Assembly: GCF_030867095.1 (NCBI RefSeq) | Contig: NC_081830.1 | Coordinates: forward strand, 36,191,832 to 36,255,831 | Source of the DNA: Alligator mississippiensis | Taxonomy: Eukaryota; Chordata; Crocodylia; Alligatoridae | Direction: 5' to 3' | Length of the DNA stretch: 64,000 nt | Shown here: in pieces, positions 1-64,000 of the stretch | How the letters are laid out: the number at the start of each line of letters is the position of its first letter | Numbering within the stretch: the first letter of the stretch is position 1 | Notes under the pieces: generated by a model | Database searches by the model: none | Told to the model about the DNA's origin: nothing | What the model saw: only the letters and a program-made list of their open reading frames with translations | Translations under genes and position numbers: made by a program

Positions 1-723
1 AAGCATCACGGTAGTTCTGGCACTGGCATGGGATGGCACTGGTGGGAGCCCCATATCCCATTGGGGCTACATCACAGATGTTCTTCTTTCACTTCTTCCA
101 CTTCTTGGGCAGCACAGAGGCCATGCTTCTCACTGTCATGAGCTATGACTGCTACCTGGCCATGTGTTGGCCCCTGCACTACCCACTGCAGATGAACTGC
201 CAGCTCTGCTGGGCCCTGGTTGGCTTAGTGTGGGCAGTGGACAATTAGCTTCTTTCACCCTCTCCTCCATGCCCTCATGGTATCACGCCTCTCCTTCTGC
301 CATAAGTGACGCCTTGGGCACTTTTTCTGCTATGTGTTCCCTCTCCTTGAGCTCTCCTGCTGTGACATCCAGCTCAACCAAGTCCTCTTGGCTGGTGTCA
401 CTGGCTCCATCATCTTGGGCTGTTTGACTCTTACTGTTGTGTCCGATGCACTTATTCTGAGGACCATTCTGGGCATGCATTAAGCAGAGGGTCTGCGAAA
501 AACTTTCTCCACCTATGGGGCACACCTGACAGTGGCGGCCATCCACTATGTGTGCTCTGGGGCTATGTACCTGCAGCCAAATTCCCAGAGGTCTCTGGCT
601 ACTGACAGGCTTGTGACAGTGCTGTACACAGGCAACACGCCTGTCCTGAACCCCCTCATCTACACCCTGTGCAACAAGGAAGTCATGGCCACTCTGAGGT
701 GGATCGTAGCCAGGCAGGTGTGA
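1..723 (+). pseudogene. Class II olfactory receptor pseudogene, cut by the window edge
   Basis: Remnant of a seven-transmembrane odorant receptor. The first readable stretch (about 33-248) carries the end of TM3 and the second intracellular loop: a QMFFFHFFHFLGSTEAMLLT segment followed by MSYDCYLAMC, a variant of the MAYDRYVAIC motif in which the key Arg of DRY is Cys. The last stretch (about 510-723) gives TM6-TM7, with HLTVAAIHY and NPLIYTLCNKE (normally TLRNKE). The middle is broken by an in-frame TAG at 246-248 and by further frame changes, so no product of normal length (about 310 residues) can be made. The 5' end (TM1-TM2) lies beyond the window. The TM3 wording resembles OR10-type receptors, but the family is not secure. 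The same TAG occurs in the copy at 1811-2049. Confidence 0.85.
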
Positions 724-1810
724 GCAAATGAGATTCTAGGCCTTTCTCCTCAAGAAAGCACCTGCTGTTACCTGGGATTTTCTGCCTCAGAGGGCTGGGA
801 AATAAGACAGGATATTTTTCCTGTAGTGAGGACTGACTGCAGTTCAACCCAGTATGGGGGAACTGACCATTTCAGAGTATCTGGAACTTGCTACAGAGCC
901 TTGGGAGCACCTAATGCCAGTCTACCCAGAGAATGGGTAATGAGAACTTTCCTTTGCTAGCAATCATCATGTTGGTCCAACCCCACTGCTGGGGAACTGG
1001 TTGGCCTGACTTGCAGGGACTGGGACAAGGGGCCTAGCCCCCCACTACCTCAATATATATAACCCTGCTGAAGAGTACGTAGGTTGCATGACCTGAGTAG
1101 CCTCATTAGGTGTGCAAAGTCAACAGGTCAAGGGTCTGTTTGTATCCATTCGTTGATTTGGGCTTTCAGTGTAATGAGCCAAGGAGGAAAGAAGGGCATA
1201 AACCTTTGTGTCACTTACCTGATCTTCTTCTCATTAGCCCTCCCTTTCCAGTATTTTCCCCCCATTTGGATGGCACACAGGGGCTGCAGGAGACACATGT
1301 ATGGGGACTGGACAGTTCTATGTGAGGTGGTGTAAAGGGTGGGGGAGAGCCCAGGAAGACTCCAGTGCAGGGTGCCCCCTTTTGAGAGCCTTCTGGCTGT
1401 GGCTGATAATATCTTCACTAGTAAAAGACATCTGAAGCTGAGATTGAGGGGCACTGCCTGAAGTGGGGAGCAGTGGCAATCCTGGTGTCAGGCAATCCTG
1501 AGCGGCAGCAGCCAGCCAGCGATAGGATCTCCAGCCTGCGATCCAGAGGGGGAGACTCATGTCGCCATCCCTTCCAGACTGGGATAGAAGGTAGAAGCCC
1601 CAAGGTGGTGAGTTCTTAGATAGACACTGACCACTGACACCAAAAGACCCATGGGGCTTGTTGTTTGGGATGAGTTTGGAGTGTTATTTGTTATTTGGAG
1701 TGTTGTTGTTTGGGATGATATTTGATATTCGAAGTATTTTGTTATTTGTGGAACTTGATAATTTGGCCTATTTAATTGCTGGATTAATTAATAATTGATA
1801 GGGGAGTTAG
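724..1810. other. Gene-free interval between OR remnant and its copy
   Basis: I see no gene. Around 1,655-1,765 there is a short degenerate tandem repeat built on TTGTTTGGGATGA and TTATTTGGAGTGT words. The rest is unassigned sequence without recognisable coding or transposon signature. Confidence 0.5.
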
Positions 1811-2049
1811 CAGCACAGAGGCCATGCTTCTCACTGTCATAAGCTATGACTGCTACCTGGCCATATGTTGGCCCCTGCACTACCCACTGCAGATGAACTG
1901 CCAGCTCTGCTGGACCCTGGTTGTCTTAGTGTGGACTGTGGACAATTAGCTTTTTTCACTCTCTCCTCCATGCCCTCATGGTATCATGCCTCTCCTTCTG
2001 CCATAAGTGACGCTTTGGGCACTTTTTCTGCTATGTGTTCCCTCTCCTT
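1811..2049 (+). pseudogene. OR pseudogene fragment duplicated from 110-348
   Basis: This 239-bp block aligns without gaps to 110-348, starting at CAGCACAGAGG and ending at CCCTCTCCTT, with roughly a dozen substitutions. It carries the same in-frame TAG after the GTGGAC codons, so the copy was made after the parent had already lost function. Only the TM3-TM4 part of a receptor is present. Sequence homology stops abruptly on both sides, which fits a short segmental copy rather than a whole-gene duplication. Confidence 0.85.
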
Positions 2050-2349
2050 CATTTTTTGGTTACCTTCAATAAACTGTTATATTGGTTAAAACATGAACTT
2101 ATAATGAACTTTAACATGCAAACATTCACACTTTAAGTGCCCATAGTAGGGTCTAAGTGTAACATCTAACTTCACCCTAAGTCTAATCAAGGTACACAGA
2201 CTAGGCATTCCCCCTCCTTGTCTCCCTTGAAGGGCTTGAGCCAGGAAATGTACTAAGAAGACTCCTGCTTGATCAGGTTCCACACAAACTGCTATGGCAT
2301 GAGTTGCTTCCTTTAGAAACATGACCTGCATCCAGGCATTTTGTTGTAG

Positions 2350-2520
2350 TGGCATTGTTTTTACAGCACTCAGTCAGGATTTGCAAGCTCTTGGTTCAAT
2401 ACCCTCCTCTCTCTAAGAAGGTTCTCTTACCTGGGAGAATACCCTAACTGCTAGACTCCATAGTAGTCCAGAGTGATGGGCACTCCACCTTTCTTACTGA
2501 TACCACAACTCTATGCAGGA
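2350..2520 (+). repeat. tRNA-derived SINE remnant (probable)
   Basis: A B-box-like word TTGGTTCAATACCC lies about 35 bases after a TAGTGGCATTG A-box-like word, the spacing expected of a tRNA-derived pol III promoter. The following CTGGGAGAATACCCTAACTGC segment resembles a SINE body. It is old and degenerate, and the family is not assigned. Confidence 0.3.
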
Positions 2521-2829
2521 AAAAATGAAAATTCCAAATTCTCAATCTAAATCTACTGTAAACTATGAATCTCCTTGAACCTTTCACTAGGAAACAGGAT
2601 CTCCAGGACTCACCTCACTCTTCCAGCTTCCCATTTTTGCAATAAATGTGCTCCAAAATCCACTTGCATGTTTAGATTTGCTTGAAAATGCTGAGCATTC
2701 CCCATATAGGCCATTGTTCAGGACCCTCAGCAATTGCTTTCCTAGAGGCAGGGCAGCCAAATGCTTTACGGACTCCAAAATCTGAACCCATAAGCGCAAA
2801 GAAGTAATGTTAAGGTTGTAGATTCATCT

Positions 2830-3140
2830 CAGTAAATATTAAACATTCACTAAACTTATGCTACAGAAACTATAACATTTGCAGAGTTACTCCATGGATC
2901 ATTGAATTTACAAATATTGTTTCTATAGATACAATAGAGTTACCAATGGGTTTCTCCCAAGACAATGTTTAACTATCCAAGAATTACTAGAAAGTTATTA
3001 TAAATTCCTACATAAAATTTTACTGGGTTTCTACAAGATTTTATGTATAATTAAGAGTTGCACTGTAGATACGACAGTAATAACAGTTATGGCATAGGTA
3101 CTGCATGTTTATACATAATAGGAAGGTACTGTAATAGGGT
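2830..3140. repeat. Degenerate AGTTACTCCATAGAT-type repeat tract
   Basis: Words such as GAGTTACTCCATGGAT, ATAGATACAATAGAGTTACC and GTAGATACGACAG recur at irregular spacing of about 20-25 bases. The same vocabulary occurs at 6,340-6,660, 26,390-26,620 and 35,240-35,400, so it is a dispersed degenerate minisatellite-like family rather than chance. Confidence 0.4.
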
Positions 3141-3195
3141 TGGAGTGTTGAAGGTCCCCTGTCTGTGAGAACAATAATATCCCAGTCTGTCACTT

Positions 3196-3580
3196 CACAC
3201 CCTGACTCTGTGAGGGTGGATGGATGTATCCTGGCAGTTGAGAAGCTGGTAGGTTACAAAACCATCAGCTATGCGTCCCAGATCAACACAGTGTCAATGA
3301 TTTTCTTGAGCTCCTCAAACTTTTGAATCAAGTGGAGCAGGGTGTCATTAGAGGAGACTTCATCACCATAATGCCACTATGATTGAACAGCCCACCCATA
3401 AGGACCCTGCTGTCCAAGATCCCCACCTTTCTCAGTGATAAAATAGCTGAAGACCTGGCTTGTTTTGGTAAGATAACCATCCCTATTTGTAGAATCTCAG
3501 TTGGCTGCACAACACCCAAGTTCAAGCATATCCTGTTCTTCAGGAGCCAGGCCTTTAGGATAGGAGCAAGTCCTTGAGAA
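3196..3580 (+). mobile_element. LINE ORF1-like fragment (Tx1-type RNA-binding region)
   Basis: The conceptual product around 3,350-3,577 contains GDFITIMPL, a stop, then IRTLLSKIPTFLSDKIAEDL, CFGKI, GCTTPKFKHILFFRSQ. The pattern (V-L-S-x-x-P-x-F-x-S-D-x-I, F-G-K-I, G-C-x-x-P-x-x-K-H-x-x-x-F-R-x-Q) matches the conserved region preceding the CCHC knuckles in ORF1 proteins of Tx1-group LINEs and in ZCCHC3-like proteins, as I recall them. It is interrupted by at least one stop and has no downstream reverse transcriptase. The assignment is from memory of motif wording. Confidence 0.4.
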
Positions 3581-3589
3581 CCACCCTGT

Positions 3590-5089
3590 GATATGTTGTG
3601 GCAGGGTACTGTTGGTGCCTGCCACTTTATGGACTGAGCCAAGCAGCCAGCAGGTGGTTGATTGCGGTGGACATTTTAGAACTCTCACCGTCTATATAAA
3701 CAGAGCAGTTCCCTGCTGGCAGGCCAGCCAGAAACATTGCTTGGCTGCAAGGCTGTATGCAACACCATGGAGGCAAGGGCAGGAGCTGTAGGGGATGGTC
3801 AGAGGCTCCTGGTCCTGGGCATGACCTAAAACTGTACCCCGCCGGGAGTGGGTGGCCTGGTGGGGCTCTCAGTGGCGTGGGAGCCTCCAGGAAATGCCAG
3901 GCCAGTTATCAGCCCAGTGAAAAGTGGGTCGGGGCACCTTAATAACCCCAGCTCCTACAACCAGTTGAGTTACCCCCTAGTAGGGTCCAGAAGGCAGACC
4001 CAGGAGGGAGAGTGGGACTATAGACTCAGAAGCCTGACTTGAAATCCCTTGACTAGTCAATGCTGGGGTCAGGACCGGAGTATCAAAGGGCCAAGGGCCC
4101 ACTGTGAGGGACGCCCAGAGCTGAGGACCTGGGGTTCCAACTGGCCTGGAGGTAAGACCAGGGCCTGTGTAGCCAAAAGTCCTGAGGGGATCACACCCGT
4201 AAGAGGGAACAGCTCAGGGAGCTGGCAAGCCAGAATGAAAGCAGAGTAGGCCGCCTGAGTGGAGGGATCTTGTAGGAGTTTGGACTGGAGGATTCTGGGG
4301 CCCAGTGTGGGGCCGGTGAGCTTAAGCTCCATGGATGCCATCTGCAAGACTTGGGCTGCAGTGTAGGGGAGGAATGGAGGCACAGATAGCATCCCCTGGC
4401 ATTGGGGCAAAAAAAATGGGCAGCCTCCTGCCTAATTAACAACTTAATTAGATATCATCAAGGCATGGCAGGAGAGAAGGTGGATGATTGGCCCAGAACA
4501 GGTGGGCGGGGCATTGGTAGATCAGCCCCGAAAAGGCCCCCCGTTACACATGTGCTAGGTGAACATTGGTATGTGGTATCTCTCTCCATGAAACAGGCCA
4601 TGTACTTTGGCTGCACTAATCCCACCCATCCATCCCTCACATCCCATTCTGGAGAAATCCTAGTTACTACTGCTGGGGCAGAAAGCTGAGAAGAGGGAGA
4701 ACCTACCTCAGTCAGCCTTTCTGCTCCCCCTGGACCTTTCTTCTGCTGTTCCTAGGGAGCTGAGCACTTCCCTTCTCACCCCCTAACAACTGGGAGACAC
4801 CCCAGGTCCTACTGAGGGCATACCCAGCCCTGTCCTGATAGTGCTGCTTAAAATGGGGGTGAGGTAGAGCCTATCTGACTTCTCCTGTAGCCTATGAGGT
4901 AATAAAGGAAACCATCAGCTTTTTTCCTCAATCCCCAGCTGTCTGAGCCCAGGAATAGTGAGATGGGAAGTTGGACTGTGGGAGTGATAAGTTCAAATCC
5001 TCTTAGGTAGAGAATGAAACTAATTTCTCCCCCATCCTAAGTGAGTGATGTAACTGTCAGGTCATTGAACAAACCCTTTTTCTTCAATG
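3590..5089. other. Gene-free GC-rich interval, possible old LTR promoter
   Basis: No credible gene. A TATA-like TCTATATAAACAG at 3,691-3,703 follows a short inverted repeat (GTGGCAGG ... CCTGCCAC, about 3,599-3,630), and an AATAAA occurs near 4,902. This is the outline of an old LTR, but I found no convincing ends or target duplication. AAGTTCAAATCCT near 4,990 is a B-box-like SINE trace. Confidence 0.3.
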
Positions 5090-5094
5090 TCAAT

Positions 5095-6113
5095 TGTAAC
5101 AGGGTTCCTGACCAGAGCCCTGTTACTTGGAGAAAATACCCGTAGCTGGCAGTCATGATGCCCAGGCAGGGGCGGGGGGAGAGATTCCCCATGCCACCGG
5201 TAAGCCAATGGGACCTGGCTTCTGGGAATATAGGGAGGACAAGGCCCCGGAAAAGATGCCTTTGGGCACTGAGAGAGAGAGAGAGGTTGCCCAAAACCCC
5301 AGAAAAAGATGGCCCCTAAAATGTGGAGCTGAGACCCAGAGAGATGCAGGGAAGGGACTGTATGGCTGCCAGATCAGTAAAGATGCTCGATACCTGCAAC
5401 AGAACTCCAGCTGCCGTGGTGAGTTAGAAGAGGGAAGAAGTCGCAGGTCTGGGCAGTGAAGGGGCAAGGCGTCCCACAATAAAGTCTTGATTCCCAGTTG
5501 GGACCCGAAAGGGAAGCAGGCAATGACCCCAGAGCAAAGGGGTAGACAGCCAGGACCCTCCATGCCGGCACGGGAAGCAAGGGAGCTCCCGGAGACGACC
5601 TGGCACAAAACACAGGGAGGCGGAGAGAGACACGGTGAACCTCTGCTGCTAATAAGGCAATTAGGAGGCAATAAGCCAAGCCCAAGCAGGAGTGGCTCGC
5701 GCCCAGGGGAGCTCAGTCAGGACTTTAAGGTTCCATTACCCGCAGAAAGGGGACAGCTGGGACTGCTCCTTTGCTGTAATTGGCACATAAAAGGCACCAC
5801 TCACGCAAGCTGCTAAGAAGGCAATAGGCATCGCAGGACTCCAGCCAGTACTTACCCTTAGAACTGTGAAGCCGGCAATCCTCTCTGGAATATGAGGGTG
5901 ATTGAGGAGGCAAGTGGGACGGGCTGCTGCCTGTGCTCCGGACCGCTGTAAAAGAAAGACGAAAGAATAAAGCACCTGGAATCATGTGACATGTCAAGCA
6001 TTATTACTCCGTGGGTACCTACTAACATTCCACCTCTTTCCTTCCTTAGTAAGATCAAAATCATGGCAGGAAAGAACCAGAGGAATGAGTGGTACCCCGC
6101 AGACTCAATATCA
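5095..6113 (+). mobile_element. Probable solo LTR (fossil), 1.0 kb
   Basis: Begins TGTAACAGGG and ends ATATCA, the TG...CA rule for LTRs, and is flanked on both sides by TCAAT (5,090-5,094 and 6,114-6,118), a 5-bp target duplication. A TATA-like CATAAAAGGC at 5,786-5,795 is followed 170 bases later by AATAAA at 5,966-5,971, the promoter-then-polyadenylation order expected on the plus strand. The first bases contain a short inverted repeat GTAACAGGG ... CCCTGTTAC. No internal region is attached. The 3' end rests on the target-duplication match, so it is less certain than the 5' end. Confidence 0.5.
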
Positions 6114-6239
6114 TCAATCAATTGTAAGCTGGTCTTTTCCTGTGACTAACATGATTTTTGGTAATGGAATAGACTCAGTGCACAGGTGGGAACGTGATCT
6201 AAGTAAGCTGCAAAAATGTCCCATACACAACTACTTTTA

Positions 6240-6731
6240 GACATGTAAGTGGCACTTGGAAGCCTTTAGGTAAAATATGATTTTAACCCACATGTTTACA
6301 GCTATTACAACTATTTACACCCTCTCCCTTCCTTCCCCCTGCCCCATACTATAAAGTAAGTTACTGCATGGCTTATATAGAGTTAGTATATAGCTCTACT
6401 CAGGAGATACTAAAGTTACTGTTAGGTTCCTCATAAAATACTGTACAGACACTGTATATATTACAGAGGTACTCCAAGGACACAGAAATTTTGTCAATAA
6501 GTTATGCAAAATAATTATATACAAAGATACGAATCACAGCAAAATTACACTACAGATATTACCAAGTTAGTCCCCAGAAATTATCAAATTGCTACATCAT
6601 TACTCCATACATACTTCAGCAGTGCTCCACAGTTACTTCATAGACTTTACACCATGACTAGAAGGCAACTCTGGAGTAAGTTCAACCTCAGCTTTTCCCC
6701 AGACTTCAACAATATTCCATTCCTAACACAT
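6240..6731. repeat. Degenerate repeat tract in the 3' flank of the OR4-like pseudogene
   Basis: Rich in words such as TTACTGCATGGCTTATATAGAGTTA, ATTACAGAGGTACTCC and CACAGTTACTTCATAGACTT. The tract aligns loosely with 26,390-27,070, the 3' flank of the intact OR4-like gene, so the flank and the gene were duplicated together. Confidence 0.5.
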
Positions 6732-7697
6732 CACATTCTGACACACTTCTTTTTCCTTCTCCAGAGCCCAATTACCCAACAGCCTCTTCATGGCACTGAG
6801 GATCTCCCTGTTCCTTAATGTGTAGATCATAGGATTCACAAGGGGAAAGACCACAGTGTGAAGCATGGCCACCACCTTGTCCATGCAGAAGCTACAGAAG
6901 GCCTGGCAGTAGATGTAGATGACTGGGCCAAACATGACAAAGACAATGATAATATGGGTGACACAAGTGGAGGCCACTTTGCTCTTTCCATAGGAGGAAC
7001 CTCCCCTCAACTGGACCAACAGGGCCCCATAGGAGATCAGCAGAAGCAGGAAACACACCAGTTTTGTGACTCCACTGTTGACAAACATCACAAACTCTAT
7101 CAGGTTGGTGTTGGTACAGGCCAGTTTAACCAACTAAGTGATGTCATAGAAGAAGTTGTCCAGTGGACTGGGGCCATGGACTGGGGCCACAAAAGGGAAG
7201 ATGGACAATAAGAATGACTTAGATGATGGAGCGAATGAAACCTCCTGCCCATGAAGCTCCCACCAGGGCCCAGCAATCACCAACCCCCTGTTCACCATAC
7301 TGCTGTAGTGCAGGGGCTTGCAAATGGCCAAGTATCTGTCAAAGATCATGCCCATGAATAGGTTGATCTCAGACCCCCCCTAGAAAGTGGAGGAAGAAAA
7401 GCTGGGCCCTGCAACCTTTGTAGGAGATGACCTTGTGGTGAGAGATGAAGTGGACCAGCATCTTTGGAGGGGTGATGAAGCAGTAGCAAATGTCCAGAAA
7501 GGCCAGACTAGCCAGAAAGAAATACATGGAGGAGCCCAGAGGGGTCACACTGGATGGTGAGGATGATAAAGACATTCCCAGGCAGAACAACAACATAGAA
7601 AATAAAGAAAAAGATAAAGAGGGAGAGCTGGACCTCTCTGGTGTGCGATAAGCCAAGCAGTACAAACTCTGTCACCTCTATGCTGTTCCCATGTTCC
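6732..7697 (-). pseudogene. Family-4-like olfactory receptor pseudogene
   Basis: Near full-length but broken paralogue of the intact receptor at 27,078-28,013. From the minus-strand 5' side: [18 protein letters not shown] aligns with [18 protein letters not shown] of the intact gene, so the ATG has become TTG at about 7,695-7,697. After TM1 and the [10 protein letters not shown] segment the frame shifts (around 7,540). TM2-TM3 continue in other frames, with a GMIFDRYLAICKPLHY stretch near 7,320-7,355 (normally MAFDRY). An in-frame stop lies at about 7,134-7,136, just before VKLACTNTN. TM5-TM7 are open (KVASTCVTHI, NPMIYTLRNRE) and end at about 6,723. At least one stop, more than one frame change and loss of the start make it non-functional. 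A CR1 copy lies immediately beyond the 5' end. Confidence 0.9.
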
Positions 7698-7714
7698 AAC
7701 AGATGCATCTCAAG

Positions 7715-8270
7715 TAAAACTAAGGAAGTGATACTCCCGCTGTACTCAGTAGTAGTAAGCCTGCAGTTGGAGTACTGCGTCCAGTTTTGGGCACTGCACT
7801 TCAATAAGGAAGTGGAAAAACTTGAGAGGAACCAGAAAAGAGCCACCCGTATGATCAGGGACTTGCAAGGCAAGCCATACGAGTAAAGGCTGAGGGACTT
7901 GGGCCTCTTTTGCCTAAAGAAGAGAAGATTGAGAGGGGACTTGATACCGGCTTACTGCTATATCAGAGGAGCTTGGTGAACAGCTGTTCACTAGGGCACC
8001 CCCAGCGAAGACCAGGACCAGTGGATACAAACTCCTGGAAGGCTGCTTCAGGCTTAATACCAGGAAAAACTCCTTCACAGTCAGGGTGTCCAGACTGTGG
8101 AATAAGCTCCATCCAGAGGTGATGCAGTCACCTACCCTGGAGGTTTTTAAGAGGAGACAAGACAGTCACCTCACTGGGGTCACCTAACCCCAGTTGTCTT
8201 CCTGCCTAGAGCAGGGGGCCTGGACCCGATTATCTGCAAGTTCCCTTCCAGCCCCTAACAATCTATTAAT
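7715..8270 (+). mobile_element. CR1 LINE 3' fragment
   Basis: Encodes the end of CR1 ORF2: LQLEYCVQFWALHF, then KLERNQKRATRMIRDLQGKPY and [15 protein letters not shown], all hallmark phrases of the CR1 reverse-transcriptase C-terminus, followed by a 3' UTR with GGGGCCTGGACCCGATTAT-like wording. Several stops and frame changes. The 5' truncation point lies within about 20 bases of the lost start codon of the OR pseudogene at 6,732-7,697. Confidence 0.85.
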
Positions 8271-8902
8271 CCTGTCAGTGCAGAGCCCTGTAACAACACA
8301 GGAGGATTATTGTAATAATTTATTAGGCCTGAGAATGTAGAGTCAAATGTCAGGCAATAGGTTAGTTCCATCATTTGACGATTGCACATACCTTGACAAA
8401 GAAAAGGGTCCCTGGTGTGCACAGTGCTGCACAGACCCTAACTGAGACTCTCTCTGTATTATTCCAGGAGTTCCAGACTCCACTGTAATTGCAGCTGGGT
8501 TGGGGGCAGATTCTTTCTGAGTTCAAACACATACGGAGATACAAGGTCTTACCCACCACCATGCAGTATGTTGTGGCCACCTGAGCTAGCTCTGAATGGA
8601 GTGTAAGTTCCAAAACCTGACTGAGAAGTAGGTAAGCACTCAGGCACTTACCCATACAGTGCTCTATTCTGTCAGAGGTCCACGGCCAGCAGCTCCTGAA
8701 TTAGCCGAGGTGAAGCAGTTGAAGATACAGCTACAAGACTGATAGTCACTGCAGGGAAAGCACCATAGGGAAACCCTTGATTTGAACCCTTCTCTCATTC
8801 TTTTTTTGTGTTATACTTTCAGTTATTATTGTCTTCAGCTATTCATTTGTTATTCATTTGCATACTAATGCAATCATTTATTTATGTATGTATTTATCCA
8901 TT
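8271..8902. other. Gene-free interval
   Basis: Nothing recognised. The right half is AT-rich and leads into TTATTTATGTATG-type low-complexity sequence just before the hAT MITE. Confidence 0.5.
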
Positions 8903-8910
8903 AAGTAAAG

Positions 8911-9408
8911 AAGGGGTCTAAAACTCACCTCATGAACTAGGCCAGACCCAAACTGTAGGGCTTCTTGCAGACCAGATCCAGCCCAGAACATACAATAGCA
9001 GGGGCAGCAGCTCTGACTCCAGCCCAGGGCATGTGGCAGCAGTAGCAGCAGCTCCAACTTTAGCCCCAGCAGCAGAAAGTCTGGTTTCTGTGTTGTGCTC
9101 CTTGCCAGAGCCAAAGCTGCCACTGCCACCACATACCCTGTGCTGCAGTACCAGCTCTGGCTTTGCTATGAAGCATCAAGAAATGATGGCTCCAACATAG
9201 GGTGGCCGAAGAGGTAGGGCCACAGCACTAGGGATGGGTAAAGTGGCTGTAGATTGACCAGGACTGTATCAGTCCTCACTTGCCCTCATGCCACTAATTG
9301 CCATGCCCACCAAGTCCCAAGTCCCCTGGATTCTGTAGCATGCCATGCCCCTCAACCCCACCCCAGCAGGCCTGATCCAGCCCATGGGCCCTATGTTTGA
9401 TACCTCTG
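8911..9408. mobile_element. hAT-type MITE with 8-bp target duplication
   Basis: Terminal inverted repeats read AAGGGGTCTAAAACTCACCT on the left and, reverse-complemented on the right, CAGAGGTATCAAACATAGGG, close to the CAGGGGTCTCAAACT ends of hAT non-autonomous elements. Both subterminal parts carry the mirrored GGCCAGAC / CAGATCCAGCCC wording common in these elements. The flanks are AAGTAAAG (8,903-8,910) and GAGTAAAG (9,409-9,416), 7 of 8 identical, as expected for a hAT 8-bp duplication. No transposase. Confidence 0.75.
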
Positions 9409-9416
9409 GAGTAAAG

Positions 9417-10400
9417 CTCCTTCCTTCCTTCCTTTATGGGTACATTGCTACATTTCTGCATTTGGTCCTTCATTTTTAATATCATATTTATGACATTCAG
9501 TTTTTTAATATATCCTTTTTATCTATTCAACTCATTAATTTGTTTAAGTAGAACATTTGTATTCCTTTGTGTATTTATTCCGTCACATACTTCTCTCTGA
9601 ATAGTTCACTAAACCCATTCCCTGCCACTGGAGGGGTTCAAAGTACTGGGGGTACCCCCCATGCTCTCCTGCTCTTTTCCTGTGGCATTTTCTTTTAGAT
9701 CTATGGGCTGTGCCCTAAAGATGCTAAATTTGCTTCTGGATCTCATGAGTGTTCTTGTGGATATTTGATTTGGCATCCATTACATGGTTGCCTGCAACTG
9801 CAGGGAACTGCACTGGATGTTGGTCAGTCTTTCCCTCATATATGTATGTATGTATGTATTCTTGTATTTATTCCTAGAGGTATTCATTCCTCTTGTATTC
9901 ATTCCTTTGGGGACATGCTGAATTAAGGATTTATTAAGTCTTTCATCTATTAATTTAATGATTGATTCAGTCCTTTATACTTGTCATTATTCAGTCAATT
10001 ATTCCCATATGTGCCTATTAATTTGCAAACCAATTCTCTGTCCAATCATGTATCTCTCACTTTTTTATACTTTCACATATTTATTCCTACATTTATTATA
10101 TTATATAATGTATTGATTTGCAATAACTATGTGTACTTTATTTACTAATATATATGAGAAATATAAATGTATTCATTTATATATAATTTATTTCTTATAT
10201 ACAATTACAGGTAAAGAAATATTCAACATTCCTTCCTCTGTAGTTGTATATATGCCTTTATTTATTCTTAGATATATTCACCACTCCTTCATTTGCAATT
10301 ACAGCATTTTGGCCAGGTTTTCATTCATTCATTCATTCATTCATTTAAACATTCATTTAAATAAATAACATTTAAAAATAAGATTTAAAGAATTAAAAGA
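9417..10400. repeat. AT-rich degenerate (ATTC/ATTT)n tract with short microsatellites
   Basis: The tract is dominated by TATTCATTC, TTTATTCCT and TATTTATT words, with local perfect runs: a (TATG)n run near 9,841-9,860 and an (ATTC)n run near 10,320-10,346. No gene signal. It looks like a large, decayed tetranucleotide array. Confidence 0.65.
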
Positions 10401-10754
10401 TTCGACATGAGACAACAGTATAATGAGCCCGGATGAGTCAGTGGAGCCAGAGGTTGGAATTCAGGCTGGAGCTGCCCCTGCCTCCCCTCTTCCCTCCCCC
10501 ACCACAAATATGGGTCCCTGGCAGCGGGTGGGTGGGAGGTAGGGAGGGACACCTGCTTCCCTCAGGGCAGGGGTCTGCGCCACCCCCTACCCACTTCCCC
10601 CAAGAAGCCCCATCCTCACCTGGGCTCTAGGCAGGGGAAGCTGCTCCCTGGTCTCGACTCTGCTGGCCTGAGATAAGTTAAAGGGTATGTCTGATGTTTC
10701 TGCCATTGTGCCTGGTAGTTGTATGAGAAGGTTATTCATTAGGTTTTAAAAATA
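10401..10754. other. GC-rich gene-free patch
   Basis: C-rich and G-rich runs around 10,470-10,640 without a recognised motif. No gene or transposon end was found. Confidence 0.4.
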
Positions 10755-10848
10755 GATTATACAGACACTTGTGTAGCATGGGCAGCAGGATGGACTAGAT
10801 GACCTCCTCAGGGCCCTTCCACCTGTACTTTTCTATGATTCACTGAAC
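10755..10848 (+). mobile_element. CR1 3' tail fragment
   Basis: GGATGGACTAGATGACCTCC, AGGGCCCTTCCACCT and TTTTCTATGATTC are the terminal phrases of CR1 3' UTRs. Only about 95 bases remain. Confidence 0.7.
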
Positions 10849-11230
10849 AGTAACTGCGCATAAACTCTTGCAGGTTCAGGCACGTATACAACTGGATAAT
10901 TATGCACTGTGGGATAGTGCGTATAATGGAGTAGAGGCAGGTGAGGGGCAGATATTTTGGTTATCAATGTTGAAACTTAAGTAAGAAAAAAGAGTTATGG
11001 TTCAGAATGAAAATCAAAGTAATATCTTAGTAAATAAATTTGAAGGAAAATCCCTTGTGGACTTTTTTTTTTCCCAGTTGAGAGATCTTTGGAAAATCTG
11101 TTATTTTTTTTTAAATGATTTAAAATAAATCTATAAATGAAAAGTTGCTTCAAAGTAAACTATCAAGTATTTTGCTTAAAAAGTATTAAATTTAGCAAAT
11201 TGGATTTTATAGAAACTTTAGACCTTTTTC
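10849..11230. other. Gene-free AT-rich interval
   Basis: No features recognised. A T-rich run near 11,065-11,120 precedes the CR1 insertion. Confidence 0.5.
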
Positions 11231-11234
11231 ATAG

Positions 11235-13629
11235 ATAGTTTCATAGTTTCATAGATGTTAGGGTCGGAAGGGACCTCAATAGATCATCAAGTCCGACCCC
11301 CTGCATAAGCAGGAAAGAGTGCTGGGTCTAGATGAGCCCAGCTAGATACTCGTCTAACCTCCTCTTGAAGACCCCCAGGGTAGGGGAGAGCACCACCTCC
11401 CTTGGGAGCCCGTTCCAGACCTTGGCCACTCGAACTGTGAAGAAGTTCTTCCTAATGTCCAGTCTAAATCTGCTCTCTGCTAGCTTGTGGCCATTGTTTC
11501 TTGTAACCCCCGGGGGCGCCTTGGTGAATAAATCCTCACCAATTCCCTTCTGTGCCCCCGTGATGAACTTATAGGCAGCCACAAGGTCGCCTCTCAACCT
11601 TCTCTTGCTGAGGCTGAAAAGGTCCAGTTTCTCTAGTCTCTCCTCGTAGGGCTTGGTCTGCAGGCCCTTGACCATAAGAGTTGCCCTTCTCTGTACCGTC
11701 TCCAGGTTATCCGCATCCTTCCTGAAGTGTGGCGCCCAGAATTGCACGCAGTACTCCAACTGCAGTCTGACCAGCGCCCGATAGAGGGGAAGTATCACCT
11801 CCCTGGACCTATTCGTCATGCATCTGCTGATGCACGATAAAGTGCCATTGGCTTTTCTGATGGCTTCGTCACACTGCCGGCTCATGTTCATCTTGGAGTC
11901 CACTAGGACTCCAAGATCCCTTTCCACCTCTGTGCCACCCAGCAGGTCATTCCCTAGGCTGTAGGTGTGCTGGACATTTTTCCTCCCTAGGTGCAGCACT
12001 TTGCATTTCTCCTTGTTGAACTGCATCCTGTTGTTTTCTGCCCACTTGTGCAACGTATCCAGGTCTGCCTGCAGCTGTTTCCTGCCCTCCGGCGTGTCCA
12101 CTTCTCCCCATAGCTTTGTGTCATCTGCAAACTTGGACAGAGTACATTTGACTCCCTCGTCCAAGTCGCTGATGAAGACATTAAAGAGTATTGGTCCAAG
12201 GACCGAACCCTGCGGGACCCCACTGCCCACACCATTCCAGGTGGAGACCGACCCATCTACCACAACTCTTTGGGTGCGACCCTCTAGCCAATTTGCCACC
12301 CACCGGACTGTGCAGTCATCCACATCACAGCCTCTTAGCTTGTTCACCAGTATGGGGTGGGATACCGTATCGAACGCCTTCCTGAAGTCTAAGTATACGA
12401 CATCCACCCCTCCTCCTGTGTCCAGGCATTTCGTAACCTAGTCATAGAAAGAGACTAGGTTGGTCAGGCACGATCTGCCCGCCACAAACCCATGCTGGTT
12501 TCCCCTCTGCATAATTTGCCCTGCCGGGCTCTCACAAATGTGAGCCTTGATAATTTTTTCAAAGACTTTGCCAAGGATGGAGGTGAGACTGACTGGCCTA
12601 TAGTTGCCCAGGTCCTCCTTCCTCCCCTTTTTGAAAATGGGGACCACGTTAGCCCTTTTCCAGTCTTCTGGGACTTGGCCCGTGTGCCACGAGCGTTCGA
12701 ATATTCCCGCCAGTGGCTCTGCAATGATGTCGGCCAGTGCCTTCAGCACCCTCGGATGGAGCTCATCTGGGCCTGCCGACTTAAAGGCATCCAGTTCTTC
12801 CAAGTGACTCTGCACCACCTCAGGATCTACGTATGGAAGTCTGGCGCCTTGCTGCTGCCTCTCTACAACCCCAGTGAGAGACTTGTCGTGCCCCTCACTT
12901 AGGAACACTGAGGCAAAGAACTCGTTGAGGAGTTCAGCCTTGTCCCCCCTATCTGTCACCAGTTGTTTCTGCCCATTTAGCAGTGGTCCTATTCCTCCCT
13001 GGGCCTTCCTTTTACTCCCAATATCTAAAATACAATTTCTTGTTGTCTTTTACTTGGGTTGCCATCCTCAGCTCCATGGTAGCTTTGGCCCGCCTAACTG
13101 CCTCCCTACAAGCACGAGCAGAGGAGGTATATTCATCTTTAGTGATCTCACCCTGTTTCCACTTTTTATGTGCTCCCCTTTTGGCCCTTAGGCTGCCCTG
13201 GATTTCTCTGGTCAGCCAGGTAAGCCTCCTGGCCCCTTTCCCTCTTTTGCCTCGCTCGGGGATCGTCTTGCTTTGTGCCCGAAGGATCATTTCCTTTAGG
13301 CACAGCCACCCTTCTTGGGCTCCCATCCCTTCAAAACTCCTACTCTGCAGTGCTTCCTTGACTAATCGCCTGAGTGCATTGAGATCAGCTTTCCTAAAGT
13401 CTAGCACTTTCACCCTACTAGTTACCTTACCCACTCGCCGTCTTATGTTGAATTCTATTATAAGGTGATCACTGTCTCCCAAATGGCTACCGATCTGGAG
13501 GTCCCCTATCATGTCATCTCCCGTTGCCAATACTAGATCCAGTATGGCATTCCCCCTAGTGGGACCATGCACCTCCTGTGTCAGGTGGAGGTCCTGTACA
13601 CAGTGGCTAGCCACAATGTTACTAGCCAC
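11235..13629 (-). mobile_element. CR1 LINE, 5'-truncated, 2.4 kb
   Basis: Non-LTR retrotransposon that copies itself by target-primed reverse transcription. On the minus strand it starts within the endonuclease (LDLVLATGDDMIGDL, GDSDHLIIEF), runs through the linker and reverse transcriptase (GPDELHPRVLKAL, VPIFKKGRKEDLGNYRPVSL, YLDFRKAFDTVSH, GVPQGSVLGPILFN, the catalytic FADD in KFADDTKLWG) and ends LDEYLAGLI. The 3' tail (AGATGTTAGGGTCGGAAG on the plus strand, with TTTCATAG repeats near 11,230-11,260) is complete. Breaks: a frame change near 13,010 and one stop at about 12,438 after LVSFYD, which is otherwise in frame with the 359-codon stretch ending at 11,328. ORF1 and the endonuclease N-terminus are missing. 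A perfect inverted repeat sits at the 5' truncation point. Confidence 0.95.
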
Positions 13630-13651
13630 ATTTTAAGTGGCTAGTAACATT
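13615..13651. repeat. Perfect 15-bp snapback at the CR1 5' end
   Basis: AATGTTACTAGCCAC (13,615-13,629), a 7-base spacer, then GTGGCTAGTAACATT (13,637-13,651). The left arm is the last CR1 sequence before truncation and the right arm is its exact inverted copy in the flank. Confidence 0.85.
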
Positions 13652-14087
13652 GACATGCACTCATGAAACAGTTTGGTGTCTGCAACTCTTTTTTTTTTTT
13701 TACTGGAAAAATGTTTCATGGGTAGGTAATACATTCCCTGCTTTAACTGTGATATTAGAGATACTCCTCACTGTCAGACTCAACTTCAAACCTTTTCTGA
13801 CCAAGAATACATATCTGTTAGAAAGTGGAGTAGCATGGAGGTGGCAAGAGGGGACTGAGTGGCGGGAAGAGGATAGCAGAGAATAAAAGGGAGGAGGACA
13901 GAAGGGAAATAGAAAGAAAGAAATCCTGGGAAGGGCAGGACTGACACAGACTTACCTTGTGCTGCCTTTGACATGTCCCATCTCCATCCTGACCCGCCCT
14001 GTAGCTCCCTCCCCCTGAGTCCCCAGTGCTATATTCTCTCTGACTGGTAGAAAATACAGGTTTGGGCTTTTTGTGATGGTGAGCCCT
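13652..14087. other. Gene-free interval
   Basis: Contains a T run at about 13,689-13,701 and a purine-rich stretch near 13,850-13,935. No gene or transposon recognised. Confidence 0.5.
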
Positions 14088-14880
14088 AGGGGTGTATGAA
14101 GCGGGCCCTATTCAATTCGGATTTGGATTTGGCCCAAATCAGAGACACTGATTTGATTAGTTGATTCAGATCACTGTCCCTGATTCAACTTGGCTGAATA
14201 TGAATCTGAAGATTCGATGCTGATTCAGAGAATCAGTAATTCAGACATAGACACAGCTTTAAATATTTTTTCTACATACCTTGAGGTACCAGGCGCAGTT
14301 CGTGATCGCTGCAATGTTGGGGCACATAGAGCGTCCCACAGGAATGCGGGGGGGGGGGGGGGAGCCCTCCATGTGCTTGGCAGCTAACCCGAAAGTGGAC
14401 AGGACGTACTTCTGGTCCACTTCCAGGTCTGCCTGGGAGCGCGCAGGGGGGCCCCCCTGTGCCCCTTTGGCTCAGTGATCAGCCACAGAGGGATCCCAGG
14501 TGCCTGCCCCAGAACCAGGAGCCACCAGTCACTGAGCCTCGGGGTGTGTGGAGGGGGGCCAGCGCATTCCACAGCGGACCCAGAAGTGGATCGGAAGTGC
14601 TTCTGGTCCACTTCCGGGTCTGCTCCTCTCCATGTACCCCAGCATCGCAGCACTTACGAGCCCTTAGAGGTATACAGAAAAAGCATTTAAAGCTGTTGTT
14701 TCTATGTCTGAATCTCCAAATCTTTCTGAATCTCTCCAAATTGATTCGGAGAGTTCCGATTCGATTCAGAGAGATTAAAGGGTCCTCTGATTCGATTCGG
14801 ATTTGGAAATTCAGCCACCAAATTGGGCCAAATCTCCACCAAATCAAATCCAGGACTGAAGCTTTGCACAGATCTAGAGC
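14088..14880. mobile_element. GATTCG-rich MITE, about 790 bp
   Basis: The ends are imperfect inverted repeats: CTAGGGGTGTATGAAG on the left and, reverse-complemented from the right, CTAGATCTGTGCAAAG. Both arms are filled with degenerate GATTCGATTCGGATTTGG words (about 14,110-14,240 and 14,710-14,840). The core holds two related copies of CTTCTGGTCCACTTCC (near 14,409 and 14,601) and a G run at about 14,350-14,363. No transposase, and the superfamily is unassigned. The repeated GATTCG arms make it able to fold on itself. Confidence 0.55.
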
Positions 14881-15637
14881 ACTAGAACTCTGAGGCCCCA
14901 GGGAGCACAACAACAGCTCAGCACCAAAGGACTTGTTAGCCAACATTAGGACCCAAGAACTGTAGGAGTAACCTCAGGGTGGTGAGAATGACAGCAGGAG
15001 GAAGGGGAAGTGTCCAAGGCTGGCCATGGAACCCACAAGTCTTACCTTCCTGGTCCCCAATCCCAATCCTTTGAGAACCAGCCTTGTTTTAATTAAGGAT
15101 TCTCACATTGCTTTAAAATCTAAAATGTTTTATGAATTAAGTAGCACAGCTTGGTGTAGCATGTTAATGAAACTGAAATTTTCCACATTTAAGTCTCATG
15201 TGCATATATTTACACACAAGCACAATAGATCAATAGGTTAGGAAATTATTAGGACAATTAATAATTTTTAAAATTAGTAGATGCCATCATAATCATGCTA
15301 TGCAAATGTTAATGGCTATCCTATTAATTTTATGATAATGTAAGAAAAAAATTTTGTGATACTCAAGCACGAAATAATTAAAAGAAGTGGCTAAAACCAG
15401 AAATATTAAGACATGTAATAGTAATTAGCATATTATTAAGATTAGTAATAAAGAGCAAGATAAAACAATCAAACATATAATAAACTGTGCTTGTGATAAT
15501 AGCATCCACATTATAAGATTAATTAATTTCTTAGACATAGACAATAAACTACAGAAAAATGAATTAGAAATAAAGATGAGAGCTAACAAATATTAACTAA
15601 AATCATAGTGACATCGTTGTGACAGCTGAAAATTATA
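14881..15637. other. Gene-free AT-rich interval
   Basis: From about 15,080 on the sequence is strongly AT-rich with many TTAATTA and AATTAATAA words. No feature recognised. It ends at the TTTG target duplication of the outer LTR. Confidence 0.5.
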
Positions 15638-15782
15638 TTTGTGTGTGATGACGGATGTCTCGCGTCTAGTATCACCCGTCGTTTAGGTAGCCCCTCCCCT
15701 CATCCTGCCTGCCACGACTTTGCTGTTATGTATGATTGTGAGAGGGTTCAGTGGAGTTCTTTACCAGAGGGGTTCCCCGATG

Positions 15783-15787
15783 CGGGT
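15783..15787. repeat. Target-site duplication CGGGT (left)
   Basis: CGGGT directly before the left LTR of the nested element. It matches 21,621-21,625 exactly. Confidence 0.85.
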
Positions 15788-17346
15788 TGTCATGGCGGGG
15801 TCCTCGCGGAGGGCCGTGATCTCCTTGAGGCCCTCTCTCCGCGCTACTCTGGCCCGAGGGCACCCTCCATTCTCACCCGCCACGTCTTGATGTAATATGT
15901 AATAGGGAGGCTGCCTTGTGTTTCCTCGGGCCTGTCAGCTCCTGGACCCCTCGTGGGTCTCCCCGTACAATGGCACTACCTAAGCGCCCCAGCCTTATGG
16001 GCTATGCGTGGCTCCTACCTCCCCTGATACCACGCCCTAAGCCTCGCAGATGTAAAGGACGTTGTCCGGTCTGTCTCTCTACTGTGGCCCACCCTGGGCT
16101 CCCTCTCTCATGCCCAGCCTCTTGCTGGGACTCTTGTTTGGCCCACTATGGGCCTCCCCTGCCGGTGTGGTTCCGCTCCGGGACTCTCTAGTGGGCCTCC
16201 GGTCTTATGGGCCAACCGCACGGATACCCTCCCTGACTCTGGCTCCCCGCGCTGCTACTCCCTGTCTTCTCAGGGGCAACTGCAGCACCCTGCCTTGGTC
16301 TGAGGGGGATTGCCGCACTAGCCTGCGGCTGGGCTCGCTATGCCCGTGTGCCCACACTGGCCTACTCAACAAAGCACAATGGCGTTCCCCCTCTCTGGGG
16401 CTCGCCTACTCAACAAAGCACAATGGCGTTCCCCCTCTCTGGGGCTCGCCGCGCCCGCACTGGGCTGCTCAATAATACACAATGGCGTTCCCCCTCTCTG
16501 GGGCTCGCCGCGCCCACACTGGGCTACTCAGTATGGCCCCACTCTCTAGGGCTGCTCAGTATGGCGCTCCCCCCTTCTCTGGGGCTTGCCGTGCCCACAT
16601 TGGGCTACTCAGTAATACCGCCCCTTTCCTGGGGCCGGGGGGCTATGTTCCCCCACACGCAATCCGGGGTCTCGGTCCCCGTTCGCAACCTACAGGCTGC
16701 GCCCGCGACCCACTGGCCGCGCTCCTCGCCGCCCACTGCTCGCGCAGTGGCGTGCGAGCTGCGCCTTCCCTGGCGCTATACAGGGGCTATGTTCCCCCAC
16801 ACGCAATCCGGGGTCTAGGTCCCCGTCTGCAACCTACGGGTTGCGCCCGCGACCTACTGGCCGTGCTCCTCGCCGCCAGTTGCTCACGCACTGGCGTGCA
16901 AGTAATTGAGGCCTCCTCCAACCCCTACAGCCTCGCCCAAGCCTCCGGGTGTAATAACACAAACACAAAGCAAAACCACAAGCCCCTAGGCTGTAACACA
17001 AATGCAAGCCGCATGGCCATAACTCATCATCATAGCTCAAGCCTCCAGGGCTATCATGAGCTGTACTTGCGACTTAGGCTCCTTCCCATATCTCGGCCGG
17101 GGGAGCTCCTGCCTCTCCGACTGCTGGCAGAGAACTCCCAGCCTGGCCTCAGCCCTGAGCTTTATAAGGGCCAGGCCCTGCCCCCTACAGGCAGCTGGCT
17201 CCGCTTGGTTGCTCCGGCAACCCGCAGCTGCGCTCATTACCTGAGCCAGCCTCAGCTGGGCTCGTCATGTCAGGCCAGGGCGCACTCACTTGCTCCCTGG
17301 CAGTTTCTCCACTCTAGGAGCAGGGGCACCGAGGTGCCCTGCGACA
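15788..17346 (-). repeat. 3' LTR of the nested element (1,559 bp)
   Basis: TGTCATGG...CTGCGACA on the plus strand. It matches 20,003-21,620 with about 30 substitutions and one fewer 59-base tandem unit. A minus-strand TATA-like TTATAAAG lies at 17,160-17,167, about 180 bases from the LTR start. Tandem 44-base and 59-base units with ACAATGGCGTTCCCCCTCTC cores occupy about 16,365-16,545. CpG-rich. Confidence 0.9.
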
Positions 17347-17362
17347 CACCTCCCCCCCCCCC
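17347..17362 (-). other. Polypurine tract of the nested element
   Basis: Read on the minus strand the sequence is a run of eleven G followed by AGGTG, immediately before the TGTCGC start of the 3' LTR. This is the position and composition of a plus-strand priming site. Confidence 0.75.
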
Positions 17363-17587
17363 AAGATCGAACTCACCGAGGGAGATCTTCATTCTTGTCA
17401 CATTCAGTTTGACTTGGCGGCTCTTCTCGGCCTTTCTTCCGGCACCCGGCGCTTTCTGCATAAGTGGCGGAGGTTTTAAGGCGCTCCCTGCTCGCCTTTT
17501 CCCCAGGGTGCACCGTGTGGGATTTCCTGGGATTTACCCTGCCAAAGGTAGTCCCCCCACACTAGCTTTTCCCTGGTACGGTGCAAA

Positions 17588-19785
17588 CTAGGCCTCTGTC
17601 CTCTCCGCCTTTGTCGCCTCCACACTCTTCCTGGTGGAGCAGTTTTCCCTTGTTCGGGGTATCTGGTCTCCTCTTCCCCATCTCGGCCTTAAAGCTCCTC
17701 CTCTGTGTTCCCTATAATCACCTCTCCTTTCCGAGGTCCTCTTAGTCTCCTGCCAGTCTTTGAGCTTTCCCCAAAGCTCCCACTGCATTTTAAGCTCTCG
17801 CTGGACATTTTTCTCTTCCCAGAACTCTATCTTTCCTTGACCAGTGGATCTCCCCTCCGGTCCTGTATACACCTTTACGAACGCTACTCCTCCAACTCTA
17901 GCCTCGACTATTCTCCTCAGGGTCCTCCATTTAATTTGTCCTGGGAGATTGTGAACATATACATAGGGCCTTTTCCTTCCCTTTTGTTCTCTCTGTGATC
18001 GAGTTACCCTTGCTGTTGAGGGTTTACTAGCCTCCTTAGCAGGGCCTGTAACTTGCACTCGATCCGTTCTCTGTTGCTGCACAAGCCCAGACGTCTTGTC
18101 CTTAAGATGGAGTTTGTCACCTCTCTCCCCTCTCCCCTTAAGTTCCTTGGGGCTTTGGCCCCTTCCTTTCAGTCTAGGCCTTTCTTCCTGCCCTAACTGT
18201 TCTCCCTTTTTAGTGCGGTGAGGGCAGCATGGCTCACTGTTTATGTCACTGCCTCTGACCCCCTCGCTGTCTTGGACCGCTACTACTTTCTCTCCCTTTA
18301 CCCCTTTCAGTTGTACCGGACTTGACACGGGGATTACCCCCACGTCATTCCTTCTGGCGAGTTCTTCCACTCTTTCTCTTAAGCTATTCAGCTCTAGGGC
18401 ACACTGCTCGGCCCAGCGCTTCCACTCTCGCTCGAGGTGTTTGACCATCGTAGGGCCACTCTCTTTCCCCGCTACTGTCACCTCTGTTTCAGGAGGTTCC
18501 ATTGTCATTGTTCCCTTCTCCTCCTTGGGGATTCTCATCCCTATATTCTCCCGAATTTCTAGGTTCACCTGGCCCTTTAAATATATGGTACGGGCTCTCT
18601 CCATCCACTCTCCGGCCTCTATCAGGGTCGCTCTCAAGGTCCCCAGTTCTTGCCACTGTTCCTGGCACTCAGTATTAATCCGGGACACGTGCTCCTCTAA
18701 TTGCTTAGCTATTACCACTAGCTGTTCTCTCTGTGCCTGGACAGCCTGCCCTAGTTGCTGCTCATTCTCCTGCTGCAACATTGCCTCTCTGGCTGTACTT
18801 TCTCTTAGTAGGGCCTTCAGGGCTGTCTCTCTTCCTGGAACCTTTTAATCTCTTCCTCTAAGGCCTGTACCTGTTGTTTCGAGGTTTGCATCTGCTGCCA
18901 TAGCTGCTCCCTCTCGGTGTCGGTTGCTGCCTCTTTGACCGACCTCTCTTCTAAAAGAGCTTCAAGGTGCTGTACCTGTTCTTCACAGAGGTCCTTTTCC
19001 ACTGCCCCTTTTTTCAACTGGGCCCGCAACTCTTCAGTCTCTCTCACCTTGGCCTCTAATTCTTTCTCTCCCCTCTGACACTGGGCCTGCAGCTTTATAT
19101 CCTCTTCTGTTTTGGCTTTCATCTCAGCCTCAAGGGACTGCTTCTGTGCTTCTAAAGCCTCCTGACTGGCCATATATTCTTTTACCCTCTCCATTTCTCT
19201 TATTATCACCTTCCTGGTTTCCTCTACCTGGACTTGATTTTCTGCCAGCTTCTTTCTAAGCTCCTCAACCAAGCGTTCAGCCTGGTCACATCTCTCTTGC
19301 CAGATCCCCAGGCTCTCCTGTAGGCTCTCTATCTGCGTCGCCTGGCTACGGATCTCCTCCTGGAGAGCAGCTATAAGGTTCTTGGATACCTCTAGCCGCA
19401 GTTTCTTTTCTTTTTGTTCCCCCGTCTGGCCTATATCAGGTTCTGGGGACTTCTTCTCCCATGCTGCTAACCGTTTCTGCATTTCGCAGAGTTTTTCCTC
19501 CCGCTGCCTACCTCTCTTAGTCTCCTCTGCCACGAGCCGCTCTATTGCTCGGGTCTTCTCCGCCTCTGCTGCCAATAGGCGCCTAATTTCTTTGGAGCCT
19601 TCCTTTTTTCCGGGTTGTCCCCGCAGTTCTAAAGTGGCCACTTTGGCCTCGGCTTGCTCTTTTTGTGACTGAGCTATCTCTAGCTCCCATTCTACTCGCT
19701 CAATATTTTCTTCGAGCTCGTTCACCCGTAACAGCCACTCAAAATTCTCTCGTTTCAGGTTTTCTATATCATCTATTCCTGCCAT
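17588..19785 (-). CDS. Coding interval of the nested element: coiled coil plus RRM
   Basis: Fossil coding potential of the LTR element. The first part (about 18,400-19,785 on the minus strand, beginning MAGIDDIENLKREN) is almost wholly heptad-like, rich in Glu, Gln, Lys and Leu, as in long coiled coils. Near the end (about 17,745-17,985) is an RRM-like fold: RNP2-like YVYVHNLP, then IKWRTLRRIVEARVGGVAFV, and RNP1-like TGQGKIEFWEE. The KW..L...V...VG.V.(F/Y)V...EG.S.G.G..EF pattern resembles RRM1 of hnRNP M and MYEF2. A basic Arg/Lys-rich tail and linker flank the RRM. Inference: an RNA-binding, self-associating protein in place of Gag, similar in layout to LINE-1 ORF1p (coiled coil then RRM). 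No pol domains. The interval may carry about one break. Confidence 0.7.
17745..17985 (-). other. RRM-like domain within the nested element
   Basis: About 80 residues with the beta1-alpha1-beta2-beta3-alpha2-beta4 order of an RRM. RNP2 is VYVHNLP and RNP1 is GQGKIEFW, with the aromatic of RNP1 position 5 reduced to Ile-Glu-Phe as in hnRNP M-type RRMs. Beta4 (GKLKDWQE) is weaker. The assignment is by eye. Confidence 0.65.
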
Positions 19786-19982
19786 AGTTATGCCTCTTTT
19801 TCTCTAGACCTAACCCAATGTCTTTCTATCTGCAATTCTGACTGGCAGTCTTGTACTTGACCTGGGTTTATTCTCCCAAGTCCCTCAAACCTACTGCCCC
19901 GTCTGTCTCTGCAGATCCGTTCTAGCCCTAAGGTTCTTTTCCCCTTCTCAGGGACATGGGTTCTTTCCCCGTGCACAGCCGT

Positions 19983-20000
19983 TTCCCGGCCAATGCACCA
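19983..20000 (-). other. Primer-binding site, tRNA-Gly
   Basis: On the minus strand TGGTGCATTGGCCGGGAA begins two bases after the 5' LTR. It is an 18-base perfect complement of the 3' end (with CCA) of vertebrate tRNA-Gly (GCC-type, ending TTCCCGGCCAATGCA), from memory of that tRNA. Confidence 0.85.
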
Positions 20001-20002
20001 GA

Positions 20003-21620
20003 TGTCACGGCGGGGTCCTCGCGGAGGGCCGTGATCTCCTTGAGGCCCTCTCTCCGCGCTACTCTGGCCCGAGGGCACCCTCCATTCTCGCCCGCCACGT
20101 CTTGATGTAATATGTAATAGGGAGGCTGCCTTGTGTTTCCTCGGGCCTGTCAGCTCCTGGACCCCTCGTGGGTCTCCCCGTACAATGGCACTACCTAAGC
20201 GCCCCAGCCTTATGGGCTATGCGTGGCTCCTACCTCCCCTGATACCATGCCTCAAGCCTCACAGATGTAAAGGACGTTGTCCAGTCTGTCTCTCTACTGT
20301 GGCCCACCCTGGGCTCCCTCTCTCATGCCCAGCCTCTTGCTGGGACTCTTGTTTGGCCCACTATGGGCCTCCCCTGCCGGTGTGGTTCCGCTCCGGGACT
20401 CTCTAGTGGGCCTCCGGTCTTATGGGCCAACCGCACGGATACCCTCCCTGACTCTGGCTCCCCGCGCTGCTACTCCCTGTCTTCTCAGGGGCAACCGCAG
20501 CGCCCTGCCTTGGTCTGAGGGGGATTGCCGCACTAGCCTGCGGCCGGGCTCGCTATGCCCGTGCACCCACACTGGCCTACTCAACAAAGCACAATGGCGT
20601 TCCCCCTCTCTGGGGCTCACCTACTCAACAAAGCACAATGGCGTTCCCCCTCTCTGGGGCTTGCTGTGCCCGCACTGGGCTGCTCAATAATACACAATGG
20701 CATTCCCCCTCTCTGGGGCTCGCCGCGCCCGCACTGGGCTGCTCAATAATACACAATGGCATTCCCCCTCTCTGGGGCTCGCCGCGCCCACACTGGGCTA
20801 CTCAGTATGGCCCCACTCTCTAGGGCTGCTCAGTATGGCGCTCCCCCCTTCTCTGGGGCTTGCCGTGCCCACACTGAGCTACTCAGTAATACCGCCCCTT
20901 TCCTGGGGCCGGGGGGCTATGTTCCCCCACACGCAATCCGGGGTCTCGGTCCCCGTTCGCAACCTATGGGCTGCGCCCGCGACCCACTGGCCGCGCTCCT
21001 CGCCGCCCGCTGCTCGTGCAGTGGTGTGCGAGCTGCGCCTTCCCTGGCGCTATACAGGGGCTATGTTCCCCCACACGCAATCCGGGGTCTAGGTCCCCGT
21101 CTGCAACCTACGGGTTGCGCCCACGACCTACTGGCCGTGCTCCTCGCCGCCAGTTGCTCACGCACTGGCGTGCGAGTAATTGAGGCCTCCTCCAACCCCT
21201 ACAGCCTCGCCCAAGCCTCCGGGTGTAATAACACAAACACAAAGCAAAACCACAAGCCCCTAGGCTGTAACACAAATGCAAGCCGCATGGCCATAACTCA
21301 TCATCATAGCTCAAGCCTCCAGGGCTATCATGAGCTGTACTTGCGACTTAGGCTCCTTCCCATATCTCGGCCAGGGGAGCTCCTGCCTCTCCGGCTGCTG
21401 GCAGAGAACTCCCAGCCTGGCCTCAGCCCTGAGCTTTATAAGGGCCAGGCCCTGCCCCCTACAGGCAGCTGGCTCCGCTTGGTTGCTCCGGCAACCCGCA
21501 GCTGCGCTCATTACCTGAGCCAGCCTCAGCTGGGCTCGTCATGTCAGGTCAGGGCGCGCTCACTTGCTCCCTGGCAGTTTCTCCACTCTAGGAGCAGGGG
21601 CACCGAGGTGCCCTGCGACA
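20003..21620 (-). repeat. 5' LTR of the nested element (1,618 bp)
   Basis: Same sequence as 15,788-17,346, with one additional 59-base tandem unit (about 20,640-20,760), which accounts exactly for the length difference. Minus-strand TATA-like at 21,434-21,441. I saw no canonical AATAAA on the minus strand downstream of it. Confidence 0.9.
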
Positions 21621-21625
21621 CGGGT
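21621..21625. repeat. Target-site duplication CGGGT (right)
   Basis: Exact copy of 15,783-15,787, beyond the outer end of the 5' LTR. Confidence 0.85.
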
Positions 21626-22597
21626 GTACTCACAGTTGTCACCTCTGTTGTTCCACAGGGCTCCACCACCCCTACACCCCGTCTACTCGCCAACCGATCA
21701 TGCGCTGGGAGGATGGAGGCCTGCGGTTCGCTGCAGGCTTGCTTGTCATTGGTTTCCTCCAAATGTAGGGACCCAGGCCTAGCTGTATCACTTGGCCAGC
21801 CCGTCCTCTAATCTCGCTGGCTCTTCTGCTACCTCTTGATGTCCTTCTTCCCTCCCCTTTCTAGAAATAATATTCCGCCTGGGTGGGGAGACTCCCCGGA
21901 CTGATGTCCTGGACCCAGCGGCTACTAGGGACTTCTCCACCTGTCACTGTCTCTGTTCCCCTTAGGGGCTGTGCTAATCCGCGCAAGGTGCCTCGTCGTT
22001 CCCCCTGCTTCCCTCCTCCAGAGAGGGACACTGGCCCTTCTCCGCTCCCTACCTGGGGTAGGACAGGGAGCTTCCTGTTACCTGCCTCTGTTAGAGGCTT
22101 CGAGCCTCCTCCTGCCTCTGTCAGAGGCTTCAAACCTCACTCTGGCTTCTGCGTGCGTACGTCACAGCCTGGCTGGTGCCTTTCCCAAGGGGGAGCCGCA
22201 GCACGCCGGACGTGCTGCCCGCCTTCTCTCTCTCTCTCTTGCTCCCCCTCCCCACGGGTGCTGTCAGGGCTTTTAAACTATCCCACGGCAGCCGTATCGG
22301 CTGCTGCGATTGGCTCAGCTGTCTCCATCACTGGGAACAGCTACTTAAATAGCCGGCGTAATGCCGGCTTGCGCGGCTGTAATTGCGGCTGCTGCCGCGG
22401 TCTCGGCTCTGACGCCGCCGTCTCTCCTGGAGGTAAGTAATCCCATCCAGGGTTCTGTCTCAGGGTTGCGTCTGCCCTGCAACCCTTCCTTGCCTCACCC
22501 TGTGCCCGTGATGGCGGCATGCCGCCGTCACGTTGTGTAATAAAGGTGCTTGCTGAAGGCTCTACAAAGATTAGACTGGGTGTTTTTCTGTCATTTG

Positions 22598-23220
22598 TTC
22601 AGATATTAAGCTATATGTTGTTGCTAGGAGCCTAATTAAAGTCAAAGATTAATAAGGCCTTGTATGTAGTGAGGCCTAATAAATTTAGCAAAGCCTTGTA
22701 GAAGTAGAAGTAAAACCTGTGGCATAGTTAAAATTAACCTTATCAGAAGAATGCAAGGCTTGTACTGTTATTGATCAGTCCTAAGGACAGTTTGAAGTAG
22801 AGAGAATCTGGATGGCTGTAAGTTATCAGCATAGCTCAGACGTTATAAATTGGCTGGCACATCCGGAAATCATTTAGAAGGAAGATGCAGCTCTGTGAAG
22901 AAACTACTAATTAGCTGCTGACCTGGATCAGTAGGCCCATGGATCTCAAGGAGCCCAAGGACTGAATACCAGGGTCCTTCCCACTACCCCTCAGACAGCG
23001 CTGATCGGGGATGCCTGACTTCGCTGAGTTTTGCAGAAAAGAACTTGTTGTACATCAGGCTTCAGAGGGGACTGCCAATAAGTTGCCAACGTGAATTATT
23101 ATTGTCTGTCTTATTATACTACGCATAGTCGTGCTTTTGTTAAGTCAATAAACCTTTCTTACCTTTCTACCCCCGACCACACTCTCAATCCTGAACTCTC
23201 CGCAGGCGGCTGGGACAATA
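22598..23220 (+). mobile_element. LTR-like sequence (fossil, uncertain)
   Basis: A TATA-like GTTATAAATTGG at 22,842-22,853 is followed by AATAAA at 23,147-23,152 and a pyrimidine-rich tail ending GGCTGGGACA, the outline of a retroviral LTR on the plus strand. I could not establish a matching start or a target duplication. Confidence 0.3.
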
Positions 23221-23645
23221 GTGACTCAGGATTAATATTACTGGAACTGCAACCAAAATCTGGTCCCAGCCTTCTTCCAGTCACCAGGTGGCTCTTTCTT
23301 TCCAATGAAATTACTGAGATTGATGAGGAATGATTGCTTGTATTGATCCCTATACATGATGGTACCACTCAGTGTGCAATGTGGTAAACTGTTGCCCAAG
23401 ACACAGGAGTTATGGATGGTCAATTACAGACCCCCAAATGGTCCTAGTTTCCTAGAGTGGGCCTACATCAGAATGTGGGTGCTGAAATCCAAGAATATGA
23501 CCCTTCAATCCACATCTACCACCTGCCATCTGCCAAGTTGCTACAGAGGCTGTGTATGTAGAGATAGCACTACTCTTCAGTCCCCATCCCCAACCCAACA
23601 AAGCTATTCCACAAGTAAAAGTCTAGGTTTGTTAAGCCACAGAGA

Positions 23646-23780
23646 CAGAGCCTGACTCTAGCACAGTGGTAAAGGCCCCTGCCTTGGAGTCATCGTGACC
23701 TCTGTTCCAAGGACTGTTTGTGTATTTTGTATTTAAGTCATGGAATAAAATACATAAAAAGCCCTGGAAAGACACACTGC
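23646..23780 (+). repeat. tRNA-derived SINE remnant (probable)
   Basis: TAGCACAGTGGTAAAGG resembles a tRNA A-box region and TGTTCCAAGG, about 35 bases on, a B box. A TGGAATAAAATACATAAAAA tail follows. Degenerate. Confidence 0.35.
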
Positions 23781-24061
23781 TGCTGTGACTCGCTGTTCTG
23801 ATCCACACAACAGACTCCAATTTAGGGCAGAGATATCCATGTACTGTTGCAATCTGCCTTGGGTAATCTGCAGCTGCCAAGAATGGACTCTTCTATACTG
23901 CAAAATGAGCTTGGACTACTCACTCAGGGCTGTGGATTCCAATCTTAGACTCATGAGAGGACACAATTCCTTGGTGGATTTACCCCTAGCTCCTACAGTT
24001 ATGTATTTGATATCTGGAGAGGCGAGTAAAGACTCCAGGAGTAGGAAGTTCTGGTGGTTGG

Positions 24062-24465
24062 CATGAACCTGTTCAGCCTCAGCAAGAGGAGGCTGAGGGG
24101 GGACCTGGTGGCTGCCTACAAGCTCATCAAGGGGGATCAACAGCAAATAGGCAGAGCTCTTTTCTCCCCAGCACCACCTGGGGTGACGAGGAACAATGGT
24201 CATAAGCTGATGGAAATAGGTTTAGGTTGGAGATCAGAAGGCAATATTTTACAGTTAGGGTGGCCAAAATCTGGAACCAACTTCCCAGGGAAGTGGTCCT
24301 CGCCCCTACCTTGGGCATATTCAAGAGGAGGTTGGATGATCACTTGTCTGGGGTCTTGTGAACCCAGCATTCATTCCTGCCTGTGGTAAGGGGTCAGGCT
24401 AGATGATCTGTTCAGGTCCCTCCCGACCCTAGCTACTATGAAAGTATGAAACTATGAAACTCAGC
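24062..24465 (+). mobile_element. CR1 LINE 3' fragment
   Basis: Encodes [22 protein letters not shown], the C-terminal phrase of CR1 ORF2, then degenerates into the 3' UTR with GGTCAGGCTAGATGATCTG, CCCTCCCGACCCTAGCTACT and ACTATGAAACT tail repeats. Frame changes follow the first 40 codons. Confidence 0.9.
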
Positions 24466-24944
24466 ACCTAGGACTGAGTAGACACCATGCCTGCAACCTG
24501 AATCCTGAACTTACTGCCTTTTTAGCTCTGCAGCTTAAAACAGCATTCATTTGATAGAGAATAGCACAGTTCCACCCAATTTAAGTCAGGCTCAAATAGC
24601 ATTCATTCTACAGGTAAATTCCAAGGTTAGCTGGTCCATGGGGCTAGAGAGGGACAGTCTGTTTAGCAATGACATGAAAAGGCATGGCCTGGTTAAAATC
24701 ACAGCTGGTCATATTTGACTCTCCAGTCTTAGTGTCTAGGTTCCCCTTTACTGGCGGGACTCCCTCTGACTGGACTTCCAAGAAAGGTTCAAACTCATAC
24801 CTTTGGAGCTGTCTTAGGCTGTTGTTTTACTTTCTCTTTCAAACATGTTACGTGCTTTTAAGACAAAAGTGTCTGAATGTTAAGGCAGAGAAAGACAAGC
24901 TAAGTTCTCTCTGAGTGTCTCAGAGATAATCGTCTTCCAGCAAA

Positions 24945-25150
24945 GATTATGCCCAGCTGGTGTTTGGTATACTTGGACCAATCATGACAAAGTCTATGAT
25001 GATATGGACGATTGAGGGAGGATTAGGGGGCAGAGCAGTAATGGATGTCCAAGGGGGCCCAGTTTGCCAGGAAGAAGCACATGGAGGAACCCAGGCGGAG
25101 GCTGTGTAGGATGGCGAGGGCATTGAGGGTGTTCCCCGGGACATGCCACC
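24945..25150 (-). pseudogene. OR pseudogene fragment with large internal deletion
   Basis: On the minus strand PGNTLNALAI and SLRLGSSMCFFLANWAPLDIHYC correspond to the TM1 end and TM2 of a family-4-like receptor (intact gene: [22 protein letters not shown]). The next bases jump to SIVHIIIDFVMIGPSI, which matches TM6 (VTHIIIVFVMFGPVI in the copy at 6,732-7,697). TM3-TM5 are therefore deleted. No start, no TM7. Confidence 0.75.
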
Positions 25151-25262
25151 ACACCATCTCTGGATCTGCCCCTGCTGGCTTTCCATTGTCTGGGGGCTTC
25201 CTTCTGTTGCTTCTATGGGCCAACATATTGAATGTATCTGCAGTAATTGAGGTCTGAGACAA

Positions 25263-26025
25263 GATTAGGATGCTGGTGAAAATGCAATTACAGTATAATA
25301 ATTCCTAACCAGCACAAAATTGCATCATTCTTTGATATTAATATACCTAAACTAAAACAGCAGTGTGCTCATCCTCATTTTGGCTGGCTTGGGAAGTTTG
25401 TTGATAATGGCTTAAGAGCATGCAAACTTTAGTTTATATTGGGGGGTGGGGGGAATGTTGAAAAGTCCTCTGCATTTTGCTCCTCATCCAACCGCAGTAT
25501 CCCTGCCAACTTCACATTCAGTCCCAACTTATTTTCCACTTTCTCCAGCTCTCAGACTGTGCCTTTCTGACCATAGAGTCGCTATAGAATTACTCTCTGG
25601 GTGCTATGGGCTCATTCCACAGATATAAAAGGAAAAAAATCTAGAGGTACTAAAGTGTTGCCACACAGATATTGTGGCCTAAATCTTGTGTCCCTCTCTC
25701 AGGTGAATCCCACTTATGATGCGCAATTCTGTAAGCCACTAAGGCCAATCCTATTCCACCCAATATAGCACCCACAAACCAGCTGAGATAGCTGGATTCC
25801 ATTTACAGTGAAGTTCTCTTGTGATCCAGTTCTCCTAAGGCAAATGGTGGGGGGTGTGGCAGGTCTCATTTCCACCTACACCTTTTACCCAACAGCCAGA
25901 TAGTTATAGCATTTTGCCCTGGAAGTGGCAGACAGTGGAGGGTTCTAGGCCACCCTCTCTTTCAAGGGAATGTGAATCCAGATCTCACACATCTTGGTGA
26001 AGTGTTCCTAACCAATCCCCAAGAT
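25263..26025. other. Gene-free interval
   Basis: No coding or transposon signal was recognised apart from a G run near 25,440-25,453. Confidence 0.4.
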
Positions 26026-26029
26026 GCAG

Positions 26030-26195
26030 AATAGGTAGCCCATCATCATCTATCCCTCCACTTAAAACTAACCCACTGAGAGGAAAGGTTTTCAAGAGTC
26101 AAATTCCCTCTTGCAGGCTCTTCTTTTGGCCTTAGGATTCCTGTCACTTCCAAGAAAGGTGCTGTAACCACTAGGCCACTGGGCAAAAGGGACTG
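26030..26195 (-). repeat. tRNA-derived SINE remnant (probable)
   Basis: On the minus strand GCCCAGTGGCCTAGTGGTTA resembles a tRNA A-box region followed by a SINE-like body. Similar in flavour to 2,350-2,520. Degenerate. Confidence 0.35.
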
Positions 26196-26389
26196 ACAGT
26201 ACTATTAGTAGGGACATTTCTACTACTATGGATCTGTAGGGCAAAATAGGATCAGCCTTTGCAGGTGCCATAAGGGAACAAATATCTTCCAGGATGAACT
26301 AGGATTAAGGGTCATGAGGTGACATGCATTTTCTGGAATAGCCTGAAAAAGAATTAGTCAAATAGGATTTGGCCTATATACTTACAGAG

Positions 26390-26622
26390 CTAAGAGGATT
26401 TCCCCACAGATGTTGTAGACTTACTCCATAATTACTATAGAGTTACTGCCTGGCTTATACAAAGTTAATTTATAGTTATTTCATAGATAGCAGTGTTCTA
26501 CACAGCTGCTGTAAAGCCTCTCCATCTATATTTTAGATCACTTCATGGATAATACATTGATTCCAAAGTTACGCTGTGGACCCAGAAAGTTAGACCATAG
26601 GTTCTGCACCATAAAAAAATAC
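26390..26622. repeat. Degenerate AGTTACT-type repeat tract
   Basis: Words CTCCATAATTACTATAGAGT, CTGCCTGGCTTATACAAAG and TTATTTCATAGATAGCAG match those at 6,340-6,660. This is part of the 3' flank shared by the two OR4-like copies. Confidence 0.45.
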
Positions 26623-26625
26623 ACA

Positions 26626-26879
26626 AGGTGTGTCTACACCTGCATTAATGTGCTTTTTCTAATGCTCATTAAATTTAGTACCTCCAGTGTGAGGTAATAA
26701 ATAAATGTGGGTTAAGTTGCCCTAATTCACAGTATGAAAAGCACACATTTTTAAGTGATGTATAATGTGCAGCAGCCTATTTTACTGTGCATTAGTGTAA
26801 GTGCATGGTTTTTTACATGACCCTTTAATGTGCAACAAAATAGGCTATTGCACATTAAAGTGCACATACAGATGCACCC
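26626..26879. mobile_element. MITE, TCTACAC-type ends, 3-bp target duplication
   Basis: Ends AGGTGTGTCTACACCTGC on the left and, reverse-complemented from the right, GGGTGCATCTGTATGTGC, with ACA duplicated on both sides (26,623-26,625 and 26,880-26,882). The interior is built from mirrored AATGTGC and TTAATGTGC words. No transposase. Related ends occur at 28,260, 43,991 and 46,382. Confidence 0.65.
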
Positions 26880-27077
26880 ACAGGGTAAAGAATCACTGTA
26901 CTCCACAGATACTGCAGCTTTTAAAATGTTATTTCAAAGATACTTCAGAGGAGCTCCATGGTTAATTTGCAGAACTTATACCATGATTAAAGTGCTACTC
27001 CAGTACAACTCAAACAAAACCTTGTCCAGCAAAACAATAATATCCCGATTTCTGCATTTCTTTTATTCTGACATGTT

Positions 27078-28013
27078 CTATTTTCCTTTCCAGAGACCAG
27101 ATCTGCCCAGCTGCCTTTTCATAGCACTGAGAATCTCCCTGTTCCTCAGTGTGTAGATCATGGGATTCATGAGAGGGAAGACCACAGTGTGGAACACGGC
27201 CACCACCTTGTCCATAGGGAAGCTGCGGAAGGGCCGGCAGTAGAGATAGATGGCTGAGCTAAACATAACAAAGACAATCATGATGTGGGTGACACAGGTG
27301 GAAGCTGCTTTGCTCTTTTCATAGGAGGAACTTGCTCTCAGCCGTAACAGCAGGACCCCATAGGAGATCAACAGAAGAAGAAAGCACATGAGCATGGCCA
27401 TGCCACTGTTGAAGAACATGATGAATTCCAAGATGTACGTGTCAGTGCAAGCCAATTTGATCACCTGGCTGATGTCACAAAAGAAGTTGTCCAGCTTGTT
27501 GGGGCCACAGAAAAGGAGAGGAACAATGAGGGCAACCTGGATGCTGGAGTGAATCAATCCGCCTGCCCAGGCAGCCACCACTAAGGCCCAGCAGACTCCC
27601 CTGTTTACCACAGTGGCATAGTGTAGTGGCTTACACATGGCCATGTACCTGTCAAAGGCCATGGCAATAAGCAGGAACATCTCAGCTGCTCCTAAGAAGT
27701 GAAGAAAGAATAGTTGGGCCATGCAGGCCCCGTAGGAGATAGCCTTGCAGCAGGAGAAGAAGTCAGCCAGCATTCTAGGTGGGGTGACAGAGCAGTAACA
27801 AATGTCCAGGAAGGCCAGGCTGGCCAGGAAGAAATACATGGGGGAGCCCAGGTGGGGGTCTCCATTGATGGTGAGGATGATGAGGACATTAGCTGGGAGG
27901 ATCAGTGAATAGAAGAGAAGAAACAAGCCAAGGAGGAACAGCTGGACCTCCTGGGTCTGAGACAGTCCTAGCAACACAAACTCTGTCACCTCTGTGCTGT
28001 TTCGATGCTCCAT
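27078..28013 (-). CDS. Intact olfactory receptor, family 4-like
   Basis: Seven-transmembrane odorant receptor of olfactory cilia, coupling to the olfactory G protein. 311 residues, the usual length. An N-glycosylation site N5-S-T, TM1 with a variant (P)AN instead of GN at 41-42, PMYFFL at 58-63, Cys97 for the TM3-loop disulphide, MAFDRYMAMC at 118-127, KAASTCVTH in TM6 and NPMIYTLRN at 283-291. The DISQVIKLACTDT loop and CRPFRSFPMDKVVAVFHTV before TM7 are typical of family 4. The ATG at 28,013 is chosen because it is the first one after a splice acceptor 18 bases upstream and gives the canonical short N-terminus. No break is seen. Broken relatives lie at 6,732-7,697 and 24,945-25,150. Confidence 0.93.
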   Translation of the reverse strand: MEHRNSTEVTEFVLLGLSQTQEVQLFLLGLFLLFYSLILPANVLIILTINGDPHLGSPMYFFLASLAFLDICYCSVTPPRMLADFFSCCKAISYGACMAQLFFLHFLGAAEMFLLIAMAFDRYMAMCKPLHYATVVNRGVCWALVVAAWAGGLIHSSIQVALIVPLLFCGPNKLDNFFCDISQVIKLACTDTYILEFIMFFNSGMAMLMCFLLLLISYGVLLLRLRASSSYEKSKAASTCVTHIMIVFVMFSSAIYLYCRPFRSFPMDKVVAVFHTVVFPLMNPMIYTLRNREILSAMKRQLGRSGLWKGK

Positions 28014-28030
28014 TTCATCAGTACGGAGTC

Positions 28031-28032
28031 CT
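28031..28032 (-). promoter_or_regulatory. Predicted splice acceptor for the OR coding exon
   Basis: On the minus strand TGTGTTACAG ends here, followed by GACTCCGTACTGATGAA and the start codon. OR genes usually join a non-coding first exon at such a site just 5' of the ATG. The polypyrimidine tract is weak. Confidence 0.45.
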
Positions 28033-28259
28033 GTAACACATGCATGAATTCTTGTTATTCTTTGTAGTTGTCATTTTGTGACATAGCTGTCATGGTAGCT
28101 TTCATGAAAATGTCTGGTTCAGGGAACAGCTAATATCAGAGCATTGTTGTACCAAGTATTTCAAAGACCATGACCAAGGATGAGCTCCCTGCATTGTGCA
28201 AGTGCTGAACAGTCCTCATCTGGCATTTTCAGTCCTCAACTGAAAATCAGGTTTTCACT

Positions 28260-28515
28260 GGGCGCATCTACACAAGACACTAATTACATAGTAAGTTAAT
28301 AACACTGCATAGTAGTGCATCACACCATGGACAGTGCTAATACACTACTGCAAAGTATTATTAGGCTACTGCGCAGTCGTGTCACCAAAAAGGCATTCAC
28401 TGGCACTACTGCACAGTAGCTCTGGTTACTGATCATTTAGTTAGTTCTTGGTTATACAAATACTAAATTAAACATGCAGTAACCACTGTGCATTTATGAA
28501 TGTGTAGACACACAC
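28260..28515. mobile_element. MITE, TCTACAC-type ends, 256 bp
   Basis: Left end GGGCGCATCTACAC, right end (reverse complement) GTGTGTGTCTACAC. The flanks are ACT (28,257-28,259) and ATT (28,516-28,518), a 3-bp duplication with one change. The interior is rich in ACTACTGCACAGTAG-type mirrored words. Confidence 0.6.
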
Positions 28516-28518
28516 ATT

Positions 28519-31500
28519 GAGTCTGAGCTCCCTGTTGTGTTGGTAGGCAAGTCGACTTAACTAATAACTGATGCAGAATAACTGTAAAATGGTATGAGTA
28601 AAGACGAGGCTGAGTGACAGAAAAGGAAAATTCCTCATGGGGAGTTGTCCTTCGATATTTTTCACTAGCATGCCTCAGACTCAGGTCACGTTTACTATTT
28701 TCACTAGCTAAAAATGTCTGTTGGTGTAACCAGCAGATACTGCAGTAAGGACAGTGTAGTAAATGCCAATGAAAAAAGGGCAGTTATATAGAGTACTCTG
28801 GATCACATAGTAACCTAGGTCCACACTGTGTACACCAATACACGTAACTGCAAGTTAATACTTCTTGAAACAAAGACTGTGGAGTCTACTTACAGCATAA
28901 AGACCTGTATTTCAGAAACTGGTGATTTCTATATGTACTTGGATTTTTGTACACAAGAAGTCACCGTGGCCTTTCACTGGCCAGAAGTATTCAGGTAAAC
29001 CATGGCTGTATAAACAGGGGAGTAGTAAACAGGAACAGAAACACAGTTAAATCTCTGCAAGCAGCCGTGGGGAGACTAGTTTTGGTAGCCATATTTTTTA
29101 AATAATGCTGAAAACTTGGAGATGCTGTAGGAAAACCATATCAATGACTCGTAAACTATTAAAGAGGAGACAATATCAGGTATCTAAGAGGTCTTCAATG
29201 CACTCAGTAAAAGTAAAGTAAAATGCAGTGGTTGAAAGTAAAATCTAGGAACAGTTAAACTGGGAATAAGGATCAAATATTAAATCATGTAGGTGATTAT
29301 TATTGGAACAAACTGCCTAGCAATCAGGAATACCTTCCTGTACAGACTGGCCTTTGTAAAAGGTGTTTCAGTTAGCTGCTTGCAAGCTAATGGACTCAAT
29401 GTAGGTGAACATCATTGAAATTTTTGTCCTGCTGGATGCAGGAGGTTAGGTTTAGATGGCTCTGGCCTTTCAATCTAGGCTTCTCTAAATATGTGAATTT
29501 TAGTAGTGCTAAACAAAGATTCGATGCTCCATAATTCTGGGTCCTCTGCAGTCAAGACCAAAACACAGTCCTTACTGTGCTTCTCGAACTATAGTTTTTA
29601 ACTGAGACCAGAACTCCACTGAGCCGTATTTAGTCATACATCTTTTCCATTAATGCATTTATACACAGATTTATTTGTCCCTTTACTCACTTGTCTCCAC
29701 ATTTATTTAGTCCTTCACACCTCTAATTCTAGATGCAGCGGTTCACTCTTTCATCTGCCCAGTTCTGCAACTGCTTCTCTTTTTACAGGTATTAACAAGA
29801 CACATGCATCCTATTCCTTGCAGATACATTATTAACTCCTTGTACTTCACAACAGAATGGATGGACATAGGTTTTCCTGATCTACCTGATATGAGCTTTT
29901 AAAATCTTTTCCTTGCCTTCACAATTGCATCCTTTCTGAGCCTTCTTGAGCACATTCAATTAAACATCCACGCTGATGCTCTTTAGTCTCCTCCAAATAA
30001 TGAGGCAAAGAGCTTCAACACTCTGCCGGCTGTTTTCCCTCATTATTCTACTGCATTTCTCTTCCTAATAACCTATAGCAGGTCTTTCACTTACCTTTGT
30101 ACACAAGGTACTTAATTATTAATGGCCCATGCTTGCTATATACACACCTTGCATGGCTTGATTGTGTTTTCCTTATCTTTTTCTCTCTTTCCTTTTTCTT
30201 CCACTTCTAGTTTACATACATAATCTCAGGAATTATCTGCATGCCCTGCATCCAGAGGCAAAAATTGGTGTAATTTCCAACCTGTGTTACAAAGCCCTTC
30301 TTTTAATTTGCCCTTGCTGAAAATTGGTTCCAGTTAGTTACTTGTAATTTGATTATGAATGTTACAACTGGGTGGGAAAAGCACTACAAACAAATCTTGT
30401 CCCATGATGGAAGCCAAAGGTGAGACAGTACCCCTCACTGCACCAAAAGAATTAGCTGTGGATTTCCCAAAATACAAACACTTATGTCCCATGAATTGAG
30501 CAATACCTTTATGTAAAAAGTGGACCTGTCACATTGCAAAATAGCAGAATTAAATCTAATGTGAAATCACACTTCTTGGCAAAAAATATTCAGTCAGGTT
30601 TGTCCAGCTAACAAAGAATAGCACAGCCTTAAATGCCCTACCTGATGCTTACAGAGAAGGACAAAACTCCTTTTCACTGCATCTCAGATGCAAAAGAAAG
30701 AAAGAAAGAAAGAAACCTGGCCAAGTATCCGAAAAGAAGAAGTCACAAGATCTGAAGGACTGATATTAAAGAATTGTTTAAAATAGTCCAGCACAATCAT
30801 AGCGGGAGCTTTTGGTATAAAACATAAACCTGGTTTATATACTTGCCTTTTATATGCATACCTCCATGGTCAAGAGACGAAAAAAGAGAGAAAGAAAGAA
30901 GACAAGATAGGTGAAGTCTTACCCTGTTCCGCCTTTGAAGGAGAGGGTTCTCTCAGCATGCTTTAATTTCTGCCTCTCCTTCCCAGCTACCCCCAGCTAT
31001 GTCCATGCTGACAGGGATAGGCCTGAAACTGTTGTCCTTGTGGCTGGGAGAGGTGGAGTTTCAAGGTCAGGTTAGTGCAGCTGCCATTTGGTAACAGGTA
31101 GCTTGTTAGTGCTTGTTAGAGCACCAGCTGTGACCCCCAGAGAGAGATGAGCTGGGATCTCAGACACCAGGGCAGTGGGAGGAGGACTGAGAAGGAAAAC
31201 AACTGGGTCTACATCAGGACAAGGTCTTCGCAGCAGTGAAGTGATTCAAAAATTCATGTCCCACTGCCCAGAAGAGTGTCCTTACCATCAGGTTATGATC
31301 CCTCTAGTCTTTGCTCTTCCTACTCACACCCCCATTCCCCGTCCAGCTAATGAGTCCACCCTTCATGAATCTCCTATCAGTCATATACTTATGCTTCTTT
31401 CTCTCTGCCCCATGGTGGCACACCAGACACTCATCCTACATAAAGGCTAGGGGACCCTGAGCTCGGACAGCCTCAAAACTCTTATGGGGATGGCTTGTGT

Positions 31501-31946
31501 CCCTTGTACTATTCAGACAGCATTGTTTTTTATATTAGACAGCCTTTGTTTAATCTGGGCTCAGGAGTCTTGCGTTTCTGCCTGCTCAGCAGCCCAGCTA
31601 GAAAGTGGCCCAGCTACCCAGTGGTGGCCCACCTACCCAGTGCTCATGAAGCACATATTGTAACTTCTTGGTTAGGGGACTCTCCTCTGGCATAGAATCC
31701 CCTGAGGGTGAGGAAATGCTTGAATCCAGGGCTCTCACTTCCTGGGTAGATCACAAGGCTATTGGATCAAACATGTGTCACCTTGGATCTGAGTTGAATA
31801 CACTACAGATTATGCAAATTCAGTGATGTATTCCTACCTAAAACTATGGTTCTCCAGGGACTTGGGCAGAGTTCAAGTGCTCACCACCAAGACTTTGAAC
31901 AGAAATCGAGCTTTATTAGGAGCTATGTGCCATAGAGAAACTAAGC
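28519..31946. other. Gene-free interval of 3.4 kb
   Basis: No gene recognised. 29,290-29,490 has faint CR1 3'-tail wording (GGAACAAACTGCCTAG, GATGGCTCTGGCC) on the plus strand. An (AAAG)n run lies at about 30,694-30,713 and a shorter one near 30,885-30,900. 31,670-31,770 has SINE-like traces. The remainder is unassigned. Confidence 0.4.
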
Positions 31947-32217
31947 CAGTGGTTCTAAACCTTTTTAGACTTGAGGCATCCCTCCATAACTTTTGCCAAT
32001 TGAATGGCACCCCATTTCAAAAACTAATTTATTACAGTGCTTACCTCCTTTCAGAGGGGCTGGGTGGTGGGAGCAAGGGAGTGGCCAGGTAGGGATGAGC
32101 CTGAGCCTGGGCTTAAGCACTTATCTCCTCACACCTGACTTTTCTCTTCACACCTTGCAGCACCTTTCAAACTTGTAGCACCCCAGAGTGTCATGGCACC
32201 CTGGCTAAGAACCACTG
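31947..32217. mobile_element. hAT-type MITE (CAGTGGTTCT ends)
   Basis: Starts CAGTGGTTCTAAACC and ends TAAGAACCACTG, perfect 10-base inverted ends matching the CAGTGGTTCTCAAAC type of Charlie-like hAT elements. Mirrored GCATCCC / GGCACCC subterminal motifs. The 8-base flanks AACTAAGC and GCCCAGGC match only partly, mostly by transitions. Confidence 0.7.
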
Positions 32218-32632
32218 GCCCAGGCACATCTCACAATTTGTACCTGAGCACATACAGAAGCTCATGTAGTGGGCCCAAGGGAGCTTTGCCATGCAAAATG
32301 GAAGCACTTGGGAAAGTTTGGGCTTGCTGGTGAAAGGCCAGTTTGAATCCCTCTTGGAAAGCAGGTGGTTGAACTCTGCCTAAGTCCTATGTAGATGCCT
32401 AAGGAACCACTTGGAATCTTGTCCTTTGTATGGATAGAGACCTGTGTATTCAAGACTACCAAGATGCCTAAACCAGGCTTTCCCCTACCTAGTGATGGGG
32501 AAAGGAAGCAAGAGAGAAAGGAACTGATTTCCCAAAGGCAGATAGAGCCAGGAATAGAATGCAGGCACCATAACTGACAATCCAGTCCTTTTCTAACCCA
32601 CCTCCCTCCATTATCCTCCTTGTAAATCACAG

Positions 32633-33120
32633 AGTCATAGAAACGTAAGGCTGAAGGGGATCTCAGGCAATCATCTAGTCCAATAACAGCTCAAGGAAGG
32701 TACATCTCATACAAGTGCTTGTCTAACCTATTCATAAAACTCTACAGACAACCCTGGCACAATGCAATAAGGCATATAGCTTAAGGACACCAAAAAACAC
32801 CCTAACCTGCTGCAGGTTAAGCAGGAGGGCAAGGGCGCTGCCAATGCCCTGATACTGCAAAGGTGTTATCTACATCTATGAGGATCCAAGGAAGAGAGCC
32901 ATGCCCCCCCTGTACAGAGGAAGGAAAAAAAAACATAGTCTGGACCAGGCTGACAATAAGGTAAAATTCCTTCCTGACCTCAGATGTGATGATTGGTCTA
33001 ATTCCAAGCAGTGGGGCAGCACACCCCCTAACCAGCTATCTCTGGGTTTTCATTCCAACAGGAGCACCGGCAGATCCCAGTCGAAGTCCTGCCTTGGCTG
33101 CACCCAACACCTAGTGATCA
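32633..33120 (-). mobile_element. CR1 3' end, diverged
   Basis: Plus-strand wording CATAGAAACGTAAGGCTGAAG, then ATCATCTAGTCC, then GTAAAATTCCTTCCTGACC is the reverse complement of CR1 3' UTR phrases. No ORF2 remains. Confidence 0.65.
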
Positions 33121-33301
33121 CTGTAAAAGAGTGTGGGGGAAATCTTTCTGACTCTTAAGTGGCAACAGTAAAGCCCAGAAGCCTGAAAAAAGCCAACTAC
33201 CCTCTACTCTGTTTTGCAACATGAGAAGAGCAAACAACTCCACAAATCAGACCCCCTTTCTGTCCTCCTTTCCCCTTTATAAACTTATTCTGGCCCCTTT
33301 A

Positions 33302-33800
33302 AGAACATAACATAAGTGCCAAACTGGGTCAGACCAGTGGTCCATCAAACCCCGTATCCAGTATCCAATAGTGGCAGAAATGGCTGCTGTACAGGGAGAG
33401 CATTGAACCAGATATCTCTAGAGTGATCTGTTGCCTATTCAGTACCCTCCCTGGCATACACTGTTTATTAGTTTAAAAATGCCAAAAGAAGCATCTTCAA
33501 CCATTCTCTTCAATGGCCATTAATAGATCTAGCATCCATGAATTTAGCCAGTTCTCTTTTGAACCTGGCTAATCTATCTGCTTCCACCACCTCATATGTT
33601 AGTGAAGTCCACAAGCTAAATGCACTTGTGTAAATAAGTATTTTCTCTTGTTTGTTTTAAACTTGCCACCTACTAATTGCAGCAGGTGCCCCCTAGTTCT
33701 AGTATTTACGGACTTGGTCCATGCCCTTCATGATTTTATAGACCTCTATCATAACCCACCTCAGCCTTCTCCTTTCTAAACTGGCATGTCTCTCCTAGCA
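33302..33800 (-). mobile_element. CR1/L3-like LINE fragment, old
   Basis: GAACATAACATAAGTGCCAA, CTGGGTCAGACCAGTGGTCC and the later CTATCATAACCCACCTCAGC are recognisable minus-strand phrases of an old, abundant CR1/L3-type repeat in reptiles. Non-coding and heavily mutated. Confidence 0.65.
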
Positions 33801-33804
33801 TAGT

Positions 33805-34075
33805 AACTGGAGACCATGGAGACCCCACCTGCCTGCTCCACCTGGTGCCCCATGCAATGGCCGCTAGGCAGACAGACCAAGATGCCTGGGCAGTGGGGCC
33901 AGGTCTGGCAGTGTCAGTGACACTGGCAGCAGCAGCCAAAAGGAGCCACTGCCAGCAGGGCTGCCAGGAAGCTGACCCCAGCTCCTGTACCACCCCAGTT
34001 CCACTGCAGGCTGGATAAAATCCCTTGGCAGGTTGGATCTGGCCCAAAGACCAGATTTGCCCAGTCTTGATGTAC
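33805..34075. mobile_element. hAT-like non-autonomous fragment (probable)
   Basis: The right end GGTTGGATCTGGCCCAAAGA followed by CCAGATTTGCCCAGTCTTG matches the GGATCTGGCCC...TTGCCCA wording of hAT MITEs. The left end was not found. The interior is GC-rich with CAGCAG words. Confidence 0.45.
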
Positions 34076-34557
34076 TAGCTGACCAACACTAACAGGCCAC
34101 AAAGAAAGCTGACTTGATACTAAGCCTGTTCAGAATTATTCAAAAGTTTGAAGAAGTCTCTGACCTGGGAAAGGAAAAGTAGAGGATTTACCAGGAGCAA
34201 AGAGTTCAACAAAAAAAGGCAACAAGAATAAAGGGACACCACAAAGAAGTCCAAACTAAGAATGTGGTATACCAAGAGGTCCAAGAAAACCACATGCCCT
34301 GTCAGCTAGACTCTTTAGAGACCTGTATATTAAATAAGATCAATATGTGACAGATGAGAGAAGCAGGAACACCTGAGGAAAAGGGCTGGCTAGAGTGGAT
34401 CAGGGAGAAGGTGAGATCTGCCGCAAGAGCTTTAATCTCTTGTTGCGATTAAAATTTGATCAATAAAGGCTTTTATGCCCAAGCCCTTCTAGAATGATGT
34501 ATTTTTATCTTTTTGCTTTTAACATTTCTATTCTTCTCTCATACTTCATTTCTCCTT
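34076..34557. other. Gene-free interval
   Basis: No feature recognised. Confidence 0.4.
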
Positions 34558-34845
34558 CTACACATCATTAATGTGGTGGAGCCATACAAATGCTTTATTG
34601 TTGATGTTTGCCAGGTCCTCATCCTGGGTACATGGGTGTGCTGCACACATGAGGAGGTGGTAACCTGTCTGTAGTGCATCACCACATGCACATATTGGAC
34701 TGTCCTTTAAGCCAATTCTATAAAGTGCGGCATTAATGCATCCCAATCCAGAGCAAATCCTGTTTAGTTTAATCCATAAATAGTGGGGGAGCTGGTAACT
34801 CAATAATAATCTAACTCCCTTGGTGGGCCATCTTCAGTGACATAA
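34558..34845 (-). mobile_element. LINE ORF2 C-terminal fragment
   Basis: On the minus strand the frame gives LPHYLWIKLNRICSGLG, then LYRIGLKDSPICACG, then QTGYHLLMCAAH. The LNR.R.G.G........GL.DSP.C.CG...QT..H....C pattern is the zinc-knuckle region at the end of several LINE polymerases. The LINE clade is not assigned. Open for 81 codons, with no reverse transcriptase attached. Confidence 0.6.
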
Positions 34846-34849
34846 AGAC

Positions 34850-35232
34850 AAACCCAAAGAAATCAAGTGCAGTTGGGTGCCTTTCTCTAAGCTCTCCAAG
34901 GGCTTTTGCACAGTTCTGCTGACTTCTCTCAGCTTGGGCTCTCCTGGGCTTGCTCACAGTTTCCAGTCTCCCATATTGCTTCTTCCCCTTTCAGCACAGG
35001 GCTCTCCTTCAGATAGCACAGCCAGGGACCAGCTTCAGTTCCCCACACTGCTTCTCTCTGCCCAAAAGTGAACACCTTACTTCAGCAGTTAGAGCAGACT
35101 AACTTTTGCCTTTGGTGCAGGACTTATATAGTCCCAACAGCTTGCTTTTTCGGACATCTCAGGTGCTTTCCCTTAAAGGTGGAGTCCTCAGTGTTTTACT
35201 CTCTCAGTAACAGGGCAGGTTCCCCTGTTACA
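34850..35232 (-). mobile_element. LTR-like sequence (fossil, uncertain)
   Basis: Read on the minus strand it starts TGTAACAGGGGAACCTG, very like the start of the probable LTR at 5,095, and has a TATA-like CTATATAAGTCC at about 35,121-35,132. The inner end is not defined. Confidence 0.35.
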
Positions 35233-35442
35233 ACATAGTTCTTACAGATACTGAAGTATTATTAATACTGTACTTATTGAAGTATACATTGGTACTACAA
35301 AACTAGTATTGTTATTCTTCTATAGCTATTATAGAGTTCCAATAACATTATAGTATAGAAAATACAAACTTCCTTGAAAATTATTAGACTGTATACTTTT
35401 ATTATATACATACACATATATGCATTATATAGTTACTATATA

Positions 35443-35535
35443 GAATCAGAGAATCAAAGTAGGGCTAGAAGAGACCATCAGAAGTCATCTAGCCCAAGCC
35501 CCACCCTCCAAAAACTAACATGGGGTTCAAACCCA
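35443..35535 (-). mobile_element. CR1 3' tail fragment
   Basis: AGAATCAGAGAATCAAAGTA followed by GGGCTAGAAGAGACCATCAG and TCATCTAGCCCAAGCCCC is the reverse complement of a CR1 terminus. Confidence 0.7.
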
Positions 35536-37099
35536 CAGCCCTGAGAATTAGTTTTATGCACTACCAACAAAGGGCCTTGTTACACATGAATTTTAGGTGG
35601 CTCAGCAAGCTTTTAACCCCTAGACTGTCCACACATTAAGACATGCAAGCTAGTTTTAAGCACCCTTTAGACATTTTAAAGATACATCCTTCGAGGGCAG
35701 GCTTATCTCTGAGCTGTGTTAGTCAGCTGATGTACCACCAAAGTGTGGTCACTCCCCAGAGGTAAGCCACCCAAGTTTCAGTCCTCCAGCATCCCAAGAT
35801 GCAGTGTCCCCTGCACCACACCCTCCTGTTCTGTGTGGACAAAATTTCCACCCCCTGAACTCTGCTGTGCAGGATGAGGTACTGGCACCAATCCAACTCC
35901 CCTTCTTACCCCTAGAAGTGTGATCTAGCCAGGCATCTTGCAGGGACACAGTCATAGCTGTGCAGGTTGGTTGACTGCTTTAAACTGGAGCTAACATTAA
36001 TCGATCAACATTGGAGAAGCTTAAAGTGTCATTTGTCACAAAGCCTTAAGATAGCTAGAGGCACTCTATGGGATTTGTTACATGTTGATTTTAGGCAGCT
36101 CAGGGAGCTCCTAATTCTGGGATTGCCCACACATTAACATGGGAAACTATGTTTAAGCACATTTTAGGCATCTTAAAGGTACATCACTCCAGCCTAGGTT
36201 TATCTGTGGCCTAGGTTACCCAGCTCGTGTAATCTCTGGTACACACTCCAAAGGGCAGTGGCAGATTCACCAGCTCTTGGTCCTTCAAAATCAGCCTGGA
36301 GAACTTTGTGGGTGGTTTGCTTTAATCAAACACAAGTTACTGGCCTAAGATAAGTATCTGAGTGAAATGCTAGAGTTAGTCTCTATAATCAAGATGGCCA
36401 GACTAGACGATGAACACCTATATCATCCTTTCTGACCTTAACATTTAAGAAACTCTGCAATCTGAAAATAAAGAACCTCACATTAGGGTTATTCAAAAAC
36501 CCCCTTTTTTTTTGAGAATGCCAGTAGATTTGGGGAATTTTGTTATGATTTTTGTATGTTGGCCATACAATTCTGAGGAAACCATGATGTCCTGGCCTCA
36601 GATCCTCAAAAAACTTGACAGACCTCCATAACAGGCTAAGCACTCTTTGCTGAACTAGACTACCAAATAGTGGAGATAATTGTGTTAAGTGGTATCCCTT
36701 ACATTACTGAGAATGGTGTGATCTCTGGAGGCTGCTGATTGAAGCATCCTTGAGAGTGGTACCTCACCACTTCCCCAAAGGGCCTTCCAGGTCATGACAA
36801 AAGCAAAACCAACCATAATTGGGAGCATCTGATACCAGTTGTTCTTCAGACATTGCATCCTGCATGGGAAATCCTTTTCACCCAACTGCTCATGCCTGCT
36901 ACAGTCCCCGTTCCATCAGAAATGGATTCTCCATTGGTTCAGGAGTGAAGGAGGCAAATCCGTGGTGATGTTTGCAATAGATACAGCTGGCTAAGAAACC
37001 TGAGGATTATTAAGCTAGGTCATGAGACCTACAAAGGTAAAAACTGTGAGGGATTTTCTGACTAATAGAATAAGGGGTAGGAATTTCCAAAAAAGCTTG

Positions 37100-38660
37100 A
37101 AGTTTCTAGAACATCTGTATCTTATGTGAGTTTTTCAAAGAGAGATCTCTTGCGACAGCGCCATGCCCAAAAAAATACCCTAAAAGCACTAATTCCACAG
37201 ATCATTTTCTATTAGGAATTTTCTAAAATATTCTTCCTAAAGAGAGCTTTTTATCTACCTCTTCTAGAGGATCATTCTAGAAATAATGTTCTTTTAAGAT
37301 TTTGTTGAGTAGGCTTATCTAAAGAAAAATTTTGAAATATTATTTTCTAAATTGTAACTTGTATACTGCTTATTTTCCTAGAGCAGTTCCTATTTACCTA
37401 ACGACTATTTTCCAAAGTCATTCCCTGACCTGAGAATTTTCTTTCTAAGGAAAACTTTCCAGTGTGATATTTAAAGAGCATTTTCTAAATTATCACTTCA
37501 AAAAGAATATAAAGAATAAATTTCATGAGGTAATGTTTAGAAAGATTTTCCAAAGGAAATGTCTTTATATTTGTCAAAAGTATACATTTTAAGGAGATTT
37601 CTCTCAAAGAGAATTTCCCAGCCTAAAAGGTTGTATATCTAGAAGTATTTCCCAGAATAAGCTATAACCCCTAGAGAGTTTCTTTTAAAGGTTTTATTTT
37701 TCCCTGAGAGGTGCATGATTTTTGTAAAGTACCATTGCCTAGCATCATTTGTAAGGTGCATTTTTTCTTGATATATATTAATAGCATCATTTTTAAAAAA
37801 CATTTCCTCAAATAATTGCTTAGGGGTGTTTTTAGCAAGGCTTTCCCTCTTCCCCTTAGGATACTTGTAGACAATTTTCCAACGTATACTTTTCCAAATT
37901 TTAATCTCTAAAATGGTATTTCCTATGCAGCTTCTTCAAATATAGTTTCTAGAGCGTATTCCCCGAAACAATTATTTTTTAGAGGAATTTCTCAAGCTAC
38001 AGGCATTGTTAAAGCATTATATTCTATAGGGAAGCTTCTAAGATAATTTCTGAGGAAAAGAAAGAAACATATTGAGGGATAAATTTTTACAAATACTTTC
38101 AAAAGTGTAATTTCTAATGACCTAGCTCTAGACTTTTTTTTCCCAAAAGAATTGATTTCTAATGAGAAATTTGTAAGGCAGTGTTTTAAAAAGCAAATTC
38201 TAAATAGTCAGGGTCTGATGCTTAAAATAATTGTGCATCTGTATATTTGTTTGTAGGATGGTGGTGGTATTAATTTGCAGAGAAAACTGTCAAGAGTGTA
38301 TTTGGCAATGCAGGACTCCAAGGACTCTCCTGGTTAATCAAGACTAATCCTTTGCCATCACAGGCAACCCAAGCATATCATCCCTTTCGTAACATCCAGC
38401 TCTACCTGGGAGGCAGTTAGGTTTTATGCTCCAACAGCACTTATCCAGGAGTGTGTTCCTCTCATAGCAATTTGCCTTATTTCTTCTTACGCAAACAATG
38501 TCCTTGAGAAATTTCTATAAAGAATTTTCTAGAGATCATTTCCTAGAGTAATTTCTGAAGACAATTTCTAAAGCAATTTTCAAGGCTGATTTCTTAAACT
38601 TATTTTCTAAAGCAGCTGTAATAAAGCATCACATCTGTAAAGTATACTTCTGAAAGCAAG
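37100..38660. repeat. Degenerate 13-bp ATTTCTAAAG array, unit A
   Basis: AT-rich sequence filled with TTTCTAAAG, TTTCCTAGAG and TTTCCAAAG words. At 38,528-38,600 the period is clear: seven successive ATTTTCTAGAG, ATTTCCTAGAG, ATTTCTGAAG, ATTTCTAAAG, ATTTTCAAGG, ATTTCTTAAA, ATTTTCTAAAG words start every 12-14 bases. Elsewhere the spacing is blurred. No coding signal. The core 37,320-38,640 is almost identical to 54,300-55,625. Confidence 0.6.
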
Positions 38661-38782
38661 TCAACTCTCGTAGAGTTGAATGGAGGAGGAACTACGCGTA
38701 TAGAATATCTTAGTGGATGTGTGTGTGCCTGCACATGTTTAGGATGCTGCATGTCCAAGGTAGTCTGTTTCATAACCAGGAG

Positions 38783-38829
38783 AGAAAAGAAAAGAAAAGA
38801 AAAGAAAAGAAAAGAAAAGAAAAGAAAAG
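38783..38829. repeat. (AAAAG)n microsatellite
   Basis: About nine AAAAG units. The B copy at about 57,163-57,180 has only two to three. Confidence 0.9.
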
Positions 38830-39339
38830 GTTACAGTAACTCTTTAGCTCTTTCTAAAGAGATTCTTACCTGTTGTGCATTCTGTGAGCTGAGACAGTGA
38901 GAACAGATGTTTCTCTCCTTTGTTTAAGACCCAAGGTTTATATAGAGTACTTTAATCTGATCAAATCTATACATCAATAAAACTGATTTTTTTTAGATAA
39001 AATGGATCTACTATGATAAAATTACCAATCTCTATTTTGATTACATGATCCACAAATTAAACTGTCTCTGCTATCGTACTATTCAAATTGAAATAGTAAA
39101 ATGGCAATATACCACTCTTAATTAAATATTTCACCAATTTTTAAAAATTGCACTACAGAAAAATATGAATGCAATAGTTCAGTTGGATCAAGAGGTTTAT
39201 ATCATTCTAAATATAATATTTTAAAGTTCTCTTACATGTAGCTTCCCATTTAATATATTAAGTAAATGTAAATACACATAGAAGAATTAGTGTAATACTT
39301 AACCACATCTGAAAATATAATACATTTTTAATAATGAAT

Positions 39340-40640
39340 GTATAAAAACAAGACTACAAGACAGAACTCAGTTGCATCTGTACATTAATTTCATATGACA
39401 TGATTGATTTCTTTTTTCAGTCATACCCCAAACTTAATATAGAGACACATCTCGATGCCGTGAACTAACAGATCTTTCTCATGCATATCTGTTAGGGCAG
39501 ATCCATGACTGATGTCATTCCTGGATAAATCTGAATTCAAGGTAAATATCTGTGAAGCATTCCTCTGATCTAATATTGTTTTATTCATAAATCATGCAGG
39601 AGAGGAGGAGTGGGGTAAATTTTTCAGTAATGATGTAGGGAACTGAATCTCGTTTTTTAAAAATGGTCTTTGACCAGAATTTAAGAACCATCTAGGCACA
39701 TAAAGTGAAGAAAGGGGGTTGCCTGTCAATTCTCCAGTATTCCCTTGGGCATCACATGCTCTGGTTACCAGCACAGACAAGGGATTCCCATCCTCTTGCC
39801 ATTATCCCCAGTCTCTCTGTGGAACCCCTGATGAAAAAAAACCCCGTGGAATATAGAACTATTACTAGTACGTTATTATCATCTGAGCAATACAATATGT
39901 AAACTATATGAAGCCGGCAATTTTTGTTCTTCTTTGGTAGAACATCACGCACAATGGCTCTGAGTTCTCTCGGGGGTTCTTAGTTGTTGTTTTGGGGTTT
40001 TTTAAATAATGAATGAATAACAACACCAAAACTACAACACAACACTCAGTGGCATCTGTACTTTAATTTCATATGCAATAATTGGTTTCTTTTTTCAGTC
40101 ACACCCAAAAATCAATATAGAGATATATCTTGATACCATGAATTAACAGATCTTTCTCCTGTATATCTGTTAGGCCTGATCAATGACTGATGTCATTCCT
40201 GAATGGATCTGAATTCAAGGTAAATATCTGTGAAGCATTCCACTGATCTAATACTGTTTTACTCATAAGTCATACAGGTGGGGAGGAGTGGGTAAAATTT
40301 TCAATAATAATGTAGGAACCTGAATACCATTTAAAGACAATGGTCTTTGACCAGATTTTAAGAACCATCTAGGCACCTAAAGTAAAGAAAGGGGGTTGCC
40401 TGTCTGGTGACCAGCACAGACAAGGGTTTCCCATCCTCTAAACCACTGGTTTTCAAACTTTCTAAAGCCACAGAACCCCTCCATAGCACTTCTTCTGCTG
40501 TGGAAGCCCTACCGCTACTCTGTGAGTTGACATGGAGCCAGGTGACCCAACCCAGCCATGACAGCACACCACCTCCCAGCCCCTTCTGCCATTATCCCCA
40601 GTCTCTCTCTGGAACCCCTGATGATCTCTTGTGGGAGCCC
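39340..40640. repeat. Internal tandem duplication in unit A
   Basis: 39,360-39,835 and 40,030-40,620 are diverged copies (shared CAGTTGCATCTGTACATTAA / CAGTGGCATCTGTACTTTAA start, TCATTCCTG...GAATTCAAGGTAAATATCTG core). Unit B has only the second copy (58,480-59,065). Confidence 0.75.
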
Positions 40641-40671
40641 AGCGCTCCATGGGACAGTCTGAAAACCAGTG
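40444..40671. mobile_element. hAT-type MITE, unit A
   Basis: CACTGGTTTTCAAACTTTC at the left and TCTGAAAACCAGTG at the right, with flanks CTCTAAAC and ATCTAGGC, a decayed 8-bp duplication. Present at the same place in unit B (58,883-59,110), so it predates the A/B duplication. Confidence 0.75.
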
Positions 40672-40875
40672 ATCTAGGCTGGCCTTCAAAAGCAGGTCCA
40701 GGTATGGGTAAGTGTTCCAGAGGCAGTATTACTGGTCTAGACTCATGGTGCTCAGCCAAGGTGCTGTGGCACCCAGGAATACCATGAGATCCTTTTAAGG
40801 GTGCAACACAGTATTAGCACTATTAGGTGTGCAAATGCCTGCACATGACCTGGCGATGAATGCATTGCATTTGCA

Positions 40876-40990
40876 AGCTTGTCTAACTTTATCCCAACCA
40901 TGCAGTTGGTCCAATAAAAGATATCACCACAAAAAGATCCTTGCCTTTTGCATGAGTCTTAGACCATCATGGCTATGACACCACTCTAAC
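40876..40990. repeat. CCAATAAAAGATATC-type repeat end, unit A
   Basis: AAGCTTGTCTAAC...GTTGGTCCAATAAAAGATAT...CTTAGACCATCATGGCTATGA, a dispersed repeat terminus also seen at 59,312-59,430 and 59,540-59,675. I recognise the wording as a common reptile repeat but cannot name the family with confidence. Confidence 0.5.
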
Positions 40991-41527
40991 ACCACAACAC
41001 ATGATTCACAAGACAAATTTCCCATAGGATTTCTTAGTGTCAAAAACTTTCTGATGTCCTGTGGTCATTCTGAGTTCTTCCTGAGAAACAGAAGAAGTGT
41101 TCTGTTGTTTCTCTATGGTCGAAAATGATTGAAAGCTAAGAGCTGGTATATTCTGAGGGGTGCCTTGAGTCTAATGAGAGGTACCTAGAGTCCAGTGAGG
41201 TCAAGAACTACTGATCTACAGCATCCATACTGGGTCTTTCTCATGCATGGAAGGTGTCAGATCACGTATGGACTCATGTATTGCATGTGTGAGTGTATGT
41301 GCATGTGCATGTGAGCACATGTGAGAGCACTGCTCTGTGTTGGATGATGGAGCCATGTTCAGTGAATGAATGTCTGCCTGTGTGCTGTTTGGTCAACATT
41401 CTGCTCTCAGGGCTGATGATATAACAGGAGTCCTGACTTTCACATTTCACAGCTCTCCCTCATCAGGGCCTTATCCATTCTCAAAGAAAGGAGTTGAACT
41501 TGGTTATCTTGTATGTCATTTCCTTCC

Positions 41528-41529
41528 AG
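41528..41529 (+). promoter_or_regulatory. Predicted splice acceptor, OR11-like gene 1
   Basis: TGTCATTTCCTTCCAG ends here, a good pyrimidine tract plus AG, 15 bases before the chosen start codon. The same sequence precedes the second OR11-like gene. Confidence 0.6.
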
Positions 41530-41544
41530 ATCCAGGCTTCCCGA

Positions 41545-42480
41545 ATGATTTTAAACAATGCCACCAGCCCTGTGACTGAGTTCATCCTGTTGGGCTTTTC
41601 GTCCCTGGACCAGACAAGTCGCTTCTTCCTTTGTGCCCTCCTCTCCTCAACCTATACCCTGACACTGGCAGGAAACTTTTGTATCATGTGGGCTATTCTA
41701 CAGGACCCCCGCCTCCACCATTTGCCCATGTATGTCCTCCTGGGGAATTTCTCTTTCCTGGAGATCTGCTACATCACAGCTACAGTGCCACGGATGCTGG
41801 TGGATCTGGTGACCCCTCAAGGAGACATCATTTCCTTTCAAGCCTGCTTCCTCCAGTTCTATTTCTTCTTCTCTATGGGGGCCACTGAATGCTCCTTCCT
41901 TTCAGCCATGGCATTAGATAGGTACCTGGCTATTTGTCACCCCCTGCATTACCCCAGCCTCATGTCCCAGCAGATCTGCTTAATCCTGGTGGCTTCTTGC
42001 TGGGTTTGTGGCTTCCTCTGGTTCATGATCCCCATTGTCCTCATCTCTCAGCTCCCCTTCTGCCACCCCAATGTCTTGGATCATTTTGTTTGTGATCCAG
42101 CCCCATTGCTAGCTGTCTCCTGTGCCCTTAGTCCTCAGACTGAACATGCCTTCTATACCCTTAGTTCCCTCATCATTATTGGTACTTTTCTATTTATTCT
42201 GGCCTCCTATGCAATGATTCTTACGGCAGTGATGAGACTACCACAGGGGGCTGGGAGACGCAAGGCCTTTTCCACATGCACTTCACATCTTGCTGTGGTA
42301 GGTCTCTTCTATGGCTCTATTATGGTCACTTATGTCAATCCAGCAGCCTCCGGGAGCAGTGGGAAGATAGTCACACTTTTCTATGTAGTGGTGACACCAC
42401 TGTTCAACCCGTTGATCTACAGCTTGAGAAACAAGGAGGTGAAGGAAGCTTTGAGGAAGACACTGCTTGGGGAGCGATAG
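41545..42480 (+). CDS. Intact olfactory receptor, OR11-like (copy A)
   Basis: Odorant receptor of the ciliary membrane, 311 residues. The frame is open from 41,494, but the ATG at 41,545 is preferred: it lies just after the splice acceptor, and the resulting MILNNATSPVTEF start has the usual N-glycosylation site (N5-A-T). Motifs: GN at 43-44 in TM1, PMYVLL at 61-66, Cys101, MALDRYLAIC at 122-131, KAFSTCTSH in TM6, NPLIYSLRN at 288-296. The FYFFFSMGATEC TM3 and VLISQLPFC...LDHFVCDPAPLL second extracellular loop match the OR11 family. It is 90% identical (32 differences) to the receptor at 60,196-61,131. No break was seen, so it is probably functional. Confidence 0.94.
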   Translation: MILNNATSPVTEFILLGFSSLDQTSRFFLCALLSSTYTLTLAGNFCIMWAILQDPRLHHLPMYVLLGNFSFLEICYITATVPRMLVDLVTPQGDIISFQACFLQFYFFFSMGATECSFLSAMALDRYLAICHPLHYPSLMSQQICLILVASCWVCGFLWFMIPIVLISQLPFCHPNVLDHFVCDPAPLLAVSCALSPQTEHAFYTLSSLIIIGTFLFILASYAMILTAVMRLPQGAGRRKAFSTCTSHLAVVGLFYGSIMVTYVNPAASGSSGKIVTLFYVVVTPLFNPLIYSLRNKEVKEALRKTLLGER

Positions 42481-42910
42481 CTGTTTCTGTCTAGCTCCTG
42501 GAGGTACTGGCTAGCAGTCTCACAGCATAGGGAATGTAACAGGGTGGGCTGTTCCTGTAGGACACTCCGGCTCTAATCTGAGCCCAGGAATGAAGCAGGG
42601 GCCTTTCAGCTCTGACACAATCTCTGATCCAACAGGGCAAAAATATTCTGTGTGATGCTAGGAGTCACTCTTCATCTAAAGGTAAACATCTGTTTGACCA
42701 TTTAGTTGGAATACAAGTTTTGTGTGTTTCTGTGCTTGCACAATGTATGTTAGTGTAATGATAGCATGTCCCTGCATGCTGGATCCTCTCTTTCCATTTC
42801 TGGTGCAGTTTAATTTCAATTGCTTCCCTGTTTTAGATGCATTGTCATGACATTTAGCTCAAGTGGGGAAAGTTGTCACTAATGAAATGAGGGAGAAACC
42901 CTGGAACATT

Positions 42911-43983
42911 TATAATAGGGCTCCTACCCCATTACTAGAATAGAAAGTGGGGCAGGCACCCCTGGCCCATTCCCTCTCCTTCACTACCAACTCCCACATT
43001 TTTCTACATTTTTCCCTCCCTTACCTTGCTGTGTGTTTACCAGTGTTTCCCTACCCTGGTAGAAGTCCCTACCCCTCTTCCCCTTGCTTCCTTCCAGTTA
43101 ACTGTGGTCCCCTCTCTTTCTGTGCCCTGATGGTGACCCCAGAACCAAACCCAGAGTCAGGGAGGACCTGCAGCAAGATAGCTGCAGGTCCAGGTGCAGG
43201 CAGAGCCTGATGACCCGGGGAGGAGGAAGTAGAAGGGCCATGTGACACAGGGAGTCCTGTATAAGCCCAAGCCTCAGGCCAAGGCAGCAGTTTGGCTGTG
43301 GAAGTAATTGTGAATGGATACCTTTGCAAGGGGCATGATAACTAGAGCCCAGACTATAGAGAGGACTCAGGAGGTGGCCCCAAGTGAAGGGAAGCTGGGA
43401 GCCTGCATAGGAAGCAAGTTAAGTCCCCTGGGCACTTTCTGTTTTGGCTTTTGTTTTTCTATGTGGAGCCTGGCACCAAGGGCTGCAATGAACCCCATGT
43501 GGGCCATTCCTTTGCTGGGACTGGGGCTTGCATTTTTAGTGGGTTTCATTTCCCATCACAAGCTTGATTGTGCACTGTGGGGAACCTGAGGTCACCCAGT
43601 GTGACCAGTGTGCTCTGTGGCTGAAGTTGACTGAACTGAGCGACAGGAGGTGGCAGGGGGTCCCTAGCACCTATGTACTGGATATTGCAGGAGCTGAAAG
43701 TTGAGGTCATGGGAAATGACCAGAGCTGAGGCAGGACCCTGCAGCCCTGAGCCGTGGGCCCCAAGCTGGAGGGTTCAGTGAGAGTAAAACTGGGGAGCCT
43801 TGGGACAGACAGGGGCTGTCTCTTCCAAAAGTGTGCCTTACCCTCTGCATTGCCTCCCTTACTAATTCCAACATCAAGACATGGCAGCTGATGCTGCAGG
43901 ATAGGGGAGAGGCCAAAGGGTGTAGGTACTAGTAGGCCCCTAGAGGCAGGCACCCTGTAGCAGCACTTGTAAATGACCTACAA
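42911..43983. mobile_element. Unclassified 1.07-kb insertion specific to unit A
   Basis: Unit B reads straight through CCTGGAACATCAAAAAATC (61,530-61,552), whereas in A the sequence after CTGGAACAT continues with foreign DNA and returns at AACATCAA near 43,984. AACAT may be a 5-bp target duplication. The interior has a TATA-like CTGTATAAGCCC at 43,257. No coding domain is recognised, and the element class is unknown. Confidence 0.55.
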
Positions 43984-43990
43984 ACATCAA

Positions 43991-44310
43991 AGGCACTCTT
44001 ACATGTTCTCTGGGGGTAGGGTCGGGGGCAGCTCTTTACTGCTCTAATTAAAACACAACCGTATCTCCTGTATCAACATCCCTGCACTTAAATGGTGGCA
44101 GGGGTGCCTGAACTAAAGCTCATTAGATGAGCTTTAGTTCAAGCACCCCCCACCACCATTTTTATGCATGGAGACACTAATACATGAGTTCAGGAGGCTG
44201 CTCAAGTACAGCAATTGCTACACTCCAGCAGACTCGATTAATTTAATCTCCTCCAACGTGCTGGAAGTCCAGCACATCCGAGCAGCCTTTCTGCTCATGT
44301 ATAGGTGCCT
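43991..44310. mobile_element. MITE, 320 bp, 3-bp duplication CAA
   Basis: AGGCACTCTTACATG at the left, AGGCACCTATACATG as reverse complement of the right end, CAA on both sides (43,988-43,990 and 44,311-44,313). The empty site is visible in unit B near 61,543. Inside is a perfect hairpin: GAACTAAAGCTCAT (44,110-44,123), TAG, and its complement to 44,140. Confidence 0.8.
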
Positions 44311-44539
44311 CAAAAGATCAATACCCTGGAGCTAGGATCAAAATCATGATAATGTTAGTTTTGTATGTGATGGATCTCTCTCCCATCCTGGGACTGTGGG
44401 AAGAATCTTGGTGTCCTGGCTACCACTCCAGGGCCCTAACAATTGTACTGCACAGCTTCTGTATGATTTGTATCAGTCCCAAAGATTAACCGCGGGAGGG
44501 AGTTTCTGACTGTTGTCTTTCCTGATTCATTCACAAGAG

Positions 44540-45260
44540 TCAGAACTATCACAACAACAAAGCAGATACAGCGAGATGAAAAGCTGGTGTCACAGGCATC
44601 CGGAACACAGCAGCCACAGTCACACATAATTAATTTTGTCTTATTTATTTATTCAGTTGATATGCCACCCTTTCCAATAATGTCTAATGGAGGATTGCAG
44701 TAAGAAAACAGAACAGCTTACAAAACAGGAGAATGACAAGAGATAAAACAATGTATAAGGCAAACTAGAATACTAATATAAAAATAGAGACCTCCCTAAT
44801 CTGTATCTCAGCCTAGCTTGGCTTGTTAATGCCTGTCCAAATAGGAAGATCTTATAGTGCTTCCAGAAGATATCCAGGTTCAGGCTCTATCAGGCCTTAA
44901 GAGGGAGGGAGATCTACAACTGAGGAGTGACTGACTGCTGAGAACATCTTGCCTACATTTTGCCAAGCAGACTTGGCATATTAATAGTACTTGCAAGTGG
45001 ATGCTCTCACTAATCTTGGGGATCACAATGGGGCCTAAGAGAGAAGGCGGTTTCCTAGGGAAGTAGGGCACAGGATGTTTGGGGCCTTATAGGACAAATC
45101 CATCACTTTGAATTGCGCCGGGGCCTCTATACATCCAGAGCTGTCACGTAGTTTTGGGCTGCCTTAGCCTGCTCTGTAAACTGCATTGGCAGGGCCTGGT
45201 GAGGATGGGGCTGAATATACTCCTCCCACGTGAGCCCGCAGGTTTGCTCCACAGCTGGAG
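44540..45260. other. Unit A-specific non-coding segment
   Basis: No counterpart in B, where flanking sequence near 61,745 and 61,930 is closer together and different. TTATTTATTTATTCAGTTGA at 44,640 and the following text look like the 3' end of an old repeat, not assigned. No gene. Confidence 0.4.
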
Positions 45261-45925
45261 GTTTGTTAGTGAGGCTGTTCTGGCCTGGTCCTTAGCAGCC
45301 ATGCTCAGGTGTTGGAGACTGAGGGCTCGAGAGTAGGCACTGGCTACAAGGCCAGAGCAGTCTCACAGGTGAATTCAGCAGGACTTACTGTCCTTAGCTT
45401 CCACAATTAGGGCTTTAGGCATTGGGCTTAAACAGAAACAGCCCACATCCATATTCACATCACTGCCATATTCAAGTGACAGCCCCAGCAGCAAAAATAC
45501 ACAGGCTGAGATGCATATTAGCAGTACTCAGAAATACAGCCAAGATCACAGCCTGACTCCAATCACAGGCATAAGTTTTTGGAAAAAATAATCAATTGGA
45601 TAAATGATAGGAATATAGTAGACATTGTATACTTGAGCTTCAGTATGGCTTTTCATAAAGTAGAAGGTAGGGGAGATATATGACCCTGTTCCTACTGTAC
45701 CTGTGTGACAACGTCTCTGTGGTGCTTTTTTGTATCCCACTATTAGTATACAAGATCGGATTATGGGGACTGTGCCTCTTATCTGCCACATAGGTGCATG
45801 GATATGTGGGAGTAGGGTGGTACAGATATTGTGACAGGAGTATGTATGGTATCATCGCCATAATGTACTTTGGACTGTCAAGTGAGCAATAGCAGCCATG
45901 GGACAGGTTGGTAGAGGTACTGTAG

Positions 45926-45943
45926 TGTGTGTGTGTGTGTGTA
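45926..45943. repeat. (TG)n microsatellite
   Basis: A run of nine TG units, with a second shorter run near 45,953. Confidence 0.9.
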
Positions 45944-46381
45944 AATACACACTTGTGTGTGTGTATCTTTGCAAAAATTAAAAGGGTATGTATGGGTGAG
46001 GGAGTGAGAAAAGTTTTGTTTATCCCTTGCATTTTAACACGATTTAACTGCATTCAGCAGTTAGACTATAAGAGGCCAGAGGAGTCAGGTTTGCAAGCAC
46101 TGGCCCTGCCTTCCAAAGCTGTATAGCTGGTAAGATGACTGATGCTGTAAGATGAAGTTGAGTTAATGCAGCTTTGGGCTGAGTGCTCACCAGGACATGT
46201 GTGGAAGTCTAAGGTGAAGGGACCCCAGTTCAGGACTCCCAAGAGAAAGGAGAGGCTTTGTGTTGGAGCACTCGTAGAGGGATGGTGTTGCATCTTGCCA
46301 TCCAACCCTAAAGCAGTAAGTGCAGGTGATTGTACACATCCCTTAAGTTCAGTTAGAGCCTGTTTCCTGCTTGGTCTTAAA

Positions 46382-47984
46382 GGGTGTTTATATACGTGCT
46401 CTGGGAGTGGGGGTGGTCTTTTAATTAGAGCGGCTCCTAAAGCCACTCTAAGGAGTTTCCCCTCTAAAGGGAAACCAGCACGGGTTCGTAGCAGGCAGAT
46501 CGTGCCTGACTAATCTAGTCTCTTTTTATGACCAGGTTACAAAACACCTGGACGCAGGAGTAGGGGTTGACGTCATTTACTTAGACTTCAGGAAGGCCTT
46601 CGATACGGTATCCCACCCCATACTGGTGAAAAAGTTAAGAGGCTGTGACTTGGATGACTACACAGTCTGGTGGGTGGCGAATTGGCTAGAGGGTCATACC
46701 CAGAGAGTCGTAGTGGATGGGTCAGTATCAACCTGGAAGGGTGTGGGCAGTGGGGTCCTGCAGGGCTTGGTCCTTGGACCGATACTCTTCAATGTCTTCT
46801 TCAGCGACTTGGACGAGTGAGTGAAGTGTACTCTGTCCAACTTTGTGGATGACACAAAACTGTGGGGAGAAGTAGACATGCCGGAGGGCAGGGAACAGCT
46901 GCAAGCAGACCTGGACAGGTTGGATAAATGGGCAGAAAACAACAGAATGCAATTCAACAAGGAGAAATGTAAAGTGCTGCACATAGGGAGGAAAAATGTC
47001 GAGCATACCTACTGCCTAGGAAATGACGTGCTTGGTGGCACAGAAGTGGAAAGGGATCTCGGAGTCCTAGTGGACTCCAAGATGAACATGAGTCGGCAGT
47101 GTGACGAAGTCATCAGAAAAGCCAATGGCACTTTATCGTGCATCAGCAGATGCATGACGAATAGATCCAAGGAGGTGATACTTCCCCTCTATCGGGCGCT
47201 GGTCAGACCGCAGTTGGAGTACTGCATGTAATTCTGGGCGCCACACTTCAAGAGGGATGCAGATAACCTGGAGAGGGTCCAGAGAAGGGCCACTTGTATG
47301 GTTAAGGGCCTGCAGACCAAGCCCTACAAGGAGAGACTAGAGAAACTGGACCTTTTCAGCCTCCGCAAGAGAAGGTTGAGAGGCGACCTTGTGGCTGCCT
47401 ATAAGTTCATCACGGAGGCACAGGAGGGAATTGGTGAGGTTTTATTCACCAAGGCGCCCCTGGGGGTTACAAGAAATAATGGCCACAAGCTAGCAGAGAG
47501 CAGGTTTAGATTGGACGTTAGGAAGAACTTCTTCACAGTTCGAGTGGCCAAGGTCTGGAACGGGCTCCCAAGGGAGGTGGTGCTCTCCCCTACCCTGGGG
47601 GTCTTCAAGAGGAGGTTGGATATGCATCTAGCTGGGGTCATCAAGACCCAGCACTCCTTCCTGCTTATGCAGGGGGTCGGACTCGATGATCTATTGAGGT
47701 CCCTTCCAACCCTAACATCTATGAATCTATGAATCTATAAATTTAAAGTGCCTAGAGCATTTTGTATATCAGTGTCCCCATGCTTCAAAATGGTAATAGG
47801 GGAGCTTTATATAAACCTCATTGAATACCCCACTGCCATTTTGAAGTGCAGGGATACTGATACATGAGGAACTGGAGGCTCCTGGAACGTGACAATTACA
47901 ATGCTCAATTAATTGAGTCTACTCTGATGCACTGTGATTACAGTGTGCCCTTGGATCTGCCTTGCTGCTCATGTATAGGTGCCC
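46382..47984. mobile_element. MITE carrying a nested CR1, 3-bp duplication AAA
   Basis: Ends GGGTGTTTATATACG and (reverse complement) GGGCACCTATACATG. AAA on both sides. Unit B retains the empty site CTTGGTCTTAAAAAGCTG (about 63,073-63,090). After removing the CR1 (46,469-47,740) the element is about 330 bp and matches the MITE at 43,991 in its right half (CATTTTGAAGTGCAGGGATA, GATACATGAG, GCTCATGTATAGGTGCC). Confidence 0.8.
46469..47740 (+). mobile_element. CR1 LINE, 5'-truncated, inserted in a MITE
   Basis: Begins in the reverse transcriptase at the GRSCLTN region and continues YLDFRKAFDTVSH, GVLQGLVLGPILFN (normally GVPQGSVLGP), FVDDTKLWG (the catalytic FADD reads FVDD), to LDMHLAGVI, with the terminal ATCTATGAATCTATGAATCT tail. 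Stops at about 46,818 and 47,229. A close relative of the CR1 at 11,235-13,629. A possible TAAAG target duplication flanks it. Not active. Confidence 0.92.
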
Positions 47985-48109
47985 AAAAAGCTGAAACCCT
48001 TAGGGTACTAGAAGGTAGAAAAAGCCTGCCTCTGCCAGCTCCTGAAAGAGCTGAGGTTGCCTTTAAAAGAACTGAGTAGCCTCTGCAACCAGAAGAGTAA
48101 CAACACCTT

Positions 48110-48325
48110 GGCACTAGTGAGGAGCACCAACAGGAGTAGTGAGGAGCAGCAATAGCAATGAGAAGTGATCAGGATCAGAGCTGCATGACATGGAGCAGCG
48201 GCCCACAGCAGTGATGAGGAGCAGCATCCCTTCCAGCAGCAGCGAGGCATGATAAAGAGCAGCATCCCCGTGTATCGGCAAAGAGCAGCAGCAGCAACAG
48301 TGAAGCAGCCCAGTGATGGTGCAGC
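48110..48325. repeat. Degenerate GTGAGGAGCAGCA repeat, unit A
   Basis: GTGAGGAGCA, GTGATGAGGAGCAGCA and AAGAGCAGCAGCAGCAACA recur with a period near 13-20 bases. Unit B has the same tract at 63,205-63,335. Confidence 0.55.
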
Positions 48326-48684
48326 AAGAGATACCTTGGGCTAAAGATACACTAGCTCTACTGTCTACTTTGCTCACCCTGTGTGGAACAAAGCGAGAAC
48401 TCAAAGACTACTGCTTGTGCTGAGCTATTAATAGGGATGTAACTAACATTTAATAAAGTATCCATTTAAACTCTATATCAGTTCAAAGGTTAACTGGTAT
48501 CACATACACAGTTTTGTGACCTCTGGCAGGAACAGCCCTGGCCCCTTATGTCTTCCCCATATGCCCAGTGCTATGCAGACCCCAGGACATTGGTGGGGAG
48601 CCACAGGCATAGCCAAGCCATGAGGGGGCAGTGGCCAGCTGCAAAGCCATGGCTTCCCCTTGTCCCCATGGGCAGGGGCTGGGG
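48326..48684. other. Gene-free interval at the end of unit A
   Basis: No feature recognised before the CR1 tail. Confidence 0.4.
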
Positions 48685-51600
48685 TTTCATAGATTTCATA
48701 GACATTAGAGCTGGAAGGGACCTCGGAAGATCATCGAGTCCAGCCCCCCGCCCAAAGGGCAGGAAGTCAGCTGGGGTCATAGGATCCCAGCAAGATAAGC
48801 ATCCAGTTTCATCTTGAAGGTGTTCAATGAAGGCGCTTGAACAACCTCCGGTGGCAGGCTGTTCCAGACCTTGGGGGCTCGGACAGTAAAGAAATTCTTC
48901 CTTATGTCCAGCATGAAACGATCTTGTAGTAGTTTGTGACCATTTGACCTCGTCATCCCTTGGGGCGCTCTGGTGAACAAACGTTCCCCCAGATACTGGT
49001 GGTCACCCCTGATAAACTTGTAGGTGGCCATCAGATCACCCCTGAGCCTGCGCTTTTCCAGGCTAAAGAGCCCCAGGGCTCTCAGCCTGTCATCGTAGGG
49101 TCTGCTTCCCTGACTTCTGATCATGCGCGTGGCTTTTCTCTGGACTCTCTCAAGTTTCTCCACATCCTTTTTGAATTGTGGAGCCCAAAACTGGACGCAG
49201 TACTCCAGCTGCGGCCTCACTAAGGCCAAGTACAGGGGGAGAATGACGTCCCAGGATTTGCTCGAGAAGCATCTATGGATGCAAGCCAGCGTTTTGGTCG
49301 CTTTACTAGCCGCAGCATCGCATTGCAGGCTCATGTTCATCTTGTGGTCAATGATGACCCCCAAGTCTCTTTCTTCCATAGTGCTAGCCAACACAGCACT
49401 GCCGAGCCTATAAGGATGCTGTGGGGTTTTTTTCCCAAGGTGGAGAACTTTGCATTTATCGGCGTTGAACACCATCAGATTCTCGTCCGCCCACTTGCTG
49501 AGCCTGTCCAGGTCAGCCTGGATCACCCGCCTGTCTTCTGGTGTGGATGTTTTGCCCCAAAGTTTGGTGTCATCTGCGAACTTGGCCAGTCCGATTCTGA
49601 CTCCAGTGTCCACATCATTAATGAAGATGTTGAACAGTATGGGTCCAAGGACAGAGCCCTGGGGGACCCCACTGGTCACAGGACACCACGATGAGTGACT
49701 TCCATTAATTACTACCCTCTGGGTCCGACCCTGGAGCCAATTTTCCAGCCAGTGGATCGTGGAGGACCCAAGGCGACAATTGGCCAGTTTCTCCAAGAGA
49801 CGATCATGGGACACCAGATCGAAGGCTTTTTTGAAGTCAAGATATATGACATCAATCTCATCTCCCTTGTCCAGGTGATAGGTCACCTGGTCGTAGAAGG
49901 AAATGAGATTGGTCAAGCAAGACCTACCCACAACAAACCCGTGCTGGCTATCCCTTAAGATGTTGGCGTCGGCCAGTCCATTAAGGATGGCCTCTTTAAT
50001 AAACTTTTCTAAGATCTTCCCCGGGATAGAAGTCAGGCTGATGGGCCTATAGTTAGCCGGATCCACTTTCCTCCCTTTCTTGAAGATAGGCACCACATTG
50101 GCCTTCTTCCAGTCTTCGGGCACTACACCAGAGCGCCAAGAGTTTTCAAAGATCTGCACTAGAGGCTGGGCTATGATGCTCGCCAGCTCCTTGAGTACCC
50201 TGGGGTGAAGATTGTCAGGGCCAACTGACTTGAAGGTATCCAGCTTCTCAAGATGTTCCTTCACAAAGTCAGCATTAATGGAGGGCAAGGGATCACCCTC
50301 ACCCGGACTTCCCGGCCCTGTAGCGGGCACGGGCGTCTCATGGGGCTGATGAAAGACCGACGCAAAGTACCTATTTAATAGGTTGGCTTTTTCCTGGGCG
50401 CCAGTTGTCAGTTGCCCCATCTGGTTCAGCAGGGGTCCAATGTTGCCCCTGCTTTTCCTCCGGCTCCCCACATATCTGAAAAAGGACTTTTTATTGTCCT
50501 TGATGCTCAAAGCTAGCTGGAGTTCAGTTGCAGCCTTGGCTTTCCTGGTCTGCTCCCTACAGGACCGGACCAGTGCAGAATAATCCTCCTTGGAGGTGAC
50601 TCCCATCCTCCATCCTTTGTAGGCCTTTCTTTTTAGCCTCAGGAGGTCTGCTAGGTCCCTGGAGAGCCAGGGGTGGATGCTGTGCCCTCTTGCTGCCTTT
50701 CCTCCGAGATGGAATAGACTTAGTTTGTGCATGGAGGATCGCTCCCTTGAGGAGCAACCACTCTTCTTGAACTCCCCTCTCCCTGTGGTCACAGTCCCTT
50801 AGGGCCTCACTGACAAGCCTCCTGAGCTTGTCAAAGTCGGCTTTCCTGAAGTCAAGGACTTCCGTGTTGCTGACCGACTTGCCAGCTTTTCGACGGATGG
50901 TGAAGGTGATCAGCTCGTGGTCGCTGTCACCCAGCTTCCCATCGATCACTAGGTCGCCAACTAGGTCATCCCCAGTAGCCAGTACCAGGTCGAGCAGCAC
51001 TTTGCCTCTCGTTGGCCCATAGACTTCTTGAGTCAGGTAGAGGTCACCCACACACGAGAGGAAGCTCTGCGACCACTCAGATTTTGCTGAGCGATCCTCC
51101 CACGAGATGTCTGGGTAATTGAAGTCACCCACAACAACCATGGTCCTGGAGCAAGCTGCCTCAGCCAGTTCCCGGGCAAACTCCTGGCCAAGCTCAGGTC
51201 TTTGGGTGGGAGGTCTGTAATAGACTCCCACCATTGTGTCCCCTGTGCCGTGTTCCCCACAGATTTTAACCCAGAGGGTCTCCAGCCGTCCACCCTGGTC
51301 ACCAATATCGGCTTGCAGGGACGTGTAGCTTTCCTTAACATAGAGAGCTACACCCCCGCCCCTCTTATCTACACGATCCCTCCTGTAAGGGTATAGCCAT
51401 CTATCCCCATGGTCCAGTCATGGGTGGAGTCCCACCAGGTCTCCATTATCCCTATGACATCGTAATTGTTTGCACTGAGCAGAAGGATGAGCTCCTCCTG
51501 CTTATTCCCCAGGCTCCTGGCATTAGTGTACAGGCAGGCAAGTGCCCCCTGGGGGGCTCCTTCCTTGCCCACAGATTTTACCAGGGCTGGGGCTGGGGTG

Positions 51601-51940
51601 GGCTCCCTTGAGTGCTGTGATCCGCTGGCTTTGCAAGGATTGCTCAGCGGGCCAGCAGTGGCGGTAGTCCCCCCGTCCCCCAACGGGCTTAGTTTAAAGC
51701 CCGGTGGAGCAGGTCAGCCAGTCTGGCTGAGAAGAGCCTCCTCCCTAGGGGAGAGAGGTGGAGACCATCTCCCGGTTGTGGATAGGGCCAGGTCTGTGGA
51801 CCTCTCCTGGAAGATATGTGACCTCTCTTCTCTACAGGGGCTGAGGGGGCCTTGTCACTGCAACAATGAGAGTCCTGGCACCACAGTGGGTCTACCTGGT
51901 TTCCCTGCAGTGGCAGGCCCTGGGTAGGGTAAAGGGCAAT
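48685..51940 (-). mobile_element. Nearly full-length CR1 LINE
   Basis: On the minus strand: the tail end of ORF1 with DGLHLSPLGRRLFSARLADL near 51,770-51,700, where Asp and His would be part of the SGNH esterase site of CR1 ORF1; then the endonuclease (LYTNARSLGNKQEEL, IMETWWD, VVVGDFNYPDISWE, LGDSDHELI); then a 671-codon open stretch from 50,792 to 48,777 with linker and reverse transcriptase (YRPISLTSIPGK, GFVVGRSCLTN, YLDFKKAFDLVSH, GVPQGSVLGPILFN, FADDTKLWG) ending KLDAYLAGIL. The 3' tail is near 48,685-48,705. Frame changes near 51,395 and 50,700-50,790 divide ORF2, so it is inactive but well preserved. It lies between units A and B. The exact 5' end is unclear. Confidence 0.95.
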
Positions 51941-52104
51941 GGGCTCCCTGCACTTCCTACCGTGCTTGTGCTAACGTGGCCTGGACCTGAAAGGTTTCTC
52001 CATGCTGTAAAATTGGGCGCACCCCAGCTCTCCCCAGGGGTAAAGGGCTCCAGACCCAGTCCCAGTCTGGGTACACTGCATCCTTCCCCCTCCCGCCCAT
52101 AGTG
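51941..52104. other. Short unassigned interval
   Basis: Between the CR1 5' region and unit B. It may be CR1 5' sequence or flank. Confidence 0.3.
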
Positions 52105-54079
52105 CTGTGGGCTAGCCACACATTAAGAAATCTAAATGAGTTTTAAGCACCCTTAAATCATTTTAAAGATGCACCATTCCAGGGCAGTCTTATCTCTGAT
52201 CTGTGTTACCCAACTCATGTTCCACCAATGTGTGGTCACTCCCCAGAGATAAGCCACCCAAATTTTGGTCCTACAGCATCCCAGGATGCAGTGTTCCCTC
52301 TCCCCACCCTCCTGTTCTGTATGGACAAAATTTCCATCCCTGAACTCTACTGCCCAGAGGGTGGCACTGGTACCAATCCAACTCCCCCTCCCACCCCCAG
52401 AAGTGTGACCTAGACAGGCAGCTTCTAGGAATGCAGACCAGACCAGGAGAGAGGACTACAGGAAGTGGAAGGGGGAACAAGGTAAGGTGGTCCCAATTAG
52501 CTGGGGCTACCCAATCAAATTCCCAATTTATCAAAACACGAGACTTTAATTTGCTTACCCTTTGTTTCTTCATAATACTTTTTTAGTTTCTTTTTATTTT
52601 ATCATTGAATGGCTTCAGCGGCTGGCTTCCTTCATTTCACCATCCAGACCCAAGCCACCATTCCTACTCGTTGTCTCTCCACCTCTCAGCCTCATGCTCC
52701 CACCCAACCAATCCATCTCTCCAACGCAGCCCCCACCTTGAGAAGGGATATAAGCCTTTCCTGGTTTGCTAGGCCTCTAGTGGCAACACACAGCTACAGC
52801 TCTTAGTCAGGCCTGTGGGCACCAGCCGTCTAGTAGCAAGTCACAGCTGTGCAGGTCAGGGACAGTCAGAGCAGGGTTTTAGCCTGAACGTGTGAGTGCT
52901 TTAAACTGGAGCTAATGTTAACACTGATCAACATTTGAGAAGCTTAAAGTATAATGTGTAATAAAGCTGTAAGATATCTGGAGGCACTCTATGGGATCTG
53001 TTACACACTCATTTTAGGCAGCTCAGGGAGCTCTTGACCCTAGGATTGTCCACACATTAATGTGGAAAACTAGGTTTAAGTACCTTTTCAGCATCTTGAA
53101 GTTACACCACTGCACGTTAGATTTATGTGTAGTCTGAGTTACCCAGCTCCAAAGAGAAGTTGTAGATTCTTCAGCTCTTGGTCCTTCAAAACGAGCTTGG
53201 AGGACTTTCTGGGTGGTTTGCTTTAATCCAAAAGAGGATATCTGGGTGAAATACTATAGCCTGTATAATCAAGATGGCCAAACTAGATGATCACCTATAT
53301 CATCCTTTCTGACTTTAAGGTCAAAGAAACTGCGCAATCTGAAAAAAAGAACATTACATTAGGGTTGGACTAATTCTAATTCGACCAACTAATATCTACT
53401 TGGAGTAATAAAGGATATCGCCTCTACCAAGCATTCTGAACATCACATTAGGGTATTTCAAAACTCTCTCTTTTTTTTTTGTTTTTGTTTTTTTGAGGAT
53501 GCCAGTAGATTTTTGGGAACTTTCTGATTCTTTTTTTATGTTGGCCAATATAATTGTAAAGAAACCAGGATGTCTGTGCCTCAGATCCTCAAAAAACATT
53601 ACAGACCTCCCTCCATAAGGGGCAGAGCAGTCTGAGCAACTAGAATGCACAATGGCAGAGAAAACTGATAGCTCTAACTCTTGCATGACTGAGGATGGTG
53701 TGATCTCTGCAGGCTGCTGATTGGAGCATCCTTGAGAGTGGTACCTCCCCCCATCACTGAAGGGCCTTCCAGTTCATGACAAAAGCAAAACCAACATTAA
53801 TTGGGAGCCTTTGATACTCGTTGTTCTTCAGACATTGCCTTGTCCATGGAAAGTCCTCATCACCCAACTGCCTATGTCTCCTACTCTCTCCATTCAATCA
53901 GGAATGAATTCTCTCTTGGTTCAGGAGTGAAGGAGGCAAATCCGTGGTGATGTTTGCAATGGAGACAGCTGGCTAAGAACCGTGGGGATTTCTGAGCTAG
54001 AGCGTGAGACCTACAAAGGTAAAAACAGTGAGGGATTTTCTGACTGTTAGAATAAGGGGCAGAAATTTCCAAAAGAGCT

Positions 54080-56990
54080 TAAAGTTTCTAGAACATCTGT
54101 ATCCTATGAGAGCTTTTCAAAGAGAGATCTCTTGCAACAGTGCCATACCAAAAAGATTATCCTAAAAGCACTAATTCTGCAGAAAATTTTCTATCAGGAA
54201 TTTTCTAAAACTTTCTTCCTGAAGAGAGCTTTTTACCCACCTTCTTCTAGAGGATCATTCAGGAAATAATGTTCTTTTAACATTTTGTTGAGTAGGCTTG
54301 TCTAAAGAAAAATTTTGAAATATTATTTTCTAAATTGTAACTTGTATACTGCTTATTTTCCTAGAGCAGTTCCTATTTACCTAACGACTATTTTCCAAAG
54401 TCATTCCCTGACCTGAGAATTTTCTTTCTAAGGAAAACTTTCCAGTGTGATATTTAAAGAGCATTTTCTAAATTATCACTTCAAAAAGAATATAAAGAAT
54501 AAATTTCATGAGGTAATGTTTAGAAAGATTTTCCAAAGGAAATGTCTTTATATTTGTCAAAAGTATACATTTTAAGGAGATTTCTCTCAAAGAGAATTTC
54601 CCAGCCTAAAAGGTTGTATATCTAGAAGTATTTCCCAGAATAAGCTATAACCCCTAGAGAGTTTCTTTTAAAGGTTTTATTTTTCCCTGAGAGGTGCATG
54701 ATTTTTGTAAAGTACCATTGCCTAGCATCATTTGTAAGGTGCATTTTTTCTTGATATATATTAATAGCATCATTTTTAAAAAACATTTCCTCAAATAATT
54801 GCTTAGGAGTGTTTTTAGCAAGGCTTTCCCCCTTTCCCCTAGGATACTTGTAGACAATTTTCCAAGGTATACTTTTCCAAATTTTAAACACTAAAATGGT
54901 ATTTCCTATGCAGCTCCTTCAAGTATAGTTTCTAGACAGTATTCCCCCAAACAATTATTTTTTAGAGGAATTTCTCAAGCTACAGGCATTGTTAAAGCAT
55001 TATATTCTATAGGGAAGCTTCTAAGATAATTTCTGAGGAAAAGAAAGAAACATATTGAGGGATAATTTTTTACAAATACTTTCAAAAGTGTAATTTCTAA
55101 TGACCTAGCTCTAGACTTTTTTTTCCCAAAAGAATTGATTTCTAATGAGAAATTTGTAAGGCAGTGTTTTAAAAAGCAAATTCTAAATAGTCAGGGTCTG
55201 ATGCTTAAAATAATTGTGCATCTGTATATTTGTTTGTAGGATGGTGGTGGTATTAATTTGCAGAGAAAACTGTCAAGAGTGTATTTGGCAATGCAGGACT
55301 CCAAGGACTCTCCTGGTTAATCAAGACTAATCCTTTGCCATCACAGGCAACCCAAGCATATCATCCCTTTCGTAACATCCAGCTCTACCTGGGAGGCAGT
55401 TAGGTTTTATGCTCCAACAGCACTTATCCAGGAGTGTGTTCCTCTCATAGCAATTTGCCTTATTTCTTCTTATGCAAACAATGTCCTTGAGAAGTTTCTA
55501 TAAAGAATTTTCTAGAGATCATTTCCTAGAGTAATTTCTGAAGACAATTTCTAGAGCAATTTTCAAGGCTGACTTCTTACACTTATTTTCTAAAGCAGCT
55601 GTAATAAAGCATCGCATCTGTAAAGTATACTATTAAGCTTTACTTGAGTAGGCCTTTCTAAAGAACATTTTCTAAATATTCATTTCTAAAGTGTAACTTG
55701 TATAATGTTTGTTTTCCTAGAGCAATTCCTATTTACCTAAAGTGGATTTTCTAACCTTTTCAAAGTAAAATATTCCAGTGTGATTTTGAAAGGGCACTTT
55801 CTAAATTATCACTTCAAAAGGAATATAAAGAATAAATTTCATGGTGTAATTTTTAGAAAGATTTTCCAAAGGAAATATCATTAGGATTGAATAAAGCACA
55901 CATTTTTAAAAAGATTTTTTCTCAAAGAGAATTTCCCAGCCTAAAAGGTTTTCTGTCTAAATGTATTTTCCTTTTTTACTCAAATAATTTCTAATTGATA
56001 TTTTTAGCAAGGTTTTCCTTCTCCTCTATAGGATACATACAGACAATTTTCCAAGGTGTACTTTTCTAAATTTTAATCTTTAAAACGATATTTCATAAGC
56101 AGCTCCTTTAAAGTATAGTTTCTAGAAAGTATTTCCCCACACAATTAATTTTAAAGGAATTTCTCAAGCTAAAGCATTATATTCTATCAAGACTTTTCTT
56201 GGATACTTACTAAAGAGTATTGAGGCATAAATTTTGACAAGGACTTTCAAAAGTATGATTTCTACTGACTTAGCTCTCTAGACATTTTCTTTTCCCCAAA
56301 ATTGAGTTCTGAGGAGCAATTTGTAAAGGGGTGTTTCTAAAAGGCAAATTCCAAATAGTCGGGGTCTGATGCTTAAAATAATTGTGCATCTGCATATTTG
56401 TTTGCAGGACTCTGCTATTAGTTTCCAGAGAAAACTGTCAAAAGTATTTAGCAATTCACGACTGAAAAGAATCTTCTGGATAATCAAGAGATTATACTTA
56501 GAAAGCCTTTTAGGTTGGATCATTCTCTTTGAAAACTCTCATTTAAAGGTATGCTTTAGACAAATCTAAAGACAATTCGTTTGGAAATTTTTTATAAAAA
56601 TTCTTTGGGAATATTATCTCTTAAAAAGGATGCTTTGAATATGTATCAAGAAAAAATGCACCTTACAAAGGATGCTAGGGAATGCTACTTTAGAAACATT
56701 ATCTACCTATCAAGGGAAAAAAAATCTCTTGCCATCACAGGCAGCCAATGCATACCATCCATTTCATATCATCCAGCTCTACCTGGGAGGCAGTTAGGTT
56801 TTAGGCTCCAACAGTTCCTAGCCAGGACAGTGTTCCTCTTGTGGCAGCTTCCCCTATTTCTTCTTACTCCCACAATGTCCTGGAGAAGTTTTTATAAAGA
56901 ATTTTCAAGAGATTATTTCCTAGAGCAATTGTTAAAGCCGGCTTCTTAAACTTATTTTCTAAACCAGCTTTAGTAAAGCGTCACACTTTT
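54080..56990. repeat. Two tandem ATTTCTAAAG arrays, unit B
   Basis: The first copy, 54,300-55,625, is about 98% identical to 37,320-38,640 of unit A. The second, 55,640-56,990, is a clearly more diverged version of the same text (TAGGCCTTTCTAAAGAACAT against TAGGCTTGTCTAAAGAAAAA at the start). Sequence before 54,290 is only about 90% like A. Confidence 0.7.
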
Positions 56991-57002
56991 GTAAAGCATA
57001 TA

Positions 57003-57035
57003 TATGTGTGTGTGTATATATGTATATATATATGT
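57003..57035. repeat. (TG)n/(TA)n microsatellite
   Basis: Alternating TGTGTGTG and TATATATA runs, not present at the matching point in unit A. Confidence 0.85.
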
Positions 57036-57289
57036 TTTTAAGCAAATCATCTCTCCAAAGTAAGTGGGGGAGGTACTGTGCACATAGAATATCTATCTGT
57101 GTGTGTGCCTGCACATGTTTAGGATGCTGTGTATCCAAGGTGGCCTGGTCCATAAACAAGAGAGAAAAGAAAAGAAAAAGTTACAGTACCTTTTTAACTC
57201 TTTCTATACAGATACTGACCTGTCAGGCATTCTCTGAGCTTAGAGAGTGCCGTAAGACCCAGGTTTTATATAAACTACTTTAATATGAT

Positions 57290-58290
57290 CAAATCTATTC
57301 AACAATAAAACATATTTTTTAAGATAAGGTGAATCCGTCGCGGTAAAATTACCAATCTCTACTCTAATAACATGATCTAGAAATTAACCTGTCTTTCCTA
57401 TCTTACTATTCAAATAGAAACAGCAAAATGGCAATACGCCATTCTTAATTCAATATTTTAGCAATGTTTCAAAAATTGTACAACACAAAAATATGAACAT
57501 AGTAGTTCAGTTGGATCTAGAGGTTTATATAATGCTAATTCTAGTATTTTAACCTAATCTTACATGTAGCTTCCCGTCATATATATTACGTAAATGTAAA
57601 CATACATAGAAGTATTAGTGTAATACTTAACCATATCTGAAAATATAAGTCTATTATTATATCAATTAAATCTGCAGATTAGTAACATGGTCAGGACTCA
57701 AAGTTTTAAATATATCTAGATATTTATGTAGCATATCACCGTCAATTTATTATTTTAATGAAATGGAAGGATGTAATAATACATTTACATTTCTCAATAT
57801 AAAGATTTGTTAAATGATAATTGTACTGTATGTTATAGCAAATTTAAGAATTGTTATGATTACTTACAACATCTTAAAATTAATATGTAATTAAAATTTA
57901 GATTGCATAGGTATTGATAGTAAATAAATATCAATAAATAGAGATATTGATGAAGATATTAATGCTATAGGTTCTGCTTAGTTAGCATTTTAATTTTGAA
58001 GTTAGGAGTAAACTGTGAAATATTTTTAATATATTAATTCAACCAGAAACTTTTTATACCTATAATAATCAGTTCTTTTCTAATAAGAGAGTACGGATTC
58101 ATAGTGTAGTAAATAATCTCTTGTTGCAATTAAAGAGTAATTGATAAAATATTCACTATACCTTACCATTTTAATGAACAACCACTGTATATAATGGTTA
58201 ATCTAACCATGAAAAAATAAACACAAAAATTTGTATCATGCAAAATTATTGATTTTATATTCCATTTAGAAAAAAACCCCCGTAGAATAT
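57290..58290. other. AT-rich gene-free interval
   Basis: 57,290-57,645 matches 38,940-39,310 of A. 57,650-58,275 is B-only AT-rich sequence. No gene. Confidence 0.5.
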
Positions 58291-59235
58291 AAAACTGTTA
58301 CTAGTACGTTATTATCATCTGAGCAATACAATATGTAAACTATATGAAGCCGGCAATTTTTGTTCTACTTTGGTAGAACATCACGCACAATGGCTGTGAG
58401 TTCTCTCGGGGGTTCTTAGAAGCTGTTGTTTTGGGGTTTTTTAAATAATGAATGAATAACAACACCAAAACTACAACACAACACTCAGTGGCATCTGTAC
58501 ATTAATTTCATATGCAATAATTGTTTTCTTTTTTCAGTCACACCCAAAAATCAATATAGAGATATATCTTGATACCATGAATTAACAGATCTTTCTCCTG
58601 TATATTTGTTAGGCCTGATCAATGACTGATGTCATTCCTGAATGGATCTGAATTCAAGGTAAATATCTGTGAAGCATTCCACTGATCTAATACTGTTTTA
58701 CTCATAAGTCATACAGGTGGGGAGGAGTGGGTAAAATTTTCAATAATAATGTAGGAACCTGAATACCATTTAAAGACAATGGTCTTTGACCAGATTTTAA
58801 GAACCATCTAGGCACCTAAAGTAAAGAAAGGGGGTTGCCTGTCTGGTGACCAGCACAGACAAGGGTTTCCCATCCTCTAAACCACTGGTTTTCAAACTTT
58901 CTAAAGCCACAGAACCCCTCCATAGCACTTCTTCTGCTGTGGAAGCCCTACCGCTACTCTGTGAGTTGACATGGAGCCAGGTGACCCAACCCAGCCATGA
59001 CAGCACACCACCTCCCAGCCCCTTCTGCCATTATCCCCAGTCTCTCTCTGGAACCCCTGATGATCTCTTGTGGGAGCCCAGCGCTCCATGGGACAGTCTG
59101 AAAACCAGTGATCTAGGCTGGCCTTCAAAAGCAGGTCCAGGTATGGGTAAGTGTTCCAGAGGCAGTATTACTGGTCTAGACTCATGGTGCTCAGCCAAGG
59201 TGCTGTGGCACCCAGGAGTACCATGAGATCCTTTT
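58290..59235. repeat. Near-identical A/B tract
   Basis: Matches 39,855-40,800 with only a handful of differences in about 945 bases, far closer than the OR exons 1 kb downstream. It includes the hAT MITE. A 69-codon chance frame is fully identical in both copies because of this. Confidence 0.8.
58883..59110. mobile_element. hAT-type MITE, unit B
   Basis: Orthologous in position to 40,444-40,671 and nearly identical in sequence. Same CACTGGTTTTCAAAC ends. Confidence 0.75.
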
Positions 59236-59311
59236 AAGGGTGCAGCACAGTATTAGCACTGTTAGATGTGCAAATGCCTGCTCATGACCTGGCAATGAAT
59301 GCATTGCGTTT

Positions 59312-59675
59312 GAAAGCTTGTCATATGTATTCCAACCACACAATTGGTCCATTAAAACATATCACCCCCCAAAAATCCTCACTTTTCACACAATTCATGG
59401 ACCAGCGTGGCTATAATATCACTATAACACTACAGCACACAATTCGCAAGAATCATGTGTTGTAGTTTAATTTTAGTAATTGTAGTTGTGTGTTTAGTTT
59501 CTCTCATTCCTTGGCATCTCAGAACAGCAGAGACTCCCTATGCCTGAAGAAGGGTGATTGTGCCTGAAAGCTTGCTAACAACTTTTTGCATCTACTCAGT
59601 TGATGTAATAAAAGATATCACATCTGCTCGAAGAATCTGCCTTATGTCCTTAGACCAACACGACTACAACCAAAA
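59312..59675. repeat. Two CCAATAAAAGATATC-type repeat ends, unit B
   Basis: 59,312-59,430 is the counterpart of 40,876-40,990. 59,540-59,675 is a second, better preserved copy (CTGAAGAAGGGTGATTGTGC, GAAAGCTTGCTAAC, AATAAAAGATATCACATCTG, GACCAACACGACTACAACC) lying in B-only sequence. Confidence 0.5.
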
Positions 59676-60178
59676 ACCCAGCATGATTCATAAGATGAAC
59701 CCAAAGATTTCCCATAGGAATTCTTAGTGTCAATATCTTTCTGATCTCCTGAGGTCTTTCTGAACTATTTCTGAGAAGTAGAAGAATTGCTCTATTAGTT
59801 CTTTGTAGTCAAAAATGACAGAGAGCTAAGAGATAAAATTTTCTGTGCGGAGCCTAGAGTCTAATGAGTTTGAGCGCTACGGCTCCATGCTACAGCATCC
59901 ATGCTGGGTCCTTTTCAACAATGGAGGGTGTTGAACATGTATGGACTTTGAAATGCATTGCAAGTGTGAGTGTATGAGTGCACATGTGAGAACAATACTA
60001 CCTGTTGGAAGATGTAGCCACATTCAGTGAATGAATGTCAATTTTTCTATACTATTTGGTCAGAATTCTGCTCTCAACGCTGATGATGTAACAGGAGTCC
60101 TGACTCCCAGGTATCCCAGATCTCTCCCACTAGAAACTCAGGAGTAGACCTTTGATATCTTGTGTGTCATTTCCTTTC

Positions 60179-60180
60179 AG
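60179..60180 (+). promoter_or_regulatory. Predicted splice acceptor, OR11-like gene 2
   Basis: TGTCATTTCCTTTCAG ends here, 15 bases before the chosen start codon, at the same relative position as in copy A. Confidence 0.6.
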
Positions 60181-60195
60181 ATCTTGGCTTCCCCA

Positions 60196-61131
60196 ATGAT
60201 TTTAAATAATGCCACTAGCCCCGTGACTGAGTTCATCCTGTTAGGCTTTTCATCCCTGGACCAGACAAGCCGCCTTCTCCTCTGTGCCCTCCTCTCCTCA
60301 ACCTATACCCTGACACTGGCTGGCAACCTTTGCATCATGTGGGCTATTCTACAGGACCCCCGCCTCCACCATTTGCCCATGTATGTCTTCCTGGGGAATT
60401 TCTCTTTCCTGGAGATCTGCTACATCACAGCTACAGTGCCACGGATGATAGTGGACCTGGTGACCCCTCAGGGAGATGTGATCTCCTTTCAGGCCTGCTT
60501 CCTCCAGTTCTACTTCTTTTTCTCCATGGGGACCACAGAATGCTTCTTCCTTTCAGCTATGGCCTTGGATAGGTACCTGGCTATTTGTCACCCCCTGCAT
60601 TACCCCAGCCTCATGTCCCAGCGGTTCTGCTTATTCCTGGTGGCCTCCTGCTGGGTTTGTGGCTTCCTCTGGTTTATGGTCCCCATTGTCCTCATCTCTC
60701 AGCTTCCCTTCTGCCACCCCAGTGTCTTGGATCATTTTCTCTGTGATCCAGCCCCATTGCTGGCTGTCTCCTGTGTCCCTGCTCCCCAGACTGAACGTGG
60801 CTTATATACCCTTAGTTCCCTCATCATTATTGCTACTTTTCTATTTATTCTGGCCTCCTACACAATGGTTCTTAAGGCAGTGATGAGACTGCCCTGGGGG
60901 GCTGGAAGACACAAGGCATTATCTACCTGTACCTCACACTTCGCTGTGGTGGGTCTCTTCTATGGCTCTGTCATGGTCACTTATGTCAATCCAGCAGCCT
61001 CCAGGAGCAGTGGGAAGATGGTTACACTCTTCTATGTAGTGGTGACACCACTGTTCAACCCATTGATCTACAGCTTGAGAAACAAGGAGGTGAAAGAAGC
61101 TTTGAGGAGGACACTGCTGGGGGAGCGATAG
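60196..61131 (+). CDS. Intact olfactory receptor, OR11-like (copy B)
   Basis: Odorant receptor, 311 residues from the ATG at 60,196; the frame is open from 60,160, but the downstream ATG follows the splice acceptor and gives the same MILNNATSP start as copy A. Motifs: GN at 43-44, PMYVFL at 61-66, Cys101, MALDRYLAIC at 122-131, KALSTCTSH in TM6 and NPLIYSLRN at 288-296. The 32 differences from copy A are spread over the protein, with clusters in the second extracellular loop region (CVPAPQTERGL against CALSPQTEHAF) and TM5, where ligand contacts lie in this receptor class. No break was seen. Both genes end LLGER and share a similar 3' flank, confirming tandem duplication. Confidence 0.94.
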   Translation: MILNNATSPVTEFILLGFSSLDQTSRLLLCALLSSTYTLTLAGNLCIMWAILQDPRLHHLPMYVFLGNFSFLEICYITATVPRMIVDLVTPQGDVISFQACFLQFYFFFSMGTTECFFLSAMALDRYLAICHPLHYPSLMSQRFCLFLVASCWVCGFLWFMVPIVLISQLPFCHPSVLDHFLCDPAPLLAVSCVPAPQTERGLYTLSSLIIIATFLFILASYTMVLKAVMRLPWGAGRHKALSTCTSHFAVVGLFYGSVMVTYVNPAASRSSGKMVTLFYVVVTPLFNPLIYSLRNKEVKEALRRTLLGER

Positions 61132-61510
61132 CTGTTCCTGTTTAGCTCCTGGAGGTACTGACAGGGAGTGTAATAGGGTAGATTGTATCTGTAGGAGGCT
61201 CCAGCTTCAATCTAGGCCCAGGAATGAGGCAGAGGCCTTTCAGCTCTACAAGACACTATCTCTGATCTAACAGAACAAACATTCTGTGTGATCTCTAGGA
61301 ATCACTCTTCATCTAAAAATAAAAATAGCAGCTTTGACCATTCACTTGGTATACAAGCTGTGTGTGTTTCTGTGCTGGCACAATACATGTAAGTGTAATG
61401 GTAGTGTGCGCCTGGATACTGGATCCCCTCTTTCCATTTCTGGCACTGTTTCCCTTCATTCAGTGGATTATCATCACACTTAGCTCAATGGGCAAAGTTG
61501 TCACTGTTTT

Positions 61511-61536
61511 AAATAAAATAAAATAAAAATACCTGG
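61511..61536. repeat. (AAAAT)n microsatellite
   Basis: Short AAATAAAATAAAATAAAAAT run just before the empty site of the A insertions. Confidence 0.85.
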
Positions 61537-62436
61537 AACATCAAAAAATCATCACCCTTGCACCTAGGATCAAAATCATGATAATGTTAGTTTTGTGTGT
61601 GATGCATCTCATTCCCTCCTGGAACTGTGGAAAAATCCTGGTGTCTGGTTACCAGTCTACTGCTCTGACAACTGTACTGAACACCTTCATCTGGTGTGTA
61701 TCAGTCCAAAAGATTAACAGAAGCTAGGAGTCTCAGATGAGACTGAGATCATTCACAAGAGTTAGAAGGAAGGAATTAATTGCTCTGTTAACAAGCAAGC
61801 CTTGGTTTGGGGCCATCAGTAAATGTGCAGGGAGGGGCAGGACTTCCAGTGCCCCTTGGCCCCCATTTCCCAGTTCTTCCCAACTAGAGCCTTATCCATT
61901 CTCAAAGCAAGGAGATTTACGAGTGAGGCTGGTTTGGCCTTGTCCCCAGCAAACATGCTCAAGTGCTGGAGACAGGACTTGAGAACAGTCTCATGTGAAC
62001 TCAGGAGGACTTACTACCCATAGCCTTCACAAGGGGCTCCTCGCTCAGAACTCCAGGTTTTAGGCATAGACAGAAACAGCCCACATCCATATTCACATCA
62101 TTGGCATACATGTATGATAGCCTCAACATCAGAAACACAGGCTGAGACACACATCAGCAGCAGTCAGAAAAGCAGCCAAGATCACAGCCTGCCTCCAATC
62201 ACAGACATAACTTCTTGGAAAAAATAATGAATTGGGTAGATGACAGGAATGCAGTAGACATTGTATACTTCAACTTTAGTATGGCTTTTGGTAAAGTACA
62301 AGGTAGAGTGGATGTGTGCACCCCTATTCCTAGTGTACCTGTGTGACAACCTCTCTGTGGTGCTTATTTGCATGCTGCTATTGGTATGCAAGGTCAGATT
62401 ATGGGGACTGCATCTCTAATCTGCTACATGGGTGCA

Positions 62437-62828
62437 CAGACACAACTAGGCTTATTTAGTTTGGGGAAGAGAAGACTGAAAGGGAATTTAATTCAATCCT
62501 TCAACTACCTGAAGTGGAGTTTCAAAGAGGATGGAGCTGGATTGTTCTCAGTGGTGGCAGATGACAGAATAAGGAGCAGTGGGCTCAAGTTGCAGCAAGG
62601 GAAATTGAGGTTAGAGATTAGGAAAAACTTTCTCACTAAAATGTTAGTAAAACACTGGAACAGACTACCGAGAGAGGTGATGGAATCTCCATCCTTGGAG
62701 GTTTTTAAGACCTGTCTAGACAAAGCCTTGACTGGGACAATCTAGTTGGGGGTGGTCTTGCTTTGAGCAGGGGGTTGGACCAGATGGCCTCCTGAGGTAC
62801 CTTCCAACCCTAATTTTCTATGATTCTA
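62437..62828 (+). mobile_element. CR1 LINE 3' fragment, unit B only
   Basis: Encodes LGLFSLGKRRLKGNLIQSFNYL, LRLEIRKNFLTK, LVKHWNRLPREV and FKTCLDKALTGTI, open for over 100 codons, followed by a CCAGATGGCCTCCTGAGGTA, CTTCCAACCCTAATTTTCTA tail. A different CR1 subfamily from those at 11 and 46 kb. Absent from unit A at the matching place. Confidence 0.9.
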
Positions 62829-63204
62829 AAGTTCATAAGGGGGCTGATGCTGTAGCAGAAAGTTGAGTAAATGTAGCTGAGGAGTGAGTGTTCACCAGGA
62901 TTTGTATAGAAGTCTGAAGGACCCTGGCTTAGGAATCCCAAAGGAGAGAGAAGAGGCTTCAGGTTGGATCTCTGTAAGAGGGATAGTGTTGCATCTCACC
63001 ATCCAACTCTGAAGCAATAAGTGCTCGTGATGTATACATCCCTTCAGTGTGTTCAGTTGGAGTCTGTTCCCTACTTGGTCTTAAAAAGCTGAAATCCTTT
63101 GGGTACTAGCAGGTAGAAGGCTGCTCCTGCCAGATCTTGAAAGAGTTGAGATTACATCTAAAAGAGCTGGGTTGCCTCCCCAACCAAAAGAGGAACCAGC
63201 TTAC

Positions 63205-63335
63205 CCTGGCAGCGGTGAGGAGCAGTGACAGCAGTAAGGAGTAAAAAGGAGCTAAAGATAAGCACTCCTTTATAGTGGTGAGGAGCAGCAACAACAGCAA
63301 TGAGGAGCAGCACCCCCTCCAGCAGCCGTGAGAAG
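63205..63335. repeat. Degenerate GTGAGGAGCAGCA repeat, unit B
   Basis: Counterpart of 48,110-48,325, with GGTGAGGAGCAGTGACAGCA, GGTGAGGAGCAGCAACAACA and CAATGAGGAGCAGCACC words. Confidence 0.55.
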
Positions 63336-63344
63336 TGATCTTCA

Positions 63345-63597
63345 GTTTTCTCTTCTCCAGACGAAATAACATGAGCTCTTCTAGTCTTTCCTCCTCAGTC
63401 ATGTTTCCAAGGCCCCTAATCAGTTTTGTCTCTGTGCTGGACTTTTTCCAATGTGTCCTCATCTTTCTTGAAGTGTGGGGCCCAAAACTGAACACAAGAC
63501 TTGGTGGGGCCTCACCAGTGCTGAATACAGTGGAATAATCTCTTCCCTTTATTTACACATGGCAGTCCTGTTAATATACCTCAGGATGTGGCTGTCT
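63345..63597 (-). mobile_element. CR1 LINE fragment
   Basis: On the minus strand it gives FSFGPHTSRKMRTHWKKSST, TKLIRGLGNMTEEERLEELM and LFRLEKRKLK, a piece of the ORF2 C-terminus (usual form VQFWAPHFKKD, LERVQ, GLFSLEKRRL). It ends at a T run at about 63,597-63,609. Truncated on both sides. Confidence 0.8.
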
Positions 63598-63609
63598 TTT
63601 TTTTTTTTG

Positions 63610-64000
63610 CAACAAGTGGGTGGAACAAATGGGAGAGCCTGACTTGTAGCTCAGCCTTGGTCAGGGCCACCTGCCCATGGGGCCATGGCGCTGGGACCTG
63701 TACCCTCCCTGGTACAATGTGGGGGCCATTCAGGGTGATTCTTGGTCAAGCTGCCCTATTCCTCTATCAGCAGAGCCAGGTGCCAGCTCTGCTCTCTGAC
63801 CCTGGCATGACTGTCCCTATCAAAAGAGAGCCCACAATCCACCCATCTCTGACCTACTGTTCTGCAAGAAGCATGTGGCAATTGGGCCTCGGATTTCCCT
63901 TCCGCTTCACAGGCTGACATTCAGCCTGCATGTCATGCAGAGCCTGCTGATTTTGGTGGCCCTGGGTAGGGAGGTTAGGAAAGGTCAGCTGAAACACCTG
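63610..64000. other. Unassigned window end
   Basis: GC-moderate sequence without a recognised gene or transposon. Confidence 0.4.

What the first reader, a model, noticed from the sequence alone, without database searches (positions are those of the whole stretch)
17347..20002. LTR retrotransposon whose internal region encodes a coiled coil and an hnRNP M-like RRM instead of gag-pol
Seen: a structurally complete element (matched LTRs, 5-bp target duplication, tRNA-Gly primer site, polypurine tract) with a 2.66-kb interior. The only coding signal, on the minus strand, is a long Glu/Gln/Lys-rich coiled coil followed by YVYVHNLP...TGQGKIEFW, a convincing RRM. Established: RRMs carry RNP2 and RNP1 motifs; LINE-1 ORF1p has coiled coil plus RRM; retroviral Gag does not normally have an RRM. 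Inference: this non-autonomous family replaced Gag with, or captured, a host RNA-binding domain that may package its own RNA, a layout convergent with LINE-1 ORF1p. I do not know of a described LTR family like this.
Basis: partly seen in the sequence, partly recalled or inferred. Interest (0 to 1): 0.87.

Follow-up and report, generated by a model that had tools for sequence, protein, structure and literature searches.

The report
Alligator jumping element with RNA-binding protein
An LTR retrotransposon family in the alligator genome shows no copying enzymes and instead encodes one long coiled-coil protein ending in an RNA-binding domain that evolution has preserved, a layout better known from a different class of jumping gene (LINE-1).

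The parts
20003..21620 (-). 5' LTR (1618 bp, TGTC...GACA in sense)
   Evidence: LTR comparison; repeats
15788..17346 (-). 3' LTR (1559 bp; one 59-bp unit shorter)
15783..15787 (.). target-site duplication CGGGT, left
21621..21625 (.). target-site duplication CGGGT, right
19983..20000 (-). primer binding site TGGTGCATTGGCCGGGAA (tRNA-Gly type; tRNA identity recalled)
   Evidence: sequence; same pattern in 20 of 21 sequences examined
17350..17362 (-). polypurine tract before the 3' LTR
   Evidence: sequence; similar tract before the 3' LTR in those copies whose LTR start was delimited
17161..17166 (-). TATAAA 180 bp into the LTR (21435-21440 in the 5' LTR)
   Evidence: offset 170-180 in 13 of the 15 delimited elements (L021 and L028, with misplaced starts, differ)
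18817..19785 (-). open stretch A from its first Met, predicted as three long helices (coiled coil)
   Evidence: model of 322 residues, pLDDT 83.3, helices 2-55, 63-112, 122-319
17588..18844 (-). open stretch B, other frame: end of coil, linker, RRM, basic tail
17747..17986 (-). RRM domain as compared between copies (Pfam match 17801-17962)

Best explanation
A non-autonomous LTR retrotransposon family of alligators that encodes a single structural RNA-binding protein. Shown: LTRs, primer site, polypurine tract and 5-bp duplications of an element that moved by reverse transcription and integration; one frame (about 700 and 770 codons from the conserved Met in the two copies where it is fully open) of coil, linker, RRM and tail that fills most of the interior; purifying selection on N-terminus and RRM between subfamilies; mosaic copies. 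Inferred: the transcript is translated; the protein oligomerises through the coil, binds element RNA through the RRM and forms the ribonucleoprotein that is handed to reverse transcriptase and integrase supplied in trans by another LTR element. The mosaic copies fit two element RNAs sharing one particle during reverse transcription. The selection argues that the protein works at least partly in cis, like LINE-1 ORF1p.
For: Structure and duplications: (12 of 15 delimited elements show an exact 5-bp duplication). RRM in 20 of 20 fetched copies and, with coil, in an A. sinensis protein, P0004. Selection: RRM pN/pS 0.26-0.43 between subfamilies; bootstrap upper limits of eight pairs 0.30-0.57; third-position excess in the RRM and none in the stretch after the stop codon; constraint strongest at N-terminus and RRM, weakest in linker and tail. 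Open frames L011 and L019. RRM fold. Helical coil without a globular domain in residues 1-322. Mosaicism.
Against: No partner element was found; the genome searches for it did not complete. No expression or RNA-binding data. Selection alone cannot tell a role in the element's own spread from another role. The RNP1-like motif (GQGKIEFW) lacks some of the usual aromatic residues (usual motif recalled), so RNA binding could be weak or changed. The RRM model lacks the fourth strand and its last 26 residues score only 56-70 in pLDDT. The helix model does not show the oligomeric state, and a periodicity test gave no clean heptad signal for stretch A.
Confidence: 0.6

Rival explanations
1. The element is an internal-deletion derivative of an autonomous LTR element whose ordinary Gag is this coiled coil plus RRM protein, with pol downstream.
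For: Gag-only derivatives are common among LTR elements (recalled); the copies keep primer site and polypurine tract.
Against: The interiors of the 15 delimited elements are 2.4-2.8 kb, and no pol family was found by Pfam in the frames scanned. The copies were chosen by matching this interior, and not all matches were fetched, so a longer form could have been missed.
Confidence: 0.25
2. The RRM descends from the N-terminal RNA-binding domain of metaviral Gag (PNMA/Gypsy-30_AMi type), rearranged behind a new coiled coil with capsid lost.
For: Such metaviruses are reported in alligator (PMC11011659, section 10 read). Both are RRM-fold domains in LTR elements.
Against: Here the domain is C-terminal and matches canonical RRM_1 (up to 32.1 bits). 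No PNMA family appeared in Pfam scans up to E 10 and no PNMA chain in the profile search of solved structures up to E 10; weak tests, as it was not checked which PNMA models or chains those libraries hold. No capsid domain found in what was scanned or modelled.
Confidence: 0.15
3. The coil-RRM gene is a captured host gene carried as a passenger, selected for an effect on the host cell (for instance on RNA silencing or splicing), not for particle formation.
For: Crocodilian retroviruses have captured KIT-ligand and nectin3 (PMC4299795, abstract and passages read). The RRM matches cellular RRMs by profile and fold.
Against: The 16 proteins listed are all Alligator proteins that look like copies of the element, and one search found nothing; these searches see only relatives that share short exact words. 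The gene fills the interior instead of sitting beside gag-pol.
Confidence: 0.15

Closest known systems
LINE-1 ORF1p (type II ORF1: coiled coil, RRM, C-terminal domain)
   Same: Order coiled coil then one RRM (type II layout: PMC4120745 passages); role in RNA packaging by analogy.
   Different: LINE-1 has no LTRs and moves by target-primed reverse transcription (recalled). Pfam Transposase_22 was not hit here; the RRM matches canonical RRM_1. A similar layout, no sign of descent.
PNMA-type metaviruses (Gypsy-30_AMi), RBD-CA-NC gag
   Same: LTR elements, one in the same host, with an RRM-fold domain in the structural protein (PMC11011659).
   Different: There the domain is N-terminal, followed by capsid and nucleocapsid and a pol; here it is C-terminal behind a coiled coil, with no capsid, nucleocapsid or pol found.
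TR-GAG / LARD non-autonomous LTR elements of plants
   Same: LTRs, primer site, polypurine tract, no pol, one structural-type frame (definition recalled; listing only).
   Different: TR-GAG elements keep a recognisable gag domain (recalled); none was found here.
Crocodilian ERVs with captured genes (CrocERV29 KIT-ligand, CrocERV31 nectin3)
   Same: Crocodilian LTR elements carrying non-retroviral coding sequence.
   Different: There the captured gene sits between pol and env or in place of env (passages); the main text has no hit for RNA recognition, coiled or hnRNP.

Membership tests
LTR retrotransposon (mobile element) | LTR pair, target duplication, primer site, polypurine tract | tested here: met
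Autonomous LTR element or ERV | gag, protease, RT, RNase H, integrase (env for many ERVs) | tested here: not met
   window stretches A and B and six related sequences gave no such Pfam family; the L011 frame (703 aa) covers 2109 of a 2524-bp interior; other frames were not scanned
TR-GAG non-autonomous element | recognisable gag domain | tested here: not met
   no gag family in Pfam scans up to E 10 or E 1; residues 1-322 model as rods
LINE-1 type II ORF1p | coiled coil followed by RRM | tested here: met
   by composition, helix model and RRM fold; no clean heptad signal
LINE-1 type II ORF1p | Transposase_22 C-terminal domain | tested here: not met
   PF02994 not among hits
PNMA/Gypsy-30 metaviral gag | N-terminal RNA-binding domain next to capsid | tested here: not met
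   RRM is C-terminal, no capsid family found; residues 1-322 model as rods; the middle of the protein was not modelled
PNMA/Gypsy-30 metaviral gag | domain homologous to the PNMA RBD | tested here: inconclusive
   no hit; no direct profile comparison was possible
hnRNP M-like RRM | closest relative is hnRNP M/MYEF2 | tested here: inconclusive
   hnRNP M only E 0.16-0.57 by sequence; Hrb1 E 4e-6

The most novel reading that the evidence does not exclude
An LTR retrotransposon lineage in which the capsid-forming Gag has been replaced by a LINE-1-ORF1p-like coiled coil plus RRM protein that packages its own RNA in cis and borrows pol from another element, the same layout having arisen separately in LTR and non-LTR elements.
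Probability: 0.4. Interest if true: 0.82.

Novelty: new variant of a known kind. Interest (0 to 1): 0.62.

Why it matters
If right, an LTR element can spread with a packaging protein that has no capsid fold, so what is essential in Gag might be RNA binding plus self-association. It would offer an independent comparison for LINE-1 ORF1p, whose coil-RRM design is much studied. Practically, relatives of this gene stand in public databases as alligator golgin-, trichohyalin- or tropomyosin-like genes and should be re-annotated.

Tried and rejected
Rejected: secondary insertion (same interior between LTR pairs in other copies); chance coding (codon-position test with the stretch after the stop codon as control); a programmed stop after LPG (L009 and L010 have TGA, L016 TAA, and the other 17 of 20 sequences examined an amino-acid codon there, so taken as decay).

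Led nowhere: heptad periodicity by Fourier transform gave no clean 3.5 peak for stretch A (best 4.3), so 'coiled coil' rests on composition and the helix model; the homology search with the RRM part of L019 found nothing up to E 10. PNMA, MARF1 and telomerase p65 did not appear among the rows shown of the fold searches; absence there excludes nothing. Papers PMC3605345, PMC5753468 and PMC7602945 (passages only) held nothing on the question.

Not tested: autonomous partner, full LTR copy number, host origin of the RRM, turtles, birds and other crocodilians, Repbase.

Full report
What was claimed. An LTR retrotransposon at 17347-20002 (interior) whose only coding signal is a coiled coil plus an RRM. 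I checked anatomy, coding, family, selection and literature.

Anatomy. On the minus strand the element runs from the 5' LTR (21620-20003) to the 3' LTR (17346-15788). The LTRs align over 1559 bases with 27 mismatches, all transitions, and one 59-bp gap; CGGGT flanks both ends. The primer site TGGTGCATTGGCCGGGAA and a G-rich tract sit where they should. With the crocodilian rate quoted in PMC4299795 (3.9e-10 per site per year, passage seen), the LTR distance of 0.0176 gives roughly 23 million years, probably inflated by CpG decay.

Host. The window is C7:36191832-36255831 of a 2.35-Gb assembly. Contig C15 is 38,737,084 bases long, the same as the longest contig given for the Alligator mississippiensis protein P0003, so the genome is taken to be American alligator (inference).

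Family. A search with the interior gave 84 matches, a lower bound because 40 of 434 candidates were scored. I fetched 20 other copies, chosen from this list with the best matches favoured. All 20 encode the RRM, split over two frames in L012, L013 and L027 and with in-frame stops in L009, L010, L016 and (in the tail) L022. An LTR pair was found in 19 of 20, plus the window (in L022 only a 215-bp pair); L026 missed the script's spacing limit but has LTR matches on both sides of a shortened interior. A script delimited LTRs in 14 of 20 plus the window; 12 of these 15 have an exact 5-bp duplication; in the three without (L016, L021, L028) the script set the 3' end by length, and lengths or alignment show misplaced boundaries. 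The primer site was found in 20 of 21 sequences, not in L026. Interiors of the 15 delimited elements measure 2.4-2.8 kb. LTR distances, leaving out L016 whose ends were misaligned (0.163), range from 0.0156 to 0.0589, about 20-75 million years at that rate. An A. sinensis database protein (P0004) has the same coil and RRM, so the family was already in the ancestor of both alligators, unless moved between them. The 16 proteins listed in two protein searches are all from Alligator; those searches reach only sequences sharing short exact words, and only the 8000 or so candidates sharing most words were scored.

Selection. In the RRM core (20 sequences: window and 19 of 20 loci; L027 dropped as its frame is split) pooled pN/pS is 0.33 within the window's type (91 pairs), 0.26 against type 2 (56), 0.28 against L021 (14), 0.43 type 2 against L021 (4), 0.27 and 0.33 for types 1 and 2 against L028 (14 and 4) and 0.39 for L021 against L028. 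Eight pairs bootstrapped over codons give ratios 0.17-0.40 with upper limits 0.30-0.57; the pairs are not independent and pS is near saturation for the distant ones. Codon-position differences against the window are 0.23, 0.21, 0.54 for type 2 in the RRM, but 0.16, 0.21, 0.19 in the stretch between stop codon and polypurine tract; L021, L028 and 12 type-1 copies show the same contrast (L013 left out there). The control stretch is less diverged than third positions in the distant types, which fits the mosaic history but means that it tests codon periodicity, not rate. Along the frame (15 loci plus window stretch A; L009, L020, L022, L026, L027 left out; 11 pairs computed, fewer where under 26 codons aligned) ratios are 0.22-0.30 at the N-terminus (one further pair 0.61, with very little change), 0.32-0.47 in the coil, 0.28-0.57 in the middle, 0.45-0.76 in the linker, 0.22-0.30 in the RRM (6 pairs) and 0.69 in the tail (1 pair). 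The tail elsewhere gave 0.41-1.1. Changes after insertion push the ratio towards 1, so the constraint while the family was active was probably stronger than these figures.

Mosaic copies. Over the first LTR piece (bases 1-462 or longer) the window is 92-94% identical to L018 and L019, 85-93% to L021 and 86-88% to L016 and L017. Its first 500 interior bases are 91-98% identical to L018, L019 and L021, but its RRM (bases 2050-2250) only 66-74%; from base 700 on it is 95-100% identical to L016 and L017, whose first 300 bases are only 68-75% identical to it. The window copy therefore joins the ends of one subfamily to the coding core of another, as expected from template switching between co-packaged RNAs (inference).

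Mechanism. Shown: structure, coding, fold prediction, selection, mosaicism. Inferred: translation, oligomerisation, RNA binding, cis preference, pol in trans. The strongest constraint at the two ends of the protein fits an assembly part at one end and a nucleic-acid part at the other.

Literature. Ten searches of the open-access library (several lists cut to the best rows, and only starts of abstracts shown) listed no paper that by title or start of abstract describes an LTR element with a coiled coil and RRM and no gag-pol. The nearest is PMC11011659 (abstract, passages and section 10 read): metaviruses of reptiles, amphibians and fish, among them Gypsy-30_AMi of alligator, with a putative RNA-binding domain of RRM-like fold at the N-terminus of an RBD-CA-NC gag. 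PMC4120745 (passages) describes the coil-RRM-CTD layout of type II LINE ORF1. PMC4299795 (abstract and passages) lists KIT-ligand and nectin3 as captured genes in crocodilian ERVs. Repbase was not searchable, so the family may have a Repbase name.

Verdict. Real, multi-copy and under selection; a new variant of non-autonomous LTR retrotransposon with an ORF1p-like protein. It would rate higher had the partner and the RRM's origin been settled.

Noticed in passing
15788-17346 and 20003-21620: All 27 LTR-LTR differences are transitions; the other 13 LTR pairs dated (L016 aside) show 3-16 transversions. CpG decay may explain it.
   Followed up: partly
16362-16614 and 20577-20888: The LTR holds a tandem array with about 59-bp spacing that differs by one unit between the two LTRs; LTR lengths also vary between copies.
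   Followed up: no
P0003, P0005, P0006, P0011, P0013, P0015: Database entries called golgin A6-like, trichohyalin-like, tropomyosin-like or CEP250-like in Alligator look like copies of this element.
   Followed up: partly
27081-28070 (-), 41437-42477 (+), 60148-61128 (+): Three open olfactory-receptor frames (Pfam 7tm_4): the element sits among olfactory receptor genes.
   Followed up: partly
11331-12437 (-) and 48780-50798 (-): Reverse transcriptase frames (RVT_1), probably CR1-type LINEs (family name recalled).
   Followed up: no
L009, L010 (RRM codon after LPG): Both copies have the same TGA where related copies have CGA or CAA: CpG decay or shared descent.
   Followed up: partly
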